A stretch of 37,070 nucleotides of DNA from a virus: positions 1-37,070 of the IMG/VR virus record IMGVR_UViG_3300030331_001708; one strand, given 5' to 3'. The position numbers were made by a program, and so were the translations under genes. Under the pieces are notes generated by a model. That model did no database searches, was not told the DNA's origin, and was given only the letters and a program-made list of their open reading frames with translations. Shown piece by piece: positions 1 through 37,070 of this stretch; position 1 is the first letter of the stretch; the number at the start of each line of letters is the position of its first letter.

Positions 1-77
1 TTCAATATTAACACTGGTAAAGTTTTAAAATTTGAGGGTTCTACAGCTGATGGCAATGAACTAACAGTGACTGTCAC
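1..77. repeat. 77-nt exact direct repeat (partner 34914-34990)
   Basis: The first 77 bases equal 34914-34990 base for base; the first mismatch is at 78 (t) against 34991 (c). Both copies lie in the same codon phase of homologous fibre genes. The window edge coinciding with a repeat of exactly this length suggests an assembly-graph node rather than a random cut. Confidence 0.9.
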
Positions 78-312
78 TGACCCTACAGACAGTAGAACCA
101 TTACTTTACCTGATGCCTCTGGCACTGTTCTTACAACAGGAAACTCAGATGCACCTACGACAACAACCTCTAGTAGCGATGCTGACTTTGTTTTGATTGA
201 TGATGGTGGGGTAATGAAAAAAATTACACCTACTGATTTAGGTGTTGGTGGCGGTGGCGGTGGTGGAATTACTACTGGAAAAGCCATCGCTATGGCTATT
301 GTATTTGGATAA
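1..312 (+). CDS. Tail fibre, C-terminal end (5' truncated at window edge), copy A
   Basis: The reading frame is open from base 1 (phase 0), so the gene starts outside the window; the internal ATG at 67 is not the real start. The 103 residues shown match the fibre encoded at 33297-35669. They start with a shared stretch (FNINTGKVLKFEGSTADG), continue with a TITLPDASGTVL repeat, and end in a Gly7 tract followed by ITTGKAIAMAIVFG. The last ~60 residues are almost identical between the two copies, so the tip is probably conserved for docking or trimer assembly (inference). Bases 1-77 are identical to 34914-34990. Joined in frame to residue 539 of the other fibre, it would give a 642-residue protein. 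The next gene follows after 11 bases. Confidence 0.85.
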   Translation, partial: FNINTGKVLKFEGSTADGNELTVTVTDPTDSRTITLPDASGTVLTTGNSDAPTTTTSSSDADFVLIDDGGVMKKITPTDLGVGGGGGGGITTGKAIAMAIVFG

Positions 313-323
313 TGGAGTAAAAC

Positions 324-683
324 ATGGCTAATCCAAACATAGTAAACGTAGCAACAATAAATGGAAAAATTGCTGGTCAAGCAGTTGGCACTAGCATGGC
401 AAGTATTGTAGATAATGCCGCTTCATCTGGTAAAATATTCAAAATTAACAGTTTGATTGTTGCAAATATTGATGGAGTAAACAACGCATCTATTACCGCA
501 AAAATTGTTATTGAGGGAAGTGATTTTCATATTGCTCATACTTTACTTGTTCCAGCCGATGCAAGTATTGTTTTAATCTCAAAAGAAAGTTCTGTGTACT
601 TAACAGAAAACTGTCAAATACAATTACAAGCTAGTGCAACATCTGATTTACAAGCTGTGTGTTCTTACGAAGAGATTAGTTAA
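324..683 (+). CDS. Small tail-tip-associated protein, copy A
   Basis: This 119-residue protein has no signal peptide or membrane segment and alternates polar and aliphatic residues as expected of a beta sandwich. GGAG sits 8 bases before the ATG. It is 100/119 identical by eye to the protein at 35681-36040, and all 19 differences are substitutions without gaps. Both copies directly follow a fibre with the Gly7 tail and precede a ~270-residue protein, so the three form a conserved cassette. The role is not known to me; a fibre-tip cap, fibre chaperone or receptor-contact protein would fit the position (inference). Changes cluster in residues 55-90, with both ends fixed, as expected if one face binds a variable target. 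Confidence 0.8.
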   Translation: MANPNIVNVATINGKIAGQAVGTSMASIVDNAASSGKIFKINSLIVANIDGVNNASITAKIVIEGSDFHIAHTLLVPADASIVLISKESSVYLTENCQIQLQASATSDLQAVCSYEEIS

Positions 684-1495
684 TGTTTAAGAATGGTTCA
701 GTTATAGGCGTTCATAATGTAACTAGTCCAAATGAAGCAAGTGGCATTTTTGATTTAAATTCTCACGCTGAACTTTCATCTGCCGCTATTTTTCCTAGTT
801 TTGGTAGATTTGGTGCGCCAGACACAAATCATGTTCATACTGCTTCTATAAATACAGCAACTTTTGCGCCAACCATTCATTACATTGAAACTCCGTCTAA
901 TGACGATGATAAAAATTATTCTGTGATGGACTTTAATTTTACAAGTGGTTCAAACGCTGTTCATACATTTTATGTCGGAAACAAAATCCAAGGTAACCCA
1001 AGTAATTTTCATAACGATCTTTGCGTTGGTGCAGTACAAGTTATACAGGGTGGCACTATAATTATGGCTACAGGCGCGGCTAACTCTACAGCAATACAAA
1101 CAACAACCGCCACTAATATTACATCTACAGACCCAACATCTCAGACTTTTACTAATTTGCTTACTAGCCAAACTGCTGGAAGGTGGAACATTGCGACTTT
1201 TACTGGTTCGAGCAGAACTGGAGCGGCAGACGGCATATCATCTAATTTTCAAAATAGTACACTTATATTAGCAAACGCTGGTGAAGAAAATGTGACACAA
1301 GTACCTTCAACAAATTTTCTTTACTGTGAATCAACTGGTCAAACAATTGGTACAATTAAATGGATGAAGTTACCATCTGTAAATCTTGCTACAAGCACAG
1401 CTCACACACTGTCCATAGCGTATCATTTAGCGGTGCAGAGTGCTGGAGGTAATGATGACGAGGATGATGAAATCCTTATTTTTATAGAGAATTAA
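683..1495 (+). CDS. Putative tail-tip or receptor-contact protein, copy A
   Basis: A 270-residue protein whose ATG shares a base with the previous stop (TAATG). It is homologous to the 271-residue product at 36040-36855. Conserved blocks include the N-terminal NG-x-IxGVxN region, a central TFHNDLCVGA-like stretch (here FHNDLCVGAVQ) and the C-terminal SxAHTLSIAYHL. The end is strongly acidic: DDEDDE followed by a hydrophobic IFIEN tail. The middle differs far more than in the 119-residue neighbour. This pattern of conserved ends and a variable centre suits a surface-exposed adhesion domain, but no known family is recognised with confidence. It lies within the late tail operon and probably acts on the virion. 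Confidence 0.8.
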   Translation: MFKNGSVIGVHNVTSPNEASGIFDLNSHAELSSAAIFPSFGRFGAPDTNHVHTASINTATFAPTIHYIETPSNDDDKNYSVMDFNFTSGSNAVHTFYVGNKIQGNPSNFHNDLCVGAVQVIQGGTIIMATGAANSTAIQTTTATNITSTDPTSQTFTNLLTSQTAGRWNIATFTGSSRTGAADGISSNFQNSTLILANAGEENVTQVPSTNFLYCESTGQTIGTIKWMKLPSVNLATSTAHTLSIAYHLAVQSAGGNDDEDDEILIFIEN

Positions 1496-1963
1496 ATGAG
1501 TTTATATTCTACAAATGCTTTTTCAGAAGTAAGTTTCGGTGATTTAGGCAGTCGTATCTTAGAAGGTTCGGCAAGTATGGTAGCTAGTTTCACACAAACT
1601 TCTACACAAACTTTGATAATACCAATACAAGCATCTCTACAAACAAGTTTCAGTCAGCAATCGACCATCACGCATATTATTGATATTTCAGCAAGTATAC
1701 AAAGTAGTTTTATACAATCTCAAATTTTGAGTGGAACTTTTCTAAGTTCATGCAATATGCAATCGAATTTTGCAACAGTTTGCAACGGTGAAATTTTGTA
1801 TGAGTTAGCTGTTTCTCCGTCAGAAAGTTTTACAACAGAAACAATTGATAGTAGTAATTGGGTTGAGCAAAGTGTACCAAGTAATTTATTTATAGTAAGC
1901 AGTGTAAAAAATGAAAATTGGAATATACAAAATTCAACTAATAATGTGTGGGTCGAACAATGA
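1496..1963 (+). CDS. Repeat-containing tail protein of unknown function
   Basis: A 155-residue protein rich in Ser, Thr and Gln. Its ATG follows the previous stop with no gap. Residues 25-94 form three and a half tandem repeats of exactly 20 residues with the pattern small-Ala/Cys-Ser/Asn-aliphatic-x-x-Ser/Asn-Phe-x-Gln. This suggests a short beta-solenoid or spike. After residue 115 there are two copies of a WVEQ tetrapeptide (about residues 122 and 152), the second at the C-terminus. The gene is absent from copy B of the cassette, where the 271-residue gene is followed at once by a 55-residue gene. A structural tail role is inferred only from repeats and position. Confidence 0.75.
   Translation: MSLYSTNAFSEVSFGDLGSRILEGSASMVASFTQTSTQTLIIPIQASLQTSFSQQSTITHIIDISASIQSSFIQSQILSGTFLSSCNMQSNFATVCNGEILYELAVSPSESFTTETIDSSNWVEQSVPSNLFIVSSVKNENWNIQNSTNNVWVEQ
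1568..1777 (+). repeat. 20-residue tandem protein repeats (60-nt period)
   Basis: Repeat units begin at residues 25, 45, 65 and 85 of the 155-residue protein: SASMVASFTQ, QASLQTSFSQ, SASIQSSFIQ and the partial SCNMQSNFAT. The period is exactly 20 residues and phase is kept, while the DNA has diverged, so the repeat is conserved at protein level. Confidence 0.7.
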
Positions 1964-3423
1964 TAGAATTTACTGAATGGTTACCAGACCAACCGATACA
2001 CCTCAATAGAGGAGTTATTACTGCTGAAAATGTTTTACCAGCCGCAATTGGATACAGAAGTTTTCCAGAGTTTGTTTCCTTTTCAAGCGCAACATCTGAC
2101 AGTAAAATTAAAGGTATATTTGCTGCAAAAGATAACTCAGGCAGTGTAAAATTATTTGTTGGAGATGCTGGTAAGTTGTATGAATTTAATGCAAGTACAT
2201 CTTCTCTTGATAACAAAAGTAAAGCTGGTTCACCAGCTTATGATCTGCTTGATGAGGAGCTATGGAGATTTGTACAATTTGGTGAATATGTTATTGCTAG
2301 TGGTGGTGTGGGTGAAGAATTACAACAATGGAGATTAGGCGTTGATACGTCATTTTCTAATTTGGGTGGCTCACCACCCAGAGCCGATTTTATTACAGTA
2401 GTACGCGATTTTATCTGGACAGGTAACATCGATGAAGGCTCAGGTCGGATTCCATATCGTGTAAGATGGTCGGGGTTTAACGCTATTGATAGCTGGACGG
2501 CTGGGACTGATCAGTCAGATTTCCAAGACTTGCCTGACAGTGGTGCTGTTATGGGTTTAGTAGGCGGTGAATACTGCACAATTCTAACAGAAAGAGCTAT
2601 ATTTAGAGCCACATACACTGGTCTTCCTTTGGTTTTTCAGTTTGACAAAGTGGAAAGTCAACGTGGATGTAGTATAAAAGGCTCAGTGTGTAATGTTGGC
2701 TCAAATGTATTTTTTTATTCCAATGACGGATTTTATTTGTTCAATGGTGAAAGCTCTGCGCCAATCGGGGCAGAAAAGGTAAATAAGTTTTTTGCAAAAG
2801 ATTTTAATTTAGCATTTAAACAAAATGTAACGGCTTCTGTAGACCCATTAAACCAAATAGCGATATGGTCTTACCCATCTATTGCAAGTGGTGACGGTAC
2901 GCCAGACACATTATTAATTTACAATTATGTGTTAAATCGGTGGTCATTGGTTAAAACCAGAGCAGATTACCTAGCACCATTTTTCAGTGCTGGTTATACA
3001 ATGGATCAGCTAGACAATTTATCGGCAACTCTTGATGGATTAACGACTGTTTTAGATTCTCCTTTTTATAAAGGTGGTGAGTTTTTCTTTGGGGGTGCGG
3101 TAAACAATCAGATATTTACTTTCACGGGTGAACCAAAATCAGCCACAATCGAGACTGGTGAAACTACATTAAATGTTGGTAAACACACGTTAGTCACTAA
3201 AATTTTCCCATACTATGATGGGGGTACTGTGAATTTACAGATAGGAACAAGAAATAATCAAACAGATGCGGCTACTTTTACAAGTTCTGTGTCACCTAAT
3301 AACGATGGTTTTGCGCCCTTCAGAAGTCAGGGAAGATACCATCGTGCTAAATTTATTATCTCAGGATCTTGGAGTAACGCTTTGGGGATTGATTTTGAGA
3401 GTACGGCTTTGGGTAATAGATAA
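1960..3423 (+). CDS. P22 gp10-like tail / DNA-stabilisation protein
   Basis: About 487 residues from the ATG at 1960, which overlaps the previous stop as ATGA; an in-frame GTG at 1948 is less likely. The N-terminal IEFTEWLPDQPIHLNRGV is the hallmark start of a family of podovirus tail proteins often annotated as P22 gp10-like DNA-stabilisation proteins (from recall). The remainder is a string of beta-rich segments with NDGFYLFNGE-type and FVGDAGKLYEF-type motifs, consistent with a beta-propeller. In such phages the protein plugs the portal-adaptor channel and joins head to tail needle or fibres. It sits between tail-tip genes and ejection-type genes, as expected for a virion protein. Family assignment is fairly secure; the detailed role is inferred. 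Confidence 0.75.
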   Translation: MIEFTEWLPDQPIHLNRGVITAENVLPAAIGYRSFPEFVSFSSATSDSKIKGIFAAKDNSGSVKLFVGDAGKLYEFNASTSSLDNKSKAGSPAYDLLDEELWRFVQFGEYVIASGGVGEELQQWRLGVDTSFSNLGGSPPRADFITVVRDFIWTGNIDEGSGRIPYRVRWSGFNAIDSWTAGTDQSDFQDLPDSGAVMGLVGGEYCTILTERAIFRATYTGLPLVFQFDKVESQRGCSIKGSVCNVGSNVFFYSNDGFYLFNGESSAPIGAEKVNKFFAKDFNLAFKQNVTASVDPLNQIAIWSYPSIASGDGTPDTLLIYNYVLNRWSLVKTRADYLAPFFSAGYTMDQLDNLSATLDGLTTVLDSPFYKGGEFFFGGAVNNQIFTFTGEPKSATIETGETTLNVGKHTLVTKIFPYYDGGTVNLQIGTRNNQTDAATFTSSVSPNNDGFAPFRSQGRYHRAKFIISGSWSNALGIDFESTALGNR

Positions 3424-3734
3424 TGGCAAGATTATCGAATTTCAGAATATTGAACCCAGTTCTAGCAACAACTAGACAAATAGCTGAAATATTAAATAAT
3501 ACTGTAAACGGAAAATTAAATTGCATAGGAGAATTTACAATATCTTCTGGTACTACAACCACTACTGTTACAGACCCCAGAGCTTCAAAAGACAGCATGA
3601 TATTTTTTACAGGACTTAACAATACAATAACAAATTCTAACCCTTTTATAAGCACAAGAAATAACGGTAGTTTTGTTGTAACACATTCAAGTCATGGGAG
3701 TAATGTAGTTGTTGGATATGCAATTATTGGATAA
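3423..3734 (+). CDS. Small conserved virion-associated protein
   Basis: A 103-residue protein whose ATG overlaps the previous stop (TAATG). It has an SSGTTTTTVTDPRASKDSMIFF segment and a C-terminal GSFVVTHSSHGSNVVVGYAIIG. This is the beta-hairpin pattern seen in small marine-phage tail proteins that lie just after the gp10-like gene. No catalytic motif or membrane segment is visible. The function is not established; a structural role in the tail is inferred from the operon position. Confidence 0.75.
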   Translation: MARLSNFRILNPVLATTRQIAEILNNTVNGKLNCIGEFTISSGTTTTTVTDPRASKDSMIFFTGLNNTITNSNPFISTRNNGSFVVTHSSHGSNVVVGYAIIG

Positions 3735-4089
3735 CGATTGGACTAGATGCGAGGAATATATAGAGGCGGCTTTGAAATATGCACATGACAGTCATAAATT
3801 GGCAGATGTTCGGAAATCCGTGGAGCAAGGTACAGCCCAGTTTTTTCCGTTTGAAAAATCTGCTATTATAACAGAAATAGTAGATTACCCAAATAAATCT
3901 GTTTGTCGAATTTGGTTAGCTGGTGGAGATTTAGAAGAACTTGTAGAAGCGGAAAAGAAAATTTGTGATTGGGCTAGAAGTCATGGTTGCGATGGAATTG
4001 AGATTATTGGTAGACACGGATGGAAAAAAGTATTGAAAGATTATTTGCCAACTTCAACTGTTTTAGTAAAGGATTTGAAAAATGAGTAA
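3718..4089 (+). CDS. GNAT-fold-like conserved phage protein
   Basis: About 123 residues from the ATG at 3718; an in-frame TTG at 3709 is an alternative. It overlaps the previous gene by 17 bases. The AxxTEIVDYPNKSVCRIWLAGGDLEEL core followed by WARSHGCDGIEIIGRHGWKKVL matches a conserved marine-phage family whose predicted strand-helix order resembles a GNAT acetyltransferase (from recall). A clear acetyl-CoA loop (QxxGxG/A) is not visible, so enzymatic activity is doubtful. It is always placed among virion genes, which suggests a small structural or assembly factor. Confidence 0.65.
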   Translation: MQLLDNDWTRCEEYIEAALKYAHDSHKLADVRKSVEQGTAQFFPFEKSAIITEIVDYPNKSVCRIWLAGGDLEELVEAEKKICDWARSHGCDGIEIIGRHGWKKVLKDYLPTSTVLVKDLKNE

Positions 4090-4840
4090 AGGTGGTGGCG
4101 GTTCAACCCGAACTTTAACAAGCACTGGCGGTGCTACTAGTTTTGCTAAACCATTTCTACAATTTGGATTGCAAGAAGCAAGAAACCTATATGATAGTCC
4201 CTTGCCACAATTCTATCCAGAAAGCACAGTCGTAGGTTTCAGCCCTGAATCTGAAATGGCTTTAAATGCAACCCGACAATATGCGCTACAACCAAATCCT
4301 TTGGTGCAAGGTGTACAACAAGTGGTCGCGCAGAATTTAATGGGAACTAATCCCTTGCAATCTGCCGCTTTTGCACCAGCCCTTGAGCAAGTCGAAGGTT
4401 CTCTTGGAAAAGCTGGAAGATATGGTTCTCAATATGGAACACAGGCAATGGCTAAGGCACTAGCTCCATTAGCACTTCAAGCGCAACAAAATGCTATTTC
4501 TCAAGCCCCAGTCGCTTTTAATTTTGGTCTAGCTCCAGCACAAACACTGGCTGGTGTTGGTGCTGCAAGAGAGTCACAAGAGCAAGCAGAACTGGCGGCA
4601 GATATAGAGAGATTTACTTTTGAGCAAAACAAACCATTACAGAAATTAGCCGACTATATGACGTTAGTGCAAGGTGGCTCAGGTGCATTAGGGACGCAAC
4701 AAGCTACACCATTTTATGCTAATCCTACGGCTGGTTTTCTTGGGGGCGCATTAGGGGCTGGGCAATTGGCATCACAAATGGGGGCTTCTAACCCTCTATT
4801 ATATGCCCTAGGCGGTGGATTATTGGGGGCGCAAGTATAA
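4082..4840 (+). CDS. Ejection-type / internal virion protein 1
   Basis: A 252-residue protein rich in Ala, Gly, Gln and Leu. It overlaps its upstream neighbour by 8 bases. It has a Gly-rich N-terminus, a STVVGFSPESEMAL segment, a GKAGRYGSQYGTQAMAKAL segment and a Gly-rich C-terminus with hydrophobic stretches near residues 215-252. Low-complexity Ala/Gly helices are typical of podovirus ejection proteins such as the P22 gp7/gp20/gp16 group, which enter the host envelope during DNA delivery. Similarity to a named P22 protein is not clear by eye, so only the general role is proposed. The next two genes have similar character, giving a three-protein set. Confidence 0.65.
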   Translation: MSKGGGGSTRTLTSTGGATSFAKPFLQFGLQEARNLYDSPLPQFYPESTVVGFSPESEMALNATRQYALQPNPLVQGVQQVVAQNLMGTNPLQSAAFAPALEQVEGSLGKAGRYGSQYGTQAMAKALAPLALQAQQNAISQAPVAFNFGLAPAQTLAGVGAARESQEQAELAADIERFTFEQNKPLQKLADYMTLVQGGSGALGTQQATPFYANPTAGFLGGALGAGQLASQMGASNPLLYALGGGLLGAQV

Positions 4841-6090
4841 TGGGATTATTTGACGATTATTTTTCAAAGGGAGTTCCAGTTTATGATTCTACAAGGTTAG
4901 GCGGTATGACGCAAAGACCTGTTGGTTATATTATAAATAACACTGCAAGTCCAATTCCCAGACCCAATATTCCAACCACACCTAAACCTATGTCTAATTT
5001 GAGAATATCTGGTTTACCTGTCTCTAGCCCATTACAGGCAATGGCTGAAAATAATGAAAAGATGCAACAGCAAAGAAGACCATCTTCGATGTTAGCCAAA
5101 ATTCGCTCTGGTTTAGGAGCATCTCCTACAAGCCCTGTCGGTATGGCTATTAGCAGTGGCGCACAGAGCTTGTTAGAGCAGTCTGGATACTCTCCAGTGC
5201 CCAGAACTACTGGAGAGATATTTGGCAAGGCTTTAGGGGCGGCTAGAGAGGGTTATATGGATGGTTTAGCTTTAGAGCAAGCTGAGGCTGAAAAGACACT
5301 GGCTCGTAGATTAGCTGATAGAGATTATGCGTTAGAATTAGCCAAGCTTGATCAGCCATCTGCATTTGCTAAGAAAATGGCTGAATTAGGTATTGATTTA
5401 AATACATCAGAAGGTCAAGCGCAAGCGTTAGAAATATTGAAAAAACCTCAGACTTCAGTTTCTTTTGGGGACACTGGTAAAAGAGAAGAATTACTATTTG
5501 AAAACGCCCTTAAATTTAGAGATAAAGTAGTTGATGAAACGAAAATAGACCCGAAAGTAGAATCTAGGTTAAACCAAGTTATTAATTTGTTAGAAAGTGG
5601 GTTGGACACAGGTTTAGTGCCAGAACTTACATTACCATTTAGAAGACTAGCTCTGGGCATGGGTTTTGTTGGTGATGAGGAATCTGAAAGAATAAGTGGG
5701 CAAGAGCTTTTAAAATCTGTAGCAGACCAGTTAGCTCCTATGATGAGAGTAGCTGGGTCTGGTTCATCTTCTGATAAAGATGTAGAATTGTTTCGCTCTG
5801 CTACCATATCTATGGATAAGACACCGTTTACGAACATGATTATAGCTAAAACTTTAAAGCAAACAAACAGACATAACAAAAAAAGATTAGCACTTCTGGA
5901 TAAATATATAAAAGAAAATGGAAGTGCTTTAGGTTTTGGTGAATACGCAGATGAAAACTTAGACCCAGTGTTTTTTAGGGTTAATGGTGATGATGATTTG
6001 CAAGATTTATATGATACAGGAAAAGTAAAAGCTGGGGATGTTTATTACGATAATGAATATCAAAAGTTCATGTTTGTTGAGGTTGAGTAA
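4840..6090 (+). CDS. Ejection-type / internal virion protein 2
   Basis: A 416-residue protein whose ATG overlaps the previous stop (TAATG). The N-terminal ~70 residues are Pro-rich and probably extended, followed by a helix-rich middle (residues ~120-190) and a charged C-terminal half. The C-terminal end, KVKAGDVYYDNEYQKFMFVE, looks like a small folded domain. No enzymatic motif is recognised. Size, position between two Ala/Gly-rich neighbours and conservation of layout suggest an internal virion protein delivered with the DNA (inference). Confidence 0.65.
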   Translation: MGLFDDYFSKGVPVYDSTRLGGMTQRPVGYIINNTASPIPRPNIPTTPKPMSNLRISGLPVSSPLQAMAENNEKMQQQRRPSSMLAKIRSGLGASPTSPVGMAISSGAQSLLEQSGYSPVPRTTGEIFGKALGAAREGYMDGLALEQAEAEKTLARRLADRDYALELAKLDQPSAFAKKMAELGIDLNTSEGQAQALEILKKPQTSVSFGDTGKREELLFENALKFRDKVVDETKIDPKVESRLNQVINLLESGLDTGLVPELTLPFRRLALGMGFVGDEESERISGQELLKSVADQLAPMMRVAGSGSSSDKDVELFRSATISMDKTPFTNMIIAKTLKQTNRHNKKRLALLDKYIKENGSALGFGEYADENLDPVFFRVNGDDDLQDLYDTGKVKAGDVYYDNEYQKFMFVEVE

Positions 6091-6092
6091 AA

Positions 6093-7709
6093 ATGGCAAA
6101 AATCGTAAGAAACCCAAGTCAAGGTGAACAACCAAAGAAAAGAACGACAGCCGATATATGGAAATCTATTGGTTCTGCTCTTTTGCAAGGGCTTACATTT
6201 GGAACTTCTGATGAATTAGTGTCCTATGCTCGTTCTCTTGGCTCTGATAAGTCTTATACTGAGCTAGTCACAGAGGCTAGGGAGAAATTAGACGAATTTA
6301 GAAGAACTGACCCTGTTAAAGCATACTCAGCAGAGATAATAGGTTCTTTGCCTACAGCATTGGCTGGGGGTGCTTTTATTGGTGGTTTAATGAGAGGAGC
6401 AAGCCCATTACAGAAAGCTATGACTGCTGGTGGTGTAGAGGGTGCAATTTATGGTGCTGGTGCATCTGATACTCCAACCATAGGCGAGAGAGCTACTTCT
6501 GCGGCTATTTCAGCGCCTCTTGGTGTAGCTGGCGGTGCTATTGGGCAAAAGATTACTCCTGTTTTGCAAGAGGGTGCTAAATCAATGATAAAAAGGGGAT
6601 TTCCTCTTACAATAGGGCAATCGTATGGTGAACCTCTATCTTCAATAGAGCAGAAAATATCAAGTCCTTTAATGCAACCTGTTATTCAAGCGGCTAGAGC
6701 TAAACCACAGCAAAAATTTGTTACTGAAACTATAGATAACGCTTTAGCTCCGATTGGCGTGAAATTGCCATTTGGGGTTACTGGAGAAGAAGCTGTTGAT
6801 AAAGCTATGGACGCTATTGCAGACGCTTACGAAGAAATTTTACCCAAAGCAAAATTAAATGTTCAACCAGTAAACGCAAAAATTGATTCGATTATTGGTA
6901 AAGCGATGTTATCCCTCGATAAAGGGGGAGTTTCTCTTACTCCAGATGATGTAAAAGATTTTAGAAAAATTATAAATGAAGTTTACGGAAGATTTGCTAG
7001 TGGGGCTGACCAAACTATAAGTGGTGAAAGGTTTAAGGAATCTGAAGCTCTTATGTCCAAAGCTATAAGAAATTTAAAAAATCAGGGTAAACTCACAGAG
7101 ACTAGGTTGTTAAGAGAGGTTCAATCTTCACTAAGAGATGAGTTTGCTCAACAAAACCCTGATTTACCTGATTTACAAGCTGTTAACAAAGCATATAGAA
7201 ATATGATGCCGATTGTAAAAATATCAGATGCCGCAGTGAGCAGACAAGGTGTGTTTACTCCTAGTCGATTGGTTAAGGAAGAGCAAAAAGGGCGAGGAAG
7301 GAGAGCAGAAGAAGTAATCAGAGCTAGAGAGGCTAGAGATATCTTAGGTGGTACTGTGGGTGATTCTGGAACGGCTGGAAGGCTAATGGCAAGCCCTATG
7401 AGGACGTTAGCATCTTTGCCAAGCTATCCTTTCTTATCTAGTATGTATGAGTTTCCTTCTGTCGGTAGAAGCGTGGCTAAGTTGCCAGCATTAGCAACAA
7501 AGGCTACAACACCGTTTATGGCGGCAAGCGCACCTAGTTTATTGCCTAATTCACTTTTATCAGAGGCACAAGCTACACCTATGGACAGAGAAGAGATGAT
7601 GATGAGCTTGTTAGAAGAGCAACCACTAAGAATAACAATTAGACCCGAAGGTAGTCAATATTTACCAACAGATTATTCCCAAGGTTCACAATACCTATTA
7701 ACAGATTAA
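6093..7709 (+). CDS. Ejection-type / internal virion protein 3
   Basis: A 538-residue protein. The N-terminus has the LLQGLTFGTSDELVSYAR motif and then EIIGSLPTALAGGAFIGGL, a pattern shared by many phage internal virion proteins (from recall). Residues ~85-155 are Gly/Ala-rich and could insert in a membrane. The middle (residues ~230-400) is helical and charged. The last ~35 residues carry two near-copies of an S-Q-Y-L-x-T-D motif. No lytic transglycosylase signature is visible, so cell-wall cutting cannot be claimed. It probably helps DNA pass the envelope. Confidence 0.65.
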   Translation: MAKIVRNPSQGEQPKKRTTADIWKSIGSALLQGLTFGTSDELVSYARSLGSDKSYTELVTEAREKLDEFRRTDPVKAYSAEIIGSLPTALAGGAFIGGLMRGASPLQKAMTAGGVEGAIYGAGASDTPTIGERATSAAISAPLGVAGGAIGQKITPVLQEGAKSMIKRGFPLTIGQSYGEPLSSIEQKISSPLMQPVIQAARAKPQQKFVTETIDNALAPIGVKLPFGVTGEEAVDKAMDAIADAYEEILPKAKLNVQPVNAKIDSIIGKAMLSLDKGGVSLTPDDVKDFRKIINEVYGRFASGADQTISGERFKESEALMSKAIRNLKNQGKLTETRLLREVQSSLRDEFAQQNPDLPDLQAVNKAYRNMMPIVKISDAAVSRQGVFTPSRLVKEEQKGRGRRAEEVIRAREARDILGGTVGDSGTAGRLMASPMRTLASLPSYPFLSSMYEFPSVGRSVAKLPALATKATTPFMAASAPSLLPNSLLSEAQATPMDREEMMMSLLEEQPLRITIRPEGSQYLPTDYSQGSQYLLTD

Positions 7710-7719
7710 GGATTAGCAA

Positions 7720-8364
7720 ATGCCAAAAACAGCGATTAACCAATATTCGGCAACAGCTTCAAATAATACTGACATAGATAATATTGATACAGGTGAAGGT
7801 ACAATGATTCCTTCAGATGTTAACAACGCGATTAGAGAACTAATGGCTCACTTAGCAGATATGAATCTAGGTAATGAAATTATTGATGATACCTTCACGC
7901 TTGCAGACCCAACAGATAATGCAAAAAGATTTAGATTTGATGGTGAGAGTATTACAACCAGTAACACAAGAGTTATGACAATTCCTGACAATAATATCAC
8001 GTTAGCTGGAATTAATTTAGCACAAGAATTTAACTCGACACAAAATTTTGATGCAACCACCTTAGCAAATGATGTAGCAACTATCCTTTGGGATGCTAGT
8101 GCAAATCAAGTTACAAGCGTTACGTTAAATGCTACGACAAGTAGCTTAGGAGCACCCACTAATCAAAAAGATGGTGCGGTATATATTATATCCGTTATTC
8201 AAGATGCGACAGGAAGTAGAACAATTTCGTTTAATGCAAATTATAAGTTTGTTGGTGGTTCTGCGCCTGTTTTGACCACTACAGCAAATGCTAGAGATGT
8301 ACTTACTTTTTTAAGTAATGGTACTAATTTTTTTGAAATTGGAAGGGCGTTGAACGTCTCGTGA
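7720..8364 (+). CDS. Short fibre or fibre-anchor protein
   Basis: A 214-residue protein preceded by AAGGATTAG. The N-terminal INQYSATASNNTDIDNIDTGEG and PSDVNNAIRELMAHL segments are a well-known start of marine-phage tail fibres, thought to anchor the fibre to the virion. A fibre-type TFTLADPTDNAKRFRFDGESI segment and beta-rich C-terminus follow, with SRTISFNANYKFVGGSAPVLT. It is short for a fibre and directly precedes the 1124-residue fibre (GTGA overlap), so the two probably form one appendage: anchor plus shaft. Function is inferred from motifs and context. Confidence 0.7.
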   Translation: MPKTAINQYSATASNNTDIDNIDTGEGTMIPSDVNNAIRELMAHLADMNLGNEIIDDTFTLADPTDNAKRFRFDGESITTSNTRVMTIPDNNITLAGINLAQEFNSTQNFDATTLANDVATILWDASANQVTSVTLNATTSSLGAPTNQKDGAVYIISVIQDATGSRTISFNANYKFVGGSAPVLTTTANARDVLTFLSNGTNFFEIGRALNVS

Positions 8365-11300
8365 GTAGTTTATTTTCTCTTTCATCTGGTGGTCAATCTC
8401 AGGAATTTATTCAATTTCCTGTAGCCAGTTCTTTACGGTTTGAGGATGGTAATACTCCCTATTTACAACGTACTTTAAATGGGAATACACAAACTTACAG
8501 TATAAGTTTTTGGTTAAAAAGGGGCAATCTTACTGGTACTACTCAACGAATATTACATTGTCTTAATCCATCTCCATCTGCTACTTATCGTGGCTCTGTG
8601 CATATAACAACTGATGAACAAATGTATTTCGAGGTTGGTGGATCGAGTAGATATAGACTGGAGACTAATAGATTATTTAGAGATCCAAATAATTGGTATC
8701 ATGTTGTGTGTATAGCGGATTTAACCAATAATACCGTAAATGATAAACTCAGGATGTATGTCAATGGAGAAAGAGTTACATCTTTTGCAAATCAAGATTT
8801 ACCATCGAACAACACATATACGGCTGGGTTACTAAACTCTAATAATTTGCACGAAATTTCTGGGAGAGATGCGGGTGGTGATTACTTAGACGGATATTTA
8901 ACAGAATTTAATTTTTGCGATGGTGTTGCTCTCAATGCGGAAAGTTTTGGTATTCTAAAAAATGGTGTTTGGATGCCTATTAACACAAGTGGTTTGAGCT
9001 TTGGCACTTCTGGTTTTAGGTTACAATTTAACGAGACTTCTTCCACTACAAAATTTTCAGACGATTTTGCTGACAATTTAAATGATTGGACGAGCGATGG
9101 TGCTGGTACTTTTACAGTTTCCAGTGGCAATTTAACTGTTAGTTCTTATGGAACTAATAACGGTGGTTATCATGGAGCAAGAATTTATAGAGATGTATCA
9201 AGTCATAATTTAACCGATTTTAGATTTATTATAGATAATTTGACGGTTGGTAATGTAGCTTCGGATTTGCACCAAACGATAATAAAATTAATAGATTCAA
9301 GTGATACAGTAATATTTGCATTTAGTTTTTCAGATGGTCATACAAATTCGGGCAACAATAACACTGTAAGTATCACTGGACATGTTTTACTATCATCACC
9401 AAACATTGCCCTTAATAATGAATATCTTGTTATTGATAGGATTGGGTCAACTATTATTTTTAATTCAAGTAGGTTCGGATATTATACTGTGACCTCGGCG
9501 AATACAAATGTGGTGAGCAAGATTTACATTGAGCATAACAAGTATCAAACGTATGCAACACCAAATATGACTCTAAGTGGAATATCCATTGGTAGCTTAG
9601 ATACTTACAAATATGCTGATACGAGTGGTAATGGTCATACTTTTGATACTAATGGTTTTAATGACCATGATGTCGTACCTGACAGCCCCACAAACAATTT
9701 TGCTACATTTAGTCCTTTGGTTTTAGATGATTTTACTTTGAGTCAAGGCAATCTTAAGGCTACTTCGGAAGTAGCGCAATTGGGTATGTTAACGTCCACA
9801 ATTTCATGCAAAGGTCAAAAATTTTATTGTGAAATTAGGGTCGATGTTGTAGGAAATGGTACGCTAGTTGGCATAGTCAAAAGCTCTCACGGTGGCACAA
9901 GGAGTTATAACCTTGCTCAACTTTTTTCACTTTATTACAGTTTTGGTGGGGCAGTTTACAAATTTCAATCAGCTACAGGTGACACATTTGCATCATACAC
10001 CGCTGGTGATGTTATAGGCATGGCAATTGATGGCATAAATGGTACGATACAATTTTTTAAGAATGGGTCTCTCCAAGGGACGATTACAGAAGCAACAATA
10101 GCGACAGAGGATTATTTAATTTACTGTGCAAATGCTACAACTTCTGGTGGCAATAGTTCTACTTTCACAGCAAATTTTGGTCAAGATAGTACATTTGCTG
10201 GTTCTGAAACAATAGCTAATAACACTGATTCCAACGGTATTGGTGAGTTTCATCACACTGTTCCAACAGACTTTTTGGCAATGTGTACCAAAAATATTGA
10301 AGATCAATATATCACTCCTCAAAATAATATTTTACCAGAGGATTTTTTTGACACAATGCTTTGGATTGGAAACGCCCCAAGCACACAAACAATAAATCAA
10401 TTACAATTTAGTCCTAACTTTATTTGGCTAAAAAATAGAGACCATTCTGACTGGAACAATATTTTCGATACCGTTAGAGGCAGATTAAACCGTCTTTCGA
10501 CAAATGAAACAGATGACGAAAATTCGTATACCGATGACACTAGCGCAGTTTTGACAGCCATTACATCCAATGGATTTAGCGTTGGCACTAATTCTAATTC
10601 TAATAGAGTTGATGATAATTTTGTGGCTTGGAATTGGAAGGCTGGTGGAGATGCACCAACTCAAACATACACCGTAAAAGTTGTTGCTGATGGTGGAAAC
10701 AAATATCGGTTTGATGATTTTGGCACAAGTGCAGTTACTTTGGATTTACAGGAAGGTGGGACTTACATTTTCAATATGGATGATTCATCAAACGCGAATC
10801 ATCCATTTAGTATAGGGACAGGTGCTAATGCAACTGTTTACACCTCAGGAATTACTTATTTTCTTGATGGTGTTTCCAAAACCTACGCCCAATACACATC
10901 TGGATTTGCGTTAGCCTCAACTAGAAGATTGCATTTCACAGTACCAACCTCTGCGCCAGTTTTATATTATTGGTGTAGTGTGCATTCTGGCATGGGTGGA
11001 CAAATAAATACTAATGTAAATCATGGTTCATCAAATTTCCTTGGTAGTATACAATCAACAGTTTCTGCGAACACATTCAGTGGAATGAGTATTGTGACTT
11101 ACACTGGTACAGGCGGTGATCAAACTTTTGGACATGGATTATCTGGAGCAGACATGGTTATCGTGAAATGTAGGTCACATAATTCAACTCTTTGGGCTGT
11201 CACTCATAAAGATGTACCAGCAAGTAAGTATTTAAATTTAGAAAGTACGATTGGTGAAACTGATTCTGAAAGTATGTGGAACAGCACTCATCCAAGTAGC

Positions 11301-11735
11301 ACAGTTGTTTCTATTGGTGGAAGTAGTCATACGAGCACAAACGGTAGAACTTACGTCGCTTACTGTTTCCAATCAATTGAATCATATTCAAAAATAGGTA
11401 GTGCTATTGGAAATGGAGCGGACAACGGAAAGGGTACGTTTGTATACACAGGTTTCCGTCCAGCTTTTGTTATGTTAAAACCTAGCACACATACAGGACA
11501 CTGGAGAATTATGGACGCAAAAAGAGAGCCATTTAACAATGATAATAGTTCCCAACTTTTTGCAAATTTGGAAGATATAGAGTCAACAGGTTCTGCTACA
11601 AATAAAGATTTTTTATCAAATGGTTTTAAGATAAAAACTGACAATACTGGGGTAACATCAATGAATCAAAGCGGTGAAACTTATATCTACATGGCTTTTG
11701 CTGAAATGCCATTTAAATATGCAAATGCGAGGTAA
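8361..11735 (+). CDS. Large multidomain tail fibre with LamG, SPRY-like and cupredoxin domains
   Basis: 1124 residues, starting at a GTG that overlaps the previous stop. Domains by eye: a LamG/concanavalin-like domain at ~25-200 (YSISFWLKRG, NWYHVVCIADLT, LRMYVNGE); a second jelly-roll-like region at ~235-410; a SPRY-like domain at ~455-620 (GDVIGMAIDGINGTIQFFKNG); a marine-fibre module with FSPNFIWLKNRDHSDWNNIFDTVRG and FVAWNWKAGG at ~670-765; a cupredoxin-like domain at ~766-885; and a C-terminal adhesin-like module to the end. The cupredoxin part holds H814, C872, H875 and M878, the ligand set of a type 1 copper site. Lectin-like domains suggest host-surface glycan binding. It is the longest gene in the window and sits near the end of the tail operon. 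Confidence 0.8.
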   Translation: MSSLFSLSSGGQSQEFIQFPVASSLRFEDGNTPYLQRTLNGNTQTYSISFWLKRGNLTGTTQRILHCLNPSPSATYRGSVHITTDEQMYFEVGGSSRYRLETNRLFRDPNNWYHVVCIADLTNNTVNDKLRMYVNGERVTSFANQDLPSNNTYTAGLLNSNNLHEISGRDAGGDYLDGYLTEFNFCDGVALNAESFGILKNGVWMPINTSGLSFGTSGFRLQFNETSSTTKFSDDFADNLNDWTSDGAGTFTVSSGNLTVSSYGTNNGGYHGARIYRDVSSHNLTDFRFIIDNLTVGNVASDLHQTIIKLIDSSDTVIFAFSFSDGHTNSGNNNTVSITGHVLLSSPNIALNNEYLVIDRIGSTIIFNSSRFGYYTVTSANTNVVSKIYIEHNKYQTYATPNMTLSGISIGSLDTYKYADTSGNGHTFDTNGFNDHDVVPDSPTNNFATFSPLVLDDFTLSQGNLKATSEVAQLGMLTSTISCKGQKFYCEIRVDVVGNGTLVGIVKSSHGGTRSYNLAQLFSLYYSFGGAVYKFQSATGDTFASYTAGDVIGMAIDGINGTIQFFKNGSLQGTITEATIATEDYLIYCANATTSGGNSSTFTANFGQDSTFAGSETIANNTDSNGIGEFHHTVPTDFLAMCTKNIEDQYITPQNNILPEDFFDTMLWIGNAPSTQTINQLQFSPNFIWLKNRDHSDWNNIFDTVRGRLNRLSTNETDDENSYTDDTSAVLTAITSNGFSVGTNSNSNRVDDNFVAWNWKAGGDAPTQTYTVKVVADGGNKYRFDDFGTSAVTLDLQEGGTYIFNMDDSSNANHPFSIGTGANATVYTSGITYFLDGVSKTYAQYTSGFALASTRRLHFTVPTSAPVLYYWCSVHSGMGGQINTNVNHGSSNFLGSIQSTVSANTFSGMSIVTYTGTGGDQTFGHGLSGADMVIVKCRSHNSTLWAVTHKDVPASKYLNLESTIGETDSESMWNSTHPSSTVVSIGGSSHTSTNGRTYVAYCFQSIESYSKIGSAIGNGADNGKGTFVYTGFRPAFVMLKPSTHTGHWRIMDAKREPFNNDNSSQLFANLEDIESTGSATNKDFLSNGFKIKTDNTGVTSMNQSGETYIYMAFAEMPFKYANAR

Positions 11736-11740
11736 TAAAA

Positions 11741-12208
11741 ATGTGGAAATATAATAATCGAATTATACGGGCTGGTAGAAGTTGGCGTGATGTAAATGGC
11801 AATCAATACCCAAGTAATTGGATGCAACTTACTAGTGATAACCAGAAAAAAAGTGTGGGATTAACTTGGGAAGATGACCCCAAAACATTTGACAGTAGGT
11901 TTTATTTTAACAGTGATAAACCAAGGGCGTTAGGTGATTTACAAACTCAATGGATATACAATACAAAAAAGACTGCAAATAACAAGTTAAGTTCGACAGA
12001 CTGGTATGTTATTAGAAAATCTGAAAAAGGAACTGCAATACCAGAAAAAATTTCCAATTATAGAGCATCTGTTAGAACTGCGTGTACCAATATCGAAAAT
12101 AAGATTAACGGTGCAAAAGACTTCGATGAATTTGTTGCTTTGTTTAATGCACCTTCGGATTCAAATGGCAATGCTCCTATATTTGATTTTCCTGACGAGG
12201 TAAATTAA
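11741..12208 (+). CDS. Conserved fibre-associated protein (possible fibre assembly factor)
   Basis: A 155-residue protein. RAGRSWRDVNGNQYPSNWMQL, DSRFYFNSDKPRALGDL and NNKLSSTDWYVIRKSEKG are motifs common to proteins or C-terminal domains found downstream of marine-phage fibres. The tandem helix-rich C-terminal region (TAN..L..TDWYVIRK then YRASVRTACTNIENKI) resembles tail-fibre assembly chaperones (recall, not searched). It begins 5 bases after the large fibre gene and overlaps the next gene as TAATG, so it is co-expressed with the fibre. Confidence 0.65.
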   Translation: MWKYNNRIIRAGRSWRDVNGNQYPSNWMQLTSDNQKKSVGLTWEDDPKTFDSRFYFNSDKPRALGDLQTQWIYNTKKTANNKLSSTDWYVIRKSEKGTAIPEKISNYRASVRTACTNIENKINGAKDFDEFVALFNAPSDSNGNAPIFDFPDEVN

Positions 12209-12375
12209 TGGATAAATTAACAGCCCATGAGCTTATCTGCGAAGAGAGATACAAAGGTCTGGTGGAAAAGCTAGAAGATATGAATAAACGCATGTGGCGT
12301 CTCGAAGGTCTCACAATGGTATCAACAATTTGTGTTGTAGGGGCGGCTGTAACTGTTGTTACGCTGATTGTTTAA
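12208..12375 (+). CDS. 55-residue single-span membrane protein, copy A
   Basis: ATG overlaps the previous stop (TAATG) and its own stop overlaps the next ATG. The first ~35 residues are charged and helical (LICEERYKGLVEKLEDMNKRMW) and the rest is a hydrophobic span rich in Val. It is nearly identical to the protein at 36856-37023: by my count 21 of 168 bases differ but only residue 42 changes (Cys here, Ala there). That excess of silent change shows it is a real, constrained protein. An amphipathic helix plus one span could suit a small envelope-acting factor such as a spanin, holin partner or ejection helper; this is inference. Confidence 0.85.
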   Translation: MDKLTAHELICEERYKGLVEKLEDMNKRMWRLEGLTMVSTICVVGAAVTVVTLIV

Positions 12376-12839
12376 TGGTTGTGGCAGAGGCACTTGCTGG
12401 TATTGCGCTTGTTAAAGGTGCAGTAGAGGGAATCAAAAGCGCAATCAATACAGCAAACGATATTTCAGATATTGCTCATCACATTGATGATCTCTTTAAA
12501 GGTGAACAAGAAATACAAAAGAAACGAAGCAAAGCACAAAAAGACCCCTTCTCAATACATTCGGTAGCCGAAGAAACAATAAACTACAAATTAGCTCAAG
12601 AACATATGCAAGAAATGAAAGCTTTAATAAACATGAGATTTGGAGCTGGTGTCTGGGAATCTATTATTGCTGAAAGAGCACGAAGAATCGCAGAAGCAAA
12701 AGAAGCTGAACGATTGCAACGTATCGAAAAGAAAAAAGCTCACGATAAATTCATACATGATCTGGAGATTGGTGGCGCAGTAATATTTGTTTTATGCGCT
12801 TTAATCGCGGCTCTAGTTTTCTCTATCATACTTCTCTAA
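12375..12839 (+). CDS. Helical membrane-anchored protein, end of late operon
   Basis: 154 residues from the ATG at 12375, which overlaps the preceding stop as TAATG; this fixes the start and excludes a longer in-frame reading from 12294. The N-terminus is hydrophobic and Ala-rich (AEALAGIALVKGAVEGI), the middle is a long charged helix with likely coiled coil (~60-130), and residues ~132-152 form a membrane span. A homologue by position begins at 37023 (MVDPVSAIAIAGTAFN). The family is unknown to me. Being paired with the 55-residue membrane protein at both ends suggests the two work together at the envelope. Confidence 0.7.
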   Translation: MVVAEALAGIALVKGAVEGIKSAINTANDISDIAHHIDDLFKGEQEIQKKRSKAQKDPFSIHSVAEETINYKLAQEHMQEMKALINMRFGAGVWESIIAERARRIAEAKEAERLQRIEKKKAHDKFIHDLEIGGAVIFVLCALIAALVFSIILL

Positions 12840-12880
12840 AAACATCTAAGTTATTGTTTTATAACAAAACATAATTGTGC

Positions 12881-12909
12881 TTGACTAATCTTTGAGAATT
12901 AAGTACACT
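12881..12909 (+). promoter_or_regulatory. Sigma70-type promoter for the accessory operon
   Basis: A -35 box TTGACT (12881-12886) and a -10 box TACACT (12904-12909) are separated by 17 bases, close to the ideal bacterial promoter. It lies 43 bases before the first start codon of the 12952-14553 gene set and after the end of the tail operon. It is the best promoter match I found in the window. Confidence 0.7.
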
Positions 12910-12951
12910 TTAATAGTAGGGATTTTCCTACGCAACTATGGAGATAGTAAG

Positions 12952-13347
12952 ATGGCAGAATTTATTTACAATGATGGTGGCAGAGCTGATGCTGGTTATA
13001 AAGGAACTGCTGGCGATTGTGGTGTTAGGGCTTTAGCTATAGTCACTAACAGCGATTATAAAGAAATATATAAAATGTTAGCGCAAGCAAACAAGAATTT
13101 CGGTTTTGCTAAATCAGCAAGAAACGGAATTCAAAGAAATGTTTATGAACCAGTTTTAAATCAATTAGGTTGGCATTGGGTTTCTGCGCCAAAGTTTATC
13201 GGGCGCAAAGCTAGATGTTCTGACCTCAAAGGTCGCGTGATAGCGTTACAGGCTGGTCATTATGTTGCGGTTATAGATGGCGTTCCAAATGATATATTCG
13301 ACTGTTCTAACCGCATGGTTTATGGATACTGGGAAAAGGGAGAGTAA
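12952..13347 (+). CDS. Small Cys/His protein, possibly papain-fold-like
   Basis: 131 residues. The start at 12952 is chosen because GGAGA lies 7-8 bases upstream; the longer reading from 12892 overlaps the promoter. The sequence carries GDCGVRALAIVTNSDYKEIY (C23) near the N-terminus and GHYVAVIDGVPNDIFD (H103, D109, D114) near the C-terminus, then a GYW ending. A Cys at the start of a helix with a later His in a GHxVAVxDG strand is the layout of papain-like or transglutaminase-like folds, and similar phage proteins exist (recall). Catalysis is not proven. As first gene behind a strong promoter it may act on host proteins early in infection (inference). Confidence 0.65.
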   Translation: MAEFIYNDGGRADAGYKGTAGDCGVRALAIVTNSDYKEIYKMLAQANKNFGFAKSARNGIQRNVYEPVLNQLGWHWVSAPKFIGRKARCSDLKGRVIALQAGHYVAVIDGVPNDIFDCSNRMVYGYWEKGE

Positions 13348-13348
13348 G

Positions 13349-13693
13349 ATGGTAAATTCAAGAACTAAATCAATAAATTATAAACCGCGTTATACGCAAA
13401 TGGAAGCATATGAACTTTTGCCAAAATTGGTTAGAGATGCTTTAAAAGAGGGCGCACAACAATGGGATTGCGGTGCAGTTTTGCGGCATTATCGAAAGTT
13501 GTTAAAGTCTGGAGTGGCTAATGAGAAAGCAGAATTATCAACTGCGCGTATGGTTTGGGATTGGCACTCATGGGAAGTAAAAGAGGGATACCCTTGGCGT
13601 AAGCGCAAAGTAGGGCAAAGATGGGCTACAGTTCCACAGTCACCTCACAATCAGGCAAAAGCAACTTTAGCTTGCATTAACAAAAGACCATAA
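13349..13693 (+). CDS. Hypothetical protein, accessory operon
   Basis: 114 residues from the ATG at 13349, preceded by GGGAGAGTAAG; a longer reading from 13277 would overlap the upstream gene heavily. It is basic and rich in Trp (WDCGAVLRHY, MVWDWHSWEVKEGYPWRKRK), mostly helical by appearance, with no membrane segment. I do not recognise the family. The same ribosome-binding leader recurs before the next gene, suggesting equal expression of the two. Confidence 0.7.
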   Translation: MVNSRTKSINYKPRYTQMEAYELLPKLVRDALKEGAQQWDCGAVLRHYRKLLKSGVANEKAELSTARMVWDWHSWEVKEGYPWRKRKVGQRWATVPQSPHNQAKATLACINKRP

Positions 13694-13704
13694 GGGAGAG
13701 TAAG

Positions 13705-13983
13705 ATGAGCAGAGCAAGAAATATTTCAGTATCTTGGGAGTTATACTCAGATGAAATTAGTTTTATTGTTGAGTTCTATGATGGAACAAAACGAAACTTT
13801 CATTTCGTCCAACAATCGGAAGGCTTCAAAAATCATATTTTATATGATGCAGATGCACATTATGGATGGGATGAACCCATGATGCATATGACCGTAACGT
13901 ACAAAACATCTATGATAACAGTTATTTCAAAATGCTTAACTGTTCTTGAAGACAAGTTCTCTGATTATAAGAGGAGTAAGTAA
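13705..13983 (+). CDS. Hypothetical protein, accessory operon
   Basis: A 92-residue protein preceded by the same GGGAGAGTAAG leader as its neighbour. It begins SRARNISVSWELYSDEISFIVEFYDGTKRNFHF, likely a beta-sheet, and ends in a helical stretch of about 30 residues. It is acidic with many aromatic residues and no cysteines. No family is recognised. The small size and operon suggest a takeover or regulatory protein, which is only inference. Confidence 0.65.
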   Translation: MSRARNISVSWELYSDEISFIVEFYDGTKRNFHFVQQSEGFKNHILYDADAHYGWDEPMMHMTVTYKTSMITVISKCLTVLEDKFSDYKRSK

Positions 13984-14076
13984 ATGAAATGGTATGAAAT
14001 ATTTTTAGAGTTTTTGGCGACAGCCGCGTTTTTTGTAACGATGTATTTAATTATGATGTTTGTTTTTATTTTGTAG
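13984..14076 (+). CDS. 30-residue membrane peptide
   Basis: A short reading frame with AGGAG 8-9 bases upstream of its ATG and another ribosome site for the next gene just after its TAG. After MKWYEIFLEF the peptide is almost wholly hydrophobic and rich in Phe, Met and Leu, giving one membrane span. Tight spacing in the operon, a good start signal and composition support a real gene. The function is unknown; superinfection exclusion or membrane-stress peptides of this size are known in other phages. Confidence 0.6.
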   Translation: MKWYEIFLEFLATAAFFVTMYLIMMFVFIL

Positions 14077-14085
14077 GAGAAGAAG

Positions 14086-14553
14086 ATGATTGTGTTAAAT
14101 GATAAAGAATTGAATTTGGAAAAAGGTAAACAGCTAAAATTTTTAAATGATTTGCAACCAGAAGATTGTTTAATCGTCACTGACGCTAAAGAATATATGA
14201 AATTAATGTCAGCTATTAGAAAACGGTATCCTACCGCTTCTACTGGTAAATATGAAAACGTATATCATATTAAAATTTTGTCGCCTGAGGATTTTAAAAA
14301 TGTGCGGAGAGTTTTTAAAAAAAATGATTATATAAAAAGATTAAAACTTCATGATTGGTGGTATGATTATAGCGATGATCATAGCGTGTATACCAAGGGC
14401 AATGAGGCTCGAAATAAATTAATCAAACTGCAAGAAGACATTGATACTGATTTTCAAATTTGGAATCAGTATTGTCCAAAAGAAAAAGTAAGACACGCAC
14501 CAGTAGTTGGTGGTGATGGTAAAGTTAAATATACTTGGAAATTTCCAATATAA
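14086..14553 (+). CDS. Hypothetical protein, last gene of accessory operon
   Basis: A 155-residue charged protein, preceded by TAGGAGAAG. It contains QPEDCLIVTDAKEYMKLMSAI, a strand-loop-helix region, then a basic stretch (KNVRRVFKKNDYIKRLKLHDWWYDY) and a C-terminal part with KVKYTWKFPI. No membrane segment or recognised domain is present. It is the last gene before a strong terminator. The basic, aromatic middle would fit nucleic-acid contact, but that is a guess. Confidence 0.7.
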   Translation: MIVLNDKELNLEKGKQLKFLNDLQPEDCLIVTDAKEYMKLMSAIRKRYPTASTGKYENVYHIKILSPEDFKNVRRVFKKNDYIKRLKLHDWWYDYSDDHSVYTKGNEARNKLIKLQEDIDTDFQIWNQYCPKEKVRHAPVVGGDGKVKYTWKFPI

Positions 14554-14833
14554 AAATTAACAATAAACGAGGATTGAAAAGTTGTCAAAAAATACCCCCT
14601 TATTGTTTATACAGTTTTAAAAGTGAACAACTGTCATAATGGGGGGTTTACAAACTGGTAATCTGAGAATTATAACTAATAGTGTAAGTCACTCTCAGCT
14701 TACGATCTCCTATGAAACCCCAAGTTGCCCTCCCTTCTTGGGGTTTTTTTTGCATATTTTATATTATTAATCGCGTTTTAAAGCCCATACACAGGCTCTA
14801 GCACATAGCCGTGTATGTTTGTACCCCAAAAAA
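14554..14833. other. Intergenic region between convergent operons, with hairpins
   Basis: No gene is visible. A run of C at about 14595 and of G at 14641-14646 enclose ACAGTT (14611-14616) and AACTGT (14629-14634), a 6-bp stem with a 12-base loop. A second stem is CTGAGA (14663-14668) with TCTCAG (14693-14698). A terminator follows. The stretch could be a small structured RNA or a processed 3' end. Confidence 0.4.
14715..14751 (+). terminator. Strong intrinsic terminator
   Basis: AAACCCCAAG (14715-14724) pairs perfectly with CTTGGGGTTT (14737-14746) around a 12-base loop, followed by eight T bases (14744-14751). It ends the + strand accessory operon. On the reverse strand only three U would follow, so it is probably weaker for the lysis operon. 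Confidence 0.85.
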
Positions 14834-15199
14834 TTAGTCTTTTGGTTTCCTCTTAATAGATTCAGCTAAGCCACCACCAAAATAAAAACCAACAATCAAT
14901 AACATTATTTCACCTATGTAAAAGTCATCGAGCACTGTTTTAATGGTAAATGTATTCCCATATCCGAATAAGGTCATTCCCAATACTAAAAAAAATGAAA
15001 GCAAAAATGTTGTTGCAAACATTAATGCCAGATATCGTTGAGCTACCTTAAATGGTGCATAACTTTTTAATAGCTCCACTTTTTGAGTCGTCTTTGCTTC
15101 TATCATTTCAGTATCAGACGTATGAATCGAGTCAATCAAGTCCATACCTTTGGATAAAATTTTATCCGACCCTAATATTTTACCGATAATGTTTATCAT
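14834..15199 (-). CDS. Holin-like protein, GTA/3TM-holin type
   Basis: A 121-residue protein with a soluble N-terminus (residues 1-45) and hydrophobic spans at about 52-78 and 92-113. The KVAQRYLALMFATTFLLSF core and the final MLLIVGFYFGGGLAES resemble the 3TM holin family first noted in gene-transfer agents (recall). Holins form holes in the inner membrane that let the lysozyme reach the wall. It is the last gene of the reverse operon, three bases after the 72-residue gene and near a lysozyme, which supports the role. Confidence 0.65.
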   Translation of the reverse strand: MINIIGKILGSDKILSKGMDLIDSIHTSDTEMIEAKTTQKVELLKSYAPFKVAQRYLALMFATTFLLSFFLVLGMTLFGYGNTFTIKTVLDDFYIGEIMLLIVGFYFGGGLAESIKRKPKD

Positions 15200-15202
15200 G
15201 TG

Positions 15203-15421
15203 TTATTCCTCTGGATGACAATGAGCCATTAATTTATAATATTCATTGTTATAAAATGCTTGCCACATATTTTCGTTTATCAAATATTCACATTGCTCGA
15301 ACGTCATTGGTTGTTGCAAAACAATTTGATTGCCAATGTATTGCCATTCAGCCCCAGTATGACCCCACATAGAAATTACCAGAACATAAGCAATTTCAAC
15401 AATGTGGTGTACATTTGTCAT
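15203..15421 (-). CDS. Small lysis-cassette protein of unknown function
   Basis: A 72-residue protein overlapping its upstream gene by 4 bases. The N-terminus (VHHIVEIAYVLVISMWG) is hydrophobic enough for a signal or weak span; the rest is polar with MTFEQCEYLINENMWQAFYN and a Cys/His near the end (AHCHPEE). The two cysteines could form a disulphide if exported. It may be a secreted lysis partner, but no family is certain. Confidence 0.6.
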   Translation of the reverse strand: MTNVHHIVEIAYVLVISMWGHTGAEWQYIGNQIVLQQPMTFEQCEYLINENMWQAFYNNEYYKLMAHCHPEE

Positions 15422-15747
15422 TGTTTACTCATAAACGCTGATACACCCATGTACGCTCCTACAATCGAAGAACCAGCGATGTATAGAAGATTGCTCAAGT
15501 CTGTAAGTAATTTTATTCTAGAGTCTGGGATAAATGGTGCAAACATCAACAGCGTATATAAAGCCATAAAAATAAGTACCGCTGTTGCCATTCTTCTTTG
15601 TGCTGTTAATTTTCTGAGTTTTGCATTTTCTTTTTTGTCTGCCATCTCGATTTCATGCAGACGCATTTCATCATCGTCAACGACCCCATCGCCATCGGCA
15701 TCTAAATAACTATACTTTGAATCCTTCTCAAGTTTTTTTTGAATCAT
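15418..15747 (-). CDS. Membrane protein with EF-hand-like loop (lysis cassette)
   Basis: A 109-residue protein. Residues ~16-28 read DADGDGVVDDDE, a good Ca-binding EF-hand loop (D-x-D-x-D-G-x-x-x-D-x-E spacing approximately). A charged helix follows, then spans at about residues 53-73 and 87-106. It lies between lysozyme and the small lysis genes and overlaps both. Two spans with a charged N-terminal domain suit a second holin or an antiholin-type regulator; control by calcium would be a striking but unproven idea. Confidence 0.6.
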   Translation of the reverse strand: MIQKKLEKDSKYSYLDADGDGVVDDDEMRLHEIEMADKKENAKLRKLTAQRRMATAVLIFMALYTLLMFAPFIPDSRIKLLTDLSNLLYIAGSSIVGAYMGVSAFMSKQ

Positions 15748-16186
15748 ACGATTTTCTCATTCTGTCTGCTAAACGATTAGCCCGATTTGGGGTTTGTTTA
15801 CTCCAAAGCGAGTCCAACATCTCAGAAGCAGCCAATTCGTAATTTCTGTCATCGATTGCTTTTTTCATTTTTTTAAATTTTGACAATCTTGGTCTGCCCA
15901 GTTGGAAACACATATTTGCTATGCAGTGTTGTACGTCTTCTGGCAAATCATAAAGTTGAGGATAAAGCATCTCACAATCTTTAATAACAATACCCATATC
16001 TGTTTCAAAAGCTTCTTGAACTCTTGTGTCGGATACTTCTGTCCCAACTGGTTGACCAAACTCTGGATCATTTTTTGTTATCAAATGCCCGATACCAAAC
16101 GTAGGATGATTTTCACTACATAGGTAAACTGATTTCACGCTACCTTCCTCAAGGATAATTTCTGATTTTAATTTCTCAAGATTCAT
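15728..16186 (-). CDS. Endolysin, T4-type lysozyme (GH24)
   Basis: A 152-residue muramidase, close to the 164 residues of T4 lysozyme. The active-site region aligns without gaps: E14 (T4 E11), then YLCSENHPTFGIGHLI with C23 at the place of T4 D20 and T29 at T4 T26. This is the E-8-C-5-T form of the E-8-D/C-5-T motif known in the family, and a Cys in T4 at position 20 is known to keep activity. There is no signal peptide, so export depends on a holin. Its ATG overlaps the upstream HTH gene by 11 bases, linking lysis to the recombination operon. Confidence 0.88.
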   Translation of the reverse strand: MNLEKLKSEIILEEGSVKSVYLCSENHPTFGIGHLITKNDPEFGQPVGTEVSDTRVQEAFETDMGIVIKDCEMLYPQLYDLPEDVQHCIANMCFQLGRPRLSKFKKMKKAIDDRNYELAASEMLDSLWSKQTPNRANRLADRMRKSYDSKKT

Positions 16187-16367
16187 GGATTTTTGCTTTC
16201 ATAGGTTTGACGTTCAATTCATATCCTAAAATATTTAAAGCAAAATTTATATCATTTACTCGCGGATTACAACGTGTACGCCAACCTCTAAGTGTGCTAG
16301 GGTTAATTCCTGTACGCTCAGAAAAATCTGCTTCAGTGCATCTTTGTCGATGCAACTCATCAAACAA
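16176..16367 (-). CDS. Small helix-turn-helix protein (Cro/CI-like or DNA-binding regulator)
   Basis: About 63 residues. The segment CTEADFSERTGINPSTLRGWRTRCNPRV is a helix-turn-helix with the usual A-D-F-S-E-R-T-G turn and a basic recognition helix. The start is uncertain: the frame opens at TTG (16367) with GTTAGG just before; a few upstream codons (SIVRF) look like helix 1, so a rarer start farther upstream is possible. It overlaps the lysozyme start. Position between replication and lysis genes suggests a timing switch (inference). Confidence 0.65.
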   Translation of the reverse strand: MFDELHRQRCTEADFSERTGINPSTLRGWRTRCNPRVNDINFALNILGYELNVKPMKAKIHES

Positions 16368-16389
16368 AAACCTAACAATACTATTATTG

Positions 16390-16941
16390 TTAATTACTGG
16401 ATTCTTCCTTCGATATATGCGGATTTCGAGACCTCTCTAATAAACCTATCGCCAAGTCAACCATCTGTTCACTTGTCATCAAATATTTTGTGCTTTTATA
16501 GTTAATTGTAACTAGTATCCCATCATCGTGCAGTCCAAGAGAGATAAGGTCTTTTTCTTTTGAATCGTTGCCCAATGTTGTTTTACCCACAAATTTTTTT
16601 TTATTAAAGATTATGTCGTATGCTTTTGTCAATACAGTTAAATCATCCGCTATTTCTCTGTCTGTGGTTTTTCTAATCATGTAACTGACAGAAGTGATGT
16701 CTAGATTCATAAAACTCGAAATTTGACTTTGGCTCATCAACGACATGTCACGACATAAATATGCTGTCATTCGTCTAGCAAAAGCAATTTCTTTGACACG
16801 ACTAGACGCAAGAATTTCTTCTGTTCTAACGCCTGTAATTTCTTGCACAGTCTCTATAATTTTTTGGAAAGTTTGTTTTGTGGGGGGCAGAAGTTTAGGT
16901 GTTGTGCATCTACCCCCATTGATTTTAGAACGGTATTTCAT
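16390..16941 (-). CDS. DnaA domain IV-like DNA-binding protein
   Basis: About 183 residues from the ATG at 16941, which overlaps the SSB stop by 17 bases; a longer reading starts at 16974. Residues ~30-95 read ITGVRTEEILASSRVKEIAFARRMTAYLCRDMSLMSQSQISSFMNLDITSVSYMIRK in pieces. This follows the domain IV pattern of DnaA: basic loop, R-x-x-A-M-Y-L helix, then a helix-turn-helix ending S-V-x-x-x-I. The D-H-S-T recognition motif is replaced by DITS. No AAA+ domain is present. It likely binds DNA as a replication or transcription factor; the C-terminal ~80 residues are unknown. Confidence 0.75.
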   Translation of the reverse strand: MKYRSKINGGRCTTPKLLPPTKQTFQKIIETVQEITGVRTEEILASSRVKEIAFARRMTAYLCRDMSLMSQSQISSFMNLDITSVSYMIRKTTDREIADDLTVLTKAYDIIFNKKKFVGKTTLGNDSKEKDLISLGLHDDGILVTINYKSTKYLMTSEQMVDLAIGLLERSRNPHISKEESSN

Positions 16942-17263
16942 CGTCCAGCACATTTTGTTTTTTTTCTGTGGCAAAATTTATATTGTTAATTTTTAAAGCT
17001 AAATTTTTCTTTTCAACTCCATCATTGCCTGTAAAATGCCTCTCACTTAACTCACCAAAAACCGTTACAGTTGTTCCTTTTTTTAAATATTTATGCAACG
17101 TGTTAGCTCTTTTGCCCCACAAATTACACTCAATCCAAATGGTATTTTTTTTATCTCCGTAACCAACATCTGAAGCTACGTTAAAAACAAGTAAACTGGA
17201 ATCATTGACATTCTTTAACTCAGAATCTCTTCCAAGCCTTCCTACGAAACAACAGCTATTCAT
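16925..17263 (-). CDS. ssb: Single-stranded DNA-binding protein
   Basis: 112 residues, shorter than the ~175 of E. coli SSB because the disordered linker is nearly absent. The OB-fold shows SCCFVGRLGRDSELKNV at the start, WIECNLWGKRANTLHKYLKKGTTVTVFGEL in the centre, and a typical acidic tip DDEIPF at the C-terminus that recruits partner proteins. The ribosome site AAGGAAGG is clear. It overlaps the annealing-protein gene by 8 bases, so exonuclease, annealing protein and SSB are made together for phage recombination and replication. Confidence 0.93.
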   Translation of the reverse strand: MNSCCFVGRLGRDSELKNVNDSSLLVFNVASDVGYGDKKNTIWIECNLWGKRANTLHKYLKKGTTVTVFGELSERHFTGNDGVEKKNLALKINNINFATEKKQNVLDDEIPF

Positions 17264-17900
17264 TTTCGATTTCCTTCCTTCTTTGTGTAAAAATTTCTAT
17301 TTCTTCACTTGACCAATCTCTATCTGACCTCTGTTGAAAAACTTCCATTAATTCTTGTGTTGAATTTTTCTGTGATAGTGCAAATTCTAGGTCTGTTAAA
17401 GCATCGACATTATCACCCTCAACAATTTCTATTTGAATTTTTTTTAAATCTGCGTCAGTTACTTGTTGTTTAACTTCAAACTCTTTTTCTTTTTGTTCGA
17501 GATTTTCGTGAAGTGTGCTTAGTTTATTAGCAACGGCAATTAATTCATCACCAGAAGCAAATTCAGAGCCACTAAGACCTATGCTTGCTAAAGCACGACC
17601 CCATGAGCTTGTCTCGCAATTCTCGATGGCAGAAACCTTATTTACTCGTCCTTGTGCCCTAATTTCTTCTGCATGACCACAACCGATTTGAAAACCATTT
17701 TTATCCCAGATAGTTGTTTTCATCACAACTCTGGTATCATCGTTAACCAATATCTCAGAATTTATACCAAAATCTAATCCAAGAATTTTACGAAATGCTT
17801 CAATTCGAGTAGATACCATTGTGTATTTTTTGCCACCCTGTACACGGACTCCACCCTCATTAAGTTTGGCTACCTCAGCCATTGCTTGTTGTATACTCAT
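17256..17900 (-). CDS. Putative single-strand annealing recombinase (ERF/Rad52-like)
   Basis: 214 residues, with ATG overlapping the exonuclease stop as ATGA. The N-terminal domain has GGKKYTMVSTRIEAFRKILG, a beta-rich middle and IENCETSSWGRALASIGLSG, which resembles the E-x-x-x-T-S-x-x-G-R-A-L motif of phage ERF/Sak-type annealing proteins. The C-terminal third (~130-214) is acidic and helical, possibly for SSB or exonuclease contacts. Genomic pairing with a PD-(D/E)XK exonuclease and an SSB strongly supports a Red-like recombination pathway. Family level is inferred by eye; a generic ssDNA-binding protein is the alternative. Confidence 0.6.
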   Translation of the reverse strand: MSIQQAMAEVAKLNEGGVRVQGGKKYTMVSTRIEAFRKILGLDFGINSEILVNDDTRVVMKTTIWDKNGFQIGCGHAEEIRAQGRVNKVSAIENCETSSWGRALASIGLSGSEFASGDELIAVANKLSTLHENLEQKEKEFEVKQQVTDADLKKIQIEIVEGDNVDALTDLEFALSQKNSTQELMEVFQQRSDRDWSSEEIEIFTQRRKEIENE

Positions 17901-18733
17901 ACTTTAAAAATCTCCTTTGCTAGATCAATATTATCTTCATCATCCCAGTAAAAGGGGTGGTCAAAGTCAGCCTCTAAAATACCACCAAGGACGTAAGGGT
18001 CATTGCTATAAGCAATAAGTTTCTGTCGTTTTAATGCCCTTTGACGCATCTTCTCTACAGCATCATCTAAATTAGATTGGTGAAATGCTTCACAATTTGT
18101 TTTGTCGAAACGCACACAATCATTATGTGATACATAAATAATTGAAGGGTTTACATGGGTAGCCGCCTGATAAATTGCTACCTGTTGAATATCTCGTTCG
18201 ATAGGTTCTGTTGGTAATTTGATGTTTCCAAGGGTGCGTGTGCCATCCTTTTTTGGTTTATGTAAATTGCCAATCTTCGTTTTCAAATCAGTAACTTCTG
18301 TATCTGAAATAAAGTCTACAAATCCGATTATTGGTAACACTAAATCAGGTAATTCTAATCTAATCGATTGCTCAATTTCATATTCTTGTGGATTTTTTTG
18401 TAATTCATTCACCCCATTTTGGATACAGGGAGCAATTTTTTCTCGATAAGCTTTGAATACTTCATCGTCTGTTTTAGTAGTTTCACGCAAGTCGTAAAGT
18501 GTCTGACAGGTGTCAACAGCCTTCTCCATCTCCCATCCTTCTGCCACTACTCTTTGAATGCCAAAGTGGACTGCCGTGCCATAACGAGCCTTGTAGCCTA
18601 CTTTTATTTTGCTTCTTTGTTCAGCAGTCAACGCAACATATTGAAACATCCAAACTGCTAGGGGTTTAAGTAACTGGGATGGACTAAAATGCGTTAAGTT
18701 TAATTCCTCAAAATTTGTTATTGCATCTCTCAT
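17897..18733 (-). CDS. PD-(D/E)XK exonuclease (RecB/Cas4-like)
   Basis: 278 residues from the ATG at 18733, chosen because AAGGGAGAG lies just upstream; an in-frame ATG at 18766 would start inside the inverted repeat. Conserved residues: LTHFSPSQL at the N-terminus, H56 in YGTAVHFG, D140 in IIGFVDF, D149-x-K151 in TDLKTK, and the Q184-x3-Y188 motif in DIQQVAIYQ. These are the active-site elements of the RecB-like nuclease family. No iron-sulphur cysteine cluster is evident. It heads the reverse operon and likely resects DNA ends for the annealing protein downstream. Confidence 0.85.
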   Translation of the reverse strand: MRDAITNFEELNLTHFSPSQLLKPLAVWMFQYVALTAEQRSKIKVGYKARYGTAVHFGIQRVVAEGWEMEKAVDTCQTLYDLRETTKTDDEVFKAYREKIAPCIQNGVNELQKNPQEYEIEQSIRLELPDLVLPIIGFVDFISDTEVTDLKTKIGNLHKPKKDGTRTLGNIKLPTEPIERDIQQVAIYQAATHVNPSIIYVSHNDCVRFDKTNCEAFHQSNLDDAVEKMRQRALKRQKLIAYSNDPYVLGGILEADFDHPFYWDDEDNIDLAKEIFKV

Positions 18734-18747
18734 TTTCTCTCCCTTGT

Positions 18748-18802
18748 GAGCGCAGAAGTTTACCACGGTTGAATGATTCCGTATGACAGCACTTCTGCGC
18801 TC
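18748..18802. repeat. 12-bp perfect inverted repeat in the exonuclease leader
   Basis: GAGCGCAGAAGT (18748-18759) is mirrored by ACTTCTGCGCTC (18791-18802), with 31 bases between. A small inner pairing ACGG/CCGT also occurs. The repeat ends 5-6 bases from the ribosome site of the reverse operon. It could be a two-site operator or a leader hairpin in the mRNA. Confidence 0.8.
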
Positions 18803-18814
18803 TGATGCCCTAAT

Positions 18815-18840
18815 AGTATATTTGTTAAGTAAATTACTAA
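18815..18840 (-). promoter_or_regulatory. Candidate reverse-operon promoter and operator
   Basis: On the reverse strand, TATACT (18815-18820) is a good -10 box, but no good -35 lies at 16-18 bases, so the promoter may need help. Overlapping it upstream is an imperfect 15-bp palindrome TAAGTAA-A-TTACTAA (18826-18840), where a Cro/CI-like protein could bind. Position between divergent operons supports a switch. Confidence 0.4.
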
Positions 18841-18883
18841 GACTTCAATTTTGCTGTCATAAAAAACCAATAATGGATTTCAT

Positions 18884-18912
18884 TTGACGGTGCAAGAAAA
18901 AAATAATATGTA
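18884..18912 (+). promoter_or_regulatory. Candidate forward promoter for the replication-packaging operon
   Basis: TTGACG (18884-18889) is a fair -35 box; a weak -10, TATGTA (18907-18912), lies 17 bases on. The region is very AT-rich and ends at AAGGAG before the 18951 start. It would fire away from the reverse promoter. The -10 match is poor, so confidence is low. Confidence 0.35.
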
Positions 18913-18950
18913 CTTAATAATTATGTTAAATGTATTTTAAGGAGATTTGC

Positions 18951-19151
18951 ATGAATTTGGCAGAATACCTAGTGTCTAAGGGTATTACTCAAGCAGATGC
19001 AGCAAGGCAACTAAAAGTTAGCCCAGTAGCGATACACCAGTATATCTACGCTAAAGCATTACCAAGTGGCTCTATGATGTTAAGAATTTATAAATGGAGT
19101 AATAAACAAATTACAACGTATGACTGGCATAAGAGTTTTCCAGATGCCTAA
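18951..19151 (+). CDS. Cro-like helix-turn-helix regulator
   Basis: 66 residues from the ATG at 18951, chosen for AAGGAG 7 bases upstream. The segment ITQADAARQLKVSPVAIHQYIYAKALPSGSMMLRIYKWS is a standard lambda-Cro/YdaS-type helix-turn-helix. Small size and lack of a dimerisation or peptidase domain suit a Cro-type repressor. It is the first gene of the forward operon, opposite the recombination operon, so it probably binds the 18734-18950 control region and regulates itself and the reverse operon. Confidence 0.75.
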   Translation: MNLAEYLVSKGITQADAARQLKVSPVAIHQYIYAKALPSGSMMLRIYKWSNKQITTYDWHKSFPDA

Positions 19152-19452
19152 TCGTCAAAAAGAAAAAGGTTCACGTTTTGAGCGACACATTGTTGATAAA
19201 GCTAGGATGCGTGATTTAACAGCGAATAGAGTGCCTCTAAGCGGTTCTGCAAGTGGTTTTAAAGGCGATGTGCATATTCAAGTGGGTCGAGAAACTTGGG
19301 TTCTTGAGGCTAAAAAAAGAAAGTCTGGGTTTAAGTTTTTGTACAAGCATCTTGAAGGTGCAGACATTTTGGTAGTTGGTGAGGATAGAAACAGAGCTTT
19401 GGCAGTTATTGACTTAGAGGATTTATTAGATTTATTAGCGAAAAAATTATAA
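19144..19452 (+). CDS. Holliday junction resolvase, Hjc-like
   Basis: 102 residues from the ATG at 19144, which overlaps the previous stop by 8 bases; 19120 is an alternative start. The archaeal-Hjc-type nuclease core is complete: KEKGSRFERHIV (E13), RVPLSGSASGFKGDVHI (S33, D42) and WVLEAKKRK (E55, K57). This is a PD-(D/E)XK endonuclease that cuts four-way junctions, probably to resolve branched replication or recombination products before packaging. Its place upstream of TerS and TerL fits that job. Confidence 0.85.
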   Translation: MPNRQKEKGSRFERHIVDKARMRDLTANRVPLSGSASGFKGDVHIQVGRETWVLEAKKRKSGFKFLYKHLEGADILVVGEDRNRALAVIDLEDLLDLLAKKL

Positions 19453-19463
19453 GGGAGAAATAA

Positions 19464-19724
19464 ATGCTAGAAAAGAAAGTAGATAAACTATTTTTAGGAA
19501 AATATGTTTCGATAAGAGATTATATTTGGCATGATGCTATTGCAAGAGGGGGGCTTATAATTGCACATAAAGATAAAAAAATGTTCATAGATGCAGAGGA
19601 TTTAAAGAAGCTCAAGCCCTCTGGAAAGTTCCATCAATCCAAGTTTAAAGGCAAGTATCAGCTAGTTGATATAAGATGGAAAAGTGAAAAGGACACGAGG
19701 CAACAGGGGTTATTTGATGAGTGA
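19464..19724 (+). CDS. Hypothetical basic protein
   Basis: An 86-residue, lysine-rich protein with AAGGGAGA 7 bases before its ATG. DYIWHDAIARGGLIIAHKDK followed by MFIDAEDLKKLKPSG suggests two strands and helices. The C-terminal QQGLFDE is reminiscent of short peptide tails that bind sliding clamps (QxxLF), since the QQGLF order nearly matches; this is only suggestive. It lies between the resolvase and the replication protein, supporting a DNA role. Confidence 0.6.
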   Translation: MLEKKVDKLFLGKYVSIRDYIWHDAIARGGLIIAHKDKKMFIDAEDLKKLKPSGKFHQSKFKGKYQLVDIRWKSEKDTRQQGLFDE

Positions 19725-20496
19725 TAGTTTAATTATCAAAAGTGATTTGAAGGAGAAATTCTCAACACTTCCTAATGCTCTTATCAATGATAGTAGGATG
19801 TCAGCCGAACATCTGGGCTTGATAGTGTATCTGTTAAGCAAACCAAATGATTGGGTTGTAAGGGTCTCTGAACTACGCAAACGGTTTGATTATGGCAGAG
19901 ACAAAGTATATCGAATTTTGCAACAGTTAGAGCAGTATGGATACGTCAGTCGTGAGCAGATTAAGGTCGATGGTAAATTCGCTGAAACTCGTTACAGTGT
20001 CTCAGATACACCGTGTCCTGAAAAACCGTATACGGAAAAACCGTATCCGAGAAATCCGACACTTACTAAAGAAAGAAATATACTAAATAAAGATAATACT
20101 AATTTACCGAAAAAGAAAAAAGTAGAAAAAATGCTTTTGATTGATTATGAATTGGATGACGAAGATAAGAAATATGCAACTGATAAAGGATTGGATTGGG
20201 AAGAGATTTTAGAGGATGTACGTCTCTGGAATGAAAAGAATGGAAATAAAGCGTCTTACGCCTCGTGTAAAGCATTCTGGCAACAATGGTGTCGGAGTGA
20301 AGCTAAGAAGTCTCACGGGGTTGCTAAGAGCGATAAATGGGTGGATAAAAGTAAGGTTGTAGGATTTGAAAGAAAAATGATAACCTTATCTGAGTGGAAT
20401 AATTTAAGTGATATTATGAAAGATTTTTACAGAAGAAATAGACCCGATATTATTTACGAACTAAAATTAGAGCAATATAATATTAATAATAAATGA
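19717..20496 (+). CDS. Winged-helix replication-initiator-like protein
   Basis: 259 residues from the ATG at 19717 (8-base overlap with the previous stop); GTG at 19684 is less likely. The N-terminal domain (~10-90) is a winged helix: FSTLPNALINDSRMSAEHLGLIVYLLSKPNDWVVRVSELRK then RDKVYRILQQLEQYGYVSRE. A charged linker follows, with repeated EKPY motifs, and a C-terminal segment with WEEILEDVRLWNEKNG and FWQQWCRSEAKK. This order matches phage replication proteins of the lambda O/DnaD-like kind that load host helicase at a phage origin. No polymerase, primase or helicase gene is present, so it probably recruits host proteins. Confidence 0.7.
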   Translation: MSDSLIIKSDLKEKFSTLPNALINDSRMSAEHLGLIVYLLSKPNDWVVRVSELRKRFDYGRDKVYRILQQLEQYGYVSREQIKVDGKFAETRYSVSDTPCPEKPYTEKPYPRNPTLTKERNILNKDNTNLPKKKKVEKMLLIDYELDDEDKKYATDKGLDWEEILEDVRLWNEKNGNKASYASCKAFWQQWCRSEAKKSHGVAKSDKWVDKSKVVGFERKMITLSEWNNLSDIMKDFYRRNRPDIIYELKLEQYNINNK

Positions 20497-20930
20497 AGTT
20501 TACACCTGAAATAATAGAAACTTTTTTAAGAAGAATAGCTATCGATGGACGTTCCGCCAGAGATATTGGAAGAGATAGTGACATGCCTTCATATGAAGCT
20601 TTTTATAATTTGATGAAGGTAAATGAGGAAGTCAGAAATAAATATTATTTAGCGCAAGAAAGTAGAGCGACAGCTATCGATGAAGAGATTGATAGAATTT
20701 TAAATCGAGTGGAAAATGGTGAGTTGGAATATAATCAAGGTAGATTGATGATTGATACTTTGAAGTGGCGCATGGCTAAATTCTTTCCAAGGCTTTATGG
20801 CGAAGCAACACAGAAGATTGAGGTGGAGCACAAAGCAAACTTTATTGAGGAATTAAAACGTGTTTCTACAATCGTTCAAAAGAGAAAAGAAATCGAAAAT
20901 AAAACGATTGATGGGGTCGTAAATGAGTAA
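20493..20930 (+). CDS. terS: Terminase small subunit (Sf6-type)
   Basis: 145 residues, with ATG overlapping the previous stop (4 bases). An N-terminal helix-turn-helix (RRIAIDGRSARDIGRDSDMPSYEAFYNLMK) is followed by a helical oligomerisation region and GRLMIDTLKWRMAKFFPRLYGE, the hallmark of Sf6/P22-like small terminases. Such subunits form a ring that recognises the packaging site and stimulates TerL. The large subunit follows after two small ORFs. The recognition site is often inside or near terS, but none can be identified here. Confidence 0.82.
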   Translation: MKFTPEIIETFLRRIAIDGRSARDIGRDSDMPSYEAFYNLMKVNEEVRNKYYLAQESRATAIDEEIDRILNRVENGELEYNQGRLMIDTLKWRMAKFFPRLYGEATQKIEVEHKANFIEELKRVSTIVQKRKEIENKTIDGVVNE

Positions 20931-21084
20931 AGATACGATAAAAACACTTAACCAATACGCGCGCACACGCGAGAAAATATCACAATCTTCAGACACTTTT
21001 CCAACCAATAGTTGTGACCAAAAAACAGAAGTCAATAAAAACAAAGACTTAGCAAAATCACAAGCAGAAAAAAGTCTTCCATAA
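20923..21084 (+). CDS. Small polar protein between terS and terL
   Basis: A 53-residue frame whose ATG overlaps the terS stop by 8 bases and whose stop abuts another ATG. It is polar and rich in Lys, Ser and Gln with no hydrophobic core, so probably disordered. The overlap pattern matches the rest of the operon, supporting translation. Function unknown. Confidence 0.5.
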   Translation: MSKDTIKTLNQYARTREKISQSSDTFPTNSCDQKTEVNKNKDLAKSQAEKSLP

Positions 21085-21185
21085 TGGACATTATGCGACA
21101 AAACAGCGATTACCCCCCCTTTTTTCGCACACGGTGGCGCAATAAAAAAAATATACCATCCTACCTACCCCCCCATTTTATTTGA
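21084..21185 (+). CDS. Possible 33-residue basic peptide before terL
   Basis: The ATG overlaps the stop of the 53-residue frame (TAATG) and the stop is 7 bases before terL. The peptide has a PPFFRTRWRNKKN stretch and is basic and aromatic. The DNA contains C7 and T6 tracts, so the reading frame could be chance; alternatively the tracts serve as a packaging or binding site. Confidence 0.3.
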   Translation: MDIMRQNSDYPPFFRTRWRNKKNIPSYLPPHFI

Positions 21186-21192
21186 GATATAG

Positions 21193-22602
21193 ATGACACC
21201 CCAAATCGAAAAATCGAGAAGCACAGATACGTTAATTGAGTTACATGATAATCCAGTTTTATTTGTGGAAGAGATAATTGGGGTTAGTCCTTATGAATGG
21301 CAGAGAGAAGCGTTAGAAGCTATATCGAATAATGACAGAGTTTCGATTGCCAGTGGTCATGGTGTTGGCAAAACCGCGTTTTTGTCATGGTTAGCTTTAT
21401 GGTGGTTATGTACGCATTATCCATGCAAGGTAGCGGTTACTGCGAATACGGCTCATCAATTGTCGGATGTGCTGTGGACAGAGATAGATAAGTGGGCAAG
21501 GGGGTTGCCAGAGGGGTTTAGGGAGTTATTGGAGTTTAAAAGCGATAAGATAAGCTTAAAAGGCGCACAAGATAGTTTTTGTGTTGCAAGAACGAGTAGA
21601 AGAGAGAACCCAGAGGCGTTACAGGGCTTTCATAGTGAAAATATGTTATTTATTTGTGAAGAGGCGAGTGGTATTCCAGATGTTGTATTTCAGGTTGGAG
21701 AGGGTGCAATGTCTACACAAGGTGCGAAGACGGTAATGTGTGGCAATCCTACTAGGTCTGAGGGGTTCTTTTTTGAGAGTCATCATTCTCAGCGTCATAG
21801 GTGGCATACAATGACGGTTAGTTGTCTGGATAGCCCAAGTGTATCGGAGCAGTTTTTGGAGAATATGGCTGACAAGTATGGGATTGAGAGCAATGTATAT
21901 CGAGTGAGGGTGTTAGGGCAGTTTCCAACGCAGTCTGATGATGTATTATTGCCTTTGTATTTGATTGAAGAAGCAATCAAGAGAGATATTGAGTCAAGTC
22001 CTACTACGCCAACTGTGTGGGGTGTTGATGTAGCCCGATTTGGGGGTGATAGGAGCGCAATAGCCAAAAGACAAGGGAATGTGTTGTTAGAGCCTATAAA
22101 GACATATCAAGGGCGAGATTTAATGGAAATGGCTGGGATAGTGATGAGTGAATATGAGGCGTGTCCGTATATGCTCAGACCAACAGCGATTTACATTGAT
22201 GCGATTGGTATCGGGGCTGGTTTAGCTGATAGGCTCAGGGAGTTGGATATACCAGCTGTTGCAATTTCTGTGAGTGAATCTCCTAGTTTAAAAGACAGAT
22301 TTAATCGTTTAAGAGATGAATTGTTTTGGAACGCTAGGGAATGGTTTGAAGGAAGAGATGTTAAAATACCACAAGATGATACGTTAATTTCAGAATTAAG
22401 TGGTATTCGCTACAAGTATTTGAGTTCTGGCAAGTTGAAGGTTGAAAGTAAGGAAGAGATGAAAAAACGAGGTCAAAGGTCTCCAGACGTTGCTGACGCA
22501 TTCGTTCTCAGTTTTGCTGAAAGTGGGGCAATAGCTGGTGGGTATTCAAGAGGGTATAATTCAAATCGGAGGTTATCAGCTAACAGAGGGTGGATTGTAT
22601 GA
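21193..22602 (+). CDS. terL: Terminase large subunit
   Basis: 469 residues, full length for the family. The ATPase domain has Walker A GHGVGKT (55-61), Walker B LFICEE (152-157) and a coupling motif around CGNPTR (183-188). The nuclease domain has GVDVARFGGDRSAI (D279), IYIDAIGIGAG (D336) and a final PDVADAF (D435), a complete RNase H-like active site. It pumps DNA into the head and cuts the concatemer. It lies between TerS and the portal, as in P22-like phages; the ATPase motif style also resembles Sf6/P22-type headful enzymes. Confidence 0.96.
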   Translation: MTPQIEKSRSTDTLIELHDNPVLFVEEIIGVSPYEWQREALEAISNNDRVSIASGHGVGKTAFLSWLALWWLCTHYPCKVAVTANTAHQLSDVLWTEIDKWARGLPEGFRELLEFKSDKISLKGAQDSFCVARTSRRENPEALQGFHSENMLFICEEASGIPDVVFQVGEGAMSTQGAKTVMCGNPTRSEGFFFESHHSQRHRWHTMTVSCLDSPSVSEQFLENMADKYGIESNVYRVRVLGQFPTQSDDVLLPLYLIEEAIKRDIESSPTTPTVWGVDVARFGGDRSAIAKRQGNVLLEPIKTYQGRDLMEMAGIVMSEYEACPYMLRPTAIYIDAIGIGAGLADRLRELDIPAVAISVSESPSLKDRFNRLRDELFWNAREWFEGRDVKIPQDDTLISELSGIRYKYLSSGKLKVESKEEMKKRGQRSPDVADAFVLSFAESGAIAGGYSRGYNSNRRLSANRGWIV

Positions 22603-22880
22603 TGGAAGATAATGTGATTTTATTTCCTACGAAGGAAGAGCAAAAAGAATTATTAGAATTTGAAAGAAATTTTGAGATACATGGTAAGCTTGTAGATTCT
22701 GTTGAGACAATGTTGGATTATCATATACAAGGATTGGTGAATTGCTCTGATAGTGTTGATTGGGGTATAGCGATGGAAGCATTAGGACGGCTTACCATTA
22801 TGTCTGGTTATAGGTTTGGAATGGATCAAGAAGAAATAACGCAATATGTGTCAGATTTAAGTAAATTGAGACCAAAATGA
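22599..22880 (+). CDS. Hypothetical protein downstream of terL
   Basis: About 93 residues from the ATG at 22599, overlapping the terL stop; the adjacent ATG at 22602 is equally possible. It is acidic and helical: VILFPTKEEQKELLEFERNFE, then DSVETMLDYHIQGLVN and a final IEALGRLT-like stretch (here MEALGRLTIMSGYRFGMDQEEI). Similar short proteins follow terL in several marine phages. It probably assists packaging or head assembly, but the function is unknown. Confidence 0.65.
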   Translation: MMEDNVILFPTKEEQKELLEFERNFEIHGKLVDSVETMLDYHIQGLVNCSDSVDWGIAMEALGRLTIMSGYRFGMDQEEITQYVSDLSKLRPK

Positions 22881-23161
22881 GCAAAGACCCAAGATTAGAA
22901 AGAGTTGGCGTTAGTGGGTATAATAAGCCCAAAAGAACGCCTAATCACCCAACAAAAAGCCATGTTGTAGTAGCAAAATCAGGTGATGAGGTTAAAACCA
23001 TTCGTTTTGGGCAACAAGGCGCAAAAACGGCTGGAAAGCCAAAAAAAGGAGAAAGTGAAGCGATGAAAAAGAAACGCAAGTCGTTTAAAGCAAGACATGC
23101 TAAAAATATCGCTAAAGGTAATATGTCAGCAGCCTATTGGGCAGATAAGGTAAAGTGGTAG
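22877..23161 (+). CDS. Small conserved basic phage protein (DUF6321-like)
   Basis: A 94-residue, strongly basic protein with an ATGA overlap. SGYNKPKRTPNHPTKSHVVVA, IRFGQQGAKTAGKPKKGES and FKARHAKNIAKGNMSAAYWA are signature blocks of a family that recurs beside terminase genes in marine phages (recall; I believe DUF6321). The many Lys and Arg residues suggest DNA binding, perhaps in the capsid. The start is well placed by the overlap. Confidence 0.75.
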   Translation: MSKDPRLERVGVSGYNKPKRTPNHPTKSHVVVAKSGDEVKTIRFGQQGAKTAGKPKKGESEAMKKKRKSFKARHAKNIAKGNMSAAYWADKVKW

Positions 23162-23165
23162 TGTT

Positions 23166-23663
23166 ATGTTAGTGGAACAAGAACTTAAACTTTGGACACA
23201 AGAAGTTTTAGACGTTCCAACAGATAGTTTTGGTGGTTTACCCCCATGTCCTTACGCAAAAAAAGCGTGGAAAGATAAAAAAGTATCTATTTTTGAGTCA
23301 GATGATTTAAGTCTTGTTCTTGAAAAACAAAGATTATTCGACCCTCAGTCCGATAAATTAGAAATCATTGTATGGTATAATATCGAAAATATGGGTGTCA
23401 TTGAATTTAATAAATGGATTGATGATCATAATGAGCATTGTGACGGAGTTTGGCTGATGGGGTTTCACCCAGAGGCTGGAGATGATGCGTTAATGCCAGA
23501 GTTCGAGGGTATCATAGACGAGACCTATGGGTTGATATTTGTGCAATCTTTGAGATACTTGGTTAACGCTTCTGAGCGTCTGTTTACAACAGACTACTAT
23601 AAACGGTATCCTACAAAGGATATTAATTATGTCAAAGAAAGGAATAAAAAATGCGCGGAATGA
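23166..23663 (+). CDS. Conserved protein with a GLPPCPYA motif
   Basis: A 165-residue acidic protein. Near the N-terminus GGLPPCPYAKKAW has a PCP motif like that of DUF1415-type proteins, seen in cyanophages and bacteria (recall). A later WLMGFHPEAGDDALMPEFEG segment adds His and acidic residues. The pattern could form a small metal or substrate site, but no reaction is assigned. It lies among small basic packaging-region proteins and overlaps the next tiny ORF by 13 bases. Confidence 0.7.
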   Translation: MLVEQELKLWTQEVLDVPTDSFGGLPPCPYAKKAWKDKKVSIFESDDLSLVLEKQRLFDPQSDKLEIIVWYNIENMGVIEFNKWIDDHNEHCDGVWLMGFHPEAGDDALMPEFEGIIDETYGLIFVQSLRYLVNASERLFTTDYYKRYPTKDINYVKERNKKCAE

Positions 23664-23707
23664 AAAAACCGATGAAAAAAAATAAAAGAGGTAAGAAAAA
23701 AAAGTAA
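23651..23707 (+). CDS. 18-residue lysine-rich peptide
   Basis: The frame starts at an ATG inside the end of the previous gene and encodes a peptide where 10 of 18 residues are Lys. Overlap and composition resemble the neighbouring basic proteins, and such peptides are found at this place in related phages (recall). It could also be chance from an A-rich stretch. Confidence 0.4.
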   Translation: MRGMKKPMKKNKRGKKKK

Positions 23708-23710
23708 GCT

Positions 23711-23908
23711 ATGGCTAAAAGCAAATCGAGTAAAAGTCCTAAACCAAATAATCCTAGCCTTTGGTCAAAAGCAAAAGCAGAAGCAAAACGTAAGTTCGAT
23801 GTGTATCCAAGTGCTTACGCTAATGCCTATGCTTCCAAGAGATATAAGGCTATGGGTGGCACTTGGTCTGGTAAAGATAACAGAGTGAAACGGAAATCTC
23901 GTGGCTAA
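23711..23908 (+). CDS. Small basic conserved phage protein
   Basis: A 65-residue protein with KAKAEAKRKFDVYPSAYANAYA and YKAMGGTWSG, a signature pattern that occurs widely in marine phages and in some bacteria. It is basic throughout (pI high by composition), with a single amphipathic helix. It may bind DNA or another head protein. The gene is followed by the related 74-residue gene through an 8-base overlap. Confidence 0.75.
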   Translation: MAKSKSSKSPKPNNPSLWSKAKAEAKRKFDVYPSAYANAYASKRYKAMGGTWSGKDNRVKRKSRG

Positions 23909-24125
23909 GAAAGAAGGATTAGGAAAGTGGTTTGATGAGGATTGGCGAGACGTCAAAACTGGCAAAAAGTGCGGTCGGCAAAAAGGAGAGAAAAGAGGAT
24001 ATCCAGCTTGCCGACCAGCAAAAGTAGCCTCTCGTATTTCCAAAAAAGAAGCAAAAAAGAAAACAGGAAGAAAACGAGTAAATTGGTCAGTTACCGCCTC
24101 TGGTAGAAAAAGGAAGTCTGCTTAA
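23901..24125 (+). CDS. Small basic protein, DUF5872-like
   Basis: A 74-residue protein that starts with GTG at 23901 inside the previous gene. KKEGLGKWFDEDWRDVKTGKKCGR and YPACRPAKVASRISKKEAKKK match a family (I recall DUF5872) often fused to or next to the YPSAYANAYA protein. The two cysteines could chelate metal. Fusion elsewhere suggests the two proteins act together. Its stop overlaps the next ATG. Confidence 0.75.
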   Translation: MAKKEGLGKWFDEDWRDVKTGKKCGRQKGEKRGYPACRPAKVASRISKKEAKKKTGRKRVNWSVTASGRKRKSA

Positions 24126-26446
24126 TGGAAGGTTTGTTACAGATGAGTTCTATTCCTTACTTTGATGAGCTATCTCCAGAAGGTCAGGCTCAGAGAAGAA
24201 AAGAGGGAATGGAAGCTCTCTTAAAAGCCCCTAAATACGGAGCTTTGATGTTACCAGCATCGGGGGTTACTGAAATGATGGGGTTAATGGCTGATCCAGA
24301 AGGTGAGGGTTATTTACCTTCCACAATGAGTTTACTGAAAGAAGGCAGATTTGGTGATGTTGGGTATCAGCTATTAGGCGGTTTAGGTGATGTTCTATAT
24401 GCCGCAAGTCCTGTTATACCGCCATTGGCTATACCAGCAACAGCGGCTAAGGCGGCAAGGGCTGGAAGATTAGCAACTCAAGGTGAATCTTTAGGTTTGT
24501 TAACTGAAGATGAAAGAGTCAAACAAGTGAAGGAATTACCTTTTTTTGGTACAGAAGAATTTCCAGCCGAAACTTTATTAGGTGAGGAAATAGTTTTTAT
24601 TCCAGCCGATAGGATGGCAACTGGATTTGTTTATGAAGGACTGGCGGAAGCTCCGATAGACCAACCAAGAGGCTTGAGAGGTGGTCAATTGTTTGGGACA
24701 ACTAGGGAATCTGTAGAGCAAGGTTTGGGATTTGCTTCTTTGGATGAGGCTATAGCAAAGAGAATATCTCAGTCAGGTGCTAAGTATGGCATAATAGGAG
24801 CAATGGATACCGCTTCACAATTATCTAACAGAGACATGGCAAACATTGTTGCTCAACAAGTTCAATCCTACATAAGAGAAGGGTTAATTGCATCTGAAAA
24901 TGTATCTAAATTAACACAAAGATTAAAAGATAGAGGGAAAGTAGCTCAAGATGCAATATCAAAGAAAAAAGCTGATGGCAAAAAACCAAATTCTGGCGAC
25001 ATTGATATTGCAAAATTAATTGATATACCAGATATTGATAGCCCACAAATATTTGATTGGTTAGATTCTCAAACTTTTGAAACTAGAAAACAATTCTCAT
25101 TAATTTTAAATCAAGCTGGTAGTAGAAATCTGGGAGCACCCTCAATTGATAGAATTTTGTCTGATACAATTGATCAGAGACAAGCTGGAGTTTTGCCCTT
25201 ACAGGGTAACACCCTTATACGATTAACAGGGGAAGCTCCTATAGATGTCGCTAAAGAGGGTGGATTTCCACATCCATCTTATCCTATAGGAATTTTAGGT
25301 GAGCCAGTAGCTCAAATTAAATATGGAGTAAGAGGGGAAGATTTATTTTCTGAAAAAGTAGCAGAATGGTTAGAAGGGGGTGGTCAACCTCCTAGGTTAC
25401 AGAGAATGATGAATATGAGCTTACCAAAGACAAGTGTTACACCTGAAAAACTACAGTTATTTCCAGAGGGAGCACCTGAAGCTATAACCTCAGCAAGACA
25501 AGCAAGACTGTTGGTTGATTTTATGAACGGTAATTGGAGAACAACGCAACAATCTGTGAAATCTGGCGGTTTAGGAAATGCAGAAATCATAAGAGCATAT
25601 AAAGATAATATGTTGTCAGAAACTCTTACCCCATATTCAGAAGCAGAGTTAAAAAAAGGTGCTCAAGACGGTTCACTCGTTTTTTACGGTTTAGGAATAG
25701 GAAATCCTCAAGCCGTAAAAAATATAAATGGCAATGAAGGAAAAATTTATTTTGGTTTGAAGAAAAATACAGACTATAAAGAATTATATGGTATAGATAA
25801 CCCAGAATTAACGCCTAACGAAGTTTCTATAGTAGGTGTGATGAACAATGAACTAGGACAAGCTGGGGCTAGTTTGGGAGTTCCTACATCGATGTTAAAA
25901 GCAATAGAAGAAGGTGCTACTGTTCTGGATGCTTACGCAGTTCCTAGTCAAAAGAATCCTAACGGGTTTTTGCCAAAATATTACAGTCAATTTGGTTTTA
26001 GAGAGGTAGAAAGAATACCTTTTGATGAAAAATATGTTAGAAATCCAAAATTTGGTGGTAGCGAAAGAAAATATAAAGCATTGATTAGTCAATGGAGAAA
26101 GTCGGGTTGGGATGAATCAATGGGCAATCCTGATCTGGTAATTATGAAATGGAGAGGAAATGATAATGATAGACCAAATGCAGTTAGAGATTATGTCGGA
26201 CAAAGTGTTGAAAGTTTTGGGGCAAAGGATACAGGGATTGTCACAAGGACAGAAGAAAAGCTTGGAACACGCTTTGACGGAAGTTCTGGAGGACAACAAC
26301 TTTCAAGCGGCACAAGTATCGGAAGCGGAGATAGAGGGGGCTTACTCGGTGATGGAAGCGTTCTATCCTCAAGATTCAATAGAGCTATCAGAGAGATTCC
26401 AAGCCTTACAACAACTGAACAACGTGCGTTAGGATTATTAGAATGA
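24125..26446 (+). CDS. Large virion-associated protein of unknown function
   Basis: 773 residues; ATG at 24125 overlaps the previous stop, with an alternative ATG at 24143. N-terminal region (1-120) is Gly/Ala-rich with hydrophobic helices; the centre (~130-470) is mixed; residues ~580-690 contain VSIVGVMNNELGQAGASLGV, VLDAYAVPSQKNPNGFLPKY and YSQFGFREVERIPFDEKYV, a GNAT-like C-terminal module seen in large phage virion proteins (recall). The last ~75 residues are Gly/Ser-rich and overlap another frame (26166-26432). Position between terL and portal and size suggest an internal head protein that enters the host; activity is unknown. Confidence 0.7.
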   Translation: MEGLLQMSSIPYFDELSPEGQAQRRKEGMEALLKAPKYGALMLPASGVTEMMGLMADPEGEGYLPSTMSLLKEGRFGDVGYQLLGGLGDVLYAASPVIPPLAIPATAAKAARAGRLATQGESLGLLTEDERVKQVKELPFFGTEEFPAETLLGEEIVFIPADRMATGFVYEGLAEAPIDQPRGLRGGQLFGTTRESVEQGLGFASLDEAIAKRISQSGAKYGIIGAMDTASQLSNRDMANIVAQQVQSYIREGLIASENVSKLTQRLKDRGKVAQDAISKKKADGKKPNSGDIDIAKLIDIPDIDSPQIFDWLDSQTFETRKQFSLILNQAGSRNLGAPSIDRILSDTIDQRQAGVLPLQGNTLIRLTGEAPIDVAKEGGFPHPSYPIGILGEPVAQIKYGVRGEDLFSEKVAEWLEGGGQPPRLQRMMNMSLPKTSVTPEKLQLFPEGAPEAITSARQARLLVDFMNGNWRTTQQSVKSGGLGNAEIIRAYKDNMLSETLTPYSEAELKKGAQDGSLVFYGLGIGNPQAVKNINGNEGKIYFGLKKNTDYKELYGIDNPELTPNEVSIVGVMNNELGQAGASLGVPTSMLKAIEEGATVLDAYAVPSQKNPNGFLPKYYSQFGFREVERIPFDEKYVRNPKFGGSERKYKALISQWRKSGWDESMGNPDLVIMKWRGNDNDRPNAVRDYVGQSVESFGAKDTGIVTRTEEKLGTRFDGSSGGQQLSSGTSIGSGDRGGLLGDGSVLSSRFNRAIREIPSLTTTEQRALGLLE
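26166..26432 (+). CDS. Nested small protein inside the 773-residue gene (+1/+2 frame)
   Basis: An 88-residue frame lying wholly within the 3' end of the 773-residue gene, in another frame. GGAGAGG (26151-26157) sits 8 bases before the ATG at 26166, an ideal ribosome site. The product has a normal, helical composition (LSQGQKKSLEHALTEVLED, then AQVSEAEIEGAYSVMEAFYP), whereas the host frame is low-complexity Gly/Ser over the same bases. This asymmetry suggests the nested frame is a real gene and the long protein's tail is overprinted or vice versa. Confidence 0.55.
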   Translation: MIDQMQLEIMSDKVLKVLGQRIQGLSQGQKKSLEHALTEVLEDNNFQAAQVSEAEIEGAYSVMEAFYPQDSIELSERFQALQQLNNVR

Positions 26447-26634
26447 ATGAAAAAGAAAGACATAATAAATTAAATAAAATTGGTGTTACACCAATTGAAA
26501 CACCAATAACAAAATCAGTACCTGTAAAAACAACATCTGGTGTTGGGTCAACTGGAACAACAGTAGAAAAGAAAGAAAAAGTTAAAAAAGATGCTGTCAA
26601 AAAAACAAAGAGCAAAAGTAAAAAAAGTAGCTAA
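26443..26634 (+). CDS. Small Lys/Thr-rich protein
   Basis: A 63-residue protein whose ATG overlaps the stop of the 773-residue gene (4 bases). It has GVTPIETPITKSVPVKTTSG then a Lys/Ser-rich tail. It is likely disordered. The tail overlaps the next gene in another frame. Function unknown; the basic tail fits nucleic-acid binding. Confidence 0.55.
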   Translation: MNEKERHNKLNKIGVTPIETPITKSVPVKTTSGVGSTGTTVEKKEKVKKDAVKKTKSKSKKSS

Positions 26635-26713
26635 AGGATTGAAAAAAGCATCAAAAAAACATGCTACTCAATCTAAGATGTTATCAAATGTACTTAAAAA
26701 GGTTAAGAAATGA
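26591..26713 (+). CDS. 40-residue basic helical peptide
   Basis: The frame overlaps the end of the previous gene by 44 bases in a different frame and overlaps the next ATG. The peptide has 14 Lys by eye and reads KKVAKGLKKASKKHATQSKM, a pattern of an amphipathic basic helix; similar peptides appear in related phages (recall). No strong ribosome site is seen, so coupling from upstream is likely. Confidence 0.5.
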   Translation: MLSKKQRAKVKKVAKGLKKASKKHATQSKMLSNVLKKVKK

Positions 26714-26862
26714 TAACAGTTATGACGCGACCAAAAGTCTTAAATATTGAACAAACAGAAAAGAAGTTTTGTAGCTGTGATAATTGCGTCACTAAAAAAA
26801 TGTGTGTAAACGAAACTAAATGCCTGTTTGGTTCAAAATTGAAAAGGAAGAAAAATGGCTGA
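26710..26862 (+). CDS. 50-residue Cys-rich protein
   Basis: ATG overlaps the previous stop (4 bases) and the stop overlaps the portal ATG (8 bases). Five cysteines in 18 residues (CSCDNCVTKKMCVNETKC) form a compact possible zinc site, followed by a basic tail. Similar Cys-rich small proteins lie before the portal in other marine phages (recall). Overlaps on both sides support it as a translated gene; the role is unknown. Confidence 0.6.
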   Translation: MITVMTRPKVLNIEQTEKKFCSCDNCVTKKMCVNETKCLFGSKLKRKKNG

Positions 26863-28897
26863 AATAGAAGAAATGGATGAAACCACATTAAAAAGTATTG
26901 TTTCTTCTGAGATTACAGATGCTCTTAACCATTTTGACAGTCATTTCTCTGAAGACAGGTTACAAGCTCAGGATTATTACATGGGCGAGGAACTTGGTAA
27001 CGAGGTCGAAGGTCGCTCATCCGTTATTTCTACAGAGTTTGCAGATACAGTTGAATCGATTATGCCATCGCTCATGCGAGTGTTTACCGCCAATGATAAG
27101 TACGTGCGTTTTAATGCAAGAACACAGGAAGATGTCGAGAAGGCTGACCAGATTTCAGACTATGTAAACTACATTATCAATCACGATAATGAGGGCTATC
27201 GCATCTTACATGATTGGTTCAAAGATGCGTTAATGTTTCGCTTAGGTGTAGTGAAATTTTACTATGAAGAAGAAGAAAAAGTAGAACAGGAAGAGTATAA
27301 TAACCTATCTGAGTCAGAGTTGGTTTTGCTTTTGCAAAATCCAGATATAACAATTGTGTCTCAAGAGGAAACAGTTGTTGAAAGTTTTACTGATGATGAT
27401 GGTCAGGAAGTTCCAATTACAACAACTTACAACCTAGTCGTTAGGGTTACTGAGAAAAAAAGCAAAATCAAAATTACAAACGTACCACCAGAAGAGTTCT
27501 TGGTTAATCGTAGAGCAACAAGTCTCGAAGATGCTTACTTTGTCTGTCATCGCACAAGCATGACAGTTTCAGAACTTGTATCTATGGGTTATGATAGAGA
27601 AGAGGTAGAAACATTTGCTGGTGAATCTGATTTGTCTGTTGATGAAGAAAGAACAAACAGATTTGGCGATATTGAGGCAACAACAGGAACAGATGCTACA
27701 GACCCTACTTTGAAAGAAGTAATGTATTATGAATCAATTATTAATGTTGATTTTGATGGCGATGGTATAGCAGAGAGAAGGCGAGTTTGCAGTATTGGCG
27801 CAGATGGCTCTCATATTCTTTTTAATGAACCATTTGACCATATTCCATTTGCGGTAGTCAGTCCGATCTTGATGCAACATCGGTTGGTTGGTCGGTCTGT
27901 ATTTGACATGACAAAAGATTTGCAAGTCATTAAATCTACTCTTTTGCGACAATATCTAGATAGCGTTTACACAAGCACACTCCCTCGCATGGAAGTTGTC
28001 GAGGGCATGGCTAATATCGACGACGTACTAGATGGGACAGCTGGCGGAATCATAAGGGTTCGTCAAAGTGGTGCTGTGAGACCTATTACTGGAACTCAAG
28101 TAGGTGGGGAAGTAAGACCACTTATGGATTATGTTGATGAGATAAAAGAACAAAGGACTGGTATGAGCAAAGCTTCTATGGGCTTAGATGCTAATGCCCT
28201 TCAATCTACCACCGCAAGCGCGATTTCAGCCACCGTGAGAGGAGCGCAAATAAAATTAGAGAGTTATGCTCGCAATATGGCAGAAACAGGCGTGAAGAGC
28301 CTATATAAAGGATTGTTACATTTGGTAACAAAGTTTGATAATAAGCCTCGTATTGTAAGACTTAGAAATAATTTTGTGCCGATTGACCCTAGAGAATGGA
28401 CATCTGAATTTGACGTTGTTGTACAAGTTGGTTTAGGCACGGCTGACGATGAACAAAAAATATCATTCCTCACACAGATTGCCGCCAAGCAAGAACAGAT
28501 ATTAGTACAAATGGGTGCAAATAATCCACTAGTAAGCATGGGGCAATATGTTAACACTCTCAGAAGTATAGCTGAGATAGGTGGATTTAAAGACGCTGAT
28601 TTATTCTTTAATAATCCTCAACAAATAGCAATGTCACAGGCACAGGCGGCACAACAGCCCCCTCAACCTGACCCAGCTACCATACAAGCTCAGGCAGAAA
28701 TTCAATTAAAGAAACAAGAAGCAGAAGCCGATATTGCTCTTAAACGTGAGAAGATGATGATGGAGATTGAATTAGAGCGTGAAAAGATGCAGATGGAAAT
28801 GCAACTGAGACAACAAGAATTACAAATGGAATCAGAGCTAAGGGTTGCGAAGGCAGTTACTGATTCTCAAATTAGCACCAACCTACCAAGAGTTTAA
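26855..28897 (+). CDS. Portal protein (P22/podovirus type)
   Basis: 680 residues. N-terminal region with VEGRSSVISTEFADTVESIMPSLMRVF, then a long mixed domain with KIKITNVPPEEFLVNRRA, and a core with VVSPILMQHRLVGRSVFDMTKDLQVIKS and TASAISATVRGAQIKLES helices, matching P22-like portals. The last ~90 residues are a Gln/Glu-rich coiled coil (REKMMMEIELEREKMQMEM), like the barrel seen in P22-type portals. It forms the 12-fold ring where DNA enters and leaves. It follows the terminase and precedes scaffold and coat, as expected. Confidence 0.9.
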   Translation: MAEIEEMDETTLKSIVSSEITDALNHFDSHFSEDRLQAQDYYMGEELGNEVEGRSSVISTEFADTVESIMPSLMRVFTANDKYVRFNARTQEDVEKADQISDYVNYIINHDNEGYRILHDWFKDALMFRLGVVKFYYEEEEKVEQEEYNNLSESELVLLLQNPDITIVSQEETVVESFTDDDGQEVPITTTYNLVVRVTEKKSKIKITNVPPEEFLVNRRATSLEDAYFVCHRTSMTVSELVSMGYDREEVETFAGESDLSVDEERTNRFGDIEATTGTDATDPTLKEVMYYESIINVDFDGDGIAERRRVCSIGADGSHILFNEPFDHIPFAVVSPILMQHRLVGRSVFDMTKDLQVIKSTLLRQYLDSVYTSTLPRMEVVEGMANIDDVLDGTAGGIIRVRQSGAVRPITGTQVGGEVRPLMDYVDEIKEQRTGMSKASMGLDANALQSTTASAISATVRGAQIKLESYARNMAETGVKSLYKGLLHLVTKFDNKPRIVRLRNNFVPIDPREWTSEFDVVVQVGLGTADDEQKISFLTQIAAKQEQILVQMGANNPLVSMGQYVNTLRSIAEIGGFKDADLFFNNPQQIAMSQAQAAQQPPQPDPATIQAQAEIQLKKQEAEADIALKREKMMMEIELEREKMQMEMQLRQQELQMESELRVAKAVTDSQISTNLPRV

Positions 28898-28900
28898 AAA

Positions 28901-29605
28901 ATGATAGCACCCGATGAAGAAACCTTAAAACAACAAGTAAAAGAAGATAAAGAAATTCGTAAGGCGTTTAATCGCACCAAGAAAGAACGCAAAAAAAGAG
29001 GTATTCCAGAAGGTGGTCTGACGCGAGAACAAAATTTACAAAGACAAGAACAGATTAGACAGGGAACTGCAAATCTAAAAGCTAAATTAGAAGAGCCAAC
29101 AAATTATGGATTAGATATTTTTGGAATTAAAATACCTACTACACTTGGACTTCTTGGAACTGGAATAGGCAATCTTACTAACACAATGATGTATAATACT
29201 CTAACTAATCCAGATTTAGTTAATCGACAAGAGGGTGGGTATCCGATATTCGACAGTCAAGGAAACATTGTTGGTGTTAGAGATAAATTTGGAAGGCTTA
29301 CAGGTCGTGACCCAGAAGCTGAATTACAAGCAAGAATTGATAAAATGAACAATTCTGTGGAAGAGCCAGAAACTGTTGCGCCAAACCCTGTCACTGGGCA
29401 ATGCCCAACAGGATATACCTATGACTCAAACCAACAAGCTTGCGTTCCAATATTTGCAAGTCAAATTCCATCAACCTTTAATTATGAAACATATATGCCA
29501 ACCCCGACTTTATTAGACCAACCAATGAATTTACTAGATGTTGACCCAATGTTCGGTGAACCAATGGATTTTAGCTATGGTATGCCGAGAGTGAGACTTC
29601 TATAA
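28901..29605 (+). CDS. Conserved virion-region protein with CPxGYxYD motif
   Basis: A 234-residue protein. The first ~65 residues are highly charged and helical. Residues ~70-100 are more hydrophobic (IPTTLGLLGTGIGNLTNTMMY). The C-terminal part has NPVTGQCPTGYTYDSNQQAC, two cysteines in a small loop common to marine-phage proteins of this position (recall). It starts 3 bases after the portal stop. Role unknown; possibly a head accessory protein. Confidence 0.65.
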   Translation: MIAPDEETLKQQVKEDKEIRKAFNRTKKERKKRGIPEGGLTREQNLQRQEQIRQGTANLKAKLEEPTNYGLDIFGIKIPTTLGLLGTGIGNLTNTMMYNTLTNPDLVNRQEGGYPIFDSQGNIVGVRDKFGRLTGRDPEAELQARIDKMNNSVEEPETVAPNPVTGQCPTGYTYDSNQQACVPIFASQIPSTFNYETYMPTPTLLDQPMNLLDVDPMFGEPMDFSYGMPRVRLL

Positions 29606-29606
29606 T

Positions 29607-29882
29607 ATGAATGAGGGTAAGGTTCGTGAAAAAATTGATAGAGGATCTAAAGCGGAAGCATTACTTCGCAACGAATTATTACAAGAAGCATTTGATTATT
29701 TGGAAAGTGAATTTATTAGTGCATGGAAACAAAGTGCCATTCAAGATACGCAAGCTCGCGAGAGATTGTATTTATTATGTCAAAACTTATCAGCCCTTAA
29801 AAATTATATCGCAAATGTGGTTGAGGATGGTAAATTGGCTAAAGCAACTCTACAAGGGTTGAAAACAAATAAGAAATTTTGA
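29607..29882 (+). CDS. Small head-region protein
   Basis: A 91-residue helical protein starting 1 base after the previous stop. RGSKAEALLRNELLQEAFDYLE and DTQARERLYLLCQNLSALKNYI form two long helices. It resembles a family of short proteins between portal and scaffold in marine podoviruses. Probably aids head assembly (inference). Confidence 0.7.
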   Translation: MNEGKVREKIDRGSKAEALLRNELLQEAFDYLESEFISAWKQSAIQDTQARERLYLLCQNLSALKNYIANVVEDGKLAKATLQGLKTNKKF

Positions 29883-29897
29883 TAAAAAGGATGTACA

Positions 29898-30899
29898 ATG
29901 TCGAATAACTCACAAGAGAATCGAACCCTAACATTAAACGATGCAGTAGAAAGCCTTCTAAGCCCCCTTAAGGATACGGCTAACGAGGAGCAACAAGAGC
30001 TAGAAGTAGCTCAACCAGTTGAGGCAGAATTAGAAACTGAAGTCGAAGATAACTCGCAAGAGCCTGAGATTGAAGAAGAAGAGGAAGTCGTTGAAGCTGA
30101 AGATACAGAGGAAGAGGAGTACGAGGAAGAGGTTGAAGAACAACCTCAACTATACACTGTAAAAATTGACGGTGAGGATGTTGAGGTCACGTTGGACGAA
30201 CTTAGGAACGGGTACTCAAGGACTTCGGTATTTACAAAGCGTCAGCAAGAACTAGCCGAGCAACGCAAATCTCTGGAAGCGGAGATGTCGCAAGCAACGC
30301 AAATTAGAGATGTTTACGCTGAACAACTTGAGGTTTTAAAAAACCAAATCCAACAGACAACTCAAGCAGAGCCTGATTGGAGAGCATTAGCAGAGCAAGG
30401 ATATTCTGAAAAGGAATTATTTCTGGCGAAGGCAGAGTACGACAAAAACCAACAACAATTGGTTCGTATTCAGCAAGAGCAACAAAGAATAGCTCAGGAG
30501 CAGAACACTGAGAATCAAAAGAAGATGCGTGAGCATCTCGAAACACAAAGACAGGAAATGTTAAATCGGATTCCGCAGTGGCAAAACGAAGAGAAGCGCA
30601 ACAGTGAGCGACTTGAGGTAATTAAGTTTGCAAACAAAGTTGGCTTTTCGGAAGAGGAAATAGCAAATGCTTCAGACGCAAGGGCTATTCACTTACTTCA
30701 CATGGCTTGGCAATGGGATAAGTTGCAACGAAAAACTCCCAATGTCAAAAAGCGCACAAGAAAAGCTCCTAAAATGGCTAAAGCTGGTCAACCAAAAACC
30801 AAAACACAAGTTGCAAATCGTGTTAAACAGCAAGCAATGGATAGATTAACGAAAGAAAAATCTATTGGAGCGGCTGTTGATTATTTAATGAGCCGATAA
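29898..30899 (+). CDS. Scaffolding protein
   Basis: 333 residues with a domain pattern typical of scaffolds: an extremely acidic, disordered N-terminus (~30-80, runs of Glu), an EDVEVTLDELRNGYSR segment that matches phage scaffold starts, a long coiled coil (~100-235, Gln/Glu-rich), and a basic C-terminus (KKRTRKAPKMAKAG, then helix) that in P22 binds the coat. It lies right before the coat gene. No protease domain is seen, so the scaffold may exit intact as in P22. Confidence 0.85.
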   Translation: MSNNSQENRTLTLNDAVESLLSPLKDTANEEQQELEVAQPVEAELETEVEDNSQEPEIEEEEEVVEAEDTEEEEYEEEVEEQPQLYTVKIDGEDVEVTLDELRNGYSRTSVFTKRQQELAEQRKSLEAEMSQATQIRDVYAEQLEVLKNQIQQTTQAEPDWRALAEQGYSEKELFLAKAEYDKNQQQLVRIQQEQQRIAQEQNTENQKKMREHLETQRQEMLNRIPQWQNEEKRNSERLEVIKFANKVGFSEEEIANASDARAIHLLHMAWQWDKLQRKTPNVKKRTRKAPKMAKAGQPKTKTQVANRVKQQAMDRLTKEKSIGAAVDYLMSR

Positions 30900-30915
30900 A
30901 AATAAGGAGTTTTAC

Positions 30916-31866
30916 ATGGCTACACATACTACTTCAACCGCTGTTGGCGAGCGCGAACAGTTAGCGGATGTCATCTATAGGATTGATCCTACAGAGACAC
31001 CATTATTTTCAAATCTAAAAAAAGAAACCTCAAATGGTATCTTTACTGAGTGGCAAGTACAAGAACTAGCAGCCGCTTCTGCGACAAACTTTGTTAATGA
31101 AGGCGCAGACAGTTCATTCGGTACACCAACAGCTACCGTCAGACTTGGTAATCATCACCAAATTTCCGAAAAAAGCGTTGCAGTTTCCAAAACACTGGAT
31201 GCAGTTGAGCTGGCTGGCAGAAATCGGGAAGTTCAATATCAAAGAGTCCTAAAAGGATTGGAATTAAGAAGGGACATTGAAAAATCCATTGGAGATACCG
31301 ATGTTGCTCGTTCTGGTTCTGACCCAAGAAAATCAGCTTCTTTGTCATGCTGGATAACCAATGGTTCTGTAGGTGGTGGTTCAGGTGCTTTTGCATCTGG
31401 CGATGGTACTGACGCAGTTACTGACGGCAACGACAGAGCTTTAACATTGGCGTTAATTGAAGATGGGATGCAAGACGCTTGGAGTGATGGTGGTAATCCG
31501 TCATTGATGGTTATGTCTGCTACCAATAGAGCTAACTTTTCAAATCTCACAGTATCAAACAACTTGGTTCAGAATCAGGTTAATATGACTGCTGCAAAAG
31601 AAACAACATTTGTTGGTTCAACAAGTGTGTTTTTGACAGATTTTGGTCAGCTTGAAGCAATACCATCCAGATTTATGGGCAATGATAGAACTTTTTTAAT
31701 TGACCCAGAATTTGCATCAATCTGTACACTTAATGGACGCAACTTTGCAGAAAACGAAATTGCACCCACTGGTGATGCAGAGAAGTTTCAAATTGTAACT
31801 GAATGGTCATTAAAGGTTTTAGCTCCAAAAGCTCATGCAATGGTGTTAGACCTAAGTGGTTCTTAA
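30916..31866 (+). CDS. Major capsid protein (SU10/DUF5309 type)
   Basis: 316 residues, within the usual length for an HK97-fold coat of this family. AAGGAG lies 8 bases before the start. YRIDPTETPLFSNLKKE and EWQVQELAAASATNFVNEGAD at the N-terminus, QISEKSVAVSKTLDAVELAGR and a RDIEKSIG helix in the middle, then a C-terminal NLTVSNN...FLTDFGQLEAIPSRFM segment match the DUF5309/SU10 major capsid family (recall). Hundreds of copies form the head. It follows the scaffold and is ended by a terminator. Confidence 0.9.
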   Translation: MATHTTSTAVGEREQLADVIYRIDPTETPLFSNLKKETSNGIFTEWQVQELAAASATNFVNEGADSSFGTPTATVRLGNHHQISEKSVAVSKTLDAVELAGRNREVQYQRVLKGLELRRDIEKSIGDTDVARSGSDPRKSASLSCWITNGSVGGGSGAFASGDGTDAVTDGNDRALTLALIEDGMQDAWSDGGNPSLMVMSATNRANFSNLTVSNNLVQNQVNMTAAKETTFVGSTSVFLTDFGQLEAIPSRFMGNDRTFLIDPEFASICTLNGRNFAENEIAPTGDAEKFQIVTEWSLKVLAPKAHAMVLDLSGS

Positions 31867-31874
31867 TATAGCGA

Positions 31875-31900
31875 AGGGGGGGTAACACCCCCTCTTTTTT
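31875..31900 (+). terminator. Intrinsic terminator after the coat gene
   Basis: A G-rich arm (AGGGGG, 31875-31880) and a C-rich arm (CCCCCT, 31888-31893) form a 6-bp stem around a 7-base loop and are followed by six T bases (31895-31900). It would drop transcription after the coat, keeping neck and fibre genes lower. Confidence 0.7.
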
Positions 31901-31909
31901 AGGTGATAT

Positions 31910-32224
31910 ATGAGACAACCTATTAAAAACATAGATGGCAAAAAAGTAGATTTAGTTACAGATACAGATGGCTCTCGAAGAATTGTTGAGACTCAGACGT
32001 TTGATCCTTTGTTAAAACTTAACAAAGAAATGTCTAACGACTGGCAAAAAGGTCAATTAATTGGTTCTCAAAAACATATAGCTCATGTAGCTGAAATACC
32101 TAATATAATTTATAATGAACTTGTGAAAAAGTTCGGCAGACCCCAAGACAATCCAAAAGCTTGGAGACAATGGCTAAATAGTAATGAAAACAGAGCCTTC
32201 CGTACAGGTGGTGGAAATATATGA
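31910..32224 (+). CDS. Small conserved head-neck region protein
   Basis: A 104-residue protein starting shortly after the terminator. IDGKKVDLVTDTDGSRRIVE and NDWQKGQLIGSQKHIAHVAEIP precede WLNSNENRAFRTGGG, a signature seen in marine phages between coat and neck genes (recall). No membrane segment. It probably helps join head and neck; function not shown. Confidence 0.7.
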   Translation: MRQPIKNIDGKKVDLVTDTDGSRRIVETQTFDPLLKLNKEMSNDWQKGQLIGSQKHIAHVAEIPNIIYNELVKKFGRPQDNPKAWRQWLNSNENRAFRTGGGNI

Positions 32225-32859
32225 GTATTACAAACTATACACAACTCAAAAGCACGATTGGTGATTTTTTAGCAAGAGATGATTTAACTTCACAGATACC
32301 AATCTTTATTCAGCTTGCCGAAGGTAGGATGAGCAGAGAGTTAGAAACAAGAGAGCAAGAAAAAAGAGCTACAGCCAATCTAACTGCCAACGACCAGTAT
32401 ATTACGCTTCCAAGTGATTTTAGAGAAGTTCGGGAAGTTAAACTTAACATTAATCCAGTCAAAGTATTAACGTATCATAGTCCGACTAATTTGGATCAAA
32501 CCTACGGAACAAATGGCACAGGCAAACCACAGGGTTTTAGTATTGTCGGGGCTGAGTTAAAAGTAAGACCTATTCCTGACAGTGCATATCAAATGGAAAT
32601 TATTTATATTGGTACATTACCAACTATTTCGGACAGCGTTACACCAATCTTATTTAGTCGCTCACCAGAACTGTACTTATATGGAGCTTTGTCGGAAGCA
32701 TACATTTATCTACTAGACGAACAGAGAGCGTCAGTCTATGACCAGAAGTTTAGTAGAGGTCTAGAAGAAGTTAAAGTTGACGAACAAAGAAGTCATTATG
32801 GTACAGGAAGTTTACAGATAAAATCTGTATATTCCAGACAAGATTCGTTGGTGGGTTAG
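32221..32859 (+). CDS. Head-tail adaptor (SU10-type)
   Basis: 212 residues with a 4-base overlap. The N-terminal helices (SITNYTQLKSTIGDFLARDDL, IPIFIQLAEGRMSREL) and the following LPSDFREVREVKLN and YLYGALSEAYIYLLDEQRAS segments match the adaptor of SU10-like and related podoviruses (family known to me as SU10 adaptor). It binds below the portal ring and takes the tail. Position after the coat supports this. Confidence 0.82.
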   Translation: MSITNYTQLKSTIGDFLARDDLTSQIPIFIQLAEGRMSRELETREQEKRATANLTANDQYITLPSDFREVREVKLNINPVKVLTYHSPTNLDQTYGTNGTGKPQGFSIVGAELKVRPIPDSAYQMEIIYIGTLPTISDSVTPILFSRSPELYLYGALSEAYIYLLDEQRASVYDQKFSRGLEEVKVDEQRSHYGTGSLQIKSVYSRQDSLVG

Positions 32860-32868
32860 GAGTAAAAA

Positions 32869-33297
32869 ATGGCTACATTAAACTCTGCAACAAATTATTT
32901 GGAGCATAACCTATTAAATTTTATTTTTAAAAATAACTCAAATTCTTTTGCTACCCTTGGTAATAGTATCTATGTAGGCTTGGCTACAGCAGTTGCAAAC
33001 GCAGAGACTGGTAGTTTAACAGAAGCTAATTTTGGAAGTTATGCAAGACAACAGGTTAATTCTGCGAATTGGACGCTTACAGCTAGTAATGTAGATTCAC
33101 AAGTTTGTAACAACACAGGAAATATAGAATGGTCTGCTTCAAGTGGCACAAATAATACTGTAACTCATGTATTTTTGGCTGATGCACTAACTGATGGCAA
33201 TATTTTATTTGTTGGGCAATTGGATTCTCCGCGCACAATTCAACAAGGAGATATATTTAGAATAAATGCAACCAACTTGTCTTTTGAGTTGAAGTAA
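32869..33297 (+). CDS. Tail structural protein of unknown family
   Basis: A 142-residue protein preceded by TAGGAG. NYLEHNLLNFIFKNNSNSF followed by SIYVGLATAVANAETGSLTE is a pattern frequent in marine-phage tail proteins. The rest is beta-rich. Its last base overlaps the fibre ATG, so it is co-translated with the fibre; it may form the fibre base. Confidence 0.72.
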   Translation: MATLNSATNYLEHNLLNFIFKNNSNSFATLGNSIYVGLATAVANAETGSLTEANFGSYARQQVNSANWTLTASNVDSQVCNNTGNIEWSASSGTNNTVTHVFLADALTDGNILFVGQLDSPRTIQQGDIFRINATNLSFELK

Positions 33298-35669
33298 TGG
33301 CGTTAGTTTTAGCTGATAGAGTTAAAGAGACAAGCACCACCACGGGCACTGGCACTTATATTCTTGCTGGAGCTGTTACTGGGTTTGAGTCTTTTGCTTC
33401 AATAGGTAATGGTAACACTACCTATTATGCTTGTACTCTTGGTTCTGATTTTGAGGTGGGTATAGGCACATATACTGCTTCTGGCACGACACTTGCCCGA
33501 ACTACCATATTACAATCTAGTAACTCTGATAACGCTGTTGATTGGGGGGCTGGTACAAAAACATTGTTTTGCACTCAACCAGCTGAAAAAGCAGTTTTTC
33601 TTGATAGTGATGGTAATATAGCCACATTTAATGGAAGCAATCTTACCAATGTAAACGCAACCACTCTTGACAGTATAGACAGTGGTTCTTTTCTAAGAAG
33701 TGATGCCGCAGATACTAAGACCTCTGGTGATTTGACATTTAGTGATGATGTAAAGGCATTGTTTGGTACTGGTAGCGATTTAGAGATATATCACGATGGA
33801 AGTAATTCGTTTATAAGAGAATTGGGAACAGGGCGTTTACTAATTGATAGTAATGGCACAGGCATTGATTTGCGTAAAAATGCTAGTGAAAACTTAGCTA
33901 AGTTTATTACAGATGGCGCAGTCGAGCTATATCACGATTCAAATCTGAAGTTTTCAACTTCTAGCACTGGTGCGACAGTCACAGGCACGTTGGTAGCTGA
34001 TGGTCTTACTATGGGCGATAGCGAGAACATTACGTTAGGTGATGGCAGTGATTTTAAAATACGTCACTCAGGAACTGCTTCAGTAATACAAGACACTAAC
34101 TCTAGCACACAAACATTTATACAAGATGATAATGCTCTTAGAATTACAACAGTAAATGCTACCCAAAATAGTGCAATATTTTATCCTAACGCACAAGTAG
34201 AGTTATATAATAATGGAACTAAAATATTCAACACAGTCAGCACTGGTGCGAAAATAACAGGCGACCTTACCCTTACCTCAACCGATGACGGTGCTACTGA
34301 AAACCCCACACTAGACCTATACCGAAATAGTGCTAACCCTGATGTTAATGATGTTCTTGGGCATATAGATTTTTCAGGTATGAATGATGCAGACACACCA
34401 GAAAAAGTAGTTTACGCTCAAATAAATGCAGACATCGCAGATGAAACTGATAACACAGAGGATGGCAGATTAGACATTAGAGTTATATCTAATGGATCTC
34501 TAGCAAATAGAATAACTTTACAAGGTAATGGACATACTCTGTTCCACAGTCGAGATGTAAGACTGCAAGCTAGTGTTGATCTAGTATTTGAAGGTTCGGT
34601 AACAAATGGTACAAGAACTACTTTAACAGTTGTTAATCCAAATCAAGCAAATACAATTAGCTTACCTGATGCTTCAGGACAAGTAGTTTTAGCCGATGGA
34701 GATGTTGATACAGACGCTTCCGCTGAAATAGGAAGAGCGCACGTTGGTCATATGGGATTTTCTGATTTAGCTGGGTTTAGTCATGTTGATCAAAATTCAA
34801 CAACTGGATATGCACTTGTGCAAAATTCTAGCGGTCAAACTTTTCTTAACGGATTAACTAGTATTGGTCTTCTGATTGGTAATAGTAATGTTGCATTTGT
34901 CAATGACATTGGATTCAATATTAACACTGGTAAAGTTTTAAAATTTGAGGGTTCTACAGCTGATGGCAATGAACTAACAGTGACTGTCACCGACCCTACA
35001 GACGATAGAACCATTACCTTACCTGATGCAACAGGCACTGTTCTTTTAAATACTGGTAATCAAACTTTAACAGGAGATTTAACATTCCCTGATGATGAAA
35101 AAGCAGTGTTTGGTACTGGTAGTGATTTACAGATATACCATGATGGGTCGAATAGTTATATAGACCAAAATGATGCCACCTTATTTATTCGCAACACCTC
35201 TGACACAGGTAATGCAAGTGGTAATGGAATTGATATCAGAAATGCAGATAATACTGGTATTGAGATTCCAAATAATTCTGGTGTTTTAATTAAACGAAGT
35301 GGAAATACAAGCGTTTCATTTGCGGCTACTGGGGCATTTTTTGCTACAGATATAGTTTTAAATGGTGATGCACACGACATAAAATTTAGAGATACTAGTG
35401 CTGGTAATTTTTTCTTAACATTAGATGCGGCTCAAATTACTGATTCTGATAAAACAATTACACTTCCTAATGTTACAGGAACTGTTCTTACGACAGCTAA
35501 TTCAGATGCACCTACCACAACAACCTCTAGCAGTGATGCTGACTTTGTTTTAATTGATGATGGTGGCGTAATGAAGAAAATTACACCCACTAATTTAGGT
35601 GTCGGAGGCGGTGGTGGAGGTGGAATTACTACTGGAAAAGCCATAGCGATGGCTATTGTATTTGGATAA
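33297..35669 (+). CDS. Main tail fibre, copy B (790 residues)
   Basis: The N-terminus (~1-95) has ADRVKETSTTTGTGTYILAGA and EVGIGTYT, the usual anchor domain of such fibres. The shaft has two GTGSDLxIYHDGSNS repeats (~residues 155 and 605), three [R/K]TITLP or NTISLP-xxxG repeats, and an AEIGRAHVGHMGFSDLAGF domain at ~480 that resembles adhesin modules of marine-phage fibres. The end is Gly7 plus ITTGKAIAMAIVFG. Bases 34914-34990 are identical to 1-77. Compared with the copy-A end, this fibre carries an extra 148-residue block between two TITLP repeats. Confidence 0.85.
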   Translation: MALVLADRVKETSTTTGTGTYILAGAVTGFESFASIGNGNTTYYACTLGSDFEVGIGTYTASGTTLARTTILQSSNSDNAVDWGAGTKTLFCTQPAEKAVFLDSDGNIATFNGSNLTNVNATTLDSIDSGSFLRSDAADTKTSGDLTFSDDVKALFGTGSDLEIYHDGSNSFIRELGTGRLLIDSNGTGIDLRKNASENLAKFITDGAVELYHDSNLKFSTSSTGATVTGTLVADGLTMGDSENITLGDGSDFKIRHSGTASVIQDTNSSTQTFIQDDNALRITTVNATQNSAIFYPNAQVELYNNGTKIFNTVSTGAKITGDLTLTSTDDGATENPTLDLYRNSANPDVNDVLGHIDFSGMNDADTPEKVVYAQINADIADETDNTEDGRLDIRVISNGSLANRITLQGNGHTLFHSRDVRLQASVDLVFEGSVTNGTRTTLTVVNPNQANTISLPDASGQVVLADGDVDTDASAEIGRAHVGHMGFSDLAGFSHVDQNSTTGYALVQNSSGQTFLNGLTSIGLLIGNSNVAFVNDIGFNINTGKVLKFEGSTADGNELTVTVTDPTDDRTITLPDATGTVLLNTGNQTLTGDLTFPDDEKAVFGTGSDLQIYHDGSNSYIDQNDATLFIRNTSDTGNASGNGIDIRNADNTGIEIPNNSGVLIKRSGNTSVSFAATGAFFATDIVLNGDAHDIKFRDTSAGNFFLTLDAAQITDSDKTITLPNVTGTVLTTANSDAPTTTTSSSDADFVLIDDGGVMKKITPTNLGVGGGGGGGITTGKAIAMAIVFG
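34914..34990. repeat. 77-nt exact direct repeat (partner 1-77)
   Basis: Identical to the first 77 bases of the window and in the same reading phase (codon 540 of the fibre). The partner lies at the window edge. Confidence 0.9.
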
Positions 35670-35680
35670 AGGAGTAAAAT

Positions 35681-36040
35681 ATGGCTAATCCAAACATAGT
35701 AAACGTAGCAACAATAAATGGAAAAGTTGCTGGTCAGGCTGTTGGTACAAGCATGGCAAATATAGTTAACAATGCAGCATCATCTGGAAAAATATTTAAA
35801 ATAAACAGTTTAATTGTTGCAAATATAGATGGAGTAAATAATGCAAATGTAAGTGCAGATGTTGTTATAGAAGGCACTTCTTTTGCAATAGCTCATACTG
35901 TAGTAGTTCCAGCAGATGCAAGTATTGTATTAATTGGAAAAGATAATTCTATTTATTTAACAGAAAATTGTCAAATACAACTTCAAGCTAATGCAACATC
36001 TGATTTAGAAGCTGTTTGCTCGTATGAGGAAATAAGTTAA
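35681..36040 (+). CDS. Small tail-tip-associated protein, copy B
   Basis: 119 residues, AAGGAG 7 bases before the ATG; 100/119 identical to the product of 324-683. Both ends are fixed and changes cluster at residues 55-90 (for example K59D, H68A and L73V by my count). It has the same neighbours in the same order as copy A. Unknown function; see copy A. The shared spacing and overlap with the next gene (TAATG) show that the whole cassette, not only a gene, is repeated. Confidence 0.8.
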   Translation: MANPNIVNVATINGKVAGQAVGTSMANIVNNAASSGKIFKINSLIVANIDGVNNANVSADVVIEGTSFAIAHTVVVPADASIVLIGKDNSIYLTENCQIQLQANATSDLEAVCSYEEIS

Positions 36041-36855
36041 TGCTTTATAAAAATGGAAATATTTTTGGAGTAAATAATGCAGTTACTCCTAGTTCAGTAG
36101 GCGGTATTTTTAATATAAATGCTGTACATCAATTTATACAGAGTGAAAATTATCCTTCATTTGATAGGGCTGGTACTGTTGATTCAGATCATGTTCATGC
36201 TATTAGTAGTTTAAATTCATTTTTTCTTGTTCCAAATATTCACTATATTTTGCAAGGTACTAACGATGATACTTCAAATTATTCAGTAAAAGATTTTAAT
36301 TTTACTACTGGTGCGAGTGCAAGTCACACTATTTATATTGGTAACAAAGTAAATTCAAATACTAGCACATTTCATAATGACCTTTGTGTTGGAGCAATAC
36401 AACTATTTGAAGGAAATTCTTTAATTTTAGCAAGAGGTTCATCTAATCTTACAGACCTTCAAACAATGACCGACCTTAATAATTCAAACACAGATCCAAC
36501 TGGGTTGACTTATGCTTCTCTTGTTACAGGTTCAACACAAGAAAGATGGAATCGTGCGATTGGAACAGGTTCAAATAATACAGGAGCATCTGCTGGTATT
36601 GCTACAAGTTTTGAAGATGGTGGTGCTAATTTACCAAAGGCTGGTGAATTAAACGTAGCTCAAGCTGCCAATCATTACATTTATACGGAAGTATCTGGTA
36701 TGATAAATGATGAAATTGTTTGGTTAAAACTAGGTCCTATTTCTTTAACCACAAGTGCGGCACATACATTGTCTATAGCTTATCATCTTGGTGTTCAAAC
36801 TACTGATACTGGTGACGATGAGGATGATGAATTGGGTATTTTTATAGAGAACTAA
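36040..36855 (+). CDS. Putative tail-tip or receptor-contact protein, copy B
   Basis: 271 residues, homologous to 683-1495 (270 residues). Conserved blocks are the N-terminal NGNIFGVNN region, TFHNDLCVGAIQ, SAAHTLSIAYHLGV and the acidic DDEDDE tail ending IFIEN; the stretch around residues 25-70 and 120-210 is much changed. As with copy A, the variable centre and fixed ends suggest surface exposure. In this copy the next gene is the 55-residue membrane protein, with no gap, instead of the repeat protein and gp10-like gene. Confidence 0.78.
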   Translation: MLYKNGNIFGVNNAVTPSSVGGIFNINAVHQFIQSENYPSFDRAGTVDSDHVHAISSLNSFFLVPNIHYILQGTNDDTSNYSVKDFNFTTGASASHTIYIGNKVNSNTSTFHNDLCVGAIQLFEGNSLILARGSSNLTDLQTMTDLNNSNTDPTGLTYASLVTGSTQERWNRAIGTGSNNTGASAGIATSFEDGGANLPKAGELNVAQAANHYIYTEVSGMINDEIVWLKLGPISLTTSAAHTLSIAYHLGVQTTDTGDDEDDELGIFIEN

Positions 36856-37023
36856 ATGGATAAATTAACAGCGCATGAGCTTATCTGCGAAGAGCGATAC
36901 AAAGGTCTGGTGGAGAAGCTAGAAGATATGAATAAGCGTATGTGGCGTTTGGAGGGATTGACAATGGTATCAACAATCGCAGTAGTAGGAGCGGCCGTAA
37001 CGGTTGTTACGCTGATAGTGTAA
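36856..37023 (+). CDS. 55-residue single-span membrane protein, copy B
   Basis: Identical to the product of 12208-12375 except Ala at residue 42 in place of Cys. Amphipathic helix then one Val-rich membrane span. It starts directly after the stop of the 271-residue gene. Near-perfect protein conservation with many silent base changes shows strong selection. Confidence 0.85.
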   Translation: MDKLTAHELICEERYKGLVEKLEDMNKRMWRLEGLTMVSTIAVVGAAVTVVTLIV

Positions 37024-37070
37024 TGGTTGACCCAGTAAGTGCAATAGCGATAGCTGGTACTGCTTTCAAT
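37023..37070 (+). CDS. Start of helical membrane-anchored protein, copy B (3' truncated)
   Basis: The ATG overlaps the previous stop (TAATG). Only 16 codons are present (MVDPVSAIAIAGTAFN). By position and hydrophobic, Ala-rich N-terminus it corresponds to 12375-12839. The rest lies outside the window. Confidence 0.6.
   Translation, partial: MVDPVSAIAIAGTAFN

Follow-up and report, generated by a model that had tools for sequence, protein, structure and literature searches.

We identified an 88-codon open reading frame (ORF) within a longer phage gene that, judging from sequence comparisons, is very probably a genuine, conserved and separately translated gene. The window, that is, the whole 37,070-base stretch of virus DNA analyzed here, carries an outer gene (24125..26446, + strand) for a 773-amino-acid, apparently polyvalent-type protein in which a GNAT-fold domain is followed by a Gly/Ser-rich tail; terminase and portal genes, judged from their sequences, flank it. 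The nested gene (26166..26432, + strand, 88 aa) lies in the +1 frame and is predicted to encode a four-helix protein of a new family. It stops at TAG 26430–26432, so that the whole nested ORF is contained in the outer ORF in a different frame, and the outer codons past this stop (26433..26446, + strand) make up the end of a conserved outer motif, LTTTEQRALGLLE. The preliminary description had placed an 88-codon frame completely inside the 773-residue gene and read it as overprinting. The coordinates and the frame proved correct, and overprinting is supported by a frame that is open in 98 distinct loci and under purifying selection.

Start signals of the nested gene

Where would ribosomes enter the nested frame? 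The window contains the Shine–Dalgarno sequence GGAGAGG (26151..26157, + strand), spelled by the outer codons W-R-G and with an anti-Shine–Dalgarno pairing energy of −6.4 kcal/mol; as had been described beforehand, an 8-base spacer separates it from ATG 26166. The first ATG of the nested ORF, at 26160, is only 2 bases from this site and was rejected as the start, which makes 26166 the likely one. Across the family, W-[KR]-G codons spell the Shine–Dalgarno sequence where the last GNAT strand ends. Pairing of −4 kcal/mol or stronger was found at 98% of nested starts compared with 20% of other internal +1 ATGs, and the mean was −5.9 kcal/mol at nested starts compared with −2.1 kcal/mol at other internal +1 ATGs in the same genes.

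In the model that we favor, ribosomes would initiate internally at ATG 26166, on a Shine–Dalgarno sequence embedded in the W-K/R-G codons with which the last GNAT strand ends, and would produce a separate four-helix protein of about 75–150 aa. Over this stretch, other ribosomes would stay in the outer frame and make a flexible Gly/Ser tail or a linker between domains. Because such a linker tolerates almost any sequence, a nested gene can be well conserved within it.

Could the nested frame instead be read only as a C-terminal extension, through a programmed +1 frameshift that yields two versions of the outer protein? The two frames meet just past the GNAT domain, in most loci a few codons ahead of the nested ATG are also free of stops, and the few codons between a conserved TGA (aTGAaatgg) and the nested start leave some room for a shift. 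However, this TGA shuts the nested frame at MKW, and in the L027–L033 group an extra stop immediately before the ATG leaves no codon to shift into. The Shine–Dalgarno sequence and the ATG are conserved at the correct spacing, and free-standing copies (described below) carry a Shine–Dalgarno sequence of their own without a detected outer gene. A frameshift is, on this evidence, very improbable.

Conservation and selection in the overlap

A first scan with the conserved outer domain returned 79 viral loci and one bacterial contig, and removal of duplicates left 60 distinct loci, the window counted among them; nearly all relatives are metagenomic contigs. In all 60, the outer motif MKW[KR]G is directly followed by a +1 frame of at least 77 codons (cut by the contig end in two of them), with the nested ATG (GTG in L023) at +1 codon 5–7 after MKW. 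A second scan with partly different patterns added 38 distinct loci, every one of which matched the pre-built nested HMM (E 2e-11 to 2e-29) and kept the nested frame open, at outer identities of 40–99%. Consequently, loss of the nested frame was observed in none of the 98 distinct loci. The preliminary description had held that stop codons in the nested frame of close relatives, with the outer frame conserved, would speak against the gene, and no such case was found among them. The outer gene downstream of the nested region ranges from a few codons to more than 1000.

Nested HMMs built with one group left out still detected every omitted group, which indicates that the nested proteins form one family. 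Applied to the outer frame of the overlap, this test recovered relatives as well, with mostly weaker scores, as expected if the DNA is homologous and the nested frame is better conserved than the outer one. Searches elsewhere gave little: no useful relatives emerged when INPHARED phages were searched by tblastn with the nested and outer proteins, and a plasmid search yielded none. Microbacterium phage Caron was rejected, as it showed only a remote GNAT (25% over 176 aa) without the nested frame. On a proteobacterial MAG contig (L092:3555-3850), a decayed outer fragment retains only the GNAT end, and the nested frame is intact at 84 codons; this decayed copy was the only one in 398 bacterial genomes of the same phylum. 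In a phage with backbone DNA ~79% identical (L006:4923-6410), the first ~115 outer codons are kept and the remainder is replaced; the GNAT domain and the nested gene are both missing from the sequence examined, and at least one relative thus does without the two as a module.

Is the open +1 frame a mere by-product of composition or of outer-protein conservation? Synonymous-codon shuffles of the window's outer gene gave on average 5.6 +1 stops over the 87 overlapping codons, and 0 of 2000 shuffles left the frame open. Over 28 representatives, the shuffles predicted 72 nested stops and none was observed (the +2 frame over the same bases has 170), with a product of open probabilities of 6e-44. 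In a few groups (such as L046 and L067), the shuffled outer gene does stay open in 60–70% of trials, as the by-product reading would have it. No antisense frame is conserved across the overlap, and Rfam revealed no RNA element. Codon usage fits the outer frame slightly better in 41 of 57 cases and does not settle the relative age of the two frames.

The substitution pattern bears directly on this question. In close pairs with a comparable upstream region, substitutions at outer positions 1/2/3 numbered 132/53/67 in the overlap compared with 52/23/298 in the 390 bases upstream. Similarly, a second, independent set of 12 pairs gave 158/61/53 in the overlap and 105/58/441 upstream. The chi-square p values for these patterns (6e-39 and 8e-49) ignore relatedness, which inflates such simple tests; 11 divergent groups nonetheless agree. 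Outer position 1 is the wobble position of the nested frame, and the pattern is therefore the one expected of a gene translated in that frame. A comparison of synonymous change in each frame, which the preliminary description had proposed, led in the same direction: over 18 pairs, dN/dS in the overlap was about 0.40 for the nested frame (95% bootstrap 0.26–0.56) and about 0.92 for the outer frame (0.54–1.48), by a simplified OLGenie-like count with few SS sites (method idea, PMC7531306). Between the window and its closest relative, the nested protein is identical and the outer one has four amino-acid changes.

By these counts, selection in the overlap acts mainly on the nested frame, leaving the outer amino acids there nearly unconstrained. 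With substitutions reversed towards the nested wobble base, an outer frame nearly free of constraint, the probability product given above and free-standing copies of the gene, the by-product reading is almost certainly wrong, the substitution pattern already sufficing to refute it.

Two further observations concern single positions and a second frame. The codon at 26172–26174 encodes a nearly invariant outer arginine, almost always CGA or AGA in relatives too; CGA is otherwise rare in these genes, and the GA of this codon doubles as bases 1 and 2 of a nested Asp/Glu codon that is mostly conserved. Elsewhere in the window, an 83-codon +1 frame (29611–29862) inside a 91-aa gene (29607–29882) is open in L002 and L006 too. 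It looks like a by-product, because in the comparison with L006 changes are most frequent at outer position 3 and conservation is higher in the outer protein.

The two proteins and the free-standing copies

What do the two frames encode? AF2 models the nested protein as four helices (pLDDT 86.8), in line with the ordinary helical product anticipated from the sequence. Nested proteins of the family contain 13% Leu and 4% Gly, and cysteine is nearly absent (fraction 0.001; none in the window protein). The proteins are mostly acidic (median pI 4.9), yet a basic group also occurs, and the family therefore has no conserved charge. The model has no significant fold match in PDB or BFVD, and searches of Pfam, PHROGs, NCBIfam and PADLOC gave no convincing family match, only scattered weak ones in one to three members each. 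The window's weak Pfam matches, cIII and COG4_m, are far under the cut-off and not common to the family, and they were rejected. Among the papers found by a partial literature search, none describes the nested gene in its title or abstract. The earlier remark that no description was known for this location thus stood against these databases.

Upstream of the overlap, the outer domain (25499..26182, + strand), whose last strand contains LVIMKW, is a GNAT acetyltransferase fold according to its AF2 model (pLDDT 89, pTM 0.87); the best 50 PDB entries listed are all GNATs or other acetyltransferases (Z 9.9–11.3). No Pfam model detects this domain, and most of the outer protein is without a Pfam match. 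The overlap itself is a Gly/Ser-rich tail or linker, with 16% Gly, 12% Ser and 11% Arg over the family. The preliminary description had called it Gly/Ser-rich filler, which holds for its Gly/Ser/Arg richness and near lack of constraint. It is not pure filler, however, as a conserved outer motif, L(S/T)xxxxxxLGL, is kept near or past the nested stop, which indicates that the outer frame is also read through. Many long outer proteins continue for hundreds of codons beyond the nested region.

Furthermore, the nested gene occurs alone. Two large phage contigs, L115 and L116 (155 and 212 kb; 15 differences in 6192 bases), each carry an 80-codon copy (L115:2980-3222, same coordinates in L116) that begins with an ATG at L115:2980, preceded by AAGGAG and a 6-base spacer. 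Similarity to the nested relatives starts at this ATG. All that is left in the −1 frame is an unused relic of 75 codons, still similar to the outer linker, and identity between the free-standing copy and a nested relative is 72% in the nested frame compared with 46% in the outer frame. A GNAT domain was not detected in the two records by a search run without a positive control, though the same profile matched the genome of L092. The neighbours are tRNA-Met, an RNA ligase (PF09414), an IS605-type transposase and a YqeY-like gene. That a nested gene persists in the absence of its host gene argues, more than any other single finding, for a product that matters by itself.

Possible functions and significance

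Could the nested protein act on the very protein whose gene contains it? The function is the weakest step of our model, in which the nested product would be a GNAT partner that, for example, holds the GNAT protein until it is packaged or delivered. We rank such a role (intragenic inhibitor, antidote or chaperone) first, though at somewhat less than an even chance. It is suggested by the unbroken association with GNAT, in 98 of 98 loci despite the variable downstream part of the outer gene, and by the precedent of intragenic antitoxins, namely the in-frame case of RpnS for RpnL (PMC10327210). The absence of both GNAT and nested gene from L006 fits as well, but their joint loss follows from the overlap itself, and the free-standing copies, with no GNAT detected, argue against a partner. 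RpnS, whose translation starts inside the RpnL gene close to its 3′ end, shares the RpnL frame and equals the C-terminal domain of RpnL (PMC10327210). The nested gene is similar in that a small protein would be translated from a start inside a larger gene, towards the 3′ end; it differs in using another frame and in encoding a protein unrelated to the outer one.

Alternatively, the nested gene may encode an independent early or host-takeover protein (e.g., anti-defence) that is merely lodged in the linker, a plausible reading that we rank next and hold with less confidence. It derives from the free-standing copies, which moved without the outer gene and lie in an accessory region with tRNA-Met, the PF09414 RNA ligase and the YqeY-like gene. 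On the other hand, in the window and its close relatives L006 and L011 the locus lies in the head-gene region, and there was no convincing PADLOC match, although PADLOC covers defence rather than anti-defence proteins. We consider the partner and the independent readings close.

The closest known arrangement is Rz/Rz1 of lambda, in which Rz1 lies within the Rz gene in the +1 frame, where Rz has a genetically flexible linker; embedded spanins are often missed by annotation (196 o-spanins had not been identified), and separated versions exist (PMC6139136). Our case is alike in being a small +1-frame gene within a phage gene, over a flexible outer linker, with separated versions and a record of being missed by annotation. 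It differs in that the nested protein lacks the lipobox cysteine (the lipoprotein signal is absent) and that the host gene encodes a GNAT-bearing head-region protein rather than a lysis protein; no sequence relation was found.

The outer gene, in turn, appears to resemble those of phage polyvalent proteins (Iyer 2017, PMC5512222) in its multidomain build, its head-gene region and its GNAT fold, and in the existence of very large versions with other domains. Polyvalent-type features here are the GNAT fold, the terminase–portal position in the window and a Zeta-toxin match in L080, where a 2094-aa outer protein (L080:170-6451) has this match downstream of the GNAT/nested region. Two GNAT families are described among polyvalent proteins, and the GNAT section and a term search of that paper gave no mention of a nested gene (PMC5512222). 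A more specific scenario, which we consider unlikely as a whole, is that the new small-protein family on the linker of GNAT-bearing polyvalent proteins, spread over many lineages of tailed phages, codes for a partner that acts in cis on a delivered acetyltransferase effector, as its inhibitor or antidote, and that large phages captured the free-standing copy, perhaps as immunity.

What does the finding mean for phage genomes? Gene finders rarely call nested same-strand genes, and a whole conserved phage protein family has therefore stayed invisible: Pfam, PHROGs and NCBIfam all lack it, although all 98 relatives examined keep its frame intact. The free-standing copies, with their identifiable relic of the outer linker, represent a nested gene escaping its host gene, an event that, to our knowledge, has seldom been documented. 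A second, well-conserved gene can find room in the Gly/Ser linker of a large phage protein, and such linkers offer a simple place, with a simple test, to seek further nested genes.
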